From assembly GCF_026240635.1 (NCBI RefSeq), contig NZ_CP110848.1, positions 1,924,501-1,988,500 on the forward strand: a stretch of DNA of 64,000 nucleotides, given 5' to 3'. This document shows, piece after piece, positions 1-64,000 of this stretch. How positions within the stretch are numbered: the first letter of the stretch is position 1; every line of letters starts with the position of its first letter. This DNA is from Trichothermofontia sichuanensis B231. Lineage in GTDB: Bacteria > Cyanobacteriota > Cyanobacteriia > B231. Under the pieces are notes generated by a model that saw nothing but the letters and a program-made list of their open reading frames with translations, ran no database searches and was not told the DNA's origin. The translations under genes were made by a program, and so were the position numbers.

Positions 1-2
1 GT

Positions 3-59
3 TGGGAGAGGCTTAAATCAGATTTAGCGGCGGATTCAGTAAATGATAATGATGCTTAA
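3..59 (+). CDS. possible C-terminal end of an upstream gene
   Basis: An open frame enters from the left edge and reads 18 codons (ending in a run rich in Asp and Asn, ...SVNDNDA) to a TAA at 57-59. The other two forward frames close within 30 bases. The fragment is too short to assign to a family, and its coding status is inferred only from the open frame and the hairpin that follows directly. Confidence 0.25.
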   Translation, partial: WERLKSDLAADSVNDNDA

Positions 60-101
60 GGAGATGTTTAAAGAAGCCATCACAGTGATGCGGTCATCTC
101 C
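60..101 (+). terminator. nested hairpin after the left-edge frame
   Basis: GGAGATG at 60-66 pairs with CATCTCC at 95-101, and inside it CATCA/TGATG (78-82 and 86-90) forms a second stem. No T-run follows, so this is either a weak or factor-dependent terminator or simply a structured intergenic repeat. It sits directly after the stop codon at 57-59. Confidence 0.25.
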
Positions 102-292
102 TCAGCGGCCTCTCCTCCTTATGAACAGGGAAGTGGACAGGTAAGCCAGGTGATCACAAGTGGTGAGCTTGAATTGGCGCTTGATTCAGGGTGAGAGAGT
201 ATTTCTAGGTTAAGATATCTAAGGATTGATCCACTATCCAGTGGTATCCATTACTCCTGATCCTGATCCAAATTGATCCTAGTTAACAAAAC

Positions 293-793
293 ATGAAATC
301 ACTCATATTGCCTCTGACCTTGCTCTTGCCCGTCCTGGGATATTCGCTGACTGCACCAGCGATCGCTGCCGAAAGCACGCGAGAAGTGGCTCAAGTATCA
401 ACCGCGTTACAAGGTGAATGGGTACTGGTAGGGTGGGGCGACAAAGCAAATCTGACGCCCCCAGTGGCAGGTACACGGGTGACAGCTAATTTTATGGGCG
501 ATCGGCTGTCCGGTTCAACGGGCTGTAATAACTACATGACCTCGTTTACCACCGAAGGAACTACCCTGAAATTGGGACCAACCGCCACTACGATGAAGGC
601 TTGTTCTGACCCGATCTCTCAGCAAGAAAGCCAATTCCTCATGGCGCTGAGTGGCGTCAAAACCTATGCAATGACCCCCGAAGGCCATCTGCACCTGACC
701 TACGAAACGGAAGCTGCTAGCGGTGTGTTGGCCTTTGTCCCCCTGGCTACCTACCAAGGGGCAGCCCAGGAAGCCATTCCTGCCTTGTGGTAA
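293..793 (+). CDS. exported META-domain protein (HslJ-like)
   Basis: 166-aa protein. Residues 1-25 form a classical signal peptide (MKS start, Leu-rich core, Ala-x-Ala cleavage context at about 24-26), so export to the periplasm or thylakoid lumen is expected. Residues ~38-150 match the META/HslJ fold: the Gly-Ser-Thr-Gly-Cys-Asn-Asn-Tyr turn and the later TTMKAC segment are family hallmarks. META proteins are small beta-barrel envelope proteins; E. coli HslJ is linked to novobiocin resistance, but the molecular role is unknown. Transcribed alone. The ATG at 293 fits the signal peptide. Confidence 0.8.
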   Translation: MKSLILPLTLLLPVLGYSLTAPAIAAESTREVAQVSTALQGEWVLVGWGDKANLTPPVAGTRVTANFMGDRLSGSTGCNNYMTSFTTEGTTLKLGPTATTMKACSDPISQQESQFLMALSGVKTYAMTPEGHLHLTYETEAASGVLAFVPLATYQGAAQEAIPALW

Positions 794-1049
794 GTAGACT
801 AGGCTGATTCAACTCAACTTTTTAACTTTCATCGTTACTTTCATCGTTTGCACCGCATTTGCGCCGGAGAATTACCCTCATCCCCACCCAATCCTTGGTT
901 TCCCGGCAAAGGGGGGTAGCCCTCTGGGTCCCCAGTTGGGCCGAGGGTGGGGCTGAGACGAGGTGCGTTTCGTACTGGGTTCGTACTGTGGGTGTCAGTT
1001 TGGGCCAATCCGGCAGACTATGATAGAACCGGTTTAATTCAAAGGCAGC

Positions 1050-2213
1050 ATGTACAACTTAAAAGTTGTCATTATCGGGGCAGGGATCGGTGGGTTAACG
1101 GCTGGGATTGCCCTTCGTCAGCTCGGTTACCAAGTTGAAATCTACGACAAGGTGAGCGAGCTACGCCCAGCGGGAGCGGCGATTTCCCTATGGTCCAATG
1201 GGGTAAAAGTTCTGAATCGCCTGGGGTTGGGGCAGGCGATCGCCCGTATTGGGGGCCAAATGGATCGGATGGAGTATCGCTCCCATGAGGATGAACTATT
1301 GAGTGCGATCGATCTTGATCCCCTAGTGCAACGGGTTGGGCAACGCCCCTACCCGGTTTCACGCACGGAACTGCAACAATTGCTCCTAGATGCCTTCGGG
1401 GCCGAGGCTGTGCGGTTGCAGTCAAAATGTATAGCGGTCGAAGAAACCAATACAGCAGTCACCGCAATTTTTGTGAACGGCGATCGGGCCACGGGGGACG
1501 TGTTGATTGCAGCGGATGGGATTCATTCTGTCTTACGCGAATACGTGGTGGGGACCCCCGTCCAGCCCCGCTATGCCAATTATGTGAACTGGAACGGGTT
1601 AGTACCCTGCCATCCCGAATTGGGGGATCCCAACACCTGGGTGTTGTATGTAGGCGAGGGAAAACGGGCCTCGATGATGCCAATTGGCGGCAATCGCTTC
1701 TATTATTTTTTTGGCGCCTCCATGCCCAAGGGAACTACGGTGGAACCGGCGCAACGGCGAGAGGAACTGGCGCAACACTTTGCCAGCTGGCCGACTGCGG
1801 TGGGTAAATTGATCGAACAGCTTGATCCGCTGCAAACTAATCGTCTGGAGATTCACGATCTCGATCCCCTACCCAGACTTGTGCGGGGACGGGTGGCTCT
1901 GCTGGGGGATGCAGCCCATGCTTCGACCCCAACCCTGGGCCAGGGGGGCTGTCAGGCAATGGAAGACGCGGTAATCCTCAGCCACTACCTGGTGACAACG
2001 AATATTGGTGTGGAATATGCCCTAAAACGTTATGAAGAAGAACGGCGAGAACGCACGGCGCAATTAGTCTTGAAAGCACGGAAGCGAGCCGATGTCATCT
2101 ACGGTAAAGATCCTGAAGTGACCCGCCAGTGGTATGCCTCCTTGCGGCAAGAACCGGCTAGCGATGTCATTGATGCCTTGGCCCGCACGATTTTGGGTGG
2201 TCCCTTTCATTAG
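1050..2213 (+). CDS. hpxO: FAD-dependent urate hydroxylase (HpxO type)
   Basis: 387-aa group A flavin monooxygenase, predicted to hydroxylate urate to 5-hydroxyisourate with NAD(P)H and O2 in the cytoplasm. Seen: the dinucleotide motif GAGIGG at residues ~9-14, the GD motif LLGDAAH at ~287-293 for FAD, and several segments that recall Klebsiella HpxO rather than generic salicylate hydroxylases (RPYPVSRTEL, ANYVNWNGLV, TNRLEIHDLDPL, VLKARKRAD). The length is typical of the family. It is followed on the same strand by a Rieske oxygenase and guanine deaminase, which supports a purine-catabolic role. The ATG at 1050 directly precedes the dinucleotide fold. The alternative is a different aromatic hydroxylase, judged less likely. 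Confidence 0.85.
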   Translation: MYNLKVVIIGAGIGGLTAGIALRQLGYQVEIYDKVSELRPAGAAISLWSNGVKVLNRLGLGQAIARIGGQMDRMEYRSHEDELLSAIDLDPLVQRVGQRPYPVSRTELQQLLLDAFGAEAVRLQSKCIAVEETNTAVTAIFVNGDRATGDVLIAADGIHSVLREYVVGTPVQPRYANYVNWNGLVPCHPELGDPNTWVLYVGEGKRASMMPIGGNRFYYFFGASMPKGTTVEPAQRREELAQHFASWPTAVGKLIEQLDPLQTNRLEIHDLDPLPRLVRGRVALLGDAAHASTPTLGQGGCQAMEDAVILSHYLVTTNIGVEYALKRYEEERRERTAQLVLKARKRADVIYGKDPEVTRQWYASLRQEPASDVIDALARTILGGPFH

Positions 2214-2233
2214 AGAACCTTTTGATGCACTGT

Positions 2234-2340
2234 TATGGTCAATCCAAATAAGAACGATACAGTTTTTGACTCCCCTCTCCCGCTCTGGGAGAGGGGCTGG
2301 GGGTGAGGGTGCTGTTTCAGCCTAAATTGCAATGACTATA
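2234..2340 (+). mobile_element. 107-bp MITE, copy A (+)
   Basis: First of twelve copies of a 107-bp element with imperfect inverted ends (TATGGTCAATCCAAATAAGA left; TATAGTCATTGCAATTTAGG as the complement of the right end) and a G+C-rich core hairpin (CCCTCTCCC/GGGAGAGGG). TA is present at both ends. It lies between hpxO and the Rieske gene. Its right end contains an ATG at 2332 in frame with the downstream gene. Confidence 0.9.
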
Positions 2341-2355
2341 ATTGAGATTGAGTCT

Positions 2356-3426
2356 ATGCTAGTGACAAAACAACCGGTATTGCGTCGTTTTTGGTATCCT
2401 GTAATTCCTGTAGAACAATTGGTCGATGGCCCGAAGGCATTTACGTTGCTGCAACAGCCGCTGGTCTTGTGGTTAGATGAAAACGGCCATCCCTGTGCGG
2501 CGGAAGATCGGTGTTGTCATCGTTCTGCCCAACTTTCCCTGGGGAAAGTGGTTGAAGGTCATATTGCCTGTCCCTATCACGGTTGGCAATTCAATGGTCA
2601 GGGATCGTGTGTCAAGGTACCGCAAACAGGCTGTGAAATTGCCCCCAGCTATCGGGTGGCAGCCTATGCCTGTACGGAACGCTATGGCTATGCATGGGTG
2701 TGCTTAGCAGATAATCCGTTGGTGGGTATTCCCGAAATTGAAGAGACGCAAGATCCGGCCTATCGCAGTATTCATGAGTTTTATGAAACGTGGAACTGTG
2801 CGGGACTGCGGGTGATGGAGAATGAATTAGATCTCGCCCATCCGGCCTTTGTCCACCAGGGAACTTTTGGGACAGCAGAACACACGATGCCCGATCGCAT
2901 GACATTTCATGAAACCGAATGGGGGTTGCATGTGCACGGGACATTGGGGGTTGTGAATCCCAAATTGCAACAACAGAATTTGCAGATGCAGACGACGGCA
3001 ACGGTGCGCACATTGGATATGACCTGGTTTATGCCATTTACGGTCAAGCTGCGCATCGCCTATCCCAATGGTCGGGTCCACATTGTGGTGAATACAATGA
3101 CCCCGATCGCCGATGACCTGTCCCAGATGGTTCAGTTCTGTGTGCGTAACGATACCGAAGCGGATACGCCAGCCGCAGATGTCATTGCTTTTGATCGCGC
3201 TGTCACTCTCGAAGACAAGCGGATTCTGGAAAGTACGGATTTTGATGTTCCCCTGAGTCCGAAACGGGAACAGCACATATTCACTGATAAACCGGGCTTG
3301 ATTATACGGAAAAAATTTGCAGCCCTGCTGAAGGCCCACGGAGAAGTTGAGCAAACGCGGGAGACTAGTCTCCCCAGCCCCGATCGCCAATCTTTAGGCA
3401 ATTGGCAAGCGAAACAGGCCAGTTGA
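2356..3426 (+). CDS. Rieske non-haem iron oxygenase, purine-cluster type
   Basis: 356 aa from the ATG at 2356. The N-terminal Rieske domain binds 2Fe-2S through Cys53-x-His55 and Cys72-x2-His75. The catalytic domain has the mononuclear iron motif N156-x2-D159-x2-H162-x4-H167. The architecture is that of a ring-hydroxylating oxygenase alpha subunit such as Klebsiella HpxD, which acts on hypoxanthine. Between a urate hydroxylase and a guanine deaminase it is best read as a purine oxygenase (inference); no reductase partner is encoded nearby. The frame is open back to an ATG at 2332 that belongs to the upstream MITE, so an 8-residue longer form is possible. The 2356 start matches where family homology begins (MLVTKQPVLRRFWYPV). 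Confidence 0.85.
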   Translation: MLVTKQPVLRRFWYPVIPVEQLVDGPKAFTLLQQPLVLWLDENGHPCAAEDRCCHRSAQLSLGKVVEGHIACPYHGWQFNGQGSCVKVPQTGCEIAPSYRVAAYACTERYGYAWVCLADNPLVGIPEIEETQDPAYRSIHEFYETWNCAGLRVMENELDLAHPAFVHQGTFGTAEHTMPDRMTFHETEWGLHVHGTLGVVNPKLQQQNLQMQTTATVRTLDMTWFMPFTVKLRIAYPNGRVHIVVNTMTPIADDLSQMVQFCVRNDTEADTPAADVIAFDRAVTLEDKRILESTDFDVPLSPKREQHIFTDKPGLIIRKKFAALLKAHGEVEQTRETSLPSPDRQSLGNWQAKQAS

Positions 3427-3520
3427 GCAAGTGAGTTTAATTAAACCAGAACCCCCATCTCCTAACCCCTACTCCCAGCTTGGGAGCAGGGAACCAATGG
3501 TGCTCTGGCCTCCTTGGCCC

Positions 3521-3627
3521 TATGATCAATCCAAATAAGAACGATACAGTTTTTCACGCCCCTCTCCCGCGCTGGGAGAGGGGCTGGGGGTAAGGGTGTT
3601 GTTTCAGCCTAAATTGTAGTGACTATA
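3521..3627 (+). mobile_element. 107-bp MITE, copy B (+)
   Basis: Same element as at 2234-2340 and the same length, with TA at both ends. The first end has one change (TATGATCAAT). It lies between the Rieske gene and guaD, so all three purine genes are separated by insertions. Confidence 0.9.
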
Positions 3628-3688
3628 GTTTAATGATTAGCCTGGATGGTTAGCCTGGTCTATAACGATTCTCTTGGACGCGAACGTG

Positions 3689-5050
3689 ATGACGACAAAT
3701 ACTTCATTTCCTGCCACTGAGAGCAATGCTGCAACCGGGATACGGGCCTACCGGGCAGCTTTGCTGGACTTTGTCGATGATCCTTTCTATACCGATGAAG
3801 CTGAATGTGTCCGATTTTTTGCGGATGGGTTGTTGGTCATTGAAAACGGTCGGGTGAAGGCGATCGGCTCCTATGAGTCCCTGCGCGATCGCTATGCCAA
3901 CGTAGCGATCGTTGCCTATCCTGACAAGCTGATCATGCCAGGGTTAATTGATACCCATGTTCATTACCCACAAACGGAAATGATCGCGGCGTGGGGGGAA
4001 CAACTACTACAGTGGCTAAATCGCTATACCTTTCCCACGGAACAAAAGTTTAAGGACAAAACCTATGCGCAATCGGTGGCAGCCTTTTTCTTAGATGAAT
4101 TACTCCGCAATGGAACCACGACGGCCCTGGTCTTTGCCACTGTTCATCCAGCGTCTGTGGATGCCTTCTTTGAAGCCGCCGATCGCCGTAACCTGTGTAT
4201 GATTGCGGGTAAAGTGATGATGGATCGCCATGCCCCAGCCGATTTGCTGGATACACCCGCATCATCCTATACAGAAAGTAAGGCATTAATTGAGAAATGG
4301 CATAAAAAAGGCCGGTTGCGCTATGCCGTCACCCCACGGTTTGCAGGGACCTCAACCCCGGCCCAGCTAGCGATCGCCGGTCAACTTTTACAGGAATATC
4401 CAGATGTTTATCTCCATACCCATCTTTCCGAAGATGTTGATGAGGTCGCCTGGATCAAAGCCTTATTTCCAGACTGTACTGGGTATTTAGAGACCTATGA
4501 TCAGGCGGGGCTGGTGGGGGAGCGCTCAATTTTTGCCCACGGGATTCACCTGACCGATGACGAGTTCAAACGCTTATCCGAGGCGAAATCTGCGATCGCC
4601 TTCTGCCCCACGTCCAATCTCTTCCTTGGCAGTGGCCTTTTTAAGCTGGAACGCGCTAAGTCAACGGCAACGCCCATCAAGGTTGGGTTAGGAACAGACG
4701 TGGGAGCTGGTACGAGTTTTTCGCTCCTACAAACCGCCAATGAGGCGTATAAAGTAGCCCAACTGCAACGACAAAGGCTCACAGCCTTTCAGGCACTCTA
4801 CCTGGCAACCTTAGGAGGAGCAACGGCCTTAAACCTCCAGGATCAGATTGGCAATTTCGGCATTGGCAAAGCGGCTGATTTCATTGTTGTGGATCTGCGG
4901 GCGACCCCCCTGATGGCTTTCCGGAATGCGGGGCCGATGCCCACGGCGATCGCGGCCTTAGCGGATGCCGTCTTTTCCCTCATCATGCTGGGTGACGATC
5001 GGGCCATCCACGCAACCTACATCCTGGGCGAACTCGCCTACGGACAATAG
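3689..5050 (+). CDS. guaD: guanine deaminase
   Basis: 453-aa amidohydrolase that converts guanine to xanthine and ammonia. Visible motifs are the metal-binding HVHYPQTE (HxH) after MPGLIDT, the HTHLSED segment in mid-protein, the FAHGIHL and CPTSN segments, and the catalytic/metal Asp in VGLGTDVGAG. These are specific to the GuaD subgroup (the WLNRYTFPTE loop is typical). The ATG at 3689 is chosen; TTG 3674 and GTG 3686 are also in frame upstream. It follows urate hydroxylase and Rieske oxygenase genes on the same strand, consistent with purine nitrogen scavenging, although MITE copies separate the genes. Confidence 0.92.
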   Translation: MTTNTSFPATESNAATGIRAYRAALLDFVDDPFYTDEAECVRFFADGLLVIENGRVKAIGSYESLRDRYANVAIVAYPDKLIMPGLIDTHVHYPQTEMIAAWGEQLLQWLNRYTFPTEQKFKDKTYAQSVAAFFLDELLRNGTTTALVFATVHPASVDAFFEAADRRNLCMIAGKVMMDRHAPADLLDTPASSYTESKALIEKWHKKGRLRYAVTPRFAGTSTPAQLAIAGQLLQEYPDVYLHTHLSEDVDEVAWIKALFPDCTGYLETYDQAGLVGERSIFAHGIHLTDDEFKRLSEAKSAIAFCPTSNLFLGSGLFKLERAKSTATPIKVGLGTDVGAGTSFSLLQTANEAYKVAQLQRQRLTAFQALYLATLGGATALNLQDQIGNFGIGKAADFIVVDLRATPLMAFRNAGPMPTAIAALADAVFSLIMLGDDRAIHATYILGELAYGQ

Positions 5051-5054
5051 CCCT

Positions 5055-5092
5055 CCCTAGAGGCCAACGCTCCTCTGGCCTGCTTCTAGGGG
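5055..5092 (+). terminator. hairpin downstream of guaD
   Basis: CCCTAGA and TCTAGGG form an outer stem and AGGCCA/TGGCCT an inner stem, starting 5 bases after the guaD stop. No T-run follows, so factor-independent termination is not assured. Confidence 0.35.
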
Positions 5093-5156
5093 ACAAGGCA
5101 TGGCCAACTAGATTGCTCTGAAGGCCCCCAATCAAGCCAAGGAGTCATTTCCAAGC

Positions 5157-5263
5157 TATAGCCATTGCAATTTAGCCTGAAACAGGCCCCTCACCCCTAG
5201 CCCCTCTCCCGCGCTAGGAGAGGGGCATGAAAAACTGTATCGTTCTTATTTGTATTGACCATC
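5157..5263 (-). mobile_element. 107-bp MITE, copy C (-)
   Basis: Reverse-oriented copy of the element at 2234-2340. The left end is TATAGCCATTGCAATTTAGC; the right end reads ATTGACCATC, so one terminal TA has mutated. It lies between guaD and a small membrane protein gene. Confidence 0.88.
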
Positions 5264-5289
5264 AGTAATCACAGCATGGGAGTGTATCG

Positions 5290-5565
5290 ATGCAACGGCA
5301 ATTAAAACACCCACTGGTGACAACCGGTTGGGCAGTGCATGTCTATGACCGCGATCGCCGTCTGCGCTGGGTCGTTGAACCGGCTCACGCCTGGGCCTTG
5401 GGTTGGGGGATGCTGTGTGGCCTGCTGCTGGCGATCGTCGGTTACAACCTAGCTGACCACCGGCGGCCTGACTCAACCATGCCGCCTCCCATGCCTACCC
5501 TGGACAAGCTAGGTACATCCCACGGGTGCACCCCTCATCCTAAATCCCTCGCCCAGAACCAATGA
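5290..5565 (+). CDS. small single-span membrane protein, unknown
   Basis: 91-aa protein that I do not recognise. Residues 1-35 are basic and polar, residues ~37-56 form one hydrophobic span (WALGWGMLCGLLLAIVGYNL), and the C-terminal tail is Pro-rich. The charge pattern suggests an N-in orientation. The ATG at 5290 lies shortly after a MITE copy. Length and composition resemble small cyanobacterial hypothetical membrane proteins. It could be coding or a fortunate open frame; the clear span with flanking charges favours coding. Confidence 0.5.
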   Translation: MQRQLKHPLVTTGWAVHVYDRDRRLRWVVEPAHAWALGWGMLCGLLLAIVGYNLADHRRPDSTMPPPMPTLDKLGTSHGCTPHPKSLAQNQ

Positions 5566-5631
5566 CACCCATCCACACGTAGTGGCAGTTAGGCGATCTG
5601 GGTGATCGCCTGACCGTTTGTGGCCTGCGGA

Positions 5632-6189
5632 TCACAGGCTGGCATTAAGCCGGGTGAGCAGTTGCTGTTCCACCTGATCGGGCGTCAGGCTGCCATTGAT
5701 GCGGAGGAGGCGGCCCCGCTGTTCGTAATAGTCCAACATCGGCAAGGTTTGCTCAAATAGAGCCTGAATTCGACGTTCGATCAGCGTCGGCTCGTCATCT
5801 AGGCGCGATCGGGCCAGCGATCGTTGCATTAAAATGCTCTCTTCCACTTCCAGCAGCACTGCCCAACTGAGGCGTTGCTCCAACTCGTCCAGCAAGAAAT
5901 CTAGCTCCTCAGCTTGGAATGCCGTGCGAGGATAGCCATCCAGAATCCAACCCTGGGCAGTATCCGGTTGCAAGAGCCGCTGGCGGATAAACGCGATCAT
6001 CAGTTCATCCGGAACCAGTTGGCCCTGCTCCAGATAGGGTTGGACTTGTTGACCCAACTGGCTCTGACGCACAATTTCGTGGCGCAGGATGTCGCCGGTC
6101 GATAACCACGGGATTTGAAATTGCTGGGATAGGCGTTGCGCCTGGGTGCCCTTGCCAGCCCCCGGCCCCCCTAACATGACAATCCTCAT
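5632..6189 (-). CDS. adk: adenylate kinase
   Basis: 185-aa nucleoside monophosphate kinase (ATP + AMP to 2 ADP). The P-loop GGPGAGKGTQ is at residues 7-16, the AMP-binding STGDILR at ~31-37, and the DGYPRT motif at ~84-89. The LID region is the short form without a zinc-binding Cys cluster, so the protein is shorter than the ~214-aa long type. Cyanobacteria often carry more than one adk; this one is not in the ribosomal protein operon and is transcribed alone. The second residue of DGYPRT is Gly rather than the more common Gly-Phe pair; otherwise intact. Confidence 0.92.
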   Translation of the reverse strand: MRIVMLGGPGAGKGTQAQRLSQQFQIPWLSTGDILRHEIVRQSQLGQQVQPYLEQGQLVPDELMIAFIRQRLLQPDTAQGWILDGYPRTAFQAEELDFLLDELEQRLSWAVLLEVEESILMQRSLARSRLDDEPTLIERRIQALFEQTLPMLDYYEQRGRLLRINGSLTPDQVEQQLLTRLNASL

Positions 6190-6592
6190 GGTGTGATGAC
6201 TCCCGTGGGGAACGCCGTTACATTTTGGAACACGATCGCTATTGACGAAAGGTACATATCTAGTGTTTCATTGGGGAGTCCTTGTCCAGAAAGCACTATA
6301 TTTATAGAATGAAGGGAGGTGTCTCTGGCACTATACCGGGTTGCTTTAGTCATCTGCCCAGGGAAGCGTTGTGGATACATGGATTCAGCCTTGTTCAAGT
6401 CAATTTCAACGTCATGCGTGTTTAACGCGTTTTTTAACGCCAGTTAGATTCTAAAGCCGTCATTTTTTATAAAACAGTATTCTCAACCGGTATTCGCAAC
6501 TCACCTGGTATTCATCAACGGGCTTCGATTTTCGTCCTGGCGTCAGCCATCGGCGTTTCAGTCCTCTCCATTGCTAGTGGTACGGGTTTGTC
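6190..6592. other. intergenic region, no supported gene
   Basis: 403 bases between divergently transcribed adk (minus) and the BtuR-like gene (plus). A 70-codon open frame on the minus strand overlaps the adk start by ATGA but has no recognisable composition or family and looks fortuitous. The region must hold both promoters; I could not assign boxes with confidence. Confidence 0.4.
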
Positions 6593-7129
6593 ATGGTTTC
6601 TCAGCTAAAAGTTACAGCCTTTGGCACTGATCGCCCCTCGGTGCATACCGTGTCTGGACTGGTACAGGTCTTTACCTCCAGTCAGCGGAATTTCTTTACC
6701 AATGTGATGGCTCAGGCGTTGCAGATCGCGGGCCAGGGAACCCCGGTCCTGGTCGTACAGTTCCTCAAGGGGGGGATTGGCCAAGGCTATGATCGTCCGG
6801 TACAGTTGGGGCAAAATCTTGACTGGATTCGTTGTGATTTACCTCGCTGTATTGACAATGCGGCGATCGCACCGGAGGAAGCTGAAGCGATTCAGGATCT
6901 CTGGCAACATACGCAACGGGTAGTGCGAGCGGGTAAGTATGCGCTTGTCGTCCTGGATGAGCTAAGTTTGGCGATTCAGTTGGGGTTGGTGGCCGAGGAT
7001 GAGGTTTTGGCGTTATTGCGCGATCGGCCCAGCCAGGTTGATATTATTTTAACGGGGCCGAGTGTTTCAACAGCGTTGTTAGAAGTTGCGGATCAGATTA
7101 CAGAAATTCGTCGCAGCCTTTGTGCCTAG
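6593..7129 (+). CDS. BtuR/CobO-like P-loop paralogue lacking the P-loop
   Basis: 178 aa with the overall layout of cob(I)alamin adenosyltransferases of the BtuR/CobO family: strand plus VVQFLKGG (residues ~53-60), the Walker B-like LVVLDELSLAI (~118-128), DIILTGPS (~150-157) and the terminal ITEIRR. The region that should be the GNGKGKTT ATP-binding loop reads FTSSQRNFFTNV (~27-38) and has neither the glycines nor the lysine. ATP binding as in BtuR is therefore doubtful, and a regulatory or structural role is more likely. It stands alone upstream of the convergent dCMP deaminase gene. The family assignment is by motif memory. Confidence 0.65.
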   Translation: MVSQLKVTAFGTDRPSVHTVSGLVQVFTSSQRNFFTNVMAQALQIAGQGTPVLVVQFLKGGIGQGYDRPVQLGQNLDWIRCDLPRCIDNAAIAPEEAEAIQDLWQHTQRVVRAGKYALVVLDELSLAIQLGLVAEDEVLALLRDRPSQVDIILTGPSVSTALLEVADQITEIRRSLCA

Positions 7130-7209
7130 CGGTTGTTCACCCCTGACGCTTTAGGGATCGTTGGCAAAGGAGCGTTGGTAAGGTTGCCCGCTTGCCAGCG
7201 GTGAAGGTT

Positions 7210-7752
7210 TCAGGGCTTTTCCTGAAGGAGGGAGGTCGGTTTAAGGAGGGAGTGGGCAGCTTTTTGTGCGATCGCGGGTGAGAGATGGATTTGTTGCAGG
7301 TGAATCAGTCCTTCCTGGATAAACAGGTCCCGAACTTGGGCGCTAGTTTTATTGACATAGGGAGTTTCGTAGTAAACCTCTCGAATTCCGGCAGACATCA
7401 ACAGTTTCAGGCAGGACAGGCATGGTTCTAGTGTGACATAGATACTTGCCCCATTGGTAGCAATGCCATATTTACTGGCTTGGGCGATCGCATTAGCTTC
7501 GGCATGAACTGCTCTAGAGGGCATCTCTTTACTGGCATCACAACTGGCGAGGCCCGGATAACAAAACCCCTGGGAGATGCAGTGTTTTGAACCAGAGGGC
7601 GGACCATTGTAGCCAGTGGCGAGGACTTGTTTATTTTTGACGATGACAGCACCGACAGGAAATGCCAGACAGGTTGATCGGGTAGCGGCAAGTTTAGCCA
7701 ACATTAAAAAATACTCATCCCAGGTAGGTCTATCGTAAGCCAGTTGATCCAA
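7210..7752 (-). CDS. dCMP deaminase family protein
   Basis: 180 aa from a TTG start at 7752. Zinc-dependent cytidine/deoxycytidylate deaminase: zinc ligand and proton shuttle in HAEANAI, and Cys ligands in [10 protein letters not shown]. An insert with extra Cys/His (SKHC...GFC...SCD) is typical of dCMP deaminases such as ComEB. It deaminates dCMP to dUMP, feeding dTMP synthesis. The TTG is chosen because GAGGAGAG lies just upstream and the family normally begins just before the WDEYF segment; the frame stays open to 7839. It overlaps the end of dut by 23 bases, indicating translational coupling. dut also makes dUMP, so the pair forms a dUMP-supply unit. Confidence 0.85.
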
Positions 7753-8167
7753 AGCCTTTCTCTCCTCTGGTCGTATTACTGAGGGCTTCGCTGGCCTCAA
7801 CGGTAACCCGCAGTACAGGTTGAATAACCATCTGGGCAATTTTCATGCCAATCGTCACCTCAAAGGGATGGCGACCGTGGTTGATCAGGATGACACCGAT
7901 CTCGCCGCGATACCCGGCATCGATTGTACCTGGTGAATTGAGGACAGTGATCTGGTGGTTAAGGGCAAGGCCACTGCGGGGCCGCACCTGAGCCTCGGTT
8001 CCAGGTGGGAGTTCAATGCTAATCCCAGTTGGTACCAAAGCACTTTCCCCAGGCTGAAGCACAACTGGGGCGCTGGCGAACAGATCCAGCCCGGCATCCC
8101 CCTCATGGGCGTAGGCAGGGATACGGGCATGGGAATTGAGCCGCTTAACTTTTAAGACAGGGGTCAT
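7730..8167 (-). CDS. dut: dUTP diphosphatase
   Basis: 145-aa trimeric dUTPase hydrolysing dUTP to dUMP and PPi. The five family motifs are visible: AGLDLFA (motif 1), RPRSGLAL (2), [15 protein letters not shown] (3, with the catalytic Asp and Tyr), KIAQMVIQP (4), and the C-terminal [10 protein letters not shown] (5). Full length. The stop codon at 7730-7732 lies inside the following dCMP deaminase frame. A MITE copy lies 78 bases upstream of the start. Confidence 0.95.
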
Positions 8168-8244
8168 GTCAGGGTGATACAGCTTTTACCTATTTACCTA
8201 GTTGGCTCAGTAGTTGGCTCAGTAGACCGTTAAGGTTTGGATTT

Positions 8245-8351
8245 TATAGTCATTGCAATTTAGGCTGAAACAGTCCCCTCACCCCCAACCTCTCTCCCAC
8301 AGGGGGAGAGAAGAGTGAAAAACTGTATCGTTCTTATTTGGATTGACCATA
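8245..8351 (-). mobile_element. 107-bp MITE, copy D (-)
   Basis: Reverse copy with TATAGTCATTGCAATTTAGG at the left and GGATTGACCATA at the right; 107 bp. The core hairpin is altered (CTCTCTCCCACAGGGGGAGAG). It lies between dut and the racemase gene, upstream of dut. Confidence 0.9.
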
Positions 8352-8454
8352 ACTATAATCCTATCGGCAACCCTCCTCTGGCACACCTTCCATTGTAACC
8401 ACCCTATACTGGCCGCCTTTCCTCACTTCTCTTTCCTTACTTCTCTTTCCTTTC

Positions 8455-9192
8455 CTATTCCCCTTCCCCATACCGCGCCCAACGAATGGCTGCTTCGGCC
8501 AGCGCATCGATCGAACTCACTAACGGCAATCCCAACTCTTGGGCTGGACCGGCTTGGATTGCCAGGGGCAGTTCACTGCAACCGAGGATGAGCGCGATCG
8601 CGCCCCGTCGTTTCAGGCGAGTTGCCCCTTCGGCAGCAGGATAATAGCTTTCACTGAGGCGATTGGCCTTGGCCATGCGAATGGAGGGCATACAATAGCG
8701 CTCCATTTCTTCCGCCGTGGGTAGCAGGCAGCGGTAGCCCGCCTTTTCCAGAAATTGCTGATATAACCCAAATTTTAGAGTTGCCGAAGTGCCCATAATC
8801 CCGATCGTGCCCCGCAAGAGACCATAACTCCTAAGGCTGGCCACCACGGCTGCAACAATATGCAAAATGGGCACTGGTATGGCTGCGGTTAGGTCGTTAT
8901 ACCAAAGATGGGCTGTATTACAGGGAATCACGATCGCGTTGGCCCCCATTGTTTGCAGTTGCCGGGCACCCTGGAGCAGTTTGGGCAGGGGAGAGGGACC
9001 TTGGCAGAGGAGGGCATCGGTGCGATCGGGCACCGTGGGATCGCTCCACACAATCGTATGTAAATGTTCCTGGTCGCAGGTGGCGGTCGTGAGCAGGGTC
9101 AAGCGGGTCAAGAAGAAGGCCCCGGCCAGCGGTCCCATGCCGCCCAGGATGCCTAAAATAGGCGGTTTGGGTATTTCAGTCATTTGGTGCAT
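8455..9192 (-). CDS. aspartate/glutamate racemase family protein
   Basis: 245-aa PLP-independent amino-acid racemase. The two catalytic Cys are present in IPCNTAH (residues ~89-95) and LGCSELPL (~203-210), and the N-terminal GILGGMGPLAG loop is that of aspartate racemase/YgeA-like enzymes rather than MurI. The substrate (Asp, Glu or hydantoin-related) cannot be told from sequence. ATG at 9192; a second in-frame ATG lies 9 bases on. Single gene, flanked by repeats on both sides. Confidence 0.85.
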   Translation of the reverse strand: MHQMTEIPKPPILGILGGMGPLAGAFFLTRLTLLTTATCDQEHLHTIVWSDPTVPDRTDALLCQGPSPLPKLLQGARQLQTMGANAIVIPCNTAHLWYNDLTAAIPVPILHIVAAVVASLRSYGLLRGTIGIMGTSATLKFGLYQQFLEKAGYRCLLPTAEEMERYCMPSIRMAKANRLSESYYPAAEGATRLKRRGAIALILGCSELPLAIQAGPAQELGLPLVSSIDALAEAAIRWARYGEGE

Positions 9193-9264
9193 GATGATTA
9201 ACGCTTAAATGCTTACGAGTTTATGGGGAATGGTTCTAAGCAGTAAGACAGCCGAGACGGCTGA

Positions 9265-9410
9265 TTGACGGACAAAACTCGGACTGTCCTCACCCCCACC
9301 CCTGTCCCAGAGCAGGAGGGGTGCTCACGAGCCAGGGTTGTGGGTTGAAGTTCCCTCGCCCCTGGTGGAAGAAGGAATTTAGGGATGAGGGGAAAAGATT
9401 TGTCCGTCAA
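9265..9410. mobile_element. 146-bp MITE, third family, with 12-bp perfect ends
   Basis: TTGACGGACAAA at 9265-9276 is repeated inverted at 9399-9410. The interior (CTCACCCCCACCCCTGTCCC..., GAGCCAGGGT..., TTTAGGGATGAGGGG) recurs at 59349-59487 and as a remnant at 43587-43662. No coding capacity. The short length, perfect inverted ends and dispersed copies indicate a non-autonomous element. Confidence 0.75.
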
Positions 9411-9463
9411 CTAGGCTGGGACGGATCTGGTCAGTCACTATTGGGGGTTAGGGGACGGATGCT

Positions 9464-9570
9464 TATGGTCAATCCAAATAAGAACGATACAGCTCTTTGC
9501 TCCCCTCTCCCGCTCTGGGAGAGGGGCTGGGGGTGAGGGTCCTGTTTCAGCTTAAATTGCAATGAATATA
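9464..9570 (+). mobile_element. 107-bp MITE, copy E (+)
   Basis: Forward copy, TATGGTCAATCC... to ...AATGAATATA, 107 bp. It lies 54 bases after the 146-bp element, in the long leader upstream of the 1855-aa kinase gene. Confidence 0.9.
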
Positions 9571-9742
9571 TCCGGTCAAAGCCGTTGCTGCCAATGCCCT
9601 GTTGACCTCCATACAAAAGCTGTTACCCGATTCAGCCGGAGACTCAAACTAAGCTGTGCCAGAATAGGAGAGACGTTTGTTTCTATACGGCTATCAAGTC
9701 GCGATCGTCGTCCTAACTCGCCCGCCAGCGAGTGTTCCTTCT

Positions 9743-12700
9743 ATGCTCCATTTCCTGCCCCTGCTCCGGCATTTTCCTTGGGCCCCCACACGGCTACAGA
9801 TGCCCCTGCGTTGGGTGTTGATTGTGCCCTTTGTGCTGCAAACCGTAGGCATTGTGGGCATTGTGGGCTATCTGTCCTATCGGAGTGGCCAGCAAACGGT
9901 TGATCGTCTGGCCGATCAATTGCTTGCGGAGACGGCGATAAGCGTGGTTAAAAAACTGGATAGCTATTTACAAACGGCTGAGGATTTGAATCGTGCCAGT
10001 CTGGCCGCGGTTAGGATGGGGGCTGTTGATCCATCCAATTCGTCAAAGTTACATCAATACCTAATCGAGCAGCATCGAGAATTTCAAGAGATCACCAGTT
10101 TTGTTTTTGGCAATCCCCAGGGGGCATTTCGGACGATTCACCGGGTCACACCCGTTGATATTGCTACTGGGGTAACTAAGGTCAAACCATCAGAACGCTT
10201 GTTAGAGGCAGGCATTTCTGATGCACAAGAGCCCAGCCGACTGCATCTGTATACCCTCAATGCGAACGATCGCTTGGGGCGTTATTTGGAAACCCTGATG
10301 AACATTGATGTGCGTCGGATGCCCTGGTATCAAGCCGCCGCCACCACCCGAACCAGTGGTTGGACGGCTCCCCTCCAAATCGGGACGACGAATCTGCTGG
10401 CCATCAATGCCTATGCCCCTGTTCAGGACGCTGCTAACAACTTAATTGGAGTATTTACCATCCATGTTAGTCTAGCCGCCCTTAACCATTTCCTCGAAGA
10501 CCTGAGTATTAGTAAAAATGGAGAGGTTTTTATTGTTGAACGCAATGGCCTATTAGTTGCTAATTCTGCCAATCATCCTTTATTCAAAACCTTTCAAGAT
10601 CCTCGCACCCTGAGTGGCCCTAGACGCGTTGGCGATATTCATTTCCAGCGGTTTACAATCCGAGAAGTTCCGGACCCAGTCATCCAGGCAACAAGCCAAA
10701 CCCTAGAAAAGAAATTGGGTGGTTTTGATAATATAAAAGAATCAATATATCTAACATTTAGTTCAGATATTGATCGTAGTAAACCTGCTAATCTACGGCA
10801 AAGAGAACGATACTATCTCCAAATTACTCCCTATCGGAAGGCGGGTGATTTGGATTGGCTAATTATTACGGTAGTCCCTCAGAGTAACTTCATGGCTCTG
10901 ATTCGAGACAATACTTACCGAACAATGTTATTGAGTGGATTAGCTCTGGTTAGCTCGATCGCGATCAGTACTGTCATGGCCCAATGGTTAAGTCGTCCCC
11001 TCCAGCGACTAAGCGAGGCTTCTGTGCAGCTAGCCAAGGGTAATCTAACCTTACCCATTCCGACGGGGCAAGGGGTGACGGAACTGGCGGTGATGGCGCG
11101 ATCGTTTGAGCAAATGGCGATCCAACTTCAACAGGCATTGCAACAACGGGAAACTGCCCTACGGGAATCGGAAGCGCGATATGCAGCGGTTTTCCGCAAT
11201 AGTCCTGATCCGATTACGATTACGAGTCTAGAGGATGGCCGTTGGCTGGATGTCAACGATAGTTTTCTCCGGCTAACGGGCTACAGTCGTGAAGAGGTGA
11301 TCGATCACACGGCAGCAGAGTTGGGTATTTTGGTTGACCAAGAGGAAGTGGCAGCCCTGGCCAGTCAACTTCAGACCACCGGTAAAGCCCTGAACCAGGA
11401 ACTCCACTGGCGGACGAAATCGGGTGAAATCAAAGTTTCCCTGGTTTCGTGTGAAATCATTCAACTGCAAGGGCAAGCCTATGTGCTGGGAATTAGTAAG
11501 GAAATTAGCGAGATTAAGGAGGTACAGGCTGCCTTACAAGCGAGTGAAGCTCGATTACGGTTAGCGTTAGAAGTTTCCCAGGCGATGGCGTGGGAGTGGG
11601 ATTTTCCAACCCAAATCATGACCTTTAACGGTCAGGTCCCAGCCTCTACCCGGAATAGGTTGCCGTATGAGGAGGCATTGGCGTTAGTGCATCCAGACGA
11701 TCGCGCGGCACTCCACCAGGCCAACCAACGGGCGATCGCTGAGCGGGGCACGTTGCAGATGGAAGTCCGAGTGGCTGAAACGGTTCCTGCCTCGCCTACT
11801 AACCCGGCCCACTGGCGCTGGTTACAGATCAATGCCAGCGTGCTGACCGATGCCCAAGGCCAACCCACCCGCATGATTGGCATGTCCTTGAACATTACCG
11901 ATCGCAAACAGATGGAACTGGCACTCCAGGAAAGTCACGATCGTCAGGAAGCGATTCTATCGGTTATGCCAGATTTAATGTTTGTGGTCGATGCCGATGG
12001 TTGGGTTCTGGAACAAATTACGGTTAAGCCCGATCTCGACCTCTATCAAGACAATCCACCCCTGCCGCGCTCTATTTATGACAGCCCGCTTCCGGCCCTG
12101 ATTGAACGCAAAGCCAATGCGATCCAAACAGCCCTGAGCACCGGCACATTGGTTAGCTACGAGCAGATCGTTGAACGTAACCAAAAATTGCAGTTTGAAG
12201 AGGTACGCTGTATTCCCATGTCGGCAGAGCGGGTCTTAATGATGATCCGTGATATCACTGAGCGTAAACAGACTGAACTGGCCCTTCAGGAAAGTGAGAC
12301 CCGCTTTCGCACCATTTCGGATACCTCCCCAGCCAACATTTATATCGTCGTCAGGCGGGCAGAGGGGTCCTGGTATTTTGAACACATGAGTCGGGCGATC
12401 GAAACGATTCATGAACTTGCGGTTGACCAGATCCTAGCTGATGCAAGTTTGTTACTCAATCGGATTCATCCTGAGGATCGTCCGGGCTACGAAGCGGCAG
12501 TCCAGCATAGCCTGGAAACTTTAGAGCGATTTGAGTATGAGTGGCGCATTATTAACCCCTCCGGCAGAGTCAAATGGCTGCGGGGCACGTCGCAACCCCA
12601 GCAGCGCGAAAATGGGGATGTTGCCTGGTATGGGGTTGTGTTGGATATCACGGAAAGTAAAGAGTTTGAACTGGCTTTAGAGGCCAAAACCGAAGAACTC

Positions 12701-15310
12701 GATCGCTTCTTCTCCGTCGCCCTCGATTTACTCTGCATCGCCAACACGGATGGCTATTTTCTACGTTTGAATCCTCAATGGGAGCAAACCCTCGGATATG
12801 ACCTTCGAGAACTAGAAGGGGCCAAGTTCCTGGATTATGTGCATCCGGAGGATTATGAAAAGACGCTAGCGGCTCTAGCCCAGTTGCGCGGTCAACAGAA
12901 ATTACCAACCTTTACCAACCGGTATCGCTGCCGGGATGGTTCCTATCGCTGGATTGAATGGCGGGCAACCCCTGTGGGTGATTTGGTCTATGCCGCAGCG
13001 CGAGACATTACAGTCCGGAAGGAGACGGAGACCAAACTCCAGGCTGAAGTAGACTTCCGGCGCGCTATCGAAGCGACGATCGTCGAAGGCTTGGCAATGG
13101 TGGATCTGACGGGGCGGCAAACCTATGTCAACCCGGCCTTCTGTCGGATGGTGGGTTGGAGTGAGGCCGAATTAGTTGGTGCTTACCCTCCTTTTGTCTA
13201 TTGGCCCCCAGAAGAAATTGACACCATTACCCAAGCGTTTCAAGTCTGCTTGGCTGGTAATCGTCCCCCCCAGGGCTTTGAATTACGGTTTATGCGGCGC
13301 AATGGGGAACGTTTCGATGTCCTGATTTTGGATGCCCCCCTCCGTAATGCTGACGGCGAAGCGATCGCCTGGTTGGCTTCGGTCTATGACATCACGGAAC
13401 GCAAGGCTGCCCAAGAGCAATTACGGCTTTATCAGGAGCGACTCAACAGTATTCTCAATTCGATCGACAGTGCCATCTGGTCCACCACCTACCCTGACTG
13501 CACCACTCTTTATGCCAGCCCTGGCGCTGAGAAAATCTATCAACGATCGGTCACAGAATTTGAAACCAATCCTAGCCTCTGGTTAGAGGTTATTCATCCG
13601 GATGATCAACAGGCCTGTTTGGCCACCCTACCCCGGCTGGTAACGGAAGGGTCCTTCAGCATTGAGAAGCGAATTGTTCGGCCCAGCGGCGAAATTCGTT
13701 GGGTCCTCGATCGCGGCTGGGTTGTCTACGATACCAACCAGCAACCCCTACGCATTGATGGGATTACGACGGATATTACCGACCTCAAAGAGGCCCAGGC
13801 CCAAATTCAACTGTATAAAGACCGACTGGATAGCATTTTGAATTCGATCGACAGTGCCATCTGGTCCACCACCTATCCCGATTTTGTCACCCTCTACACC
13901 AGCCCTGGGACCGAAATCATTTACCAACGTCCTGTTACTGACTTCGAGACCGATCCCCGCCTCTGGTTAGAGGTCATCCATCCCGACGATCAACCCCAGA
14001 TCCTGGCCCTGCTGCCCCAACTGATCGAAGCAGGTGGCTTTACGGCGGAGATGCGCATCCTGCGGCCTAGCGGTGAAATACGCTGGATTTCCCAACGTTG
14101 TTCTGTCATTTATGATGCTGACGGCCAACCGAGCCGGATTGATGGCATTGCCATTGATATTACCGATCGCAAGCAAGCTGAAATTGAGTTGCAAGCAGCC
14201 AAGGAAGCTGCGGAAGCCGCTAGTCAGGCCAAAAGCCTGTTCCTGGCTAACATGAGCCACGAGTTGCGTACTCCTCTCAACGCCATCCTCGGTTTTACCC
14301 AACTCTTGGCTCACGATTCCCAACTGTTGCCTCAGCACCAGGAATACATTCAGGTGATTCATCGCAATGGTGAGCATCTCCTCAGTTTGATTAATGACCT
14401 TCTCGACCTGAGTAAGATTGAAGCCGATCGGGTACAAGTGCAGATGGAACCCTGTGACCTGGGCCATTTACTCGCTAACCTCTCCCAAACCTTTGCGCCC
14501 CAAGCCCACGCCAAGGGCCTAACGCTGAGTTTTACCCTCGCAGCGGACGTCCCCCGGACAATTATCACTGATCCCCAAAAGCTCAACCAGATCCTGCTGA
14601 ATTTACTCAGTAATGCGATTAAATTTACCTCCCAAGGCAGTATTCAGGTCACGATCGAACCAATCACCCTAGCACCTGAACTGGGCAGTGACAGTCCTGC
14701 GGCAGCAAGCACCACTAGCGATCCTACGCTTGCCAGCTCCCCAGCGGTGTGCTTGCAAGAAGGCCCTACCTTAAGCTTTACAATTAAAGATACAGGTGTT
14801 GGCATTGCCCCAGAGGAATTACCACTCATTTTTGATGTCTTTACGCAAGCCCAAGCTGGGAGAAAGTCCATGCAAGGCACCGGATTAGGACTCAGCATTA
14901 GCCGCAAGCTCGCTCAGTTATTGGGGGGAGAAATCCGGGTTAGCAGTGTCCTAGATCAAGGCAGTCTGTTTCAACTGATCCTCCCCTGCCAGCCAGCGGA
15001 TATGTCTCCCCAGGCGGATAGTATCTCCCCCCTGCACTTGCAACCAACGCCTAGCCAGAACTCGGCGATCGCGCTCCCAACGGCTGACTTGGCCCGGATG
15101 CCAACTACCTGGCTGGGGGACCTCTATCAGGCCGCTTTGTACGGTGACGAAGAGGCGATCGTGGCACTGACCCAGTCCCTGCCGGTTGAGGTGGTCTCCC
15201 TTGCCGATCAAATTTGTCATTTAGCCTATAACTATGAATTTGAGCAGATTAAAAAAGCGGCTGAGGCTTGCCTCCATACAACCCATCCCTCGATCTTAGA
15301 TGAGGTTTAG
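9743..15310 (+). CDS. membrane multi-PAS sensor histidine kinase
   Basis: 1855 aa from ATG 9743 (the frame is open from 9677). Order: transmembrane span ~22-46; a large periplasmic dCache-like sensor ~47-393; second span ~394-416; HAMP ~417-470; eight PAS modules ~473-1480 with PAC-type IT(D/E)RK ends; HisKA with SHELRTPLNAILG (His ~1506); HATPase with an N-box, DTGVGIAPEEL and GTGLGLSIS; then a ~100-residue tail (TWLGDLYQAALYGDEEAI) common in cyanobacterial kinases. PAS7 and PAS8 are recent duplicates. There is no receiver domain; the next gene, 36 bases away, starts with one, suggesting phosphotransfer within an operon. Confidence 0.9.
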   Translation: MLHFLPLLRHFPWAPTRLQMPLRWVLIVPFVLQTVGIVGIVGYLSYRSGQQTVDRLADQLLAETAISVVKKLDSYLQTAEDLNRASLAAVRMGAVDPSNSSKLHQYLIEQHREFQEITSFVFGNPQGAFRTIHRVTPVDIATGVTKVKPSERLLEAGISDAQEPSRLHLYTLNANDRLGRYLETLMNIDVRRMPWYQAAATTRTSGWTAPLQIGTTNLLAINAYAPVQDAANNLIGVFTIHVSLAALNHFLEDLSISKNGEVFIVERNGLLVANSANHPLFKTFQDPRTLSGPRRVGDIHFQRFTIREVPDPVIQATSQTLEKKLGGFDNIKESIYLTFSSDIDRSKPANLRQRERYYLQITPYRKAGDLDWLIITVVPQSNFMALIRDNTYRTMLLSGLALVSSIAISTVMAQWLSRPLQRLSEASVQLAKGNLTLPIPTGQGVTELAVMARSFEQMAIQLQQALQQRETALRESEARYAAVFRNSPDPITITSLEDGRWLDVNDSFLRLTGYSREEVIDHTAAELGILVDQEEVAALASQLQTTGKALNQELHWRTKSGEIKVSLVSCEIIQLQGQAYVLGISKEISEIKEVQAALQASEARLRLALEVSQAMAWEWDFPTQIMTFNGQVPASTRNRLPYEEALALVHPDDRAALHQANQRAIAERGTLQMEVRVAETVPASPTNPAHWRWLQINASVLTDAQGQPTRMIGMSLNITDRKQMELALQESHDRQEAILSVMPDLMFVVDADGWVLEQITVKPDLDLYQDNPPLPRSIYDSPLPALIERKANAIQTALSTGTLVSYEQIVERNQKLQFEEVRCIPMSAERVLMMIRDITERKQTELALQESETRFRTISDTSPANIYIVVRRAEGSWYFEHMSRAIETIHELAVDQILADASLLLNRIHPEDRPGYEAAVQHSLETLERFEYEWRIINPSGRVKWLRGTSQPQQRENGDVAWYGVVLDITESKEFELALEAKTEELDRFFSVALDLLCIANTDGYFLRLNPQWEQTLGYDLRELEGAKFLDYVHPEDYEKTLAALAQLRGQQKLPTFTNRYRCRDGSYRWIEWRATPVGDLVYAAARDITVRKETETKLQAEVDFRRAIEATIVEGLAMVDLTGRQTYVNPAFCRMVGWSEAELVGAYPPFVYWPPEEIDTITQAFQVCLAGNRPPQGFELRFMRRNGERFDVLILDAPLRNADGEAIAWLASVYDITERKAAQEQLRLYQERLNSILNSIDSAIWSTTYPDCTTLYASPGAEKIYQRSVTEFETNPSLWLEVIHPDDQQACLATLPRLVTEGSFSIEKRIVRPSGEIRWVLDRGWVVYDTNQQPLRIDGITTDITDLKEAQAQIQLYKDRLDSILNSIDSAIWSTTYPDFVTLYTSPGTEIIYQRPVTDFETDPRLWLEVIHPDDQPQILALLPQLIEAGGFTAEMRILRPSGEIRWISQRCSVIYDADGQPSRIDGIAIDITDRKQAEIELQAAKEAAEAASQAKSLFLANMSHELRTPLNAILGFTQLLAHDSQLLPQHQEYIQVIHRNGEHLLSLINDLLDLSKIEADRVQVQMEPCDLGHLLANLSQTFAPQAHAKGLTLSFTLAADVPRTIITDPQKLNQILLNLLSNAIKFTSQGSIQVTIEPITLAPELGSDSPAAASTTSDPTLASSPAVCLQEGPTLSFTIKDTGVGIAPEELPLIFDVFTQAQAGRKSMQGTGLGLSISRKLAQLLGGEIRVSSVLDQGSLFQLILPCQPADMSPQADSISPLHLQPTPSQNSAIALPTADLARMPTTWLGDLYQAALYGDEEAIVALTQSLPVEVVSLADQICHLAYNYEFEQIKKAAEACLHTTHPSILDEV

Positions 15311-15346
15311 GGAACAATTCATAAAAGGGGTAAGAGGGGAGCAGCT

Positions 15347-17173
15347 ATGTCTTGGAATTTACCGTTTATTGCTGCCGAGATTTTAATTGTAGATGATCAG
15401 CCGGATAATATTCGCACCTTAGCGGCCATTCTACATCAGCACGGCTATCAGGTCCGCAAAAGCCTAAATGGAGAGTCAGCCCTCGCATCAGCTCGCTCGT
15501 TTCCGCCGGATCTGATCCTGTTGGATATTCGTATGCCGGTTATGGATGGTTATGCCGTTTGTGCTGCTTTAAAGCAAGATCCGACTACGGCCCAAATCCC
15601 GGTTATTTTTTTGAGTGCTCTGAGTGAGGTTTCTGATAAGGCCCAGGGGTTCGCGATCGGTGCGGTTGACTACATTACCAAACCCTTCCAGGCGGAAGAA
15701 GTCCTGATTCGGATTCAGCATCAACTGCTGCTGCGCCAGCAGCAAGCCGAACTGGCGCGACTAAACCAACAATTGCAGCAATGTAACTGGGTCCTTGAAG
15801 AAAAAGTCCAGGCCCGCACCCAATCGCTCCAGGAGTTGCTGACCTTTGAAGCCACTCTTAAACACATTTCCGACCACGTCCGGGACTCCTTGAACTCTCA
15901 AGAAATTCTGCAAGCGGCTCTGGCTGAGTTAGATCAGGTCTTGGCCCTGAAGCGCTGTCATACCAGCCTTTATGCCAATGGTCAGGTCATCGCCCACCTC
16001 TATGCTCAGGCAAAGCAACATCCCGAGCATACGGCCTTGGCCTCTGTCTTGGACGTGCTACCGGGGGTGCGGGCACAACTTGCTGCTGGGGAGGCGTTTG
16101 CCTTCTGCCTCCTGCCGGGGAGGGGGAGGGAGACTGGCTTGGCGATCCTGGCTGGCCCGATCTTTGACGATCGCCGGGAGTACAAGGGGATTGCGGGGAC
16201 TTTGTGGCTATTTCGTGAGGCTGGGGCCAGCTTTAGTGATAGGGAAGTGCGGTTAGTGCAACAGGTAGCCAATCAGTGCGCGATCGCCCTGCGCCAAGCC
16301 CGTCTGTATGAGGCGGCCCAACAGCAGGTACAGGAACTCCAGCGCCTCAACCAGCTCAAGGATGATTTCCTAAGTACGGTTTCCCATGAATTGCGCAGTC
16401 CCCTGGCGACGATTAACTTGGCAGCCGAGCTAATTCCCACCCTCCTCAACCAGATGATTGAGCCGAAAACGATTCCTAGTGATAGTAAACTGTGTCGCTA
16501 TCTCACCATGCTCAAGGAAGCCTGCCATCGGGAGTTGCGCCTTGTCGATGACCTGCTCACTCTCCAAACGCTAGAGGCAGGCAACTACACCCTGCAAATC
16601 ACCCCGCTCAAACTTTCCCAATGGCTGCCGATGATCCTTGAGTCTGCCCAGGCTCTGGCTGCCTCCCAGCAGCAAACCTTAACCCTGTGCATTCCGCCCG
16701 ATTTACCTATCCTCGATACTGATTCCTCTAGCCTGAAGCGGATCATGACTGAATTGGTCCATAATGCTTGCAAATACACTCCCCACGGGGGCACAATCAC
16801 GGTTTCAGCCTCGGTGCAGGTAAGCGCTGGTGAGGCAGTTAAGCGGTGCGCCTGGCAAAAGGCTACGCAAACGGGGCACCTTGCCGTTGGGCAAACCCTG
16901 CAAATTATGGTCCACAATACCGGCAGTCATATTCCTGCGACTGAGTACGATCGCGTTTTTGAGAAATTCTATCGGATTCCCCACCGCGATCCCTGGAGGC
17001 ACGGCGGCACGGGGCTGGGGCTAGCCCTTGTCAAGAAGTTAGTTGAATCCCTGGGGGCCGCGATCGCGGTCAGTAGTGACGAGCAGGGTACCTGTTTCCG
17101 GATTCTGTTCACCCTGGCAGCCGGTAATGGTGCCAACGTTGAGGCAAATACCGTGCGTCCAGTGTCTTCGTAA
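15347..17173 (+). CDS. receiver-GAF-histidine kinase
   Basis: 608 aa. An N-terminal receiver domain (residues ~12-128) has the acidic pair in VDDQ, phospho-acceptor Asp60 (LLLDIRMP) and Lys in ITKPF. A coiled-coil linker follows (~128-160), then a GAF domain (~170-325), HisKA with SHELRSPLATI (His347), and HATPase with GTGLGLALVKKL. ATG 15347 is preceded by AAGAGGGGAG. It is co-transcribed with the 1855-aa kinase and likely receives its phosphate, then signals through its own kinase core. The GAF-HisKA half is closely related to the C-terminus of the kinase at 43959-48419, so the two are paralogous modules. Confidence 0.9.
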   Translation: MSWNLPFIAAEILIVDDQPDNIRTLAAILHQHGYQVRKSLNGESALASARSFPPDLILLDIRMPVMDGYAVCAALKQDPTTAQIPVIFLSALSEVSDKAQGFAIGAVDYITKPFQAEEVLIRIQHQLLLRQQQAELARLNQQLQQCNWVLEEKVQARTQSLQELLTFEATLKHISDHVRDSLNSQEILQAALAELDQVLALKRCHTSLYANGQVIAHLYAQAKQHPEHTALASVLDVLPGVRAQLAAGEAFAFCLLPGRGRETGLAILAGPIFDDRREYKGIAGTLWLFREAGASFSDREVRLVQQVANQCAIALRQARLYEAAQQQVQELQRLNQLKDDFLSTVSHELRSPLATINLAAELIPTLLNQMIEPKTIPSDSKLCRYLTMLKEACHRELRLVDDLLTLQTLEAGNYTLQITPLKLSQWLPMILESAQALAASQQQTLTLCIPPDLPILDTDSSSLKRIMTELVHNACKYTPHGGTITVSASVQVSAGEAVKRCAWQKATQTGHLAVGQTLQIMVHNTGSHIPATEYDRVFEKFYRIPHRDPWRHGGTGLGLALVKKLVESLGAAIAVSSDEQGTCFRILFTLAAGNGANVEANTVRPVSS

Positions 17174-17224
17174 CCAACTGGCTAGAACCGTGGCAGCCCG
17201 TGCTGAACCCTGCCGCGAGGATTT

Positions 17225-17331
17225 TATGGTCAATCCAAATAAGAACGATACCGTTTTTCACTTCCCTCTCCCGCGCTGGGAGAAGGGCTGGGGGTGAGGG
17301 GGCTGTTTTAGCCTCAATGGCCATGACTATA
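17225..17331 (+). mobile_element. 107-bp MITE, copy F (+)
   Basis: Forward copy, 107 bp, with TA at both ends. It lies between the receiver-kinase gene and fbp, leaving 126 bases to the fbp start. Confidence 0.9.
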
Positions 17332-17457
17332 TTGTGTTGGAATCTATAGTTCCTCTAAAGCTTAGGTCGGGCCAGCCGGTAATCTCCCTAAGATAGAGGC
17401 AGTGTCTGATCGTGCCTAAACGATCGGGGCCTATTCACCTGTTTAAGGAGGTTCGGT

Positions 17458-18519
17458 ATGGTTGCTGAGGCGAAACCCATTGTCGAAGAACATACCCTGG
17501 ACCGGGACTGTACCACCCTGTCGCGCCACGTCCTCCAGCAAATGCAAAGTTTTTCCGCCGATGCCCAGGACCTCAGTGCCTTGATGGGGCGGATTGGGTT
17601 AGCGGCCAAATTGATTGCCCGTCGCCTCAGTCGCGCGGGGTTGATGGAGAATGCCTTGGGGTTTACCGGCGATGTCAACGTCCAGGGGGAATCGGTGAAA
17701 AAAATGGACGTGTACGCTAATGAAGTGTTTATCGCCGTTTTCAAGCAAAGCGGCCTCGTCTGTCGGCTGGCTTCCGAAGAAATGGAGCGGCCCTACTATA
17801 TCCCTGAAAATTGTCCGATCGGTCGCCACACCCTTGTCTACGATCCGCTCGATGGTTCCTCCAACGTTGATATTGACCTGAATGTGGGATCCATCTTTGC
17901 GATCCGGCAACAGGAAGGCATGGATGAAGACGGCACCGCCCAGGATCTATTGCAACCGGGGCGCAAGCAAATTGCCGCGGGTTACGTCCTTTATGGCCCC
18001 AGTACGATGCTGGTCTACACGATCGGCAAGGGTGTTCATGCCTTTACCCTCGACCCTAGCCTAGGCGAATTCATCCTTTCTGCCGAAAACATTCGCATTC
18101 CTGAACACGGCCCTGTCTACAGTGCCAACGAAGGCAACTTCTGGCAATGGGAAGAACCGATTCGCGATTATATTCGCTACGTCCATCGCCACGAAGGGTA
18201 TACCGCCCGTTACAGTGGTGCCCTGGTGGGCGATATCCATCGCATCTTGATGCAGGGCGGCGTCTTCCTCTACCCAGGCACGGTGAAAAAACCGGAAGGG
18301 AAATTGCGGTTATTGTACGAATCTGCCCCGCTGGCCTTTGTCATTGAGCAGGCGGGGGGACGGGCCAGCACCGGCACTCAGGAGATTATGGACGTGATCC
18401 CCGATCGCCTGCACCAACGCACCCCTCTGATCATCGGTAGTCCAGACAATGTTGCCCTGGTCGAATCCTTCATCCAGGAACGTCAACGGGAAGCCGCCGA
18501 TCTGGCGATCAAAACCTAA
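17458..18519 (+). CDS. fbp: fructose-1,6-bisphosphatase, class I
   Basis: 353 aa. Hydrolyses fructose 1,6-bisphosphate in the Calvin cycle and gluconeogenesis. Class I signatures are seen: the metal site [12 protein letters not shown], the preceding SEE motif, GDIHR, and the C-terminal EQAGGRAS. The strong ribosome site AAGGAGG precedes ATG 17458. The order fbp-zwf-opcA is conserved in cyanobacteria. The bifunctional class II FBP/SBPase is a different family and is not encoded here. Confidence 0.95.
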
Positions 18520-18885
18520 ATACCCAGATCGGCATCAGGTAGGGGCAGGTTGCATCTTTACCATTGCCGGGAAACAGGCAGCCTTGGTAAACCCGCCCTC
18601 AGCCAACCTGAATCTTTCCTAAAACTGTCCTCAGCTAAATGTCCTGGTCGACCGACAAATCTTTTCCCCTTTCACGAGGAGAGAGGAGAGAGAAAAGAGA
18701 ACAGAGATAGTCACTCAGTTGCCCTCACTGCTCACTAAACTGTCCTCTGCCCGGAACCCTACCTTAAAAAATGTTGGTGGGAAGACAGACAACCCCCAGC
18801 AACCTGTCACCATATCGCCAGGAGGCTGCTTACCCTTGCCTTACTGCTTACCCCCTGCTTGCTTATCCGGAGTTAATTGGCATCT
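18520..18885. other. fbp-zwf intergenic region
   Basis: 366 bases with no supported gene. It contains a purine-rich stretch (GAGGAGAGAGGAGAGAGAAA near 18677-18696) and no MITE copy. It is long enough to hold an independent zwf promoter, but no convincing -35/-10 pair was identified. Confidence 0.4.
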
Positions 18886-20415
18886 ATGGTCAGTCTGCAA
18901 GAAAATCCGCTACGGGTTGGATTACAACAGGAGCGCACCCCCGATCCTGCGATTTTGGTGATCTTTGGGGCCTCTGGTGATCTCACCCAACGCAAACTGG
19001 TCCCGGCTCTTTATACCCTGAAACAACAACGTCGTCTTCCCCCTGAAACGACGATCGTGGGCTTTGCCCGTCGCGAGTGGAGCCACGATTATTTCCGGGA
19101 ACAAATGCGTGAGGGGATCGAGCAATTTGCTAACGGCCTTGGGAACGAAGAACTCTGGCAGGAGTTTGCGCGGGGATTGTACTACTGTTCTGGGGATATC
19201 GATCGCCCCGAAAGTTATCAAAAACTCAAGGCATTTCTGAGTGAACTGGATGAGGAACGCCGCACCCGTGGCAATCGGGTTTTTTACCTAGCGGTTTCCC
19301 CTAAATTCTTCCCTGAAGCGATCCAGCAATTGGGTAATGCCCAGATGCTTAGTGATCCCAGTAAGCAACGGCTGGTGATTGAAAAACCCTTTGGCCACGA
19401 CCTGCGATCGGCCCAGGCATTGAACCAGGTGGTGCGCCAGGTGTGCCGCGAACATCAGGTGTATCGGATTGACCATTACCTGGGCAAAGAAACCGTCCAA
19501 AACCTGTTAGTGTTTCGCTTTGCCAATGCTATTTTTGAACCCCTCTGGAACCGCCAATTTGTGGACAACGTACAGATTACAGTGGCGGAAACCGTTGGTG
19601 TCGAAGATCGGGCCGGGTATTACGAAAGTTCCGGTGCCCTGCGGGACATGGTGCAAAACCACCTGATGCAACTGTTCTGCCTGACGGCCATGGAACCCCC
19701 CAACGCCCTCGATGCCGACAGTATTCGCGGCGAAAAGGTCAAAGTTGTTCAGGCCACCCACCTAGCGGATATTCGCAACCTGGATAAGTGCGCCGTGCGC
19801 GGTCAGTACGGCGCCGGGATGATGCGCGGTCAGCCCGTCAAAGGCTATCGTCAGGAACCGGGGGTCAGCCAGGAGTCGACGACACCTACCTATGCAGCCC
19901 TAAAGTTAATGATTGATAATTGGCGTTGGCAGGGTGTTCCCTTCTACCTGCGGACTGGCAAACGTTTATCCAAAAAAGTCACCGAAATCGCTGTCCAGTT
20001 CCGGGAAGTCCCCGTATTGATTTTCCAGTCAGCAGCGCAACAGGTAAACCCCAACGTCCTTGCCTTGCGGATTCAACCCAACGAAGGCATCTCCATGCGC
20101 TTTGAGGTGAAAATGCCAGGCCCTGATCTGCGGACACGATCGGTCGATATGGATTTTGGTTACGGTTCAGCCTTCGGGATCACCACCTCGGATGCTTACG
20201 ATCGCCTGCTCTTGGACTGCATGATCGGCGACCAAACCCTATTCACCCGCGCCGATGAAGTGGAAGCTGCCTGGGGAATGCTCACCCCAGTTCTGACCGC
20301 TTGGGAAGCCCCTACCAATCCCAGCACCATTCCCACCTATGAAGCAGGCACGTGGGGACCTGCCGCCGCCGAAGCCTTAGTCAATCAGGATGGTCGTCGT
20401 TGGCGACGGTTATGA
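18886..20415 (+). CDS. zwf: glucose-6-phosphate 1-dehydrogenase
   Basis: 509 aa from ATG 18886; a TTG at 18877 is also in frame, but cyanobacterial Zwf proteins begin MVSLxENPLRVG, as here. First enzyme of the oxidative pentose-phosphate pathway, making NADPH in the dark. NADP-binding [11 protein letters not shown] is at residues ~29-39, and the substrate signature RIDHYLGKE with catalytic His at ~198-206. Full length. It is followed by its allosteric activator gene opcA, the conserved cyanobacterial arrangement. Confidence 0.95.
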
Positions 20416-20644
20416 CAGTTGCGGGTGGACTCGTCAAAATAGGGATGGGGAAAGTTCAAAAGTTAAAAGTTAAAAGTCAAAAGTTCCCCGTGACAGGCGG
20501 GATGCTGACACTCTCCCCCGTGGCAGGCGAGATACCCCCCTAAGAGTTCTGACTATCCCTTGGTCCTTTTAGCCTCTAACCTGTGCGCAATTCTCCCCTC
20601 TTTCCTCAATTCTCGTTCCTCAATCCTCTCTCCTCTTTCCTCCT

Positions 20645-22012
20645 ATGATGACAACAACGACCCCCCTGATTTCCCTGCAAAGCCCCAAGGATGTTTCCCT
20701 AGGGGAAATTGAGGCTGAACTGAGTAGTCTCTGGCAAAACTATGGTCCAAGCGATAGTGGGGCCGGGATACCGACGCGGGCTTCGACCTTTACATTGATC
20801 ATTTACGAGCCAGATGTGACTCAGCAATTATTGGCGGCCTTGGGCTATTACCAGGGTCCCCTGGATGGGATTACTGGCCCGCGCACCGAGGCGGCGCTGC
20901 GACAGGCGCAAATGGACTATGGACTAAAGGTGACGGGACGCAGCGATCGCGCCACACTCAATGCTCTCTACCAAGCGTTCCAGGAGCGGCAAGCCCAGGC
21001 CGAGGGGGGGACGAATGGAACACCGCCCTCCCTGGGGGCCGACCTGAGTGCATCGGGGTTTGCCGATGCGATCGCGACCCAAAATCCCTGTCGGGTGATT
21101 GCCCTGTGTGTCCTGCCCGGTGAGGATGAGGGGGTTACGGCTCAGGTGTCGGCCTATTGTCCCATTCGCAAGCAAAACCAGAGTTCGCTCATCTGCTGTG
21201 AATACATCACCCTGCGGGGAACGGAAACGGCCCTCGCTCGGAATAGTGACCTGGTTACTTCACTCTTCATTGGGCAGTTACCCAAATTCCTGTGGTGGAA
21301 AGCTAGCCCTAAGGTGGATTTGACGCTCTTCCAAGCCCTAGCTGAGGGGTGTGACTGCACGATTCTTGACTCCAGTAACTTTGAAGATCCCGAACAGGAA
21401 ATCCTGCGCCTCCAAAGCCTCGTGGAGGATGGCATCTATATCGCGGATCTCAACTGGCGGCGGTTGGCGGCATGGCAGGAACTCACCGCTGAAGCGTTTG
21501 ATCCCCCCGAACGGCGGGCTGCTGTCTATGAGATCGATCGCGTCACGATCGACTATGAACACGGGAATCCGGCCCAAGCCTTGATGTATCTGGGTTGGTT
21601 AGCCAGTCGGCTGGGTTGGCAGCCAGTACGCGCCGTCCATGAGGGGGGCGATTACGACCTGAAGCGGGTGTATCTGGAAACGACGACCGGACGGACGATC
21701 GAGGCTGAACTCGCGGCGATTCCGGTGGCGGATGTCGGAGAAGTCATTGGTGACCTGATTGACCTGCGTCTGATGTCCACCAATCCCAATGCCGATTGCT
21801 GTACGATCCTGTGTTCGGAAACGACAGGGTGTATGCGGATGGAATCGGGGGGGAGTGCCCAATCCTGTCGCACGCAGCAGGTAACGCCCCTGACGGATCA
21901 GAAGGCGGAAACCCTCTTAGGGCAGCAACTCCAGCGTTGGGGTCGGGAACTTCTTTATGAAGAAAGTCTGGCGGTGACGGCCCAAATCATTCGTCTGTTT
22001 GGCGTGTCCTAA
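20645..22012 (+). CDS. opcA: glucose-6-phosphate dehydrogenase assembly protein OpcA
   Basis: 455 aa. OpcA activates and oligomerises G6PDH in cyanobacteria under redox and thioredoxin control. An N-terminal peptidoglycan-binding-like helical domain (YYQGPLDGITGPRTEAALR, residues ~66-84, to ~112) precedes the OpcA core, with the LPKFLWWKASP segment and the Cys-rich C-terminal part (DCCTILCSETTGCMRM). These Cys are candidates for redox regulation (inference). ATG ATG at 20645 follows a pyrimidine-rich leader. The fused N-terminal domain is common in cyanobacterial OpcA. Confidence 0.92.
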   Translation: MMTTTTPLISLQSPKDVSLGEIEAELSSLWQNYGPSDSGAGIPTRASTFTLIIYEPDVTQQLLAALGYYQGPLDGITGPRTEAALRQAQMDYGLKVTGRSDRATLNALYQAFQERQAQAEGGTNGTPPSLGADLSASGFADAIATQNPCRVIALCVLPGEDEGVTAQVSAYCPIRKQNQSSLICCEYITLRGTETALARNSDLVTSLFIGQLPKFLWWKASPKVDLTLFQALAEGCDCTILDSSNFEDPEQEILRLQSLVEDGIYIADLNWRRLAAWQELTAEAFDPPERRAAVYEIDRVTIDYEHGNPAQALMYLGWLASRLGWQPVRAVHEGGDYDLKRVYLETTTGRTIEAELAAIPVADVGEVIGDLIDLRLMSTNPNADCCTILCSETTGCMRMESGGSAQSCRTQQVTPLTDQKAETLLGQQLQRWGRELLYEESLAVTAQIIRLFGVS

Positions 22013-22022
22013 TAGGGTGTCC

Positions 22023-22658
22023 ATGTCCCAAACCCTCGCAGTTACGGATGTTATTACAACGTTGAATCAGGCGGAGTCGCGATTTAACCTGCGGCGATCG
22101 CCCGATCCTGACTTTTTTGGCGAATGGCTGACGGACTTACCGACCCTCACAATCCAGGAAGAGGCAACCCTTGATCGCCTTAAAGCTACTTACGACTATC
22201 AGCGGGCAGATGGTGTTCTCGCGGAAGGGGTGATTAACCTGTTGTTGATCTCACCTCTCCTGTATTTAGCAGGCTTGTGCGATCCGCCTTTTAAAATTCG
22301 TGCGGAAGTATCGGTCAAAATTGAGCTGATCGATGGGGATACGATGCTGCAAGGCCGTATTGATACACTTGTCCTGCAACAGCAGCTTTGGGTTGTGGTA
22401 GTTGAGTCGAAACGCACCACATTCCCCTGCCTGGACGCAGTTCCCCAGGCGCTAGCCTACATGATGGCTGCCCCCTACTCCGATCGCCCTTGCTTTGGGC
22501 TAGTCACCAATGGCGATCAATTTATCTTTCTGAAAGTGGTGCAAGCACCCATGCCCCAGTACGATTGGTCCGATGATTTTTCGCTCCTCTCCCGACGGCG
22601 AAACGAGTTAAGGGGGGTTCTGCAAATTCTCAAACGCCTGAAAGCCGCGATCGTGTAA
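22023..22658 (+). CDS. orphan type I restriction HsdR-N-like PD-(D/E)xK protein
   Basis: 211 aa from ATG 22023, 10 bases after the opcA stop. The C-terminal half carries a PD-(D/E)xK-like core: GRIDTLVLQ (Asp), then VVVESKR (Glu-x-Lys), and a downstream GLVTNGDQFIFLKV strand-turn resembling HsdR N-terminal domains. No helicase, HsdM or HsdS is nearby, so this is not a complete restriction system. Such stand-alone proteins are common in cyanobacteria and their function is unknown. It may be translated together with opcA. Confidence 0.65.
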   Translation: MSQTLAVTDVITTLNQAESRFNLRRSPDPDFFGEWLTDLPTLTIQEEATLDRLKATYDYQRADGVLAEGVINLLLISPLLYLAGLCDPPFKIRAEVSVKIELIDGDTMLQGRIDTLVLQQQLWVVVVESKRTTFPCLDAVPQALAYMMAAPYSDRPCFGLVTNGDQFIFLKVVQAPMPQYDWSDDFSLLSRRRNELRGVLQILKRLKAAIV

Positions 22659-22771
22659 ACCTTGTCCTAAATTAGATACAGTTCAGTAGGGGCAGTGCAG
22701 TGCGGGGAGTCAACCCCCGTTGTATTCCTGATCTGGTTATTTGCAGTGCTGAGTGCTTAGGAGAGTCGTCC

Positions 22772-25363
22772 GTGGAGTCCCGATACGAACCCCAGGTGAT
22801 TGAGAAACAATGGCAACAGGTTTGGGCCGACCAGGGACTGGATCGAACCCTGGATGCGGACGATGCTAAGCAGGCAAAGCCTAAGTTCTATGCCCTGTCC
22901 ATGTTTCCCTATCCTTCCGGCACGCTGCACATGGGCCATGTCCGGAACTACACGATTACCGATGTGATTGCCCGGGTGCACCGGATGCAGGGCTATCGGG
23001 TGCTGCACCCAATGGGCTGGGATGCGTTCGGCCTGCCAGCGGAAAATGCGGCGATCGATCGCGGGGTACCCCCGGCCAAGTGGACCTACCAAAACATCGC
23101 CCAAATGCGATCGGAACTGAAGCGGTTGGGCCTTTCCTACGATTGGGAACGAGAGGTGACCACCTGTTCGCCAGACTATTACCGCTGGACGCAATGGTTG
23201 TTTCTGGAGTTTTTCCAGGCTGGATTGGCCTACCAGAAGGAAGCGGCGGTGAATTGGGACCCGATCGATCAAACGGTGCTGGCGAATGAACAGGTGGATA
23301 GCGAAGGGCGATCCTGGCGATCGGGGGCGATTGTTGAACGTAAACTCCTCCGCCAATGGTTTTTGAAAATTACCGACTATGCTGAACAACTGCTCCAGGA
23401 TTTAGATAAACTTCCCGGCTGGCCAGAGCGGGTGAAACTGATGCAAGCTAACTGGATTGGCAAATCCACCGGGGCACAGGTGACCTTCACCACGGAGCAG
23501 GGGGATGAGATTCCTGTGTTCACCACCCGACCCGATACGCTCTGGGGGGCCACCTTCATGGTGCTGTCGCCGGAGCATCCGCTGGTGTCTAAGTTGACAA
23601 CACCAGATCAGGCAGCGGCGATCGCGGCCTATCAACAAGCGGCGGCGACGAAGAATGAAATCGATCGCACGGCAGAAGGGCGTGAGAAAACGGGCGTGTG
23701 GACGGGTAGCTATGCGATCAACCCGGTCAATGGCGAGAAAATCCCGATCTGGATTGCCGATTATGTGTTGATGGACTACGGCACCGGCGCAATTATGGCC
23801 GTGCCAGCCCACGACCAGCGTGACTTTGAGTTTGCCCGGACCTTTGGGTTACCCGTGCGGGTGGTAGTGCAGCCGGAGGGCCAAACCCTGGATGGGGAAA
23901 CGCTGACGGCGGCGTGGCCTGGTGAGGGGGTGATGGTCAATTCGGGACCGATCGACGGCATTCCGGCGGGGAAGGGGGAAGGCCAGAGTGTGCTGGCGGC
24001 GATCGCCTGGTTGGAGCAGCAGGGTAAAGGCAAGGGCATGGCCAACTACCGACTGCGGGATTGGTTGATTTCCCGACAACGCTACTGGGGCTGTCCCATC
24101 CCGGTCATCCATTGTCCCGACTGTGGCACGGTACCGGTCCCCACAACGGATTTACCCGTGTTGTTGCCAGAGGCGGTGGAACTGACAGGACGGGGGGCCT
24201 CGCCTCTGGCACAGTTGGAGTCCTGGGTCAATGTAGCCTGTCCCCAGTGTGGCGCAGCGGCGCGGCGGGAAACGGACACAATGGACACGTTTATTGATTC
24301 GTCCTGGTATTTCCTGCGCTATCCCGATGCCCAGAATGCCAACCAGGTGTTTGATCCCGCCAAGGTGAATGATTGGATGCCGGTCGATCAGTATGTCGGG
24401 GGGATTGAGCACGCGATTTTGCACTTGCTTTATTCGCGCTTTTTTACCAAGTTTTTGCGCGATCGGGGGCTGATCAAGTGCGATGAACCCTTCCAACGGC
24501 TACTCACCCAGGGGATGGTCCAAGGCAAGACCTACAAGAATCCGCGCACGGGTAAGTATGTGGTGCCCGCTCAGGTGGCAGACCCGGCCAATCCGGTTGA
24601 CCCGGAAACAGGGGAGGCACTGACGGTGGTGTATGAAAAGATGTCCAAATCCAAGTACAACGGCGTTGCCCCCGAAGCCGTAATCGACAAGTACGGGGCA
24701 GACACAGCGCGGATGTTTATCCTGTTCAAAGCCCCGCCAGAGAAGGATCTGGAGTGGGATGAGGCGGATGTGGAAGGCCAATTCCGGTTCTTAAACCGGG
24801 TGTGGCGGCTGGTGACCGAGTTCGCCCAAACCCGGCAGGGGGTAGCCCCAACGACGCCCGATACCCTCACCAAACCAGAGAAGGATTTACGGCGGGCGAT
24901 TCACACGGCAATTCAGGAAACCACGCACGATTTGGCAGGGGATTACCAGTTCAATACAGCAGTGTCGGAACTGATGAAGCTGAGTAATGCCCTGAATGAG
25001 GCAACCTGTGTTGATTCGCCAGTTTATGCGGAGGGGATTGAGACTCTGCTGCGGTTGCTAGCTCCGTTTGCACCCCACATTAGTGAGGAGTTGTGGCACC
25101 AGTTGGGCCATCAGGATTCAGTGCATCAGCAACCGTGGCCCGTGGCTGATCCGCAGGCATTGGTGGTCGATGAGATCACGATCGTGATTCAGGTGATGGG
25201 TAAAACCCGTGGCACGATTCAGGTTCCAGCGGGAGCAGATCGGCAGGCGTTAGAGGACTATGCGCGGCAGTCACCCGCAGCCCAGCGGCATATAGAGGGG
25301 AAGGCAATTAAGAAGGTGATTGTGGTGCCTGGGAAGTTGGTGAATTTTGTTGTGGCGGGTTAA
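22772..25363 (+). CDS. leuS: leucyl-tRNA synthetase
   Basis: 863 aa from GTG 22772, chosen because TTAGGAG lies just upstream and the protein then starts VESRYEP as in other cyanobacteria; the frame is open to 22700. Class I synthetase: the HIGH equivalent HMGH at residues ~50-53, the CP1 editing domain ([12 protein letters not shown], ...[12 protein letters not shown]), [10 protein letters not shown], and the anticodon-binding C-terminal domain. Zn-finger-like Cys pairs ([18 protein letters not shown]) are intact. Housekeeping gene, apparently monocistronic. Confidence 0.95.
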
Positions 25364-25657
25364 CGGGCGATCGACGTTGGAAAACAGCGTCAATATGGGG
25401 GTATTGTCACTCCTTTCTAGACCTAGCTGGGTTATGGCTGGGTTATGTCAGCATCTGTTTCGGATTGCGACTGTGACCAGTATCGAGATCGCAGCTTTTG
25501 TGGAAGCAAGCCCTCGACAAGAACACGTCAGCCTGTAAGTTGTCACACCTAAACGAGGAGTTATCGGTTGGTGGCGCACCCGCAAGGCTAAACGCGGTCA
25601 TTGCCCCGATACACTCCCAAAAACGAAAAGGAGTTTGTATTCTCTAGAGCAAGCAGT

Positions 25658-25807
25658 ATGCTACTCAGTGAACTGTTGCCTACTGTTAATCAGTTGTCTC
25701 GTTAAGATAAGCTTCAACTTATCCACTTTCTTCCCCTTTCGGTTGCTAGGGAAGAAGGGTGTAGTCTAGAATCTACTCAAAGGATTGCTTCAGCGGTAGA
25801 TCTATGA
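25658..25807 (+). pseudogene. decayed small cyanobacterial protein with in-frame TAA
   Basis: ATG 25658 reads MLLSELLPTVNQLSR, then TAA at 25703-25705, then continues in frame as DKLQLIHFL...EEG...ASAVDL to a TGA at 25805. The joined sequence resembles the frequent cyanobacterial short protein with an LSxLLPTVxQLSRxDKLxLIxFL pattern, so the TAA looks like a point mutation within a real gene. The last codons overlap the start of the next frame by ATGA, the usual coupling of a two-gene unit. Confidence 0.6.
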
Positions 25808-26100
25808 CTCTAACTCTGACTCTAACCCTTAACCTATCGCCATAGCTAGAACAATATCTCTTACAGGAAGCCAATCAGCACAGGCTTTCAGTGAAAGCAT
25901 TGGCATTACAACTTTTGAAAAATTCCATTTTGCTGAAGCAAAGACAAACCGAAGCAGTGAATTTACTTCAGTCTTGGCTAGATAGCGAGGATGAAGAGGA
26001 ACGACAGGAAACAGGTCAGTACTTGGTTCAGAGTTTAGATGACGATCGGTTATCTGATCGCAAATTGTTTCCGCTATGGTGTAGTTTAGCTTATGGATAG
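25804..26100 (+). pseudogene. decayed antitoxin-like protein with in-frame TAG
   Basis: ATG 25804 reads MTLTLTLTLNLSP, then TAG at 25843-25845 where relatives have Glu (SPELE), then LEQYLLQEANQHRLSV...AVNLLQSWLDSEDEEERQETGQYLVQSLDDDRLSDRKLFP. This is the typical cyanobacterial small protein that often precedes a PIN-domain toxin. The expected C-terminus (PPELKGVTW-like) is replaced by an unrelated tail. A 69-residue product could still start from GTG 25891. Inferred to be an inactive antitoxin-type gene; no toxin follows. Confidence 0.6.
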
Positions 26101-26845
26101 AAGCAAGGTAAGTCTTCTATATCCCTGCCCCTGCTGTGGGTATCTTGTCTTTGTTGAGCCACCTCCGGGTACTTATCTGATTTGCCCTATTTGTTTTTGG
26201 GAAGATATTGATCCGGTACCAAAGTCATGCCTACGGGCAGCTCAACGCACCTTTCTTGAACGCGGTGCGTGTGATCCTCAGTGGAGCAATCAAGTTCGTT
26301 CCCCAACCACAGAAGCTGAGCGAATACCAAACTGGACTCCCCTCGATGTGCTTGCAGAGCAAGACAGACAAAGACTCATCGAACAAATTACGCAGGCATT
26401 TGATGGAGTTAGTCGTGAAGACGGAGTTACGCTTCACGAAGCACGGGTGATTGATGATTGGGGTAGCGAGGAGGAGCGTGCTGCGGCTCGAACACTGGAT
26501 ACAGACCAACGCTGGCAAGATGTACCGATCGAGTGGATTAGACAACTGTGGGATGCCTTTGGTTTACTGGATGGGAAGGGATGGCGGTATTACTTACCTA
26601 TCTGGATGCTCCATGTGCTTCGGTGTCCACATACTACAAGCGCTGGTAATTCAGTTATCTACAGTTGTCTCTTGCCAGAAAAACCTGAACATAGAGAGGA
26701 TACATTGTCTCGATTCAGTGTGCTGAACCTGGAGCAGTCAAGGGCGGTTTGTCAATTTCTGCGGTTCAATGTCGCTTACGGAGAGTCGGATGAATGGGCG
26801 GCTCAGAAAGCCCTCGATGCTTACTGGGGGCAATTTTGCACCTGA
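26093..26845 (+). CDS. CPCC zinc-ribbon + DUF6714 fusion protein
   Basis: 250 aa, ATG 26093. Residues ~10-60 form a Cys-rich CPCC domain (YPCPCCGYLVF...LICPICFWED) with four Cys in two CxxC-type knuckles, likely Zn-binding. Residues ~95-245 resemble DUF6714 (EDGVTLHEARVIDDWGS, ARTLDTDQRWQDVP, the FRYYLP-like WRYYLPIWM). CPCC domains occur in polymorphic-toxin immunity and other accessory contexts, so an immunity or stress role is conceivable but unproven. It overlaps the preceding decayed antitoxin-like frame by 8 bases and lies in an accessory patch beside a toxin-antitoxin pair. Confidence 0.7.
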   Translation: MDRSKVSLLYPCPCCGYLVFVEPPPGTYLICPICFWEDIDPVPKSCLRAAQRTFLERGACDPQWSNQVRSPTTEAERIPNWTPLDVLAEQDRQRLIEQITQAFDGVSREDGVTLHEARVIDDWGSEEERAAARTLDTDQRWQDVPIEWIRQLWDAFGLLDGKGWRYYLPIWMLHVLRCPHTTSAGNSVIYSCLLPEKPEHREDTLSRFSVLNLEQSRAVCQFLRFNVAYGESDEWAAQKALDAYWGQFCT

Positions 26846-27042
26846 GAGGTTTGCTCGAAGAAGCACTGCAATAGGTATGGCTTCGATGAGATAGAAGGGC
26901 TGGCTAATTAATGCACATCTAAGACTAGAAACTTATCCAGTGAGTATCTGCAAGAATCTGCGAAAATGTTAAGATTCTAATGACTATACAGCCAAAACTG
27001 GTTAGTGGGCAATGAGTATCTATAGTGCGGCGCTGTTTATGA

Positions 27043-27438
27043 CTAAGAATTAGCTGCCCAAAGCAAAGAAACTTCATATTGGTTAAAGGTTGAATCGGCA
27101 CTCACAAGTGTCATTTCCTCTACCTGGGCTTGTGCAATCAGCATTTGGTCAAAAGGATCACGATGATGCAGCAATGCAGCTACCCGCAAAGCATGAGAAG
27201 CAGTTATCTCTAACGATCTAGCTCCTAGTTGAGTCATACGACTAGAGATATAATCATCTATTTGCTCTGGTAGTGACAACTTACCAATTGAAACCTTAAT
27301 GCCCATCTCCCAAATACTCATCACTGAGAACCATACTTCATTGGTCTCATCCGCAATCTGCTCAATTACATTCTCATTCAACTTTTCTGGTTGGGCAAAC
27401 CACCATAGCCAGCATTGTGTATCTAGTAAAAGTTTCAC
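27043..27438 (-). CDS. type II toxin, VapC-like PIN-domain RNase
   Basis: 131 aa from GTG 27438. PIN fold acidic residues are visible: Asp6 in LLLDTQ, Glu in SIWEMGIK (~43), Asp in HRDPFDQMLIAQA (~93-105), and Asp in LVSADSTF near the end. The LDTQCWLWWF start and HHRDPFDR/QML motif are typical of the Phd-partnered PIN toxins of cyanobacteria. The start overlaps the antitoxin stop as GTGA, so the two are co-translated. Confidence 0.88.
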   Translation of the reverse strand: MKLLLDTQCWLWWFAQPEKLNENVIEQIADETNEVWFSVMSIWEMGIKVSIGKLSLPEQIDDYISSRMTQLGARSLEITASHALRVAALLHHRDPFDQMLIAQAQVEEMTLVSADSTFNQYEVSLLWAANS

Positions 27439-27680
27439 TCTGCGCTGCCATCAAATGCTACCAAAATATCTTCTGGTAGAGGAACATTAAAGTCATCTGG
27501 TACAGTAAACATCCCTCGATCTTGTCCCAGACTAGACCGCCGATCTAAGGATGTCCGAAAGGGAACAAGTTTAGCAATTGGAATACCTCGGTTTGCAATC
27601 ACAATTTCCTCTCCGAGTTCCACACGGGACAATAGCCGAGAAAGGTTCGTTTTAGCCTGATGAATATTTACTGTTTCCAT
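27435..27680 (-). CDS. Phd/YefM-type antitoxin
   Basis: 81 aa. The N-terminal Phd/YefM DNA-binding fold is evident (METVNIHQAKTNLSRLLSRVELGEEIVIANRGIPIAKLVP), followed by a C-terminal toxin-neutralising tail. It precedes and overlaps the PIN toxin gene by 4 bases; such antitoxins autoregulate their operon. Likely intact. Confidence 0.9.
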   Translation of the reverse strand: METVNIHQAKTNLSRLLSRVELGEEIVIANRGIPIAKLVPFRTSLDRRSSLGQDRGMFTVPDDFNVPLPEDILVAFDGSAE

Positions 27681-27717
27681 AATCTAAAAGGACTAAGTCT
27701 ATAAACTAAGTTCAATC

Positions 27718-27748
27718 GGCTCTCCTGAGTTTATGGTGGGGGCGCTAC
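27718..27748 (+). mobile_element. truncated copy of the GGCTCT-ended MITE
   Basis: GGCTCTCCTGAGTTTATGGT plus GGGGGCGCTACC matches the first ~31 bases of the elements at 29943-30159 and (inverted) 57709-57820, after which similarity stops inside the MAPEG gene. The reverse strand of this fragment supplies the last codons (Ala-Pro-Pro-Pro) and the TAA of the MAPEG gene. Confidence 0.65.
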
Positions 27749-28165
27749 CAGGAACGGAAGGATGAGTTGCCGCAGGATAGCCACGATCGCGCCTAGCAAT
27801 AAAACCAATGAACTTAAGGACGCGATCGCAAAACCTGGTGCCCGCTTTTCAGTCGCCTGGTAGTAGCCGATCGCGTAAATAATGCGACCCACTACCCATA
27901 CGACCCCCAACCCTGCTCCCCAACGCGGGTCCACATAGAGGCAAAATAGCCACAGAGCTGGCAGGAAAAAAACGATTTGCTCCAGCGTATTCTGGTGTAC
28001 CCGCACCACCCGTTCAAAATCCGGATCACCCGTCATTTGGGGTGGAGGTACTTTGTACTTAAAGCGGGCACGGCCCACATTAATCGTGACGGCAAAATAC
28101 ATGAGCAGCGCTAGGCCAGTCACCAGGGCCGGCCAAAGTAACCCCGTCGATGGCATCAACTTCAA
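27731..28165 (-). CDS. MAPEG family membrane protein
   Basis: 144 aa with four hydrophobic spans (residues ~8-28, ~65-85, ~88-105 and ~113-138) and the MAPEG signature around ERVVRVHQNTLEQIVFFLP (~51-69, including the R-x-H-x-N-x-x-E core). These are integral membrane glutathione-S-transferase/eicosanoid-like proteins; the bacterial substrate is unknown. The last four residues and stop are encoded by a MITE fragment, so the native C-terminus was probably replaced. Its start lies 6 bases after the trpB stop on the same strand, suggesting co-transcription. Confidence 0.85.
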   Translation of the reverse strand: MKLMPSTGLLWPALVTGLALLMYFAVTINVGRARFKYKVPPPQMTGDPDFERVVRVHQNTLEQIVFFLPALWLFCLYVDPRWGAGLGVVWVVGRIIYAIGYYQATEKRAPGFAIASLSSLVLLLGAIVAILRQLILPFLVAPPP

Positions 28166-28171
28166 ACCTCC

Positions 28172-29443
28172 CTACTCCTCTCCCAAATTCAGGACCTTAG
28201 CGACCGTCTGCACATCCTTATCGCCCCGCCCAGAACAGTTGATCACAATGCGAGGGCTACCGGTTAGCTGGGGGCAGAGATATTCTAAGTAAGCGATCGC
28301 GTGGGACGTTTCCAATGCTGGGATAATCCCCTCCAGCCGCGAGAGCCGTTGAAATCCCGCTAGGGCTTCCTGATCTGTAATACTGTAATACTCTGCGCGC
28401 CCCGTTTCCTTAAGATAGCTATGCTCTGGGCCAACCCCAGGATAATCCAAACCAGCGCTAATCGAGTGGGCTTCGAGCACCTGTCCTTCCTCATCCTGGA
28501 GCAGATAACTCATCGCTCCGTGTAACACTCCCACCTGCCCCTGGGTCAGCGTAGCAGCATGTTTGGTCGTATTCACCCCCTCCCCCGCTGCTTCTACCCC
28601 AATCAGGCGTACATTCGGTTCGGCTACAAACTCATGAAACAGGCCCATTGCATTAGACCCCCCCCCCACACAGGCCAGCAAAATATCCGGTAGCCCGCCC
28701 CAGTGTTCCTGACACTGGGCACGGGTTTCCTGACCAATAATGGCTTGCAAGTCCCGCACGAGCATGGGGTAGGGATGGGGACCCGCAACGGAACCCAGGA
28801 TGTAGTGGGTCGTTTCCACGTTGGTTACCCAATCTCGAATGGCTTCCGAGGTCGCATCCTTCAGCGTTCCTGTTCCTGCGGCGACCGGGCGAACCTCAGC
28901 CCCCAACAGGCGCATCCGAAAGACATTGAGGGCCTGCCGCTCCATGTCCTGAACCCCCATATAGATGATGCAGGTTAAACCAAAGCGGGCACATACCGTC
29001 GCCGTGGCTACCCCATGTTGGCCCGCGCCCGTTTCTGCAATAATTCGCTGCTTGCCCATGCGTTTGGCCAGTAATACCTGACCGAGGGCATTGTTAATTT
29101 TGTGGGCACCCGTATGGTTGAGATCCTCCCGTTTTAGGAAAATCTGGGGACGACTGCCATCGGGACGGGCGTAGTGGGCGCTCAGGCGTTCGGCAAAGTA
29201 GAGGGGGGTAGGCCGACCCACATAATCCCGTAAGAGGGCACGGAGTTCCCGTTGAAAGTCAGGGTCCTGTCGGTACTGCTGATAAGCTGCTTCCAACTCA
29301 GTCAGGGCTGGCATCAGGGTTTCGGGCACGTATTTGCCGCCAAAACGGCCAAAGCGGCCTAGATCGTCTGGGACAGCCGTGGGCGTTGGATTGGGTTCGC
29401 GGAGTGGCTCTGTAGGAGAATCGATGCGGGAAGCTTGGGTCAC
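28172..29443 (-). CDS. trpB: tryptophan synthase beta subunit
   Basis: 423 aa from GTG 29443. PLP enzyme joining indole and serine to make tryptophan. The PLP lysine lies in [11 protein letters not shown], the phosphate-binding glycine loop in VGGGSNAMG, and the N-terminal [14 protein letters not shown] segment is typical of TrpB1. The first ~30 residues are a non-conserved, Pro/Thr-rich extension, so an internal start is possible, but no better candidate is obvious. No trpA is adjacent, as usual in cyanobacteria. The MAPEG gene follows. Confidence 0.93.
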
Positions 29444-29614
29444 AGGTACCTTTCGAGAAAAATCACAGTTCCCATCTTAACCCGCAACCTTAACTCACAT
29501 CTCAGCGGCCTCGCGGCTACCGTTATCATTTGAGCATCAATGGGGCATCCTGGAATCAGACAATCGCAGTCAATGGCAGGTGCGATAGTTAGAGAATAAG
29601 GCGCGAGGGATGTC

Positions 29615-29851
29615 ATGAAGACACTATTTGGCAAGCTAGTCATCCTGGGTATTCTTCTGTTTTTGATTTTTATGGCGATCGGGGATATTCTGCCACCCCC
29701 GCTCCGTCAGGCAAGTCTGCAAACACGGGCAACCTTAAATGCCTGGATGGTGAGTCTCATCCCCAATTGGGAACCGAAAACGAAACCCTACCAACGCACG
29801 GAAGAGGCTCTGAAGCAGGAGGAGCAGGGGATTAGGCAGGATGGGAAATAG
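29615..29851 (+). CDS. small single-span membrane protein
   Basis: 78 aa, ATG 29615 preceded by GAGGGA. One N-terminal hydrophobic span (residues ~7-24, LVILGILLFLIFMAIGDI) is followed by a polar segment with IPNWEPKTKPYQR. I do not recognise a family, but the composition and ribosome site support a real gene. Divergent from trpB. Confidence 0.6.
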   Translation: MKTLFGKLVILGILLFLIFMAIGDILPPPLRQASLQTRATLNAWMVSLIPNWEPKTKPYQRTEEALKQEEQGIRQDGK

Positions 29852-29942
29852 TGGCGCTAGGGAGAATGGCCCTAGCAGGCTAGGACAAGGAGGGTAGGTA
29901 CCCGCTAGAGCAATGCTTAATCTAAGACGTTAATAACCCGTT

Positions 29943-30159
29943 GGCTCTCCTGAGTTTATGGTTAGAGCGCTACGCGCCCCCACCATAAACTTAGCGTTTG
30001 CGATCGTTTGTTTGTATGGTCAATCCAAATAAGAACGACACGATTTTTGACTGCCCTCTCCCGCTCTGGGAGAGGGGTTGGAGGTGAAGGTGCTGTTTCA
30101 GCCTAAATTGCAATGACTATAGTTGCTGATACTATTTACCCCAAACCCCCAGAAGAGCC
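29943..30159 (+). mobile_element. GGCTCT-ended MITE with nested 107-bp MITE
   Basis: The left end is GGCTCTCCTGAGTTTATGGT and the right end, read inverted, GGCTCTTCTGGGGGTTTGGG. The 8 bases outside are AACCCGTT (29935-29942) and AACACGTT (30160-30167), a target duplication with one mismatch. The internal palindrome GCGCTACGCGC lies beside CCCCCACCATAAACTTAG. The 107-bp element at 30015-30121 is inserted inside. End sequence and 8-bp duplication are compatible with the ISL3 family (from memory). Confidence 0.75.
30015..30121 (+). mobile_element. 107-bp MITE, copy G (+), nested
   Basis: Full-length forward copy inserted at a TA within the element at 29943-30159. The uninterrupted relative at 57709-57820 reads TTTGTAGCTGCTGATACTG at the same place, so the insertion duplicated TA and nothing else. 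Confidence 0.93.
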
Positions 30160-30165
30160 AACACG

Positions 30166-30732
30166 TTAATAACATAACTGTGAAACCGTATTAAAGGGCG
30201 AATTACGCCAACTGGCAGGATAGCATGATCTTAGGGTGCGACTCTCACTATTACCGTAAGAATAGGGAGGGCGATAGGGATAGGTATTGAGATCCGGTTG
30301 ATAGAGGCCACGATCGCGGCGACTGGGGAAAGAGCGGTCGCGATCGAACCCAATATCCTCACGATAAACCCGATCACGGGTAATGATCCGGGTTCGCGGT
30401 CTGCTGGCAGGCCCTTCCTGATAAATGATAATGGTTTCCGCCTTTGGGGCTACGATCACCGTCTGAGGCCGTCCTAGGCGCGATCGCGTTGTATCGCCAT
30501 AGGGAAATCGCCCCCATGCGTCAGTCTGGCCTAACGGTTGCGGGTAGACAGGCGCAGGATATTGCCGAACCCACGACGATCGCGGGTAAGGGTTACCAAC
30601 CTGGAGATAAATACCCGGCTGCGGAGCCTCCAAAGCCAGATAGGGATCGGGTTGACCCGCTTGTGCAACGTCGGCCACCAGGGGAATCATCGCGGTTGCA
30701 AGTGCGGTTGCAACATTCAATATAGTTTTCAT
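30166..30732 (-). CDS. exported protein of unknown function
   Basis: 188 aa. Residues 1-25 look like a signal peptide (ILNVATALATAMIPLVADVAQA, Ala-x-Ala type site). The mature part is rich in Pro, Tyr, Arg and Ser with several basic-aromatic runs and two late Cys (RSCYPASW...QLCY), giving a secreted, low-complexity basic protein. I do not recognise the family. The TAA stop lies in the target duplication of the adjacent MITE, so the C-terminus may have been trimmed. Confidence 0.65.
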   Translation of the reverse strand: MKTILNVATALATAMIPLVADVAQAGQPDPYLALEAPQPGIYLQVGNPYPRSSWVRQYPAPVYPQPLGQTDAWGRFPYGDTTRSRLGRPQTVIVAPKAETIIIYQEGPASRPRTRIITRDRVYREDIGFDRDRSFPSRRDRGLYQPDLNTYPYRPPYSYGNSESRTLRSCYPASWRNSPFNTVSQLCY

Positions 30733-30925
30733 TGTGACGAACTCCTGAAGTTTGCTCTACACCGACAAGCTGGCTGAGAAGACGGGGTGATCGGTCGCGG
30801 CGATCGCACTCACTACGCGACGTACTTTCCATCTCCTGAACTAGGAGGCATTCCGTAGGCGCAAGCACCCTTAAGGGACACAGATGCAGTCCAAGACCCC
30901 AAAATTTATAAAATGGCTGGGGGGT
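30733..30925. other. leader region of the exported protein gene
   Basis: No gene seen. Together with the 135-bp repeat that follows and the bases to 31205 it forms a 473-base non-coding block between two minus-strand genes. Confidence 0.4.
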
Positions 30926-31060
30926 GCATCTCACTGGTACGGCCCTCACCCTAAATCCCTCGCCCAGAGCGGGAGTGGGCATGGAAAATCCGGCTCCCCT
31001 TCTCCCCACTTGGGAGAAGGGGTTGGGGGATGAAGGCTGCATCTTGCCCAACTGAGATGC
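30926..31060 (-). mobile_element. 135-bp MITE, second family
   Basis: The ends are GCATCTCACTGGTAC and, inverted, GCATCTCAGTTGGGCAAG. The interior has ATCCCTC...GAGCGGGAG and CCCCTTCTCCCC...GGGAGAAGGGG hairpins. A copy of identical length lies at 57176-57310 in the opposite orientation. Non-coding. Confidence 0.75.
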
Positions 31061-31205
31061 TTCCTGGCTGGAAGACTGGTCCTAGCTATTAATTCAGTTT
31101 AGACGGTTAGCCTAGCCGCCTGCCGCCACAGCAAGAATTATCGCCAGCAGCCACAGCAGCCACTGAGGTCAGGGGTAAACCTAATCGGCAATAACCTGGG
31201 GATGT

Positions 31206-31985
31206 CTATTCCACAATAAGCTGGGCAGCCCGATTGAAGCATTGGTGATAAATGCCCCAGGTTACCAACAGGGCAGTCAGTAAATTGGCAAAAGCCAACA
31301 TGAACATGATCAACATTTGGTAAAGCGAGGCCGTCAAGGGATTAATGCCACTCAGGAGTTGTCCGGTGATAATCCCTGGTAGGGTGACCATACCCACCAC
31401 CATCATGGCATTGATAATCGGGATCAGACCGGCTTTGATGGCATCGCGGCGATAGGCGGCGATCGCTTGCTGGGGCGTTGCGCCTAAACTCAGGTGGGTT
31501 TCGATTTCCAGGCGGCTGGTTTTGACCGTACTCAGTAAGCGTTCGCCAGCGATCGCGCTGCTGTTCATCGCATTGCCCAAGACAATCCCAGCCAGTGGTA
31601 CTAAGTATTGCGGTTCATACCAACTAGGGGGACGAATCACCAGCAGGGTTGTATAGCCCAGGGTCAGCACCGTACTCACCAGGATTGATCCCCAAACCAA
31701 CGGTAATAGACCGGGCAAGCGTTTGCTGATGCGGTTACGAGCCACGATTGCGGCGATCGTCAACATCACGAGTGTCACCCCCAACACCGCCCAGGGAGAC
31801 TCCAGACTGAACACGATCGCCAACACATAACCCACTACCAGAAGTTGCAGCGTCGTGCGGGCCGTCGCCATCGCGAGACTGCCTGCTAGATCCAACCGTT
31901 GCCATGCCGATAGGCCAATCGCGATCGCCATGAGGCCAGCGGCCCAGAGTAAATCGCCCAGACTCAGAGTGATGATCGTTTCCAC
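31206..31985 (-). CDS. FetB-like ABC permease (UPF0014)
   Basis: About 259 aa from GTG 31985 (the frame stays open to a TTG at 32021). At least six hydrophobic spans; conserved UPF0014 segments include PLAGIVLGNAMNSSAIAGERL, LSLGATPQQA and the GMVTLPGIITGQLLSG motif. E. coli FetAB exports iron; the ATPase partner FetA is not adjacent here. Expected in the plasma membrane. Transcribed alone, convergent with nothing close by. Confidence 0.85.
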   Translation of the reverse strand: METIITLSLGDLLWAAGLMAIAIGLSAWQRLDLAGSLAMATARTTLQLLVVGYVLAIVFSLESPWAVLGVTLVMLTIAAIVARNRISKRLPGLLPLVWGSILVSTVLTLGYTTLLVIRPPSWYEPQYLVPLAGIVLGNAMNSSAIAGERLLSTVKTSRLEIETHLSLGATPQQAIAAYRRDAIKAGLIPIINAMMVVGMVTLPGIITGQLLSGINPLTASLYQMLIMFMLAFANLLTALLVTWGIYHQCFNRAAQLIVE

Positions 31986-32223
31986 AGGTTTTGGACAGTA
32001 GAGATAGATACTACTGCCCAACCTAGCATGGGAGACCGGCAGACATCATGACTTTCTTTTTCCGGCAAAATTTGGTTCTATGATGGTCAGGCTTACCAAG
32101 CTATTTAGGTGCGTGGTGCGTGGTACGTGGCAGATATGGGAGCCTCCCGATCTTCTGATTCCCTCTCCCCTATTCCCTACCCCCTAAGCGTCTCCTGTGC
32201 TGTTATGTTGGGACTTTCTGTTT

Positions 32224-33363
32224 GTGAACACTATCCCCCTCCTCGATCTGGTTGGACAGTATCAACAAATTGGTGATGAGATCACCGAAGCTGTGGCGGC
32301 GGTCCTCGCTTCGGGAGCCTATATTGGTGGTCCCGTCGTCGAAACCTTTGAGCAGCAGTTTGCTAACTATGTGGGGGTGAGCGAGTGTGTGGCCTGCAAT
32401 TCCGGCACGGATGCGCTCTTCCTGGCCCTGCGTGCCCTAGGGATTGGTCCAGGGGATGAGGTGATTACCACCCCTTTTACATTCATTGCGACGGCTGAGG
32501 TCATTCAAAGAGTGGGAGCGACTCCCGTTTTTGTTGATGTAGACGCCCATACCTATAACCTGGATTTAGATCAGGTCGAGTCGGCGATCGGACCACGGAC
32601 CAAGGCGATCATTCCCGTCCATCTATTTGGTCAGCCTGTGGATATGACCCGCCTAAGCGCGATCGCTGCCCAACACCAGCTTGCGATCGTAGAAGACTGC
32701 GCCCAGGCAACCGGCGCGACTTGGGCCGATCGTCCCGTAGGCAGTTGGGGGATCATGGGCTGTTTTAGTTTTTATCCCACCAAGAATCTGGGAGCTTGCG
32801 GCGATGGGGGAGCCATTACAACCCATGATCCCGCGATCGCGGCTAAACTGCGTATGCTGCGGAATCACGGTCAAAGCCAACGCTACCTCTATGAAATAGG
32901 GGGCGTGAACAGTCGGCTGGATGCGATCCAGGCTGCAATTCTCACCGTTAAGCTCCGGTATCTGGACCAGTGGAATGCTCAACGCCAAGCTGCCGCCGAT
33001 CGCTACACCCGTCTGCTTCAATCCCTACCCGGTCTTCTTCCCCCCCAACCCCAACCCGGCGGCAAAAGTGTTTGGAACCAATACACCCTGCGGGTCACCG
33101 ATAGTCAGGCAGACCCAGGGCAGACTAACCGTCGAGACACGCTCCGACAGTATTTACAAACACACGGGATCGGTTCAATGGTCTACTATCCGATTCCCCT
33201 ACACCTGCAACCGGTCTATGCCCACCTCGGTTACCAACCGGGTCAACTGCCGGTATCGGAACAATTGGCCACTGAAGTTCTCTCCCTCCCCCTCTTCCCC
33301 GAACTGACGGCAGCCCAACAAACCCAAATCGTCTATGTGTTGAAAGATTACTGCGGCGGTTAA
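32224..33363 (+). CDS. DegT/DnrJ/EryC1/StrS aminotransferase
   Basis: 379 aa from GTG 32224 (family start xNTIPLLDL); a GTG at 32197 is also in frame. PLP-dependent sugar aminotransferase acting on nucleotide-linked keto-sugars for glycan or lipopolysaccharide synthesis. The PLP lysine is in FYPTKNLGACGDGG, the cofactor-contact segment EDCAQATGA precedes it, and CNSGTDALFLAL binds the phosphate. No other sugar-biosynthesis gene lies nearby, so the product sugar is unknown. Confidence 0.9.
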   Translation: MNTIPLLDLVGQYQQIGDEITEAVAAVLASGAYIGGPVVETFEQQFANYVGVSECVACNSGTDALFLALRALGIGPGDEVITTPFTFIATAEVIQRVGATPVFVDVDAHTYNLDLDQVESAIGPRTKAIIPVHLFGQPVDMTRLSAIAAQHQLAIVEDCAQATGATWADRPVGSWGIMGCFSFYPTKNLGACGDGGAITTHDPAIAAKLRMLRNHGQSQRYLYEIGGVNSRLDAIQAAILTVKLRYLDQWNAQRQAAADRYTRLLQSLPGLLPPQPQPGGKSVWNQYTLRVTDSQADPGQTNRRDTLRQYLQTHGIGSMVYYPIPLHLQPVYAHLGYQPGQLPVSEQLATEVLSLPLFPELTAAQQTQIVYVLKDYCGG

Positions 33364-33443
33364 CGTGGATAAACCGATCAACCCATGTCATGCCCCTGAG
33401 TCATTGACCATAAGGCATAACCACAAACCTACCTGATGCTCAC

Positions 33444-33468
33444 AAAAAAGCGCCCTCAGGGGGGCGCT
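33444..33468 (-). terminator. rho-independent terminator of psbA
   Basis: On the minus strand a G+C stem AGCGCCC/GGGCGCT with a short loop is followed directly by TTTTTT. It lies ~60 bases past the psbA stop codon, the standard position. Confidence 0.85.
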
Positions 33469-33527
33469 GTTCAAACTGGTTCAAGCTATGAGCAACTCGT
33501 AGCGAGTTAGAGCTTGATTAGACTTGA

Positions 33528-34610
33528 TTAGCCGTTGATGCTAGGAGCAATCAGGGCAACTGGAGCCGACTCAGCACTGGCCAAATCGAGGGGGAAGTTG
33601 TGAGCGTTACGCTCGTGCATTACCTCGAAGCCCAGGTTAGCGCGGTTGAGCACATCAGCCCAAGTGTTGATCACGCGGCCTTCCGAATCCAGCACGCTTT
33701 GGTTGAAGTTGAAGCCGTTCAAGTTGAACGCCATCGTGCTAATACCGAGAGCGGTGAACCAGATACCCACGACCGGCCAGAGGGCCAAGAAGAAGTGCAA
33801 GGAACGACTGTTGTTGAAGCTGGCGTATTGGAAGATCAGGCGACCGAAGTAGCCGTGGGCAGCAACGATGTTGTAAGTTTCTTCCTCTTGACCAAACTTG
33901 TAACCGTAGTTTTGCGATTCGGTTTCGCTGGTTTCACGCACCAAGCTGGAGGTAACCAAAGAACCGTGCATGGCGCTGAACAGAGAGCCACCGAAGACAC
34001 CAGCCACACCGAGCATGTGGAAGGGGTGCATCAGGATGTTGTGCTCAGCTTGGAACACGAACATGAAGTTGAAGGTACCACTAATCCCCAGGGGCATCCC
34101 ATCGGAGAACGAACCTTGACCCAGGGGGTAAATCAAGAACACAGCCGTGGCAGCAGCAACCGGCGCCGAGTAAGCCACTGCAATCCAGGGACGCATCCCC
34201 AGACGGTAGCTCAGTTCCCACTCACGACCCATGTAGCAGAACACACCGATCAGGAAGTGGAAGATAATCAGTTGGTACGGACCACCGTTGTAGAGCCACT
34301 CGTCGAGAGAAGCGGCTTCCCAAATCGGGTAGAAGTGCAGACCGATCGCATTGGAGGAAGGCACCACTGCCCCAGAGATGATGTTGTTGCCGTAGAGCAA
34401 AGAACCCGCAACAGGCTCCCGAATACCGTCGATATCAACGGGCGGAGCAGCAATGAAGGCGATAATGAAGCAGGTGGTGGCAGTCAGCAGCGTCGGGATC
34501 ATCAGCACCCCGAACCAACCCACGTACAGGCGGTTGTTGGTGCTGGTTACCCACTGACAAAACTGCTCCCATACGGAAGCGGATTGTCTTTGTTGTAAGG
34601 TAGCTGTCAT
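33528..34610 (-). CDS. psbA: photosystem II D1 protein, E130 form
   Basis: 360 aa from ATG 34610 ([17 protein letters not shown]). Core reaction-centre subunit binding P680, pheophytin, QB and the Mn cluster in the thylakoid membrane. Five spans; residue 130 is Glu, the form associated with high light in strains with several psbA genes. The Mn ligands near the C-terminus (H332, E333, H337, D342) are present, and the 16-residue extension after Ala344 is removed by CtpA. Upstream lie a strong promoter and a leader hairpin; downstream is a terminator, so the gene is monocistronic. The frame is open beyond the ATG but that part is leader. Confidence 0.98.
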
Positions 34611-34644
34611 AATTGAAGTTACAACTGAAAAAGTTGGATGTGTG

Positions 34645-34670
34645 ATATCCGAACCAGACCGTTCGGATAT
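34645..34670 (-). promoter_or_regulatory. psbA 5'-leader hairpin
   Basis: A perfect 10-bp inverted repeat (ATATCCGAAC / GTTCGGATAT) with a 6-base loop. It ends 34 bases before the psbA ATG and begins a few bases after the -10 box, so it would form at the extreme 5' end of the mRNA. Probable role in transcript stability (inference). Confidence 0.75.
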
Positions 34671-34674
34671 TTTT

Positions 34675-34703
34675 ATGTTAACCCCATTGTTAACTTCTGT
34701 AAA
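34675..34703 (-). promoter_or_regulatory. psbA promoter
   Basis: Read on the minus strand: -35 TTTACA at 34703-34698, a 17-base spacer, and -10 TAACAT at 34680-34675, giving a transcription start near 34669-34671 and a ~60-base leader. The spacer contains GTTAAC, and a second GTTAAC overlaps the -10 box. Sigma-70 type with spacing typical for cyanobacterial psbA genes. Confidence 0.7.
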
Positions 34704-34967
34704 GATTTTTGCTGGTTTTTTAATCATTACTTCGCCTTATGCCAACTAAAAGCATAGCTTATTTGTCTAGATCGACCGGGCAGAAGTGCTTTCTGGAGGC
34801 AATGTCTGGTGCATCACGATCGGACTGACCTCCCTTGATCGAGGGATCTCTTCAGATTGCGTTACAATTTCGCCCTTGACGCAGCTTTTTACTGCCTTTT
34901 GTTAAGTGCTGTTTACAATCGTTCTTTACAATCCCTCGCGTTCTGAGCTGCTTCTTCCTGACCCCCT

Positions 34968-35744
34968 ATGGACATCCTGCGCCTACCTGCCTTGACGGAT
35001 AACTATATCTTTCTGCTCTATGACGCCGATCGCGCGATCGCGGCTGCCGTTGATCCCGCTGAGCCGCAGCCCGTCCTCAAAGAACTAGATCGCCTGGGGG
35101 CCACCCTCACCGCTATTTTCAATACCCACCACCATTGGGATCACATTGGGGGCAACGAGGTCTTGTTAAGAGCTTTCCCACAGGCCGTGGTCTATGGCGG
35201 GGCAGAAGACCGGGGCCGAATTCCGGGGCAGCAGGTGTTTTTGCAGGCGGGCGATCGCGTTGAATGGGGCGATCGGGTTGCTGAGATTCTCTTCCTGCCT
35301 GGTCATACCCGTGCCCATATTGCTTACTACTTCCCACCGGTTGAGCAGAGTGACGGTTGGGGAGAATTGTTCTGTGGTGATACCCTGTTTGCTGGTGGTT
35401 GTGGACGTCTCTTAGAAGGGACACCGGCTCAGATGGTGGCCTCCCTGAGCCAGATTCGCGCCTTGCCCGATCGCACGCGTGTCTGGTGTGCGCATGAATA
35501 TACCCTCAAGAATCTGCAATTTGCCCTGACAGTCGATGGCGAGAATCCCGATCTGCTAGCCCGGTTTGCCGCAGTTCAGCAGGCTCGACAACACCAAGAG
35601 GCAACCGTTCCCTCAGCGCTGGGGGTGGAGAAACGCACGAATCCATTTTTGCGTTGGGATCAACCGGCTTTGCAGCGATCGGTCAGCAGCCAAGACCCCA
35701 TCCAAACCTTTGCCCGAATGCGTGGGATGAAGGATCGATTTTAA
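34968..35744 (+). CDS. gloB: hydroxyacylglutathione hydrolase (glyoxalase II)
   Basis: 258 aa, metallo-beta-lactamase fold. Cleaves S-lactoylglutathione to lactate and glutathione. The binuclear metal motif [10 protein letters not shown] is at residues ~52-61, with further ligands in [15 protein letters not shown] and CAHEYT; the C-terminal substrate domain ends NPFLRW...R. The length matches the family. ATG 34968. Divergent from psbA; the ~240 bases between the psbA promoter and this start hold no other gene. Confidence 0.93.
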
Positions 35745-35787
35745 ATATCTTTAATTATTTTTAAGTTTTTTTAAAATATAAAAAATA

Positions 35788-35894
35788 TATAGTCATTGCA
35801 ATTTAGGCTGAAACAGCACCCTCACCCCCAACCCTCTCCCGCTCTGGGAGAGGGGAGTGAAAAACTGTATTGTTCTTATTTGGATCGACCAATA
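35788..35894 (-). mobile_element. 107-bp MITE, copy H (-)
   Basis: Reverse copy beginning TATAGTCATTGCAATTTAGG and ending GGATCGACCAATA (one substitution and a small indel at the end). It lies in A+T-rich DNA after gloB and upstream of the IS630 remnant. Confidence 0.85.
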
Positions 35895-36020
35895 AAAATA
35901 GAGGTGCTGTTATGGCATCCTCTATACTACTGCGGTCTAATAGCAGCAATACAGCCTTTACCTAAAACACCAGGTACGCCATAATAGAAGTAGCGTATGA
36001 GGTTAGCATGAAAGACGGTG

Positions 36021-36422
36021 ATGAGCTACTACTCTGTGGATTTTCGTAAAAAAATCGTAGAGGCTTATGAAAAAGGAGGCACTTCTATTCGCAAAGTAGC
36101 CCAGCAATTTTTGGTCAGTCCTGACACGGTAAGACGATTGTTAAAACAATATCGATCAACGGGAAGCTTATCGCCCAAAAAGTGTGGAACTAAGAAAAAA
36201 AGCGTCTTATCTCAGCATCGGGAAGCCGTACTAGCAATTGTAGAAGCTAACCCTGATTTCACCTTATGGCAATATTGTCAAGCTGTGAAAGAGGAGCTAG
36301 GTATTGTTGTCAATACCAGTATGATGGATAGATTTTTAAAGCAACACAACATCAGGCCTCAAAAAAAATTCAAAGGGACGAAGAAGTCGTTTAACTGTTA
36401 CATCGAGACAGAGGTCCAATAG
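36021..36422 (+). pseudogene. IS630-family transposase, N-terminal remnant
   Basis: 133 codons from ATG 36021 (GTG 36018 also possible). The N-terminal helix-turn-helix (SVDFRKKIVEAYEKGGTSIRKVAQQFLVS) and second helical part (LKQHNIRPQKKFK) match the first half of IS630-type transposases. The DDE catalytic domain is absent: reading stops at TAG 36420 in the segment where relatives run ...TETExVQ into the catalytic part, and no frame continues it. An inactive fragment. Codon use is A+T-richer than its neighbours. It is flanked by 107-bp MITE copies at 35788 and 36486. Confidence 0.8.
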
Positions 36423-36485
36423 TACCCATCATTATATAGTCTTTTCTGAGCTTCACTGAGGTGCGATTACTCAGATAAACAAGCT

Positions 36486-36549
36486 TATAGTCATTGCAAT
36501 TTAGACTGAAACAGCACCCTCACCCCAAGCCCCTCTGGGAGAGGGGCTT
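36486..36549 (-). mobile_element. truncated 107-bp MITE, copy I (-)
   Basis: Starts TATAGTCATTGCAATTTAGA and matches to the centre hairpin (CCCCTCTGGGAGAGGGG), then ends; about 64 bases remain. Confidence 0.75.
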
Positions 36550-36722
36550 AGACATCTCTTCCTAATCTGAAATAACTATCATGAAAATGTTCATGCTTAC
36601 CTCAGTAATTTTGGCCTATCTGGATTGGCTTGATGTACTAATCCCTAAAAAAGGACAGGTGAGGGCTAGCCTGCCTGTCCAGTTGAGCGAATTCCGCAGT
36701 GTAGGTTTGGAAATGGAACTTC

Positions 36723-39362
36723 CTAGACGAAGTTCATGCGTGAGAAGAGACTGTCGTTGGGGGCAATATCCTTGAGGACGGCGATCAACTCGTCCTCCTC
36801 ATCCCAGACACCAACATTGGGACCATCATCAACATAAATGCCCGTACCGCCCGGTAATCCATTCGGACTAAAGTTCAGGAGATAATTCACGCCGCCTTTG
36901 AGTTGCAGCCGATCGCTGGTAGCATTGAAGTCCTCGATCAATGCATAATCCCCATAGCCTGCCCCCGGACTCCGATCGTCGTAGTAAATTGTATGGGTCG
37001 TCCCCAAAACAAAGAGGTTAGATCCTTCACCCCCGATCAGCGTATCAATTTCACCCACCGAATCGCGATCGCGGCCAATACCATCCAGGGTGTCATCTCC
37101 CAAATCACCACTCAGGTAATCATCCCCCTTATCACCCAGCAACCAATCATTACCTTTACCGCCGTAAATGGTGTCATCCCCATCCCCGCCGCGCACCGTA
37201 TCGTTACCTAAATCGCCGCGCAGGAAATCGTGCCCCCGTTCACCATTGATAAAGTCGTTATCTTTACCGCCGTAAATGGTGTCATCCCCATCCCCGCCAT
37301 AAAGCCGATCGTCACCCTGATTACCGAACAACTTGTCACTGCCATTGCCGCCAATCAACAGGTCACGTCCATCGCGACCGAGGATCGTATCGTTGCCACC
37401 GGCACCATCGATCGTGTCATCGAAGGGACCGCCATAGATGGTTTCAGGCCTTTCCGTTCCCCGAAAGTTATTGCTGGTGGTCGTCGAGAGATAGATAGGG
37501 GGTAGAGGGTTGCTGAGGGGTGGTTCGATCGTTGGCGTCAAGGCCGGAGGCACAAAGGGTGGCGGGAAGCCGGGGAATTCAGGAAAGTTAGGCAAACCAG
37601 GGATACCAGGGATGTTGGGAAACGGTGGTGTGGGTGGAATTGTAGGAGCCACTACCACCGTAGTTGTTGCTGTGGCCATGTTGTTATCCTCATTACGCTC
37701 TGTGATCTGGTTATTGGGATCAACCACTACCATATTCGTTAGGATGCAAGGCTCCTGCGGCACTCGACCTGTAATCGTGAGGATGGCACTTTCTCCATCG
37801 GCCAAGCTACCGCCAGCGAAGGTCACCACATTCCCCGACTGACTGGCTGTAAACCCGCCACCCCCCACGCCCGTAGAGATAAACTCCAATTCACTGGGTA
37901 GGGTATCTTTCACCTCGATATTGGTGGTTGCCACCCCACCCGACACATTGGTCACAGTCAAGGTATAGGTCAACGTCCCACCAACCAGCATAGGATCAGG
38001 CGTATCCGCTTTAACGATCGTCAAATCAGGCAGATCCGAATTCACCTGGGTGGTGATCGTCACCGAATTATTGTTCTCATTGGCTTCCTCAATCGCGTTA
38101 TCCGGATCAACGATCGCCGTGTTTTCGATCGTGCGGGGAAATTCACCCGTATCCGGCACTGTTCCGGTGATCGTAATCGTGGCACTAGCCCCGGATGCCA
38201 GTGTTCCATTAGTGAACGTGATCTCATTACTCGCTAACGGTAAAGAGGGTGCCACAAAACCACCCCCACCCACCGTGATCCCCGTGACCGTCAAATCAGG
38301 CGGCAGGATATCCTTCACCTCAATCCCTGCCGCATCAAACCCATTCGCGGCATTACTCACCGTCAGTGTATAGGTGAGCGTCCCCCCCTTTGCTACAGGG
38401 TCAGGACTATCTGTCTTCGTAATCGTCAGATCAGGTAGTTCTGGCGTTACATTACTGATAACACTGTTAATAAATTCTTCATAGAAAGCAACACGAGTAT
38501 CGACTGAAATCTCGCCAAAACTTGAATTTGTACCAGGAAGGATATCAGGGGCTTCATTAAAGCCAAAACCATAGGAGGTAACGCCAGCAATTTTGCCATT
38601 AACAAAAGTTGGCCCTCCGGAGTCACCCCTGGCAGCACTTACTTCCAATTCTGGACCACGAGGTAGGAAGTTGGTAATATCAAAGAAAAACTTGAAAGCA
38701 TCATTTGCTTCCAGACCATTGTCAAAATCATAGGCTAACTGTGTTCCCGGTGTAACCTCGCCTGGTGCTGCAAGCTCACCTTCAAAAATATCTGCTAGTG
38801 CATCATAGATATTGTTACCGGCACGCTTAGTCCCATCTGGTAAGGTAGCTCCTGTATTTCCTGTCCCAGATTGACCATAGCCCACTTTTGTATTGACCTT
38901 ACCAATCTCTGTACCATCCCTAATCGTAAAGATGTCATACCGCTGGGCCTCAGCCGGAGCTTCTGATGCTAATTCTATAACCGCAATATCATGCCCACGT
39001 AAAAAATTGCCATCCCAATCTGGGTGGACGAAGACTGCACTAGCATCAATGGTAGCATTACCGCTGGGTAGGTTAAACGTAACAGCAGTACTATCTGCAA
39101 TTAGATTCCCATCATCATCAGTTAAACAATGAGCGGCAGTGAGAACATGCCGACCCGTTGAAAGGAGTGAGCCAGAACATGTGATAAAGTTTGTACCAAT
39201 TTCAATAATAACGCGCCCAACACCATCTATTCCGATACCATCAACAATATCACCAGGATTAACAATATAATCTGCTGGATCGCCAAAAGTAACGTATCGT
39301 GGTTGCAACTCAGAAATCAACGGGTGAATTAGGGCTTGTTGCGCCCTTTGAAATCCTGTCAA
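36723..39362 (-). CDS. secreted RTX-type trypsin-like serine protease
   Basis: 879 residues from a TTG at 39362. Residues ~45-300: trypsin-like protease with catalytic His78 (TAAHC), Asp125 (HDIAV) and Ser248 (GDSGGP). Residues ~310-560: two ~115-aa CARDB/DUF11-like beta repeats (DLTI(T/V)KxDxPDP start). Then a Pro-rich linker (~575-620) and about 12 Ca-binding RTX nonapeptides (GGxGxDxLx type, ~640-790), and a C-terminal secretion-type domain. This points to export by a type I system. The same frame continues upstream past a TAG at 39456-39458 into 65 more codons, so the natural start is probably ATG 39653 and the gene may be broken. Confidence 0.85.
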   Translation of the reverse strand: MTGFQRAQQALIHPLISELQPRYVTFGDPADYIVNPGDIVDGIGIDGVGRVIIEIGTNFITCSGSLLSTGRHVLTAAHCLTDDDGNLIADSTAVTFNLPSGNATIDASAVFVHPDWDGNFLRGHDIAVIELASEAPAEAQRYDIFTIRDGTEIGKVNTKVGYGQSGTGNTGATLPDGTKRAGNNIYDALADIFEGELAAPGEVTPGTQLAYDFDNGLEANDAFKFFFDITNFLPRGPELEVSAARGDSGGPTFVNGKIAGVTSYGFGFNEAPDILPGTNSSFGEISVDTRVAFYEEFINSVISNVTPELPDLTITKTDSPDPVAKGGTLTYTLTVSNAANGFDAAGIEVKDILPPDLTVTGITVGGGGFVAPSLPLASNEITFTNGTLASGASATITITGTVPDTGEFPRTIENTAIVDPDNAIEEANENNNSVTITTQVNSDLPDLTIVKADTPDPMLVGGTLTYTLTVTNVSGGVATTNIEVKDTLPSELEFISTGVGGGGFTASQSGNVVTFAGGSLADGESAILTITGRVPQEPCILTNMVVVDPNNQITERNEDNNMATATTTVVVAPTIPPTPPFPNIPGIPGLPNFPEFPGFPPPFVPPALTPTIEPPLSNPLPPIYLSTTTSNNFRGTERPETIYGGPFDDTIDGAGGNDTILGRDGRDLLIGGNGSDKLFGNQGDDRLYGGDGDDTIYGGKDNDFINGERGHDFLRGDLGNDTVRGGDGDDTIYGGKGNDWLLGDKGDDYLSGDLGDDTLDGIGRDRDSVGEIDTLIGGEGSNLFVLGTTHTIYYDDRSPGAGYGDYALIEDFNATSDRLQLKGGVNYLLNFSPNGLPGGTGIYVDDGPNVGVWDEEDELIAVLKDIAPNDSLFSRMNFV

Positions 39363-39455
39363 AACAGTTGTATCACCTGTCTCAAGACTCTGGCTAAATT
39401 GCCGCCGTCGGAAGTGATCAGTTTTAATAATATTTGTCGCAACAATATTGCTAGG

Positions 39456-39653
39456 CTAAAAACCAGAATCATGCTCTTCAGAGTTGCGTAGCGCTAGAGC
39501 ATGATCTAATCCTGCATTAAGGCTGTTGATCGCGAACGCCTCGCTGATATCGGGATATTGGGCCAAATAAAAATTGTCATACCAATCCGGTAGCAGCGAC
39601 TCTGTTGTCAAACCAGAATCGACGCCTGATCCTGCGATCGCGATTGTTGCCAT
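39456..39653 (-). pseudogene. separated N-terminal part of the RTX serine protease
   Basis: ATG 39653 to TAG 39456, 65 codons, in the same frame as the protease gene at 36723-39362. After the TAG the frame continues without a stop through PSNIVATNIIKTDHF... into the protease. The segment WYDNFYLAQYPDISEAF...GLDHALALRNSE resembles the short repeats found in cyanobacterial RTX proteins. The protein therefore appears interrupted by one amber codon or a sequencing error. Confidence 0.7.
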
Positions 39654-39790
39654 ACCCTGCGCCTCACTCTTCTCACATCACATCAACGGTATATATGGCA
39701 TAAACAAAGGAATGACACCCGCAATCAGCGCCAAACCCCCCGCTTAAAGATTCAATTGTCCCCTCGACGATAACTTAAAAAAAGCGAATG

Positions 39791-40483
39791 TCAAGGTTGG
39801 CGCGTTGCTAGTTTCACCTCGGCCCGCCAGAGCAAGCGATCGCCCTGCCGATAGCCCACACCCACCACCTCTACCCATTCCCCTAGCGGCACTGTACCCC
39901 CTTGGATTTGGTGAAGCTGGGGATCAAAGGGCACGATCGCTCCGATTGGCCCAATTTCTACAACCCCCCAGTGGTGCAACAACTGCTTAATCGGTTGGGC
40001 CAAGCGCAGTAACCGCTCTGCCGGTAAATCCGGCTTATTCGCCACCGCCGCCTCCGCCTTCGGCCACGATCGCAACCACGGCTCCAGAATATCCAAACTA
40101 TCCCGCTGAAACTGGGTTACGAGCGATCGTTGCTGTTGCGCCAACTGAGCCTGAAGAATCCCATACTCCCGCTCATAAGCCGCTAGCCGCGCCACCAGCC
40201 CAACCACCGTCTCTGACTGACTTACCCCTTCATCCCCTGACCAATCCACCTGCATTGCCGGCGGCGTAAACGTTTCCAGAAAAGCGATCAAGGACATTTG
40301 CAGCGATCGGCTCAGGCACACCAACACCGCCAACGGCATTTCCCCCACCCGTCCCTGACGTAAACGCCGAATTTGCCCACGGGAAACCCCCGCTAGCCGA
40401 GCCAAGGCCGCAAAACTCGGAATCCCGACAACCTGCATCTGGCGGCGTAACTGGGGCGTAAAATCCGCGATCGGCCCTGCCAT
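39791..40483 (-). CDS. HTH-coiled coil-GrpE-like protein
   Basis: 230 aa, ATG 40483. The N-terminal ~20-65 is an XRE-type helix-turn-helix (SFAALARLAGVSRGQIRRLR). The ~95-130 region is coiled coil (AAYEREYGILQAQLAQQQRSL). The C-terminal ~160-225 resembles the GrpE head (GPIGAIVPFDPQLHQ...VEVVGVGYRQGDRLLWRAEV). The combination suggests a DNA-binding or chaperone-linked regulator, function unknown. Related proteins are known in cyanobacteria (from memory). Single gene with a MITE directly upstream of its start. Confidence 0.7.
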   Translation of the reverse strand: MAGPIADFTPQLRRQMQVVGIPSFAALARLAGVSRGQIRRLRQGRVGEMPLAVLVCLSRSLQMSLIAFLETFTPPAMQVDWSGDEGVSQSETVVGLVARLAAYEREYGILQAQLAQQQRSLVTQFQRDSLDILEPWLRSWPKAEAAVANKPDLPAERLLRLAQPIKQLLHHWGVVEIGPIGAIVPFDPQLHQIQGGTVPLGEWVEVVGVGYRQGDRLLWRAEVKLATRQP

Positions 40484-40538
40484 ACTTCCTACCTAGTATC
40501 CTTTGTGGGATAGCCATCGTAACTGTCTTCAAGCCAAC

Positions 40539-40645
40539 TATAGTCAACCCAAATAAGAACGATACAGTTCTTCGCTCCCTTCTCCCGCTCTGGCAAAGGG
40601 GCTGGGGGTGAGGGTGCTGTTTCAGCCTAAATTGCAATGACTATA
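40539..40645 (+). mobile_element. 107-bp MITE, copy J (+)
   Basis: Forward copy, 107 bp, left end TATAGTCAACCC (the left end converted to the right-end type), right end GCAATGACTATA. It lies between dps and the HTH-GrpE gene. Confidence 0.9.
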
Positions 40646-40671
40646 TCCCACAACTTCCTCGCCCGTTTGAT

Positions 40672-41166
40672 CTAAGCCGGCAACATACTCCGCAGCATCC
40701 ATGCCGCCTTCTCATGCACCTGCAACCGCTGCGTCATCAAATCCGCCGACACCTCATCTCCCGCCCGTTCTGCGATGGGGAACACCTCCCGCAGCGTGCG
40801 GGCCACCGTCTCATTCGCCTCCACCAGTAAACGGATCATGTCCTCCGCCACCGGCACCCCCGGCGTTTCCGGGATCGCCGTCAGCCGTGCATAGTCACTG
40901 TAATTGCCCGGTGCCGGAAACCCCAACGCCCGAATCCGTTCCGCAATCAGATCCACCGCTAGCGCCAACTCTGTATATTGGGTTTCAAAAAGCGTGTGCA
41001 ACGAATAGAACATTGGCCCCGTCACATTCCAGTGGAAATTATGGGTTTTCAGATACAGCGTATAGGTATCCGCCAACACTCGCGATAACCCCTCGGCAAT
41101 TTCCGCCCGGTGTTGTTCATCAATCCCAATATTGATCGGCATCGCATTCTCTTGAGTCAACATCAT
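40672..41166 (-). CDS. dps: Dps-family DNA-protecting ferritin
   Basis: 164 aa. Dps proteins form 12-mers that oxidise and store iron and protect DNA under oxidative stress. The inter-subunit ferroxidase ligands are visible: His in THNFHWNVTGP, Asp/Glu in LFETQYTELALAVDLIAERI. Starts MMLTQENAMPINIG; two adjacent ATGs at 41166 and a third further in. The sulfiredoxin gene lies 97 bases upstream on the same strand, so the two oxidative-stress genes may be co-expressed. Confidence 0.93.
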   Translation of the reverse strand: MMLTQENAMPINIGIDEQHRAEIAEGLSRVLADTYTLYLKTHNFHWNVTGPMFYSLHTLFETQYTELALAVDLIAERIRALGFPAPGNYSDYARLTAIPETPGVPVAEDMIRLLVEANETVARTLREVFPIAERAGDEVSADLMTQRLQVHEKAAWMLRSMLPA

Positions 41167-41263
41167 TTTTCTCCATCAATAGAAGTAGAGTAATAGCTAG
41201 TAATAACTGGTTTTTAGCGAAAACCGTTCCCGTTCAAATCCCCCAACTGGATGAAAACCAGCC

Positions 41264-41530
41264 CTAGGCTAGATGCCGTTGCAAAACTGACCGAGGCGCA
41301 CGCCGCACGCGACAGCGAATCGTCTCATAGCCTAACCGTTGACAGGCCTCATAGCGATGGCACCCAGAGAACCCATAATATTCTCCCTCAACCTCCAGAA
41401 CCTCGATCGGCTCCCGTAACCCCTCCACCTGAATCGATGCCATCAAATCCACCACCTTCTGCGGATCAGTCTGGCGTGGCAGAGGCCGCCGAATCGCCCC
41501 GATCGGAACCTCCTCAACTCTAATGGCCAT
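41264..41530 (-). CDS. srx: sulfiredoxin
   Basis: 88 aa from ATG 41530. Reduces over-oxidised (sulfinic) 2-Cys peroxiredoxin with ATP. The catalytic motif FSGCHRYEA (Cys57) and the IRRPLPRQTDPQKV start are characteristic of cyanobacterial Srx. The fold is shared with ParB N-terminal domains, so automatic labels may say ParB-like; the Cys-containing signature decides for Srx. A second ATG 18 bases upstream (41548) is possible. Confidence 0.92.
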   Translation of the reverse strand: MAIRVEEVPIGAIRRPLPRQTDPQKVVDLMASIQVEGLREPIEVLEVEGEYYGFSGCHRYEACQRLGYETIRCRVRRAPRSVLQRHLA

Positions 41531-41818
41531 GCTCTCGATACCTCCCACACAAGCTTCTTTTCTAAATCATACTCGTTATGACTACGACTTGCAACAATCC
41601 TTGTCAATTCCCTCTGGCTCCTTGCGGGAATACCGCCAGTGAGTATGATGGTGGTTAACGATTTGCCCGCTTTTGCGTGCAAGCAGGTTGGCAAGCAACC
41701 CTTGACGATGAACGATTAAGATAGAAGCTAACCCGAGGAGAACTCCCTCAACCTTCCTGGAATGGTCATTATGCCCTCCTTGAGGCGTTACTACTGAGTA
41801 TAGAAGAGGTCTATTGGT

Positions 41819-43582
41819 GTGCTGTACCTAGCGGAAGTACAAAAGCAAGGAAGCGGGTTCATGGGTAGGGCCAAGGCCGAACTCAGGTTACTGGCTTGTC
41901 AGCAGGCTGAGTCGAGCTGGGAGGCAGTACGGGGTGAAGAGATTTTGGCTGCTGAAGAGGCGACGAATTTAGGGGCTGGGACCCTGGTCTTGGTGGACAT
42001 TGGTAAAAATAAACAGATCCAGCGTCTGATCACGGATACTCCCAAGCAGCTAGTCAGCATTCTGCAAAACTTTTCGCGTCAGCAGAAGGAATTTAAGCGC
42101 AAAGAGGAAGAAATTGAACAATGGCGGCACTCCCTGGAGTATCAGAGCAACGAACTCAACCTCAAAGTGATGGAGATGGAGGCGGAGCGCCAAGAGTTTG
42201 AGAGTCTGCGGGAAGAAGCCGAACAGATCAAACAACAACGGGAGGAAGCCGAAGCTCTTCGCCAGCAAGCCCTCGCCCTTCAGGAAGAACTTGATCGCCA
42301 GAAACAGGAGTTGGAAGGGGCTTGGGCGCATCTGCGCGGTGAAACGATGCGCTTGGAGGAACGCAAGAACGAACTGGGGATGGGGAGTGGGCTGAGTGAG
42401 GCACAACTGCGATCGATTCAGGAACTGCTTGATCGCCTATCGAGTGCGGTAGCGCCCACCGATGTCTTGCGGGAGCAGCTCAATGCTTCCTTTGAGTTGA
42501 TGACCAATCAACAGGCGTTTTTGGACCATCACTGGCAGCAACTCGAACAGCAGCGCACCTATGCGCAACAGCAAGAGGCTATGATTGACCAGGCAGCCCA
42601 TATCCTCCAGGCTAACTGGTCTACTTGGCGTCAGACGCAGGCCAGCTTGGAAAAACTGCAACAGGAGATTACCGCTCAAGATCAGTTAATTGGGGCCAAA
42701 CAAAATCAGGTAGAATTTCTCACCCTGCAACTTGAAGAGCAGGAACGTCTGTACCGTCAGATTAACCAACTGGTTGATCCGCTGGCCGAGCAGGAAGATG
42801 ATCGGGTTGATGTTCAGGCCCTTCGGAATATGCCCCTAGAGGAATTACAATCCCTAGTGGCCGAGCTACAGCGGGAATTAGAGCGTTCCTCCCAATTTGT
42901 GAACGATCAGGAAGAAGAGCTGCGACTGCAACAGCAGACAATTGAAGAACTCCGGCAAAAACTGGCTACTACGAATGAGATTGAGCGGCTGAGTTTGGAA
43001 ACCCAGATTGCCGACGAGCAAGAAAGCTATCAAATGCTCAACGAATCCCTGGTGGGGTCACGCCGGAACCTTCAGGAGCGACAGGAAATTTTCCATCGCC
43101 ATCAAGCCATCCTCAACGAACGCCAGGGCATTTACACTGATGCTGCCCAGAGCCAGCGGGCGGCTCTTGAACCCCTCCTGAACCAGGTGGATAGCCAGCG
43201 GCAACGTCAACAGGAAGTCCTCCAGCATCTGGAGCGTGAAATCGAGCAAATGCGAGCAGCGCTGCTGCAAAGCCGTACCCTGCTGGAGCAGCAGTTGGCC
43301 GAACAGACCCGCCAGCAAACCGAGTTAATGCAACAGGAAGAGTCTCTCCAGTCACAACGGGTAAGTGTGAGTGAACTGCGGGGGAAAATCAACCTGTACG
43401 AAGAAACCCTCCAACCGCTCCAGGATCGGCTCAACAGCCTGCGTGAAAAATTGGAAGCCTTAGCCGGGGGTATTGCGCAAGTGCAGGAAGTCCGCGATCA
43501 ACAGCTACAAGCCACTGAAAACTTGCGGCAGACCTTAAATGCCGTAGCGGGTATTTCCGCACCAGAACTCGTGAATCGCTAA
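41819..43582 (+). CDS. hmpF: pilus motility taxis protein HmpF
   Basis: 587 aa from GTG 41819 with AGAAGAGG upstream. The N-terminal ~75 residues are a conserved domain (LYLAEVQKQ...FMGRAKAELRLLACQ), the rest is almost continuous coiled coil rich in Glu and Gln. HmpF is required for type IV pilus-driven gliding and phototaxis of hormogonia and acts at the pilus poles. No other hmp or pil gene is nearby. The name follows family recognition of the N-terminus. Confidence 0.85.
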   Translation: MLYLAEVQKQGSGFMGRAKAELRLLACQQAESSWEAVRGEEILAAEEATNLGAGTLVLVDIGKNKQIQRLITDTPKQLVSILQNFSRQQKEFKRKEEEIEQWRHSLEYQSNELNLKVMEMEAERQEFESLREEAEQIKQQREEAEALRQQALALQEELDRQKQELEGAWAHLRGETMRLEERKNELGMGSGLSEAQLRSIQELLDRLSSAVAPTDVLREQLNASFELMTNQQAFLDHHWQQLEQQRTYAQQQEAMIDQAAHILQANWSTWRQTQASLEKLQQEITAQDQLIGAKQNQVEFLTLQLEEQERLYRQINQLVDPLAEQEDDRVDVQALRNMPLEELQSLVAELQRELERSSQFVNDQEEELRLQQQTIEELRQKLATTNEIERLSLETQIADEQESYQMLNESLVGSRRNLQERQEIFHRHQAILNERQGIYTDAAQSQRAALEPLLNQVDSQRQRQQEVLQHLEREIEQMRAALLQSRTLLEQQLAEQTRQQTELMQQEESLQSQRVSVSELRGKINLYEETLQPLQDRLNSLREKLEALAGGIAQVQEVRDQQLQATENLRQTLNAVAGISAPELVNR

Positions 43583-43586
43583 ATAC

Positions 43587-43662
43587 GCTCCCAGAGCGGG
43601 GGAGGTGCTCATCGAGCCAGGAGTTTGGATTAATACCTTCGCTCCTGCTGGGAGAACGGATT
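43587..43662. mobile_element. remnant of the 146-bp MITE family
   Basis: GAGCGGGGGAGGTGCTCATC, GAGCCAGG, CTGGGAGAACGGATTTA match the middle of 9265-9410. The match ends at ATTTA, where the 107-bp element copy K begins, so K is inserted in it. Confidence 0.55.
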
Positions 43663-43769
43663 TATAGTTATTGCAATTTAGGCTGAGACGACCCCCTCAC
43701 CCCCAGCCCCTCTCCCAGAGCGGGAGAGGGGAGTGAAAAACTGTATCGTTCTTATTTAGATTGACCATA
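43663..43769 (-). mobile_element. 107-bp MITE, copy K (-)
   Basis: Reverse copy, 107 bp, TATAGTTATTGCAATTTAGG to GATTGACCATA, inserted at a TA in a remnant of the third MITE family. It is followed to 43958 by a pyrimidine-rich stretch without genes (repeated TTCTC/CCTCT motifs). Confidence 0.9.
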
Positions 43770-43958
43770 ACTATAACTATAGGAGTGAGGATGAAGGAGT
43801 GAGCAGTGAGGGAAACTGAGCGATTCTCTCCGTTTACGTTCCTCTCTCTTCTTTCCTCACGTAAGGGGAAACGTAAGGGAAAAAGATTGGTCAGTCAACC
43901 ACCTTTTCTCTATTCTCTGTCCTCTATTCTCTATCCTCTATTCTCGCTGCTAGTTTTC

Positions 43959-46900
43959 TCATGCTCCTGGCTGCTCCCAATCAAGCGGCAAGGCAATCCT
44001 AAAGGTCACCTGCTGGTGAGCGCTGTGGACAGTAATAGTCCCGTGGAGCCGTTCAACTAACTTTTTGACCAAGGCCAGCCCCAAGCCTGTACCCCCATGC
44101 TTCCAGGGATCATTGTTAGGAATGCGATAAAACTTTTCAAAAATGCGATCGTATTCGGTCGGCGGGATTTCCGTACCGGAATTACTGACTGTGATGACCA
44201 CTGCTGTTGGTACTGGGGGGGAGAGAGCGGGTGCGGCAGTTACCGTAATCACCTCACCAGGCGGGGTATATTTACACGCATTGTTGAGTAGTTCTGACAC
44301 AACCCGTTCGAGACCAGGAATATCCGTCCGAATCAGAGGGAGGGAGTCGTCCAGATGGAGGAGTAGATGTTGCTGTTGCTGGCGGGTTCGCACTTGAAAG
44401 GGTTCCAGGATGGTTGGCAACCAGGTCTGAAGCTGGAGGCAGGTGGGCGTGAGGGTTATTTTCCCTACATCCAGGCGGGTGAGGTCCAGCAGGTCAGAGA
44501 TCAGGTTAATCTCCCGCTGACATTCTTGATCCAGAATGCGGAAGTATTGATAAAGGCGATGACGAGTGGCGCGATCAAGGTAGACTGTGCTGGGGAGTTC
44601 CGCATCCGGGACGGCTGACTTGATCCCCAGCAGCAACCCTAACATCTGGGTCGCCATCTTGATATTGGTCATTGGGGTGCGCAGTTCATGGGATACCGTA
44701 CTCAGGAAGTCATCCTTTAACTGGTTCAAACGTTCGAGTTCTGTCACCTGCCGCTGGGCCGCTTGATAAAGCCGCGACTGACGGAGGGCGATCGCACACT
44801 GATTGGCGACTTGCTGGACAAGGCGAATTTCTGGTTCACTAAAGATCTGATCCCGTGCCCGAAAGAGCCACAAATCGCCTAAAACGCCCTGGTCATCCAC
44901 GATCGGGCAGGCCAGAATTGCAAGCTGATATTGATCGGGGCGCAGGGGCGGGGACACCACATCACAGAACAGACAAATCTCGCCCCGCAGGAGAACGGGA
45001 TAGATATCCGGATGGGTCGCTTCGGCAAAGGTGAAAGTCTTCCCCTGGGCTGAGGTGAGGGAGCGAGTGAATTCGTAGGCGATCGTGGATTGGGTCTGTT
45101 CGGCATTATAAATACCCGTATCACAGCACTCCACCTGAAGTTCGATCGCTAGCTCCTGGACCACACTACTCAAAATCTGGGATTCATCCAAACTATCGCG
45201 CACCTTGTCGGTAATCCGCTTGAGCAAGGATTCAAAAGAGAGGCTCTGCTGAAGTTGGGCGGTGCGTTCCTGCACCTGTTGCTCTAGGCCGGTGTTTAGT
45301 GCCCGAACCTGGGCGTAGAGTTCCGACTGTTGGAGGGCGATCGCTACCTGGTCTGCCAGTTGCCGGAGTAGGCTAATTTCTCCGACTTGCCAGACGCGCG
45401 GCACCGCACAGTGGTGAACGATCAAAAATCCCCACAGTAGCGGGACACCGCTAGGCGTCTCTGGGGGTTGGCCCTGCAGGATAGGGATAACCAGGTTAGC
45501 CCGGACTTGCCACTGGCGCAGCTTATGCTGGTAACAGGTGGGGAGATCTGCTGTCTCCAGATCCGTAAAGTTGTGGATATAGCCCTCGGTGTAACGGGCT
45601 AAGCAGGTATCGGCTTGTAAGCATGGATCATAGAGGACCTGATCTAACAGAGATGGCCAGCCCGCTGCGACTGATTCCGCAATGACGCGACCGCTGAGGT
45701 CTGGGGAATTGAGACTGGGGTATAGGCGATAGATCAAAACCCGATCGGTCTCAAGGAACTGGCGCACTGCCGACACAGTGGTATTGAGCACCTCGTACAC
45801 GTCTAGAGATTGGCGGATGCGGTTGGCAATCTCCGTCATCAGCCGTTCCCGTTCGGCTTGCTGTTGCAGTGCCCGTTCTGCCTGTTTCCGGGCCGTAATA
45901 TCGCGCATAATTACCAGCACCTCTTCCGCATTAATGGCGGCAATGCGTACCTCCTCATAGCGCAGTTCACCCCGTTTGAGGAGTTGGTGTTCATGGATCT
46001 GCAACTCACCGGTGGCCAGCGCTTGCTCGATCATCTGAAGTTGGGTCGCGAGGAGATCCGGCGGCAGGACTTCGGCAATATGGGATTGGATCGGGATAAA
46101 CTGCTTTGCCTGACTGCCGTAGGGCAAAATACACTCCAGGCACGTCCCATCCCGGCGTAAATGCAGCAGCAGATCAGGAATAGCCGCCAGGATGGCACTT
46201 TGCTGATCCGCGATCGCCTTGCGCTCGGTAATGTCAGTAATATACCCATGCCAGAGGGTGCTGCCATCGGGTTCCCGTTGGGGTGTGGCGCGACCTTCCA
46301 ACCAGCGAATTTGCCCGTTGGGGAGACAAACTCGGTATTCACAGCGCCAGCAGGTCAGGTATTGGGCCGATTCAGCGATCGTCTGCTGCACCTGCTCGCG
46401 GTCGTCAGGATGCAGCACTGCCAGGGCTAGCGAGGCATCCTCGCGCACCTGCTCCGGGGTAACCCCGTAAATTTCACGGATACCCTCACTAGCATAGGGA
46501 AAGTGGGAACTCCCATCCGTGCGCAGGTGATACTGGTAAATCATGCCAGGGACATTGCGCGAAATCTGTTCGAGGCGACGGTCGGCCTCGACCTGGCTGG
46601 TCACATCGGTGAGGGAACCTACCAGTTCGATCACCGCCCCCATCTCATCATGAATCGCGGTCAACTGGGTATGCAGCCACCGCCACTGGCCACTGGCTGT
46701 CTGGAAGCGGCACTGATGACTCATACAGGTGGGTGCTCCCCCTGCCAACCAGGCCGTTAACAGGGTACTGAGCATCGGCAGATCGTCGGGATGGATATAT
46801 TGCCAGAACCCGTCCGGCTCGGCGAGCACGCGATCGGGATCGTACCCCAGTAAGGGTTCCAGATTTTCACTAATAAACAGGACCTGTCGCCAGTCTGCGG

Positions 46901-48419
46901 GATTCAGGGTATAAATAATGGCGGGACTGCTGGCCAACAGGGTTTGCAACTGTCCCTGAAGACTCAGGAGGCTCAATTCCGCCTGTTTGCGATCGGTGAT
47001 ATCGATCATCACCCCCCGTAACTTCGTGGGTTTGCCCTTTTCCCGTACCACTTTGACCGTGTCCCGTAGCCAGATGACCCGGTTATCGGCGGTGATCATG
47101 CGATACTCAATTTCACGGGGGGGCAGGGGACAGGCATGGCCCGCCGATTCTCGTCGCATCTCTGCCGCAGCAACCGCTTGTTGATAGTGTTCCAGGACCC
47201 AATCGCGATCGTTGGGATGAAGCTGCTGGGACCAAAAGTGCGGGTTGTCTAACCAGACCGAAACGGGATACCCCAACAGCCGCTCCGCAGTTTGGCTGAT
47301 AAAACTAAAGCGGAAACCGGCCTGCCACTCCGCTTCCCAAACCAGGCTATCGAGGGAATTGACCAGGTCTTCATACTGCTGCTGTGACTGCCGGAGGGCC
47401 TGCTCCGCCTGCTTGCGATCGCTAATATCCTGTTTGATCGCCACAAAATGGGTAATAGTCCCCTGCTCGTCGAAGACGGGGGCGATCGCCATCTCCTCTG
47501 TATAGGTACTGCCATCCTTGCGACGGTTAATTAATTCCCCAGACCAGACCTGCCCAGCCAGAATCGTGGCCCATAGCTGCTCATAGAGGGCGGGGGGATT
47601 CAACCCTGACTTCACCAACTCGCCGGGTTTGTGGTTAATCGCATCCGCAAAGGTATAACCCGTCAACCGGGTAAAGGCAGGGTTACACCACTGGATTACA
47701 CCCTGGCGATCGGTGATCACAATCGCATTGGCAGCCGCTTCAAGGGCTGCACTCTGGAGGCGCGATTGCTCGGCCAGCACTTGAGCCGCCTCCGTTAGCT
47801 TATCTAACGTAGATAACATCAATGCCTGGAACGATCGTCGTGTCGTCTGGACACAGACAGCGCACAGGGGATCCTCCCCGGCGGGGGGCACTGCTTCACA
47901 CGCAGCCGCGTTACCCGTCGTTGCCGCGGTCGTTGTCGCCTGCGTGGGTGGCAACTGTAACTGTAATTCGAGTAAGTGGTGGTTAGGCAAGAAGTGGGGG
48001 GTCACGTGCCATGCCAACGGTGCCCCGGTGAGATTGTCACTGGGCAGAGGTCGCTGCGGCCATTCACCGTATACAGGTGCAGTTAATTGCAACCAATCCA
48101 AACGCGTTACTTCATACGCGGCAGCTGGCAGGATCGTATTGACCTCAACCCCGATCCAATGGTCAGTCAGCTTCGTTAGCGGTCCATTCGCTGCGTGTTT
48201 CCATAGCTGTCCCAGTAAATGCACTGCTGCGTCATTGGCCGCCGCGATCGCCCCCACGGTGTTGACAATGATTAGGGCCGTTGTCGAGCGTTCGAATAGC
48301 ACCCGGAGGGGTCCCTCTGCGAGGTCTGGCAGGGCTGATAGGTCAGCAATCGGCATCGGTAGGTCTTCAGGAACAGGCAATGTGGGTAAACAGGGACAAC
48401 TATGGAGCAGGTGGTTCAT
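43959..48419 (-). CDS. multi-PAS/GAF sensor histidine kinase
   Basis: About 1486 aa from ATG 48419 (MNHLLHS); the frame extends to TTG 48488 with in-frame ATGs at 48473 and 48461, and the true start is uncertain. No membrane span, so cytoplasmic. Order: six PAS modules ~30-880, GAF ~900-1075, a coiled linker with GAF-like ~1110-1270, HisKA with SHELRTPMTNIK, HATPase with GTGLGLALVKKL. The first GAF has ...LPTCYQHKL...VRANLVIPI, near the chromophore-Cys position but without the usual Cys-His pair, so bilin binding is doubtful. The C-terminal ~400 residues are a close paralogue of the GAF-kinase half of the protein at 15347-17173. Confidence 0.88.
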   Translation of the reverse strand: MNHLLHSCPCLPTLPVPEDLPMPIADLSALPDLAEGPLRVLFERSTTALIIVNTVGAIAAANDAAVHLLGQLWKHAANGPLTKLTDHWIGVEVNTILPAAAYEVTRLDWLQLTAPVYGEWPQRPLPSDNLTGAPLAWHVTPHFLPNHHLLELQLQLPPTQATTTAATTGNAAACEAVPPAGEDPLCAVCVQTTRRSFQALMLSTLDKLTEAAQVLAEQSRLQSAALEAAANAIVITDRQGVIQWCNPAFTRLTGYTFADAINHKPGELVKSGLNPPALYEQLWATILAGQVWSGELINRRKDGSTYTEEMAIAPVFDEQGTITHFVAIKQDISDRKQAEQALRQSQQQYEDLVNSLDSLVWEAEWQAGFRFSFISQTAERLLGYPVSVWLDNPHFWSQQLHPNDRDWVLEHYQQAVAAAEMRRESAGHACPLPPREIEYRMITADNRVIWLRDTVKVVREKGKPTKLRGVMIDITDRKQAELSLLSLQGQLQTLLASSPAIIYTLNPADWRQVLFISENLEPLLGYDPDRVLAEPDGFWQYIHPDDLPMLSTLLTAWLAGGAPTCMSHQCRFQTASGQWRWLHTQLTAIHDEMGAVIELVGSLTDVTSQVEADRRLEQISRNVPGMIYQYHLRTDGSSHFPYASEGIREIYGVTPEQVREDASLALAVLHPDDREQVQQTIAESAQYLTCWRCEYRVCLPNGQIRWLEGRATPQREPDGSTLWHGYITDITERKAIADQQSAILAAIPDLLLHLRRDGTCLECILPYGSQAKQFIPIQSHIAEVLPPDLLATQLQMIEQALATGELQIHEHQLLKRGELRYEEVRIAAINAEEVLVIMRDITARKQAERALQQQAERERLMTEIANRIRQSLDVYEVLNTTVSAVRQFLETDRVLIYRLYPSLNSPDLSGRVIAESVAAGWPSLLDQVLYDPCLQADTCLARYTEGYIHNFTDLETADLPTCYQHKLRQWQVRANLVIPILQGQPPETPSGVPLLWGFLIVHHCAVPRVWQVGEISLLRQLADQVAIALQQSELYAQVRALNTGLEQQVQERTAQLQQSLSFESLLKRITDKVRDSLDESQILSSVVQELAIELQVECCDTGIYNAEQTQSTIAYEFTRSLTSAQGKTFTFAEATHPDIYPVLLRGEICLFCDVVSPPLRPDQYQLAILACPIVDDQGVLGDLWLFRARDQIFSEPEIRLVQQVANQCAIALRQSRLYQAAQRQVTELERLNQLKDDFLSTVSHELRTPMTNIKMATQMLGLLLGIKSAVPDAELPSTVYLDRATRHRLYQYFRILDQECQREINLISDLLDLTRLDVGKITLTPTCLQLQTWLPTILEPFQVRTRQQQQHLLLHLDDSLPLIRTDIPGLERVVSELLNNACKYTPPGEVITVTAAPALSPPVPTAVVITVSNSGTEIPPTEYDRIFEKFYRIPNNDPWKHGGTGLGLALVKKLVERLHGTITVHSAHQQVTFRIALPLDWEQPGA

Positions 48420-48488
48420 TCCAACACAGGGAGGCAGGGAAAGCAGAGAATCAAAGGCCATCACAAAGGCCATCACAAAGACAATCAA

Positions 48489-48990
48489 ATTTGTCCGACC
48501 AGTTCAGGGATTGAGCTTAAGGCCAGTACTGACCCAATCAGGCATCAGAAAATCAGACCTAGTTTGAACTTTGCATCTGTTTGAACTTTGCATCTGATCG
48601 CAATACAGTATCTATCTAATCTACTAACTACTGATAAACATTGACTGCATACTGACAAACATCCTTTGTCCCTATAGAAAGGCATCTCTGTCACCTTCGC
48701 TGTTTTATGGTCATTCCAATTTAGGTTGAAACAGCCCCTCACCTCCAGCTCCTCTCCCGCTCAGCGAGAGGGGAGTGAAAAACTGTATCGTTCTTATTTG
48801 GATTGACCATATATCCGAAAACGATAACTAGCAATCACTAACGATCACTACAGGATTCCTGCTTGAATGGAGGGGCGAAGTCGTGGTAGAACGCTGGTTG
48901 CGTCAGGTATCACGGCACCTCACTAAATCAGTAGCCAGGAACTGGATGTGTAAAATATAACCGATAAATTGCGCAAACCGCGACGATCGC
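48489..48990. other. intergenic region between kinase and hypF
   Basis: 502 bases without a supported gene. It holds the MITE copy at 48706-48811. The duplicated ATCTGTTTGAACTTTGC / GAACTTTGCATCTG near 48560-48600 is a short direct repeat. The kinase promoter must lie here, but no clear boxes were found. Confidence 0.4.
48706..48811 (-). mobile_element. 107-bp family MITE, copy L (-)
   Basis: 106 bp, left end TATGGTCATTCCAATTTAGG, a hybrid of both end types, right end GGATTGACCATA. TA at both ends. Confidence 0.88.
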
Positions 48991-51522
48991 TTAGGGGATG
49001 GATTTACTGAACTGTGCCATACTCACTATGGCTTGCCCTAGAGCAATACCGCCATCATTGGGGGGAATTTGGCGGTGCCAATAGGGCTGGAATCCAGCCT
49101 GTTGTAAACCCGCGATCGCCTGTTCAGTTAAAACCCGATTCTGAAAACATCCACCGGAGAGGGCCACCGCCGGCATACCGACTCGTGCCGCTACCGCCAC
49201 GATCGTCGCCGCCAGGGTAGCATGAAAACGAGCCGCTATTTCTACAATCGGCCTCCCTTGCTGTAAATCAGCGAGTATTCCCTCAATCCAGGGTTCCCAA
49301 TCCACCACCCAGCGTGACTCTCCCCCACCCATTGTTACTTGTGGACTCATGGTTGCCGCTGGATCAACCCACTTCAGTTGCTCAAGTATCCCCACCGGCG
49401 CATCCCCCGCACTTTTTCCTTTTTCCTTTTTCCTTTTTCCTGCTTCCCTGAGTTGTTCCCATCCTAAGTAAGGCTCAATCTTAGCAACCGTCCCCTGGGC
49501 AAATTCGACAGCCATCGCCGCCTGCCCCTCAAAGGTGGCGATTTGACAGAGGTCCAGCAGGGCTGCCACGGCATCAAAGAGACGGCCCATGCTGGTGGTG
49601 CGGGGGGTATTAAAACCCGTTTGCAACATCCGTCGCAGGAGAATTTGCTCTTGGGGGGAAAAGGAACGCAGGGGTGCGAGGTCATCCCGTTCAAACACGG
49701 CATCCCCCCACAGTTCATACAATAGCCCGATCGCACTGCGTCGGGGTTCCCGCACCGCTGCTTCGCCTCCCGGTAGGCCAAAGGAGCGCAGGTGCGCTAC
49801 CCGTTGATAGGTGGCGCGATCGGCGATCAGAAATTCGCCCCCCCAAATTGTGCCATCTGGGCCATACCCCGTCCCATCCCAGGCAACCCCTAACACGGGA
49901 CCCATTAGTTGGTTTTCCGCCAAGCAGGCAGCAATATGGGCATGGTGATGCTGAACTCGGATCAGGGGTTGGCCCGGTTGGACAGACTGTTGGGCGACAT
50001 GGGTAGACACATAATCTGGATGCAAATCACAGGCGATCCAGGCAAGTTGTGCGTCGTAGAGTTGCCGTAGGGTCGCGATCGCTTGCTGCTGGCTGGTTAA
50101 GGTCGCACTATTGTGCAGATCCCCCAGGTGCTGACTGAGGAAAACCTGCGATCCCAGAGCCAAGGCCACTGTATTTTTCAAATCAGCCCCTAAAGCTAAG
50201 CCCATCGTGGCTGGCTGGTCTACTGGCACAGGTGTGTCCTGTCCCCACTGCGAGCTGGCAGGTATCGTATTTTGGATAGGAAGCGGGGCATATCCCCGTG
50301 CCCGTCGCAGCACCAGTTCCCGTTCGGCCACCACCCGCACGATCGCGTCATCCACAGGCCGCAAAATCGGGCGATCATGCACCAAAAAGTAATCTGCCAG
50401 ATCTCCCAAGCGCGCCACTGCCTCCTTTTCCTCAAAACAGATCGGCTCACTACTGCGGTTACCGCTGGTCGCCACGACTGGCCTCTGAAGATCTGCCATT
50501 AGCAGGTGATGGAGGGGGGTATAGGGCAGCATAATTCCCCAGTAGGGATTCCCCGGTGCTATCGCATCAGTTTCCTGTGCCCTACCCCCTCGACGCCGCA
50601 AGAGGACGATCGGGGCCTGGGCCGATTGCAGCAAACGGGCCTCCAACGGTGAAACCTCACAATCCCGTTGGATGGCGGCCAGGGAGGGATACATCAGGGC
50701 AAAGGGTTTATCGGGGCGCTGTTTGCGGTATCGCAGCCGGTGGATAGCCTCCGGTTGCTGGGCATCGACCACCAGATGAAATCCACCTAATCCCTTAATG
50801 GCCACGATCGCCCCTTGACGAATCGCACTCACGGCTGCCTGTAAAGCGGCTTCCCCCTGGGCCAGAACGGTTCCGGTGCGGTCCCACCAGGCCAACTGGG
50901 GGCCACAGGCTGGGCAGGCATTGGGTTGGGCATGAAAGCGGCGATCGCCGGGGTTATCGTACTCGGCTTGACATTGGGGGCATTGGGTAAAGGCCCGCAT
51001 CGTAGTTTGGGCGCGATCATAGGGCAAACCGGCAATAATGCTGAACCGGGGGCCGCAATGGGTGCAATTAATGAAGGGATAACGATAGCGGCGATCGTGG
51101 GGGTCAAATAACTCCCGGAGGCAGGCCGGACAGGTGGCCAGATCGGGTAGCATGAGCGCGGTTTTGATACCCGTTTGGCTAGGGCGGATCGTGAAGCCGG
51201 GGTCAGCAGGGGATTGTCGCGATGGGTTCACGGATAAGCCAGACCGTGGCCCCTTAGCCTCGCTGATGTCCCCTGCGGGGGTGAGGTCAGCCAGTGGTCG
51301 GGTCTCCAGGGACTGAATCCAGGCGTGGGGCGGGTGCTCGCTTTGGAGGCGGTGTAAAAATTCCGCCAAACGATCGTCGGGGCCTGCAATTTCAATTTCA
51401 ACCCCTTGGGCCGAATTGCTCACCCAGCCCCGCAGGTCCAGGGCCGTCGCCAACTGGTAGACAAACGGGCGAAAGCCGACCCCCTGAACAGCGCCTTTAA
51501 TCGTAATCGCAAGCCGTGGCAA
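48991..51522 (-). CDS. hypF: carbamoyltransferase HypF
   Basis: 843 aa from TTG 51522 (the acylphosphatase domain begins immediately, so no later start fits). Makes the cyanide ligands of [NiFe]-hydrogenase with HypE. Order: acylphosphatase (GVQGVGFRPFVYQLA, residues ~10-24), two zinc-finger Cys sets (CPACLREL...CTHCGPRFS...CPQCQAEY...CPACGPQ, ~130-215), YrdC-like (~225-400), Kae1-like carbamoyl-transfer domain (HHHAHIAACLAEN, VLGVAWDGTGYG, GGCFQNRVL). No other hyp or hox gene lies in the window, so it is isolated from its pathway partners. A repetitive Lys-rich segment KRKKEKGKS lies near residue 706. Confidence 0.95.
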   Translation of the reverse strand: MPRLAITIKGAVQGVGFRPFVYQLATALDLRGWVSNSAQGVEIEIAGPDDRLAEFLHRLQSEHPPHAWIQSLETRPLADLTPAGDISEAKGPRSGLSVNPSRQSPADPGFTIRPSQTGIKTALMLPDLATCPACLRELFDPHDRRYRYPFINCTHCGPRFSIIAGLPYDRAQTTMRAFTQCPQCQAEYDNPGDRRFHAQPNACPACGPQLAWWDRTGTVLAQGEAALQAAVSAIRQGAIVAIKGLGGFHLVVDAQQPEAIHRLRYRKQRPDKPFALMYPSLAAIQRDCEVSPLEARLLQSAQAPIVLLRRRGGRAQETDAIAPGNPYWGIMLPYTPLHHLLMADLQRPVVATSGNRSSEPICFEEKEAVARLGDLADYFLVHDRPILRPVDDAIVRVVAERELVLRRARGYAPLPIQNTIPASSQWGQDTPVPVDQPATMGLALGADLKNTVALALGSQVFLSQHLGDLHNSATLTSQQQAIATLRQLYDAQLAWIACDLHPDYVSTHVAQQSVQPGQPLIRVQHHHAHIAACLAENQLMGPVLGVAWDGTGYGPDGTIWGGEFLIADRATYQRVAHLRSFGLPGGEAAVREPRRSAIGLLYELWGDAVFERDDLAPLRSFSPQEQILLRRMLQTGFNTPRTTSMGRLFDAVAALLDLCQIATFEGQAAMAVEFAQGTVAKIEPYLGWEQLREAGKRKKEKGKSAGDAPVGILEQLKWVDPAATMSPQVTMGGGESRWVVDWEPWIEGILADLQQGRPIVEIAARFHATLAATIVAVAARVGMPAVALSGGCFQNRVLTEQAIAGLQQAGFQPYWHRQIPPNDGGIALGQAIVSMAQFSKSIP

Positions 51523-51592
51523 CGTTTCACTCAGTCTATGAGGGCTGACAACAGGTTACCGCAAGGTTACTCTCAGCGGGTCACTGCTCAAT

Positions 51593-52414
51593 TTAGGCTC
51601 CCATTCCCGAATAGTGCTTGAGGCCCTGTCGCCATAGCCAGCGATTCAGAATAAATAACAGACTGCCCCAGATCCCAAAGACAATGAGTCCCTGTTGCAG
51701 ATCCACAGGCATTCCCACCAGTAAGGCAGCCGGAAAATAAATCAAGTAGGGGAACGGTGTCCACAGGACCACGGCCCGTACCCCTGGTGGAAACATATCT
51801 AGGGGGGCGATCATGCCCGACAGGAAGAGGTAAATCAGAAACCAGAATTGCTCGATGGCAACGGCCCGCTCAATCCAGAACGAGAACAGCGCAAAGGTGT
51901 ATTGGATCAGAAACCGCAGGATAAAGGCCAGGCTAATCACCAGACAAAACCAGAGGACATTCGTACCACTCGGTAGCCAGATGGCTTGGGGATAGAGCAG
52001 AAAAAATAAACCCAGCAAGGCCAACGTAAACGGCACCCGTGCTAAGCGTTCGGCCAGATGACTGGCAACATGGTGCCAGACGGGATCGAGGGGTTGCAGC
52101 AGGCGGAAGGAGAGTTTCCCCTGCACGACTTCCTTTTCAAACTCCCAGATTACCCAGACGACCGTGAGTTGCCGTACCAGGAAAACGGCTAGAAAGTACC
52201 GGGCAAAGGCGATCGCCGAGAGGCCAAATTGCCCCCCCTGGGCAGCCTGGGTCCAAACCCCCATGAGGATAATGGGCAGCGAACCGGATAAGGCCCAGAG
52301 TAGTAGCTCGGCCCGATACTCCAGCATATAGGCATAGTAAACCGATAGCAGGGTGGCTGGCAAGCGCAGGCTGGCGGACCAGCGGCGATACCAACGTTGC
52401 CAAGGGAATCTCAT
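51593..52414 (-). CDS. ABC-2 type exporter permease
   Basis: 273 aa, ATG 52414, with six hydrophobic spans (~20-40, ~47-68, ~103-120, ~130-150, ~160-180, ~230-255). ABC-2 type permease of the kind encoded next to COG4586-type ATPases. It starts 2 bases after the ATPase stop, so the two are co-translated. Systems of this kind usually have two permeases; only one is present here, so it may act as a homodimer or pair with a permease encoded elsewhere. Confidence 0.85.
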   Translation of the reverse strand: MRFPWQRWYRRWSASLRLPATLLSVYYAYMLEYRAELLLWALSGSLPIILMGVWTQAAQGGQFGLSAIAFARYFLAVFLVRQLTVVWVIWEFEKEVVQGKLSFRLLQPLDPVWHHVASHLAERLARVPFTLALLGLFFLLYPQAIWLPSGTNVLWFCLVISLAFILRFLIQYTFALFSFWIERAVAIEQFWFLIYLFLSGMIAPLDMFPPGVRAVVLWTPFPYLIYFPAALLVGMPVDLQQGLIVFGIWGSLLFILNRWLWRQGLKHYSGMGA

Positions 52415-52416
52415 GC

Positions 52417-53427
52417 TCAGAGGGTTCCTCCTTCAACAACGCCTGTCTGAAAGACACGACCAATGACATCTTCGATCGGGGGATCGGTGACGGTTAAATC
52501 TGCAACGTCTAACTCGGTTAAAATTCGACTCACAGTTGCCGTCAAATGCTCCCGCTGGACCAAAAGTTGCACCCGGTTGCCATCGAGACGTTCCAGTTCG
52601 CCATAGGTAGACAGTTGTTGCCGGAGGTAGCACTCTGCCGTGGCAACTTGAGCCAGATCCAGTTGGACCGCGCGGTAGGGGGCAAACCGATCGAGCAACC
52701 CATCTAAACTGCCATCGTAGATTAAATGCCCCTGGTGAATGAGCAACACCCGCTCACACAGGGCGGTGATGTCGGCCATGTAGTGGCTAGTGAGCAGGAC
52801 TGTCGCTCCATAGCGCTGATTATACTGTTGCAAAAATTCCCGCACGCTCACCTGGGCATTCACATCCAACCCCAAGGTTGGTTCATCAAGGAAAAGGACC
52901 TGGGGACGGTGGAGTAGGGCCGCGAGGAGTTCCATTTTCATGCGTTCACCCAGGGATAGCTTGCGCACGGGTTGGGTCAGTTTGGCGTTGAGGTTGAGCA
53001 TATCGCTCAGTTCCCCCACGCGATCGCGAAAGACCGTCTCCTCCAGTCCATAGACAGCCGCATTAATGCGCAGTGAATCCAGAGCCGGTAAATCCCAAAG
53101 CAGTTGTTGTTTTTGGCCCATGACCAGTGTAATTTTAGTCAGGAAAGGATAACTGCGACGAAAGGGGACAAAACCAGCCACATGAACCCTTCCGGCTGAA
53201 GGATGGATCAACCCGGTCAACATTTTCAGGGTTGTTGTTTTCCCCGCCCCGTTTGGACCGAGAAAGCCCACCACTTCCCCGGCTGCGATCGTGAACGAAA
53301 CATCGTGAACCGCCACAATATCCCGAAACTGACGCTGCCAGAAGTGACGCAGGGTACCCGCTAGCCCTGGCTCCTTGAGCGCGACCGAGTAAATTTTGCT
53401 GAGATGTTCGACTTCAACGATCGCCAT
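52417..53427 (-). CDS. ABC exporter ATPase
   Basis: 336 aa, ATG 53427. Walker A GPNGAGKTTT (residues ~57-66), Q-loop, signature LSLGERMKMEL (~158-168), Walker B VLFLDEPTLGLD (~177-188), switch His in LTSHYM. The ABC part is followed by a ~90-aa C-terminal domain typical of exporter ATPases of the ABC-2 type. It energises the permease encoded directly downstream; substrate unknown. Confidence 0.92.
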   Translation of the reverse strand: MAIVEVEHLSKIYSVALKEPGLAGTLRHFWQRQFRDIVAVHDVSFTIAAGEVVGFLGPNGAGKTTTLKMLTGLIHPSAGRVHVAGFVPFRRSYPFLTKITLVMGQKQQLLWDLPALDSLRINAAVYGLEETVFRDRVGELSDMLNLNAKLTQPVRKLSLGERMKMELLAALLHRPQVLFLDEPTLGLDVNAQVSVREFLQQYNQRYGATVLLTSHYMADITALCERVLLIHQGHLIYDGSLDGLLDRFAPYRAVQLDLAQVATAECYLRQQLSTYGELERLDGNRVQLLVQREHLTATVSRILTELDVADLTVTDPPIEDVIGRVFQTGVVEGGTL

Positions 53428-53609
53428 AGGCGGTTCAGAATCAAGTTCAGGATAAAAAGGCCATCACGATAGTCCGCATGAGTCCCATCTTCAAGTTGGG
53501 GGGTTCAGGCTGTCAATGGGACTGGTTGACAGACACCCCTTTTCCCCTCAGCCCTCAATCCCTCAATCAACAATAGGACGGGCAGGGAGAAAGCTGATCA
53601 GCAAGCTAA

Positions 53610-54656
53610 TCAGGGGGAGTCCTGGTGGGTTATCTTTGGGGATAGGGAAGGACTCACAGGCGTTTTCCCCACCCCAGCAGCCGGTGATACCAGCGAGGTT
53701 GCAGAGCAGAGGCGGCGTGAACGGCCCAACTCGATTGAACGCCGCTGCGGGGGATAGCCTTGGGCCTGCTCCCGCCGGATGACGCCGATCGTCACATTTA
53801 GCTGGTGGCCAATCAAAATTACCAGCGCACTCAGGTAAAGCCAGAGCAGCAAGACAATGACGGCCCCTACGGCCCCATAAACCTTGTTATAGGTCCCATA
53901 GTGGGACACATAGAGGCGAAAGAGGGCAGACAGCCCGGCCCAGGAAATGGCAGCCAGCACCGCCCCCGGCACGATCGGGGTTTGTCCCTGGCGACGACTG
54001 GGACCCAGGCGATAGATCAGGGCCACGGTAAGCGCGACAATCCCCAGGGCCAGCGGCCAACTCAAGAGTCGCCATCCTGTCAAAATCCAGAGGGAGGCGG
54101 GACAATCATGGCGCAGATCGAGCCAGCAGCTTCGCATCGCCAGCAGCCGCACGAGCAAGTCACTCACAAACACCAGGAACGAGGCGGCCACCAACATGAT
54201 CAGCGTCCCGATCGTTAACCCTAAGGACACCAGTTTGCGGTGCCAGTAGGGGCGCATTTGCACCAAGGGGGTTTGCTGAATCTGATCTAGGGCATTCATC
54301 AACGCGCCGATCGCACTGGAGGCAATCCAGATCGCGGCGATAAAACTAATGGAAAATAGGCGGTGACCGTCCGTGCGGGTCACCTCATCAGCAAACCGCT
54401 GAATCAGAAACAAAACCTCCACCGGCGCGACCTGCCCCAGGCGACTGGCCAGCCGCTCCAGCATCCCCTGGGCTGATCGGCAAAAGCTGATCGTCGTCAG
54501 CACCGCCAGGATCGCCGGGAATAGCGCCAGCATAGCATTATAGGCTACCTCCGCTGCCAGCCCTGATAACCGCCGTTGTTGCCCTGCCCGAATCGTCTTG
54601 GTCAGGGTTGGCCAGACGCAATCGACGAGAAAGTGGACAATACCGGGAAAGGACAT
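53610..54656 (-). CDS. YihY/BrkB family membrane protein
   Basis: 348 aa from ATG 54656. The upstream frame to 54860 is not conserved and overlaps the next gene's leader. The BrkB/YihY signature is seen: RRLSGLAAEVAYNAMLALFPAILAVL at the N-terminus and GTYNKVYGAVGAVIVLLLWLYLSALVILIGHQLN near the C-terminus, with about six spans. Historically called ribonuclease BN by error; the true function is unknown. The last ~60 residues are polar and non-conserved (SLVSPAAGVGKTPVSPSL). Confidence 0.85.
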   Translation of the reverse strand: MSFPGIVHFLVDCVWPTLTKTIRAGQQRRLSGLAAEVAYNAMLALFPAILAVLTTISFCRSAQGMLERLASRLGQVAPVEVLFLIQRFADEVTRTDGHRLFSISFIAAIWIASSAIGALMNALDQIQQTPLVQMRPYWHRKLVSLGLTIGTLIMLVAASFLVFVSDLLVRLLAMRSCWLDLRHDCPASLWILTGWRLLSWPLALGIVALTVALIYRLGPSRRQGQTPIVPGAVLAAISWAGLSALFRLYVSHYGTYNKVYGAVGAVIVLLLWLYLSALVILIGHQLNVTIGVIRREQAQGYPPQRRSIELGRSRRLCSATSLVSPAAGVGKTPVSPSLSPKITHQDSP

Positions 54657-54847
54657 AACACAATCGGGGATACCGCTAACGGCAGTAGGGCTAATGGCGA
54701 GGAACTTCCCACCCAACCCCTTCTGATTCAGCTTAACTGTAGGGCAATCTTTGGGTAATGGTGAGTCTACAGGGAACAGCGTAAGATGGAAAGCAGTAGT
54801 GACCCCATCTATCACCCGGACCGGGTCCCAAACCGTAGCACTGTCCC

Positions 54848-55189
54848 ATGAGACGAGCAATGGCCCCCTTCCATTCCTGGTTGCGAGGTGTCGCGATCGC
54901 CAGCCGGCAAGATCCGCCTCGCTTTATTGAACTGATGATGTTGTGTTTAGCAATTTTCTCCCTAGTTGCCTGGAGTTTCTGGGAGAGTAGCTATTTTCTG
55001 GTCGTTTGTGTGAGCTATATTCTTGGCGCGTCCGCATCCATCCTGGTCCGGGAGATGATCGCGCCCTCGCCGAATACCAGGCTAGTACGTTGCATTGTGG
55101 CGCTATCCGCCCTGATTGCCCTATTTTGTCTTTATATCGCTTACACAACGGTTCATCCCCTTCACTGGCTGAACCAACTGACCCAATAA
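54848..55189 (+). CDS. small membrane protein, unknown
   Basis: 113 aa, ATG 54848. Three hydrophobic segments (~28-45, ~47-65, ~80-100) with a basic N-terminus (RRAMAPFHSWLRGVAIASR). I do not recognise the family. It is divergent from the BrkB-like gene and 97 bases upstream of the HIT gene on the same strand; the strong hydrophobic pattern supports coding. Confidence 0.6.
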   Translation: MRRAMAPFHSWLRGVAIASRQDPPRFIELMMLCLAIFSLVAWSFWESSYFLVVCVSYILGASASILVREMIAPSPNTRLVRCIVALSALIALFCLYIAYTTVHPLHWLNQLTQ

Positions 55190-55286
55190 GCTAGCTCGGC
55201 CCTAAATCCCTTCTCCAGTCATGAGGCTATCCTGCTGGCTATTCCAGTGCTATCGTGGCTACGGTGTCCTTCTCAGGCGACTAACC

Positions 55287-55637
55287 ATGAGTGATACAAC
55301 TGACACGATCTTTGGCAAAATTATTCGCCGCGAGGCGCCTGCGGAGATTGTCTATGAGGATGATCTCTGTCTGGCCTTCAAAGACATTCACCCCCAAGCC
55401 CCTGTCCATATCCTGCTGATCCCAAAAAAAGCGATCGCCCAACTCGCCGACGCCGAATCCCAAGATCATGCCCTCATGGGTCACCTGTTGCTAACGGCGA
55501 AGCGGGTGGCAGAGCAAGTGGGGTTAAGCAATGGCTATCGGATTGTCATTAATAACGGCCCTGATGGGGGTCAGACAGTTTACCACCTGCACCTGCATAT
55601 CCTCGGCGGTCGTCCCATGCAGTGGCCCCCCGGCTGA
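55287..55637 (+). CDS. HIT-family nucleotide-binding hydrolase (HinT-like)
   Basis: 116 aa from ATG 55287, preceded by CAGGCGA. Hydrolyses AMP-linked amines such as adenosine phosphoramidates. The histidine triad [17 protein letters not shown] at the C-terminus and the N-terminal [10 protein letters not shown]...[16 protein letters not shown] are those of the HinT branch. Complete. Confidence 0.93.
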
Positions 55638-55672
55638 GTGACCCCCATGCCGTCCCTTGACATGGCTCTCGA

Positions 55673-57004
55673 TTAACCGGCTTCTTTTTCAAGCAGGACA
55701 TAGAGAAATACCTCTAGGCGTTGCAGATGCTGGCACAGATCCGCTAGTGCGGTAGCCTCATCCAGGGGTTCCAGGGTCATCAGGTTGACTGGATTGATCT
55801 TCAACCAGCGATCGACGAGACTGGGCACGGTTTGGGGACCTTCGTCCCATAGGGGCAATAGGCAAGCCGCCATGTTCCGTTCCAGGCGTAGATCGCTGGT
55901 AGGCGTCGTAGGTACAACGAGGTGATGATTAAAAATAAAGGGTTTTTCGCCGGCAATACAGGCTAGTAGGGCCGTTTTGACCTTCTCGTGCTTCAGTTGC
56001 GGATGCAGGTGAACCCGGACCTGTCGCCACTCATCCGGCGTCCAGGCGGCAATATCCACAGGTTCAGGTGTCTGGCCCACATGGCCGCACCAGAAGTCAA
56101 TCAGGCGATGGACCGGTTGCAGGAGTTCATACAGGTGTAGTTGGGTCGCGATCGGGAGCTCCGGTAGGCTGAGGCCCAGGAGCGTGGGCAAGTTATCCCG
56201 ATCTTTGAACAGATCCAGTAATTGCCACTGTCGCCAGTAGACCATACTGATAAACTCCAACCCCGCGTCCTCCAGCATGGCAAAGGTTTGGGGAATCGTG
56301 AAGCCCTTATCTCCCTGGAGAATCAGGTTGGCCCGCATCCCTTCCTCATCGCGGAGGGCTGCGCCACAGGTGCCCTTTAGCCATACCTGATCGTTGAGGG
56401 CGTCAAAAAACGATCGAATCAGTTCAATCTCCAACTCCTCCGCCGGGGCATCCATTAACCCCAGGATCGTGAATAACTCCTGGGCGCTGAAAAAGCTCCG
56501 GCGCTGATAGAGGCTGTGCAGGTTCGTCCGGATAATCCCCTTCGGCTTGAGGACCGATCGCATAGCCTGGAGGGCGGTGGTCGGATCGGGGACCAGATAA
56601 AGCACTTCGTCGCAATTGATATAGTCAAATTCCAGGCCCAAACTGGGCAAATCTTCGAGAGCTAGGGTATGGAATTCCGCCTGGGTAAAACCGTGATAGG
56701 CCAAGCGCTGTTTTGCTAAATCAACCGACTTTTCGGAAATATCAATCCCTACAATCCGCGCACCGGGATTAGCATGGGCCAGGATCAGGGATTTATAACC
56801 ACTGCCACACCCCGCATCCAGAATCACTGTCCCTTCGGGTGCAATGAGCTGCTGATTGCGCAAATAGTAGGGGGTCAAAAAATTGTGAATGTAGAGACTA
56901 TTGATATCATCTTTAGGCGACTGTTCCGGGGGGACTTTGGGGTAGGGGGCGGTCTCAAACTGCCGCCGCATTTTTTCCAGAAGTTCCGCATTTTTGACAT
57001 CCAT
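55673..57004 (-). CDS. class I SAM-dependent methyltransferase
   Basis: 443 aa, ATG 57004. The N-terminal ~40-200 is a Rossmann methyltransferase domain: motif I ILDAGCGSGYKSLIL (~61-75), acidic residue in IVGIDIS (~84-90), then LEDLPSLGLEFDYINCDEVLYLVPDP. The C-terminal ~200-440 is a helical extension with no family I recognise. Substrate unknown. Similar two-part proteins occur in cyanobacteria with small-molecule or peptide substrates (inference). Transcribed alone. Confidence 0.85.
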   Translation of the reverse strand: MDVKNAELLEKMRRQFETAPYPKVPPEQSPKDDINSLYIHNFLTPYYLRNQQLIAPEGTVILDAGCGSGYKSLILAHANPGARIVGIDISEKSVDLAKQRLAYHGFTQAEFHTLALEDLPSLGLEFDYINCDEVLYLVPDPTTALQAMRSVLKPKGIIRTNLHSLYQRRSFFSAQELFTILGLMDAPAEELEIELIRSFFDALNDQVWLKGTCGAALRDEEGMRANLILQGDKGFTIPQTFAMLEDAGLEFISMVYWRQWQLLDLFKDRDNLPTLLGLSLPELPIATQLHLYELLQPVHRLIDFWCGHVGQTPEPVDIAAWTPDEWRQVRVHLHPQLKHEKVKTALLACIAGEKPFIFNHHLVVPTTPTSDLRLERNMAACLLPLWDEGPQTVPSLVDRWLKINPVNLMTLEPLDEATALADLCQHLQRLEVFLYVLLEKEAG

Positions 57005-57175
57005 ACCGCACTAGTCCCAGAGACGATCGCTGTTTGTAAGGTACCCTACTTTGGCGCCCATGCTGACACTGCTAACCCTGATCATGCCTGCTCAATAATA
57101 GCCGAGATAGCTATCCCACAAAACTAACCAAGGCTATGACAACCAAGACGGCTCTCCCCTCAGGCTAAATGGGGA

Positions 57176-57310
57176 GCATCTCAGTTGGGCAACATGCGGC
57201 CCTCATCCCCCAACCCCTTCTCCCAAAAAGGGCGAAGGGGAGCCGGATGGGCCAGTCCCTCTCCCGTTCTGGGAGAGGGATTTAGGGTGAGGGTCGCACA
57301 AGTGAGATGC
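57176..57310 (+). mobile_element. 135-bp MITE, second family
   Basis: Ends GCATCTCAGTTGGGCAAC and (inverted) GCATCTCACTTGTGCGAC, same length as the copy at 30926-31060 in the opposite orientation. It abuts the 3' end of the Uma2 pseudogene, whose C-terminus is lost at this point. Confidence 0.75.
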
Positions 57311-57316
57311 ACCCGG

Positions 57317-57924
57317 CTAAATGATTGCTATTCTGTCGAGTTGGCCATACTCTGGGTTGGAGACACCGTAGTAGCGTACCCCTAGCTGTTGATAAATCAT
57401 GAGTTTGTCATCGTACTCACCCCCCGGTGTCCAGGGGACAATCTCTAACGTCAGCGTTGGGACAATCCCGTTTTCTTCCCAAACCACGTAGCTTTTGCGG
57501 GATTGGTTACCTGCCTTGCGGCGCAGGCCCCCTAAACTCAGAAAGGCATCCGGGACAACGGGAACCCTGGGACTCGCCCCGGTGGTGTGATAGATCCCCA
57601 TATCAACGCCAAAGTACTCATCCTGGCGATCGCTCCAGAGTAGTTCCAACAAGAACAGCAGATAGTTCGGTAAAAAAGATAGTTCGGTAAAAAGTTCTGA
57701 TCTTCGTTGGTTCTTCTGGGATTTTGGGGTAAGCAGTATCAGCAGCTACAAATAAACGATCGCAAATGCTGAGTTTATGGTGGGGGCGCTACGCGCCCCC
57801 ACCATAAACTCAGAAGAGCCTCTTCGTTATCCACCGGCGTATCGTCGGAGCTAGGTAGCTCGTCGCTGCTAGGTAAATGGTGGTGTTCGTACAGCGTTTG
57901 CGTAGGAGAATCGCTGGAAAGCAT
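57317..57924 (-). pseudogene. Uma2 (DUF820) family nuclease, broken by a MITE and a 17-bp duplication
   Basis: ATG 57924 reads MLSSDSPTQTLYEHHHLPSS...DDTPVDNEE, then a GGCTCT-ended MITE (57709-57820) interrupts. Removing the MITE with one 8-bp target copy, and one copy of the adjacent tandem repeat (TTTTTACCGAACTATC twice, the second copy one base longer), restores DQNFLPNYLLFLLELLWSDR, then QDEYFGVDMGIY, the normal Uma2 sequence. The PD-(D/E)xK core follows (PDAFLSLG, LTLEIVPW) up to YYGVSNPEYG. The C-terminus is cut at a second, 135-bp repeat. The gene is inactive. Confidence 0.85.
57709..57820 (-). mobile_element. GGCTCT-ended 112-bp MITE inside the Uma2 gene
   Basis: Both flanks are TCTTCGTT (57701-57708 and 57821-57828), an exact 8-bp target duplication. 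The ends are GGTTCTTCTGGG and, inverted, GGCTCTTCTGAG. The centre has the perfect palindrome around GGGGGCGCTACGCGCCCCC. This is the uninterrupted version of the element at 29943-30159. Confidence 0.9.
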
Positions 57925-57950
57925 AGCCTGAACCTGGGAGTGTTTGTCTT

Positions 57951-59255
57951 CTACGATAGAGGGTTGTCGCGGTGCTGGAATTGGATTTTGGCGGCTTGGA
58001 ACGCTGCCTGCATGGCGGCTTGGATGCGTTTAGGATCGGGCTTTTTCCCACCCATGAGATCACCAAAGTAAACACAGGCCCCTTCCCCCAAAGCCCAGGT
58101 ATAGGCCGCTGCCCAAGAAGCTGCCACGACGCTGCCTAGACCAGGAATGAATTTGATCAACTCCCGTCCGATCATCTGGGCAACAAATCCCCCCGTGATC
58201 GCACTCACCACGCCCCCCGCCTGGGACGGAGACAGGGTTTGCCCATAGAGATTTCCCAGTAACCCCACCATTGATACTTGCAACGCCGTCAGCACAGGCA
58301 TGGTGGCAAAGGGCAGGGGCACCGCAGCAACGGTGGCCGCCGCGATCGCAAAGGCCATGATGTACCGCCGTCCCACCTGGCGATAGAGGTTGCCGATCTG
58401 GCTCCCGCCGACTTCATCCAGCAGTTGATACATGGCACGGGATTCGGCTTCGGGTAACAGATCGGCTAGGGCTGCCAGGAGCGCTTCTTGGCCATAGAAC
58501 ACCGGGGTGTAACCATCTTCTTCCAGGGTGAAGTCGATCAGGACGGCTCGATCGTAGAGTCCGGCAAACTGATTTTGTAAGGCTTGATAGGCGCGATCGA
58601 GGTCCGGGAAACTGGGGGGATAGGGCGGGTGATCGGTCACTTCGGCAGGGTACAGCTCATGTAAACAGGTGACGGCCAGCAGGCAGGGGATATCGGGGCA
58701 GGCTTGGTGCAGGCGTTGGGCAATCTGGCGCAGGGTGTCGATCGCAAAGTCATTGATTTTCACCGTCAGGATCAGGACCCGTGCCCGCTGGCGATCGGTC
58801 GTCAAGTCCTGGAGCAGGTCCTGGATCAAACTTTCCGTATCCTGGTTGATGTCGCCCAGGCCCACCGTATCGGTGAAAATCAGCAGGGGCAAATCCTCGG
58901 AAGGGTAAGCGTAGCGCTGGGTATATTGCGTATGGGGCCGAAACCCTTGACCAACGATTGCCGCTGAAACGCCGGTCAGACCCCGCACGATCGAGCTTTT
59001 GCCAGCCTGGGGTTTGCCAATCAGCCAGCTTTCCGTGGTGGGTAGTTGCGATCGCACCGTCGCTAGAATTTCCTGGATCTGGGCCTCGTCAACCCTGAAC
59101 CACCGCCCGATCGAGGCCAGGGGTAACCACTGGGGCAGACGGAGGGTGCGGTTATCCCAAACGTTTCCGAGGCGCTGCGTCCAGGGCGTCTTCGGCGGGG
59201 AACTTGCGTCTGGGGTTGGCTCTAGCGGAGGCTGGGAAGCAGGGAGGTTAGCCAT
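57951..59255 (-). CDS. membrane-associated GTPase with DUF697-like C-terminus
   Basis: 434 aa, ATG 59255. The N-terminal G domain has G1 GKPQAGKSSIV (~79-89), G3 DTVGLGD (~129-135) and a G4-like position in AVTCLHELYP, where the usual NKxD is replaced by TCLHE. The C-terminal ~280-420 holds two or three hydrophobic segments with Gly-rich loops (TLSPSQAGGVVSAITGG, FIPGLGSVVAASWAAAYT), the pattern of DUF697-type proteins. Function unknown; related to YcjF/Era-like families. Confidence 0.82.
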   Translation of the reverse strand: MANLPASQPPLEPTPDASSPPKTPWTQRLGNVWDNRTLRLPQWLPLASIGRWFRVDEAQIQEILATVRSQLPTTESWLIGKPQAGKSSIVRGLTGVSAAIVGQGFRPHTQYTQRYAYPSEDLPLLIFTDTVGLGDINQDTESLIQDLLQDLTTDRQRARVLILTVKINDFAIDTLRQIAQRLHQACPDIPCLLAVTCLHELYPAEVTDHPPYPPSFPDLDRAYQALQNQFAGLYDRAVLIDFTLEEDGYTPVFYGQEALLAALADLLPEAESRAMYQLLDEVGGSQIGNLYRQVGRRYIMAFAIAAATVAAVPLPFATMPVLTALQVSMVGLLGNLYGQTLSPSQAGGVVSAITGGFVAQMIGRELIKFIPGLGSVVAASWAAAYTWALGEGACVYFGDLMGGKKPDPKRIQAAMQAAFQAAKIQFQHRDNPLS

Positions 59256-59348
59256 AGGGTGCCGTTGTATCGGGGCGAGATCGACAGGATAGCTGCGCGA
59301 TCGGGAGAAATTGTCCCCATTCTATAGGGAGTTCTGGCCGGCCAGTAA

Positions 59349-59487
59349 TTCGGACTGCCCTCACCCCCACTCCTCTCCCAGAGCGGGCGAGGGGTTCACG
59401 AGCCAGGGTTTGGGGTTCAAGTCCCTTCGCCCCTGGTGGGAGAAGGGATTTAGGGATGAGGGGAAAAGAGTTATCTGTCAACTAGGT
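59349..59487. mobile_element. 146-bp MITE family, degenerate copy
   Basis: Matches 9280-9415 (CTCACCCCCACTCCTCTCCC, GAGCCAGGGTTTGGGGTTC, TTTAGGGATGAGGGGAAAAG). The right end reads AGTTATCTGTCAACTAGG, and the CTA supplies the stop codon of the next gene on the minus strand. The left inverted end is not preserved. Confidence 0.65.
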
Positions 59488-60801
59488 CTCCTGCTTATTC
59501 ACATCATTCTCCGTAGCTAATGGCAAGGTAAAGTAGGCTGTCAGTTCTTTTTGGTAAATACTGGTTAACCTTAGATGACCCCCATAGAGTGCGATCGCCT
59601 TTTGAGCAATCGCTAGACCTAGGCCGATCCCCTGCTCTTCATAAGTTCGGTGTTCAAACTGCACAAAAGCTCCAACTTTAGCGATTTGTTCTTGGGTCAT
59701 GCCCAGACCCTGGTTATTAATCCATAGATGCAGGCGATCATCACGACATTCACTGCGCAAGATCACAGGTGTCTGAGCAGGCGAGAACTTAAAAGCATTA
59801 TCAACTAATTCATTGATGATCGACTTAAGGTGCTTAGGATCGACTGCTAGATCCATTCCTAAAATCCGACATCTCAAATCCGCTAATCGTTTATATTTTT
59901 TCTCAGCAATAACTTCTGCAATTTCGACGATCGCCAGACTATGAACAAAATTTGGTTGTGACTTTTCAGTAAACGAAATATTAATGGCATTAGCCTTAAT
60001 TCCCTTAATTCTTTTATCTCCAGTAATAGAACTGCTCCTAGCTTCATCGAGTGAGTCATTGTCATCACCAAGTTTTGTATCCAAACTATTCACATCGTCA
60101 CTACTATGCTGATCAATAGCAGTATCTTCAGAAAGATTATTTGCAGCCAGTTCTAACTGGAGATATTGGAGGAACTTTTGGGAAAAGGTCTCTAACCGTT
60201 GCGACGATCGATAGGCAATCTGAACTAATTCATACAGGGCAGCTTGCGAGTTTGGATCAATTGCTTGTTCAAGCATTTGTAACGCAACCAGAATTCCTGT
60301 CAGGGAGGTATTCATCTCCCGGGGAAAGTTAGCAGTCAGATTACCCTGCAAAATCTGTAAGTTCTCCCGCAATAGGTTGATCGTCTTCCGTTGTAATTGT
60401 GACAAAGACTGGATACGATCGTACTGGCGTTTGATGCGCAACATTGAACGCACCCGCGCCCGCAGTTCTAAACCATTGATCGGTTTGCTAATGAAATCAT
60501 CAGCACCAGCATCTAAACAGCGGGCTAAATCTTCCTTACTATTCAGAGCAGTGACCATGATGATAGGGACAGCTTGCCATTGGCTCATCGCCTTAATCTG
60601 CCGACAGACTTCAATGCCATCCATGTCCGGCATCATCACATCTAGCAAAATGACATCAGGCGCGAAGGTCGCAAGCGATGCGATCGCCTCAGCACCACTA
60701 GCTGAATAATTTAGGTCATAACCCTGATTAGCCAGTAGGGTTTCGATAACATCAAAGTTAGTTGGTTCGTCATCAATCACTAAAATTGAAGAAATAAGCA
60801 T
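59482..60801 (-). CDS. receiver-kinase paralogue with degenerate H-box
   Basis: 439 aa. The receiver domain is intact (acidic pair IDDE, Asp54 in LLDVMMP, Lys in ISKP). The dimerisation region reads ANFPREMNTSLTGIL, so the phospho-accepting position is Arg161; the paralogue at 60997-62169 has PHELNTPLTSIL with His161. The HATPase region is still recognisable (NELVDNAFKFS, NNQGLGM, GIGLGLAIAQKA). A ~70-residue Ser/Asp-rich insert (~225-290) is new relative to the paralogue. It probably no longer autophosphorylates and may act as a dominant or scaffold partner (inference). Confidence 0.85.
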   Translation of the reverse strand: MLISSILVIDDEPTNFDVIETLLANQGYDLNYSASGAEAIASLATFAPDVILLDVMMPDMDGIEVCRQIKAMSQWQAVPIIMVTALNSKEDLARCLDAGADDFISKPINGLELRARVRSMLRIKRQYDRIQSLSQLQRKTINLLRENLQILQGNLTANFPREMNTSLTGILVALQMLEQAIDPNSQAALYELVQIAYRSSQRLETFSQKFLQYLQLELAANNLSEDTAIDQHSSDDVNSLDTKLGDDNDSLDEARSSSITGDKRIKGIKANAINISFTEKSQPNFVHSLAIVEIAEVIAEKKYKRLADLRCRILGMDLAVDPKHLKSIINELVDNAFKFSPAQTPVILRSECRDDRLHLWINNQGLGMTQEQIAKVGAFVQFEHRTYEEQGIGLGLAIAQKAIALYGGHLRLTSIYQKELTAYFTLPLATENDVNKQET

Positions 60802-60840
60802 ATACGAGAACCTGAATGTAAAAATTGATCCGACCGGCAG

Positions 60841-60891
60841 CCCTCACCCTGAATCCCTCTCCTAGAGCGGGAGAGGGATTCAGGGTGAGGG
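60841..60891. repeat. perfect 22-bp hairpin between tandem kinase genes
   Basis: Arms 60841-60862 (CCCTCACCCTGAATCCCTCT...) and 60870-60891 are perfectly complementary, with a 7-base loop. It lies in the 195-base gap between the two receiver-kinase genes and would fold in their common transcript. Confidence 0.85.
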
Positions 60892-60996
60892 TCGCACCTG
60901 TGGGCTGCCCCTATCCTACCCAGGTAAAACTGCACTTTATGATTGAGGTAAAGGCTGTACATTTTAATGAGACAGGTTAAGTACGTAAGGTATGCT

Positions 60997-62169
60997 TTAT
61001 AGCGATTGGACTATTGGCAGGTCCCAATCAACGGTTAGCCCTTGTTGGTAGGTACTAGTCAAATGCAAACGACTAGCATAAAGTTCAAGTGCTTTTTGCG
61101 CAATCCTCAGACCCAAACCAGTACCCTGTTGTTCATAGGTTTGCCGTTCAAACTGCATAAAAGCTCCAACTTTGGCGATTTGCTCTTCGGTCATACCCCG
61201 GCCCTGATTATTCAGCCATAGATGCAGACGTTGGTGATGGCGTTCGCTACGCAGGATGACGGGTGTATGATCCGGTGAAAACTTAAAAGCATTATCAACT
61301 AATTCACTGACAATCCACCTGAGATACTGGGGATTAACTGCGAGATCAACCGCTTCGATCTCACAGATGAGGTCAGCAGATCGCTGATACTGTTCGGCAA
61401 TAATCTGCGCTAGATAAACAATTTCTAAACTAGGGGTGATGATATCTTCGTCGGCTGCGAGTTTAAGAGAGTTAGTGCCATTGACGCCAGCATCATCTGT
61501 TAGATCTATTGTTACCAGTTCCAAATGGAGGTATCTGAGAAATTTTTGGGTCAGTCCTTCCAAGCGCATCGAAGATTGGTAGGCAATTTCCACCAATCCA
61601 TACAATTTGGGATCTGATTGTGGATCAACGGATCGCTTGATCAGGTTTAAAGCAAAAAGAATACTCGTTAGGGGGGTATTCAGTTCATGGGGCAGGGTAG
61701 AAGCCAGATTACCACGCAGTTCCTGCAAATTTTCCTGTAACAGGGTGATCGTATTGCGTTGTAATTTTGCGAAAGACTGGATACGATCGTACTGGCATTT
61801 GATGCGCAACATCGAATGCACCCGTGCCCGTAGTTCTAAACCATTGACGGGTTTGCTAATGAAGTCATCGGCCCCGGCCTCTAAACAGCGGGCTAAATCT
61901 TCTTTACTGTTGAGAGCAGTGACCATGATGATAGGGACAGCTTGCCATTGGCTCATCGCCTTAATCTGCCGACAGACTTCAATGCCATCCATGTCCGGCA
62001 TCATCACATCTAGCAAAATGACATCAGGCGCGAAGGTCGCAAGGGACGTAATCGCCTCAAGCCCACTGGCTGAGTAATGCAAATCATAGCTCTGGTTAGC
62101 CAGCAGCGCTTCGATGACCTCAAAGTTGGTGGGTTCATCATCCACAATCAAAATTGAAGGGGTAAACAT
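60997..62169 (-). CDS. receiver-histidine kinase
   Basis: 390 aa, ATG 62169. Receiver domain with VDDE, Asp54 (LLDVMMP) and Lys in ISKP; HisKA with STLPHELNTPLTSIL (His161); HATPase with NELVDNAFKFS, NNQGRGM and GTGLGLRIAQKA. It starts 10 bases after the stop of the hybrid kinase at 62180-64000, so the two form one operon; the degenerate paralogue follows. A 131-bp stretch of the receiver (61913-62043) is identical to the paralogue (60545-60675). Confidence 0.9.
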   Translation of the reverse strand: MFTPSILIVDDEPTNFEVIEALLANQSYDLHYSASGLEAITSLATFAPDVILLDVMMPDMDGIEVCRQIKAMSQWQAVPIIMVTALNSKEDLARCLEAGADDFISKPVNGLELRARVHSMLRIKCQYDRIQSFAKLQRNTITLLQENLQELRGNLASTLPHELNTPLTSILFALNLIKRSVDPQSDPKLYGLVEIAYQSSMRLEGLTQKFLRYLHLELVTIDLTDDAGVNGTNSLKLAADEDIITPSLEIVYLAQIIAEQYQRSADLICEIEAVDLAVNPQYLRWIVSELVDNAFKFSPDHTPVILRSERHHQRLHLWLNNQGRGMTEEQIAKVGAFMQFERQTYEQQGTGLGLRIAQKALELYASRLHLTSTYQQGLTVDWDLPIVQSL

Positions 62170-62179
62170 AGGGCAGACC

Positions 62180-64000
62180 TTAGGTGTAGTAGGGGACGAG
62201 CAACCGTTGGATGAGGTCTACTAACTGTCGCAATTTGACGGGTTTGGTCAGATATTCATCCGCCCCTGCCGCCAGGCAACGTTCCCGATCGCCTGGCATG
62301 GCCAACGCTGTTAAGGCAATGATGGGTAACTGGGCAAATTGCGGATCGCGGCGCAGTTGCTGAATTGCCATTAACCCATCCATTCCCGGCATCTGAATAT
62401 CCATCAAAATCAGATCGGGACGCTGGGCTTGGGCTTGGGCGATCGCCGCCTGACCATCACGAGCAACCATCAACTGATACCCCTTAGCCTTGAGGTAGGC
62501 AGAAATAGTCATAATATTGGCCTCGTTGTCTTCGGCCAGGAGAATTAAGGGTAGATGTCCCTGGGTTGTAGTTGGCAGCGAAACAGCCGAAATCGTAACG
62601 GCTGGTGTGGATGCTGTTTGGGGGATTGGAGAGCAAGGGAGCGTGAATGAGAAACAACTACCGCGACCGACCTCACTGCTGACGGCAACACTGCCTCTGT
62701 GTAGCTCAACAATCCGTTTAACTAACGACAGCCCTAAGCCAGTGCCCGCATACTGACGATTAAGGGCACTGTCAATCTGGACAAACGGTTGGAAAAGTTT
62801 TCCGAGATCGGTGGCGGCAATGCCAATCCCGGTATCAATAACGGCAAAGCGGATATGAGCAGTATGGGGGATTCCCTCTCGATCAGTTGTTGCGTTTGTC
62901 GGTGCATCTGTATTGCCTTCCTTGACAAGAACTATGTCGGTTCCTGTCTCTGCTAGGGTGGGTGCCTCCAGGTCAACCTGAAGGGTAATCTGCCCGCCGA
63001 TAGGGGTAAACTTAACCGCATTACTAAGCAGGTTAATCAGTACCTGACGAATACGGCGTTCATCTAGCCGGATAGCTGGTAAATTGGGGGCAACTTGCAA
63101 GCGAACCTGAATTTGTTTTTTCAGGGCCTGATCCTTAATAAACAGCAGACTGGATTCACACAGGCACTGGATATTGCTCGTTGTATATTCAAGGGTGACT
63201 TGACCTGCTTCAATTTTGTCTAAATCCAGGATGTCATTAATCAGTTCGAGTAGGTGCGTGCTACTTTTCTCAATCGTGCGCAGTACCCGCTGCTGCTGTT
63301 CATTAATCGGGCCAAAGATCCCTTCCTGTAAGCTTTCATTCATGCCCAGGATCGCATTCAAAGGCGCGCGCAGTTCATGGCTCATGTTGGCCAAAAATTC
63401 ATCCTTAAGGCGGGTCGCACGGGCCAATTCTTGGTTAGAAATGACCAGTTGTTGATTCCGTTCCGCGAGTTCCTGCTGTGCCTGTTGCCGATCGCGCAAT
63501 TCCTGCTGGAGTTGCCGGAATAGATTCGCCTGTTGAATTGCGATCGCTAATTGGTTAGCAATTTGTTGCAGGAGTTCAGCTTCCGATGGCAGCCACTGTC
63601 GCTGTTCCCGACAGGCATAGGCTACTAAAATGCCCCAAAGCTGTTTAGTGCCATTGTTGGTAACCCAACGATCCTGACTCCGACTGACGACTGCCAGCGG
63701 CACTTCCAAGAGGATCGGTGCCACGACTTTCGATCGGATTTGTCCTTCAAGATTATATTCAGTTAAACAATGGGTCCAAACATCATTGTTCACATCTGCA
63801 ACAATCCGAGGGATACCTTGCCAGTACATTTCGAGGATCTCCTGAGACCAGGTTTCATCCTCCCAGTGACGATCTTTGAGCCTTGCAAACTCCTCGGCAA
63901 CCGCCTCTTCAACGATTTGACCTCTACCATCCGGAAACACTTGGAAAATAATCACGCGATCGCAGTTCAAGACCGCCTTAACCTGCTGTGTCACCGTTGC
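62180..64000 (-). CDS. GAF-hybrid histidine kinase (5' end outside window)
   Basis: 607 residues in the window; the frame is open through the right edge (a GTG at 63994 lies inside the GAF domain, so the true start is beyond). Order: GAF (NCDRVIIFQVF...DEETWSQEI...SKVVAPIL, to ~165), coiled coil, HisKA with NMSHELRAPLNAIL, HATPase with DTGIGI and GTGLGLSLVKRI, then a C-terminal receiver (AEDNEANI, LILMDIQMPGMDG, YLTKPVK). First gene of the operon with the two receiver-kinases; a phosphorelay from its core to the receivers is likely (inference). Confidence 0.88.
   Translation of the reverse strand, partial: ATVTQQVKAVLNCDRVIIFQVFPDGRGQIVEEAVAEEFARLKDRHWEDETWSQEILEMYWQGIPRIVADVNNDVWTHCLTEYNLEGQIRSKVVAPILLEVPLAVVSRSQDRWVTNNGTKQLWGILVAYACREQRQWLPSEAELLQQIANQLAIAIQQANLFRQLQQELRDRQQAQQELAERNQQLVISNQELARATRLKDEFLANMSHELRAPLNAILGMNESLQEGIFGPINEQQQRVLRTIEKSSTHLLELINDILDLDKIEAGQVTLEYTTSNIQCLCESSLLFIKDQALKKQIQVRLQVAPNLPAIRLDERRIRQVLINLLSNAVKFTPIGGQITLQVDLEAPTLAETGTDIVLVKEGNTDAPTNATTDREGIPHTAHIRFAVIDTGIGIAATDLGKLFQPFVQIDSALNRQYAGTGLGLSLVKRIVELHRGSVAVSSEVGRGSCFSFTLPCSPIPQTASTPAVTISAVSLPTTTQGHLPLILLAEDNEANIMTISAYLKAKGYQLMVARDGQAAIAQAQAQRPDLILMDIQMPGMDGLMAIQQLRRDPQFAQLPIIALTALAMPGDRERCLAAGADEYLTKPVKLRQLVDLIQRLLVPYYT

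What the first reader, a model, noticed from the sequence alone, without database searches (positions are those of the whole stretch)
30015..30121. Filled-site versus empty-site pair proves the MITE boundaries
At 57709-57820 the GGCTCT-ended element reads (reverse strand) TTTGTAGCTGCTGATACTG. At 29943-30159 the same sequence is interrupted after TTTGTA by the 107-bp element and resumes as TAGTTGCTGATACT. The only duplicated bases are TA. This gives the exact insert and shows the order of insertion: the GGCTCT element first, the 107-bp element later.
Basis: seen in the sequence. Interest (0 to 1): 0.8.

Follow-up and report, generated by a model that had tools for sequence, protein, structure and literature searches.

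The report
One mini-transposon nested inside another
In a cyanobacterial chromosome a 103-bp mini-transposon has jumped into an older 112-bp mini-transposon, duplicating only the two bases TA; comparison with uninterrupted copies fixes the edges of both exactly, and the event is a clean example of a known kind.

Summary
At 29943-30159 a 112-bp element (GGCTCT...AGAGCC, 8-bp repeats AACCCGTT/AACACGTT) is interrupted by a 103-bp element (30017-30119, TGGTCA...TGACTA) with TA on both sides. The flanks joined with one TA are exactly 112 bp and align without a gap to the intact copy at 57709-57820 (86%) and better to other intact copies (92%). Both elements are multi-copy MITEs. The host is ISL3-type: 31 of 41 copies have perfect 8-bp duplications, and one end matches the end of the genome's only ISL3 transposase relic. 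The TA element has probably 300-400 copies; 40 of 46 copies sampled without regard to TA have TA on both sides, and about ten further filled/empty pairs agree. Its ends define a MITE group spread across cyanobacteria with different cores. No transposase gene carrying these ends was found, so IS630 is only 'works like', not membership. The order of insertion is correct for these two copies, not for the families. Three other nested copies use the same TA of the host, in both orientations. Verdict: confirmed; new members of known kinds.

The parts
29935..29942 (.). Left 8-bp target duplication of the host MITE, AACCCGTT
   Evidence: Read directly; right copy AACACGTT differs at one base; 31 of 41 copies of the family have perfect 8-bp repeats
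29943..30016 (+). Left part (74 bp) of the ISL3-type 112-bp host MITE, ending in its own TA
   Evidence: nhmmer match to model positions 1-74; alignment to the intact copy
30015..30016 (.). Left TA target copy
   Evidence: Filled/empty alignment
30017..30119 (+). Inserted 103-bp TA-type MITE, TGGTCA...TGACTA, with hairpin core CCCTCTCCC...GGGAGAGGG
   Evidence: Absent from every intact host copy; full-length model match 30017-30121 including one TA; 92% identical to the family consensus
30120..30121 (.). Right TA target copy
   Evidence: Filled/empty alignment
30122..30159 (+). Right part (38 bp) of the host MITE, ending AGAGCC
   Evidence: Alignment to the intact copy; 74 + 38 = 112 bp
30160..30167 (.). 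Right 8-bp target duplication of the host MITE, AACACGTT
   Evidence: Read directly
57709..57820 (-). Intact 112-bp copy of the host MITE (empty site for the TA element)
   Evidence: flanked by perfect repeats AACGAAGA at 57701-57708 and 57821-57828

Best explanation
Two non-autonomous mini-transposons landed at one place in succession. First a 112-bp ISL3-type MITE inserted with an 8-bp target duplication. Later a 103-bp MITE of another family inserted into a TA inside it and duplicated only that TA. Shown: the boundaries, the TA and 8-bp duplications, the nesting and its order. Inferred: the host MITE was moved by an ISL3 transposase acting in trans, and the TA element by a TA-targeting transposase, most likely of the Tc1/mariner/IS630 kind, whose gene was not found.
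For: Gap-free joint and equal length of 112 bp with the intact copy; 49 of 49 matches gap-free at the joint; 40 of 46 copies sampled without regard to TA have TA on both sides; about ten further filled/empty pairs in other repeat families agree. Host: 31 of 41 perfect 8-bp repeats; the only ISL3 transposase relic carries ISL3 zinc-ribbon, HTH and DDE domains, and its left end aligns with the host's right end, z = 6.2. TA duplication is what Tc1/mariner/IS630 enzymes make, as shown for ISY100 (PMC2170065).
Against: The ISL3 relic is broken and its right end is missing, so only one end could be compared. No transposase bounded by the TA element's ends was found in this genome or in the relatives searched. 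The host's 8-bp repeats at this site differ at one base.
Confidence: 0.93

Rival explanations
1. The nested form is ancestral and the intact copies arose by precise excision of the 103-bp element together with one TA.
For: Precise loss would leave the same sequence as an empty site; nothing in a single pair excludes it.
Against: Dozens of intact copies at unrelated sites with their own 8-bp repeats would all need precise losses; only four nested copies were found; the nested units differ in host subfamily and in the orientation of the insert.
Confidence: 0.03
2. The TA element is moved by a transposase other than Tc1/mariner/IS630, for instance an IS5-type enzyme with a TA target.
For: No IS630-type locus inspected carries the ends TATRGTCA...; in G306 such ends lie near fragments matching DDE_Tnp_1.
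Against: G306 is full of these MITEs, so nearness is weak evidence; the one such case in this genome, L195, is a truncated MITE beside a different transposase fragment. TA duplication is the hallmark of Tc1/mariner/IS630 (PMC2170065).
Confidence: 0.3
3. The two MITEs moved together as one 217-bp composite element that spread by ISL3-type transposition, so the nested copies descend from one event.
For: Four nested copies have the insert at the same TA of the host.
Against: The insert lies in opposite orientations in different copies, the hosts belong to three subfamilies that also have intact members, and the finding's insert is only about 90% identical to that of L030.
Confidence: 0.05

Closest known systems
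187-nt ISL3-type MITE of Microcystis aeruginosa PCC 7806 (PMC11448079)
   Same: Inverted ends beginning GGCTCTTCG, 8-nt target repeats, stem-loop, many identical copies; ends shared with an ISL3 transposase element. The 112-bp host MITE has GGCTCTTCTG ends, 8-bp repeats and a long hairpin.
   Different: 187 nt against 112 bp; intact ISL3 elements are present in Microcystis, only a relic here.
RUP of Streptococcus pneumoniae (PMC2229807)
   Same: A 107-bp non-coding element in about a hundred copies, inserted at TA and often found inside insertion sequences.
   Different: RUP's ends match IS630-Spn1; no helper is known for the element here. No sequence comparison was made.
ISY100 of Synechocystis, Tc1/mariner/IS630 family (PMC2170065)
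   Same: Insertion almost only into TA, TA duplicated, imperfect inverted ends of about 24 bp.
   Different: ISY100 encodes its transposase; the element here does not, and the IS630 copies of this genome have other ends, CAGC(C/A)TTTCC.
MITEs without a matching insertion sequence in Anabaena sp. 90 ('type II', PMC3542288)
   Same: Cyanobacterial MITEs whose ends match no insertion sequence of the same genome.
   Different: Sequences not compared; target duplications not stated in the passages read.
Nezha (Zhou et al. 2008)
   Same: An active MITE of cyanobacteria, cited in PMC10969869.
   Different: Its sequence and paper are not held, so no comparison was possible.

Membership tests
ISL3-type MITE (112-bp GGCTCT element) | 8-bp target duplication | tested here: met
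   31 of 41 copies perfect, 2 more with one mismatch
ISL3-type MITE (112-bp GGCTCT element) | Ends shared with an element that encodes an ISL3 transposase | tested here: met
   Right end aligns with the left end of the ISL3 relic, z = 6.2; relic has PF14690, PF13542 and PF01610 domains. Only the relic's left end survives.
ISL3-type MITE (112-bp GGCTCT element) | Intact helper transposase in the same genome | tested here: not met
   A single partial PF01610 match in the genome. A present-day helper is not required for membership of a MITE family.
Tc1/mariner/IS630-type MITE (103-bp TA element) | Insertion at TA with duplication of TA | tested here: met
   Filled/empty pairs; 40 of 46 copies
Tc1/mariner/IS630-type MITE (103-bp TA element) | Terminal inverted repeats | tested here: met
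   Imperfect ends TATGGTCAATCCAAATAAGAACGATACAG / TATAGTCATTGCAATTTAGGCTGAAACAG, z = 5.3
Tc1/mariner/IS630-type MITE (103-bp TA element) | Ends shared with an element that encodes an IS630-family transposase | tested here: not met
   IS630 copies here end in CAGC(C/A)TTTCC; PF13358 loci in five other genomes lack the ends
MITE in general (103-bp TA element) | Short, no transposase gene | tested here: met
   103 bp; only chance ORFs of at most 40 aa overlap it
Nezha | Sequence similarity of the ends | not testable with these tools
   Paper and sequence not held (one search gives the citation only)

The most novel reading that the evidence does not exclude
The 103-bp element belongs to a cyanobacteria-wide superfamily of TA-inserting MITEs that keep about 20-bp ends (TATAGTCATTCCAATTAAG type) but carry different cores, moved by a transposase not yet linked to them; and one TA of the ISL3-type MITE is a preferred landing site for it.
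Probability: 0.25. Interest if true: 0.45.

Novelty: new member of a known kind. Interest (0 to 1): 0.28.

Why it matters
The pair settles something the ends alone leave open: they read TATRGTCA...TGACTATA, so the duplication could have been two, three or four bases, and the empty site shows that it is TA. That allows two abundant cyanobacterial MITE families to be defined exactly and the missing transposase to be searched for. The shared ends with different cores across cyanobacteria, and the repeated use of one TA, are testable leads; the nesting itself is ordinary.

Tried and rejected
(a) The genome's own IS630 copies as helpers: their ends are TA-CAGC(C/A)TTTCC, not TGGTCA. (b) PF13358 loci in G149, G306, G265, G263, G008 and PF01609 loci in G149, G000, G265, G306: none is bounded by these ends on both sides; L195 looked promising but is a truncated MITE beside a different transposase fragment. 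(c) A scan of viral contigs for the ends gave only chance matches inside phage genes. (d) A solo end in G149 (L104) lies at the end of an ordinary gene, not a transposase. (e) An exact 24-mer of the left end occurs in no other genome of the GTDB collection, where the window's own genome may be left out. (f) Rfam: nothing credible at the site. (g) A gene seemingly restored by removing the TA element at window 2236: it lies between two intact genes. (h) The whole genome was not available as a file, so copy numbers are estimates from searches and a sample of stretches.

Full report
Observation. At 29935-30167 the sequence reads AACCCGTT, then GGCTCTCCTGAG...TTTGTA, then TGGTCAATCC...GCAATGACTA, then TAGTTGCTGATACT...CCAGAAGAGCC, then AACACGTT. 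The reverse strand at 57701-57828 reads AACGAAGA, GGCTCTTCTGAG...TTTGTAGCTGCTGATACT...CCAGAAGAACC, AACGAAGA. Alignment gives one 105-base block absent from the second copy, with matching flanks. With the block removed the first copy is 112 bp, the same length as the second; the global score is 19 s.d. above shuffled sequence.

Independent support for the TA boundary. The genome (4.437 Mb, one contig; a cyanobacterium judging from a psbA-like gene in the window, my identification) holds many copies of the 103-bp element. Of 46 full-length copies taken from a BLAST list and the window, without requiring TA, 40 have TA on both sides. Among 104 copies the bases outside TA favour T before and A after; many of these were picked with a pattern that fixes the left TA, so only the right side and the outer bases are unbiased there. 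I joined the flanks of each of the 104 copies, keeping one TA, and looked for intact relatives. About ten different insertions, in several repeat families, have a counterpart that runs gap-free through the joint in most or all matches. The pair at 30 kb is the clearest, with 49 of 49 matches gap-free.

Copy number. One degenerate 19-base end occurs 161 times in the genome, and 47 of 104 sampled copies carry it, which suggests roughly 300-400 copies. The 667-682 first-look candidates are an upper bound that may include core-only matches. The window has six such ends in 64 kb against 36 per Mb in the genome, so it is enriched.

The host element. Forty-one unique 112-bp copies were collected; 31 have perfect 8-bp flanking repeats and two more have one mismatch. 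Twenty-nine are identical outside the hairpin loop. The only ISL3 transposase match in the genome is a relic with ISL3 zinc-ribbon, HTH and DDE domains. Its left end, GGCTCTTCTGGGTTTTTGGTGTAA..., aligns with the host's right end, z = 6.2. A copy of the host MITE sits at the broken end of this relic with the perfect repeat TGACTTAT. GGCTCTTCG ends and 8-nt repeats are described for an ISL3-type MITE in Microcystis (PMC11448079), and an 8-bp duplication for an ISL3-family transposon in Staphylococcus (PMC9782665). A 79%-identical version of the same length occurs in another cyanobacterium, G007.

The TA element's relatives. In 390 genomes of the class its end motif occurs in eight, its own included in the table. 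In several of them, and in named genomes such as filamentous cyanobacterium ESFC-1, Microcystis, Okeania and a Pseudanabaenaceae MAG, the motif closes elements of 89-184 bp with other cores, mostly flanked by TA. In G306 some carry the same CCCTCTCCC hairpin core as here. That core is itself common across cyanobacteria without these ends. No transposase gene bounded by these ends was found.

Mechanism. Shown: two insertions, their target duplications, and the order for these two copies. Inferred: ISL3 transposase in trans for the host; a TA-specific enzyme, most likely of the Tc1/mariner/IS630 kind, for the insert. In vitro, ISY100 of Synechocystis inserts almost only at TA and duplicates it (PMC2170065). 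The 107-bp RUP of pneumococcus, tied to IS630-Spn1 and often found in insertion sequences, is a close functional parallel (PMC2229807).

A repeated landing site. Four nested units were found in which the TA element occupies the same TA of the host (position 73-74): at 1.954 Mb (the finding), 1.586 Mb, about 1.516 Mb and 3.507 Mb, in three host subfamilies and in both orientations. The first three came from the joined-flank search of the 104 copies; the fourth from a search for this junction. The host has seven TAs by my count, so three of three at one TA has a chance of about 2% under equal use: suggestive only.

Order. The statement that the GGCTCT element came first is right for this copy. 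It is not a statement about the families: the GGCTCT family has a burst of identical copies, while the TA elements have a median identity of 94% to their consensus.

Verdict. The finding is real, correctly read and useful for defining boundaries; MITEs inserted in other mobile elements are a known phenomenon. New members of known kinds; interest modest.

Noticed in passing
57709-57820 and loci L031-L060: The three-base loop of the host MITE's long hairpin reads GTA in 18 and TAC in 11 copies that are otherwise letter-identical, and both forms occur again in an older subfamily: the stem-loop seems to have been inverted more than once, or two source copies spread.
   Followed up: partly
L001, L030, L279, L308: The 103-bp element occupies the same TA (host position 73-74) in four nested copies, in both orientations and three host subfamilies.
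   Followed up: partly
L039:725-1610: The genome's only ISL3 transposase relic is split into two frames near a run of A, and an identical copy of the host MITE with repeats TGACTTAT sits at its broken end.
   Followed up: partly
L039:675-775: The left half of the host MITE with its hairpin lies directly outside the ISL3 relic's left end, perhaps a trace of how the MITE arose.
   Followed up: no
L103-L145, L221-L245: Ends of the TATAGTCATTCCAATTAAG type close MITEs of 89-184 bp with different cores in many cyanobacteria.
   Followed up: partly
L012:1486-1630: A 103-bp element lies between the first 16 and the last 21 bases of a GGCTCT-type element whose middle is missing.
   Followed up: no
27718-27747: A 30-bp left fragment of the GGCTCT element, cut off within its hairpin.
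   Followed up: no
48706-48809: A copy of the TA element whose two halves also match each other well as inverted repeats (matches on both strands).
   Followed up: no

Follow-up and report, generated by a model that had tools for sequence, protein, structure and literature searches.

Pseudo-histidine kinases are recognised as a group and few of them are understood. A locus of Trichothermofontia sichuanensis B231 raises the question of what such a protein does when it is encoded beside a His-bearing sister with which it shares part of its receiver domain. The pair can be regarded as a natural experiment, in which apparently the same input reaches a His-bearing and a His-less output within one gene cluster, and it would allow testing if a dead kinase serves as a phosphate sink, as a docking platform or as the partner in a heterodimer. 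The locus was analysed in a window, i.e., a stretch of 64,000 nucleotides of the chromosome, which comprises 4,436,989 bp (PMC10172474).

Two receiver-kinases in tandem behind a hybrid kinase

The minus strand of the window encodes, in this order, a hybrid histidine kinase, a receiver-kinase with the phospho-accepting His residue (H copy) and a receiver-kinase with Arg at this site (R copy). The features of the locus are:

62180..64000, minus strand: hybrid histidine kinase, C-terminal part, GAF-HisKA-HATPase_c-REC (ORF, Pfam)
60997..62169, minus strand: H copy, REC-DHp-CA, 390 aa, His161 present (ORF, alignment, Pfam)
61913..62043, minus strand: 131-bp tract of the H copy, identical to 60545-60675, spanning Asp54 of the receiver
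61687..61689, minus strand: codon 161 of the H copy, CAT (His), from nucleotide reading
60841..60891, strand not applicable: hairpin between the R and H copies, two perfect 22-bp arms and a 7-nt loop
59482..60801, minus strand: R copy, REC-DHp-CA, 439 aa, Arg161 where the phospho-accepting His is expected (ORF, alignment, Pfam, AlphaFold)
60545..60675, minus strand: 131-bp tract of the R copy, identical to 61913-62043, spanning Asp54 of the receiver; putative gene-conversion tract
60319..60321, minus strand: codon 161 of the R copy, CGG (Arg), from nucleotide reading

The tandem of receiver-kinases described in the earlier note is present as two ORFs, and Response_reg, HisKA and HATPase_c domains were detected by Pfam in both. 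The full frame of the hybrid kinase extends beyond the window end and encodes 1602 aa (L028:6681-11489). It is separated from the H copy by 10 nt, and 195 nt with the hairpin inside lie between the H copy and the R copy. The operon with a hybrid kinase that had been proposed is likely for the hybrid kinase and the H copy, and less sure for the R copy because the 195-nt gap with its 22-bp-stem hairpin precedes it. The hairpin core, CCCTCTCC...GGAGAGGG, occurs 290 times in the genome (reversed control: 0) and is a member of a large palindromic repeat family; the exact 22-bp arm was found in the genome in this hairpin only. In the 195-nt gap neither a promoter-like site nor a minus-strand terminator-like site was detected, and a comparison of the gap with Rfam yielded no family. 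As the R copy comes after a strong hairpin, it may be transcribed less.

At L028:11552-12276 two overlapping plus-strand frames, which resemble an IS1-type transposase, part the 1602-aa hybrid kinase from a second hybrid kinase of 1575 aa. A second pair of adjacent kinase genes is located at 9677-17173 of the window and encodes proteins of 1877 and 608 aa, both with a His-bearing H-box; the 608-aa kinase has a receiver near its start.

The family sample comprised 66 relative rows, 64 of them distinct once L031 and L041, which duplicate L163 and L156, had been removed. Of the earlier loci only L028-L032, L039 and L041 were kept, the rest being HDLRNP-type or more distant, and the membership threshold of >240 bits excluded L191 and L039. 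A hybrid-kinase homologue lies at most 300 nt away in 47 of the 64 distinct members (40 upstream, 16 downstream, 9 both). A His-bearing SHE motif is present in 54 of 56 partner kinases, and in the other two no motif could be recognised within the frame used. Three of the 17 members without partner (L029, L137 and L138) sit behind another Rec-kinase that follows a hybrid kinase; in these loci the hybrid kinase is followed by two tandem Rec-kinases that belong to different subfamilies, the first with HDLRNPL and the second with HELNTPL. Among 60 relative stretches two adjacent family members were found only in L189 (G370), and no relative carries the same His/Arg pair. The two copies of the L189 tandem (L189:7211-10169) share 42% identity; one has Gln and the other His in a gapped H-box. 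In a search of 36 genomes from the family that includes G076 the R copy had one match, which is not a pair. The search for relatives covered a set of 59 genomes, none of the others being nearer than the same class, and scored the best four candidates per genome, by which degenerate extra copies may be missed.

Loss of the phospho-accepting histidine

The aligned H-boxes, NFPREMNTSLTG and TLPHELNTPLTS, show Arg161 in the R copy and His161 in the H copy, as had been read before, and the two codons, CGG and CAT, differ in two bases. Codon 166 is TCC (Ser) in the R copy and CCC (Pro) in the H copy, and this position is Pro in all 65 relatives having a residue there. Sequencing error as the source of Arg161 was considered and rejected: the codon change involves two bases and is accompanied by Pro166Ser, and the high coverage of 387x and 181x makes an error unlikely (PMC10172474). 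A frameshift or broken R gene was rejected as well, as there is no internal stop. The earlier note would have given up its reading if all orthologues carried His and the Arg came from sequencing error; this refutation fails on the points above, and although His prevails among the relatives, 4 of the 64 distinct ones are without it. Its claim of a remaining Asp54 receiver is borne out, since both copies keep Asp10/11, Asp54, Thr84 and Lys106, i.e., the full set of residues for receiver phosphorylation.

The HisKA domain of the R copy scores 21.8 bits, below the cut-off of 26.9, compared to 38.5 bits for the H copy, while the HATPase_c domain scores 64 bits in the R copy, which is above the Pfam cut-off, and 59 bits in the H copy. 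The R copy keeps Glu162, Asn164, Thr165, the N box and the G2 box (GxGLGL). In both copies the Asp of the G1 box is replaced by Asn, and the same Asn is found in several His-bearing relatives. The R copy is 49 residues longer, mostly by a linker insert, and the stretch from receiver to DHp shows no indel between the copies. The AlphaFold model of the R copy (46 sequences; mean pLDDT 80.7, pTM 0.59) is confident for the receiver and for the greater part of the ATP domain, and moderate for the DHp helices; residues 239-279, in the region of the insert, are below 50 pLDDT. With the phospho-accepting residue absent and the fold kept (Pfam, model), the R copy has the sequence and fold features of a pseudo-histidine kinase.

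The H copy deviates from the family, too. It lost four residues that at least 90% of the relatives share and that are all kept by the R copy: Glu17, Ser169, Gly191 and Ser366 (H numbering) stand where the R copy has Asp, Gly, Glu and Gly. Departures from columns conserved to at least 90% amount to eight in the R copy and six in the H copy. The pseudo-kinase beside its active copy that had been postulated therefore stands as a His-less protein beside its His-bearing sister (tree support 100/100), but the word active is unproven for the H copy, given its own Asn in the G1 box and the four losses at conserved sites.

Position 161 is His in 60 of the 64 distinct relatives (62 of 66 rows with duplicates). 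The exceptions carry Gln in L142 (G051), L181 (G344) and L189 (G370) and Phe in the divergent L190 (G056). L142 differs at this site from its close relative L139, which has His, and as their branches are short (0.026 and 0.036) the loss in L142 is recent. No association was seen between His loss and the Asn in the G1 box, as all four His-less relatives have the G1 Asp. In the own genome 72 of 76 HATPase_c matches were examined (70 stretches and the R/H pair) and seven were set aside by eye as non-HisKA; of the 65 HisKA kinases three are without His, i.e., the R copy, L204 and L247. The HisKA-type L204 (G000:C1:3259239-3260500, minus strand) has Gln for His (MVGQELRTPLT). The likewise HisKA-type L247 (G000:C1:506142-507400, minus strand) has Arg for His (LLTRQFRTPLN) and lies near a kinase in L268 whose motif reads HHRVKNNLQ. 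In a published survey His is missing in 722 of 76,471 HisKA domains, i.e., in 0.9% (PMC12632262). Compared to this rate the four His-less members among 64 give a binomial P of 0.003, with relatives that are not independent and with differing methods; as the relatives are not independent, the excess is suggestive only. Compared to the partner kinases (0 of 54, the two motif-less frames left out) the difference is not significant (Fisher P 0.12).

Common receiver and diverged kinase halves

The R and H copies are mutual nearest relatives (tree support 100/100; branches 0.34 and 0.26) and constitute an old duplicate with dS of about 1 and a pairwise dN/dS of about 0.2 (0.205 over 1.066). Within the receivers 131 bp are perfectly identical (coding nt 127-257, including the Asp54 codon), while the genes are about 70% identical outside this tract. 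Permuting the whole gene 10,000 times gave identical runs of at most 46, and none of 100,000 synonymous-only permutations, in which codons for the same residue were exchanged, reached 131 bp. The longest identical run was 38 bp in 266 other pairs at 62-75% protein identity, 20 bp in 11 other within-genome pairs and 17 bp between either copy and the two nearest relatives. No third close copy of the tract was found in the genome, the next match being 54 bases at 89%. Since 131 bp far exceeds the best run of the 266 comparable pairs, we infer that the receiver tract was homogenised by gene conversion; as the runs in all controls are short, a family-wide constraint on codons or on the antisense strand is unlikely, and the tract is explained simply by gene conversion.

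Synonymous divergence (dS, Nei-Gojobori) is 0.29 for REC residues 39-124 and 0.65 for residues 125-151, compared to 1.65 for REC residues 1-38, 1.26 for DHp and 1.44 for the ATP domain, with residues 217-275 saturated. Amino acid identity between the copies is 95% in REC residues 39-124, 68% in CA, 54% in DHp and 42% in residues 217-275, the linker behind DHp. Between the copies the input half has thus been conserved, unlike the output half. The homogenisation of the receivers suggests an input common to both copies. Both appear suited to respond to one phosphodonor, and the hybrid kinase located 10 bp upstream is the probable one. The contrast between the diverged DHp and the homogenised receivers speaks for a common input with different outputs. 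The homogenisation could also be accidental, as conversion between tandem repeats needs no selection.

The 439-codon frame of the R copy is intact, and the R copy is not visibly decaying. Compared with two outgroups, it has 8 and 11 unique changes in the ATP domain and the H copy 12 and 11. A faster evolution of the R copy was not seen in a relative-rate test of the DHp domain either (9 and 10 changes compared to 5 and 5 in the H copy; chi-square 1.1 and 1.7, not significant).

Possible roles of the R copy and known systems

The reading we favour, to which we give about even weight for and against, sees in the R copy a receiver-gated pseudo-histidine kinase that shares the input of the H copy and would modulate that relay, as the earlier note had suggested. 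The upstream hybrid kinase, or another common donor, would phosphorylate Asp54 of both copies; the hybrid kinase is put forward as donor because of the gene order and the LvrA/LvrB precedent from Leptospira. In the H copy, by analogy, phosphorylation of Asp54 would switch the kinase half, which would hand phosphoryl groups on. The R copy would accept at Asp54 and could not go on, either only drawing off phosphoryl groups or having its catalytically dead DHp-CA module reshaped by the phosphorylation so that it docks onto a partner. Overall, the R copy would serve the same relay as a brake or splitter, with common input and different output. Known systems offer a model for a sink (RetS/GacS), for phospho-dependent docking (DivL) and for pairing with the H copy (ChrS/HrrS). 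Everything beyond the intact receiver residues and the lost His is inference.

The R copy might alternatively be a functionless duplicate in decay, which lost its His under relaxed constraint after the duplication and whose identical tract is an accident of tandem-repeat recombination. The repeat hairpin ahead of the gene, the departures from conserved columns (eight compared to six in the H copy) and the slightly higher, not significant number of unique DHp changes (9-10 compared to 5) fit with this. However, the frame has stayed intact despite a dS of about 1, the pairwise dN/dS is about 0.2 and the CA domain changed no faster than that of the H copy (8-11 compared to 11-12 unique changes), and we regard decay as unlikely.

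Somewhat less probable again is that both copies form an obligate or preferred heterodimer with one phosphorylation site per enzyme, in which the R copy gives the sound CA domain and the H copy the phospho-accepting His. The conserved residues are distributed accordingly, with Asp17, Gly169, Glu191 and the Gly at H position 366 kept in the R copy and His161 and Pro166 in the H copy, and the slightly better HATPase_c score of the R copy, the indel-free stretch from receiver to DHp and the ChrS/HrrS paralogues (PMC9491836) fit such a pairing. The DHp domain, which forms the dimer interface, is however the most diverged folded domain (54% identity), pointing to insulation rather than pairing, and LvrB is thought to autophosphorylate in cis (PMC13269768). 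To a role as phosphatase only, in which the R copy would dephosphorylate the receiver of the hybrid kinase or a downstream regulator through Thr165 at position +4, we attach the least probability. Glu162, Asn164 and Thr165 are kept, the conserved His is reported to contribute to HisKA phosphatase activity without being essential (PMC12632262) and RetS acts on the GacS receiver via its HExxT motif (PMC5992135); yet the H260A exchange in HK853 diminishes phosphatase activity (PMC5727384), and the exchange of Pro166 to Ser may alter the local helix geometry in the R copy.

The receiver-gated pseudokinase that we favour might be one case of a wider process, in which Rec-controlled kinases of this cyanobacterial family repeatedly become receiver-gated pseudokinases. 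Here conversion would keep the His-bearing and the His-less receivers alike while the kinase halves diverge, thereby connecting one phosphodonor to two outputs. We consider this extension doubtful.

Among the closest known systems is LvrB from Leptospira, a Rec-kinase encoded in the same operon as the hybrid kinase LvrA (PMC5863495). It shares the REC-DHp-CA order, the His site at residue 161 and the position of the gene beside a hybrid kinase. LvrA phosphorylates Asp56 of LvrB, as reported from an assay with the LvrB H161A mutant (PMC5863495), and phosphorylation of the LvrB receiver frees the ATP domain to phosphorylate His161 (PMC13269768). A Foldseek search with the R-copy model gave LvrB (8vc9) as best full-length match (E 3.8e-19, 16% identity); the TM-score of about 0.3 shows that the likeness is domain by domain and not that of one rigid body. 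The R copy has the receiver with Asp, acidic pocket, Thr/Ser and Lys, and a long signalling helix between receiver and DHp (109-157 in the model, the last part at low confidence). The N and G2 boxes of the HATPase_c domain are present in both copies, though the G1 Asp is Asn. LvrB carries its His and is active as a kinase. In the R copy the phospho-accepting His of DHp is missing, whereas the H copy has it. A tandem His-less copy is not mentioned for LvrB/LvrA in the accessible portions of PMC5863495 and PMC13269768.

DivL from Caulobacter also has its His replaced, by Tyr, and keeps the DHp-CA fold; its DHp-CA module reads a phospho-receiver, and the pathway on which DivL acts is that of CckA, a hybrid kinase (PMC4211667). 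It contains PAS domains, none of which was detected by the Pfam scan of the R copy; this carries an N-terminal receiver in their place and lies in tandem to a His-bearing homologue. RetS resembles the proposed R copy as a kinase homologue without autophosphorylation whose receiver is fed by another kinase: it takes phosphoryl groups from GacS and damps GacS (PMC5992135). RetS however keeps the His and HExxT with a degenerate ATP domain, while the R copy shows the reverse, i.e., RExxT with a HATPase_c domain above cut-off. ExsG also has an N-terminal receiver, which controls its kinase half, but it is of the HWE and not of the HisKA type, hexameric and active (PMC3899027). In Corynebacterium glutamicum a pseudokinase variant of ChrS is a dead kinase that alters the signalling of a paralogous kinase, ChrS and HrrS being paralogues that heterodimerise; it arose by a laboratory-evolved frameshift in the CA domain and not by natural His replacement (PMC9491836). 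Among the papers listed by searches of the open-licence literature none was recognisable as dealing with a Rec-controlled kinase without His or with conversion of receivers between paralogous kinases, and PMC4603909 names gene conversion once, in passing. The parts of the R copy are ordinary; what is unusual is that a tandem pair, a lost His and a converted receiver occur together.
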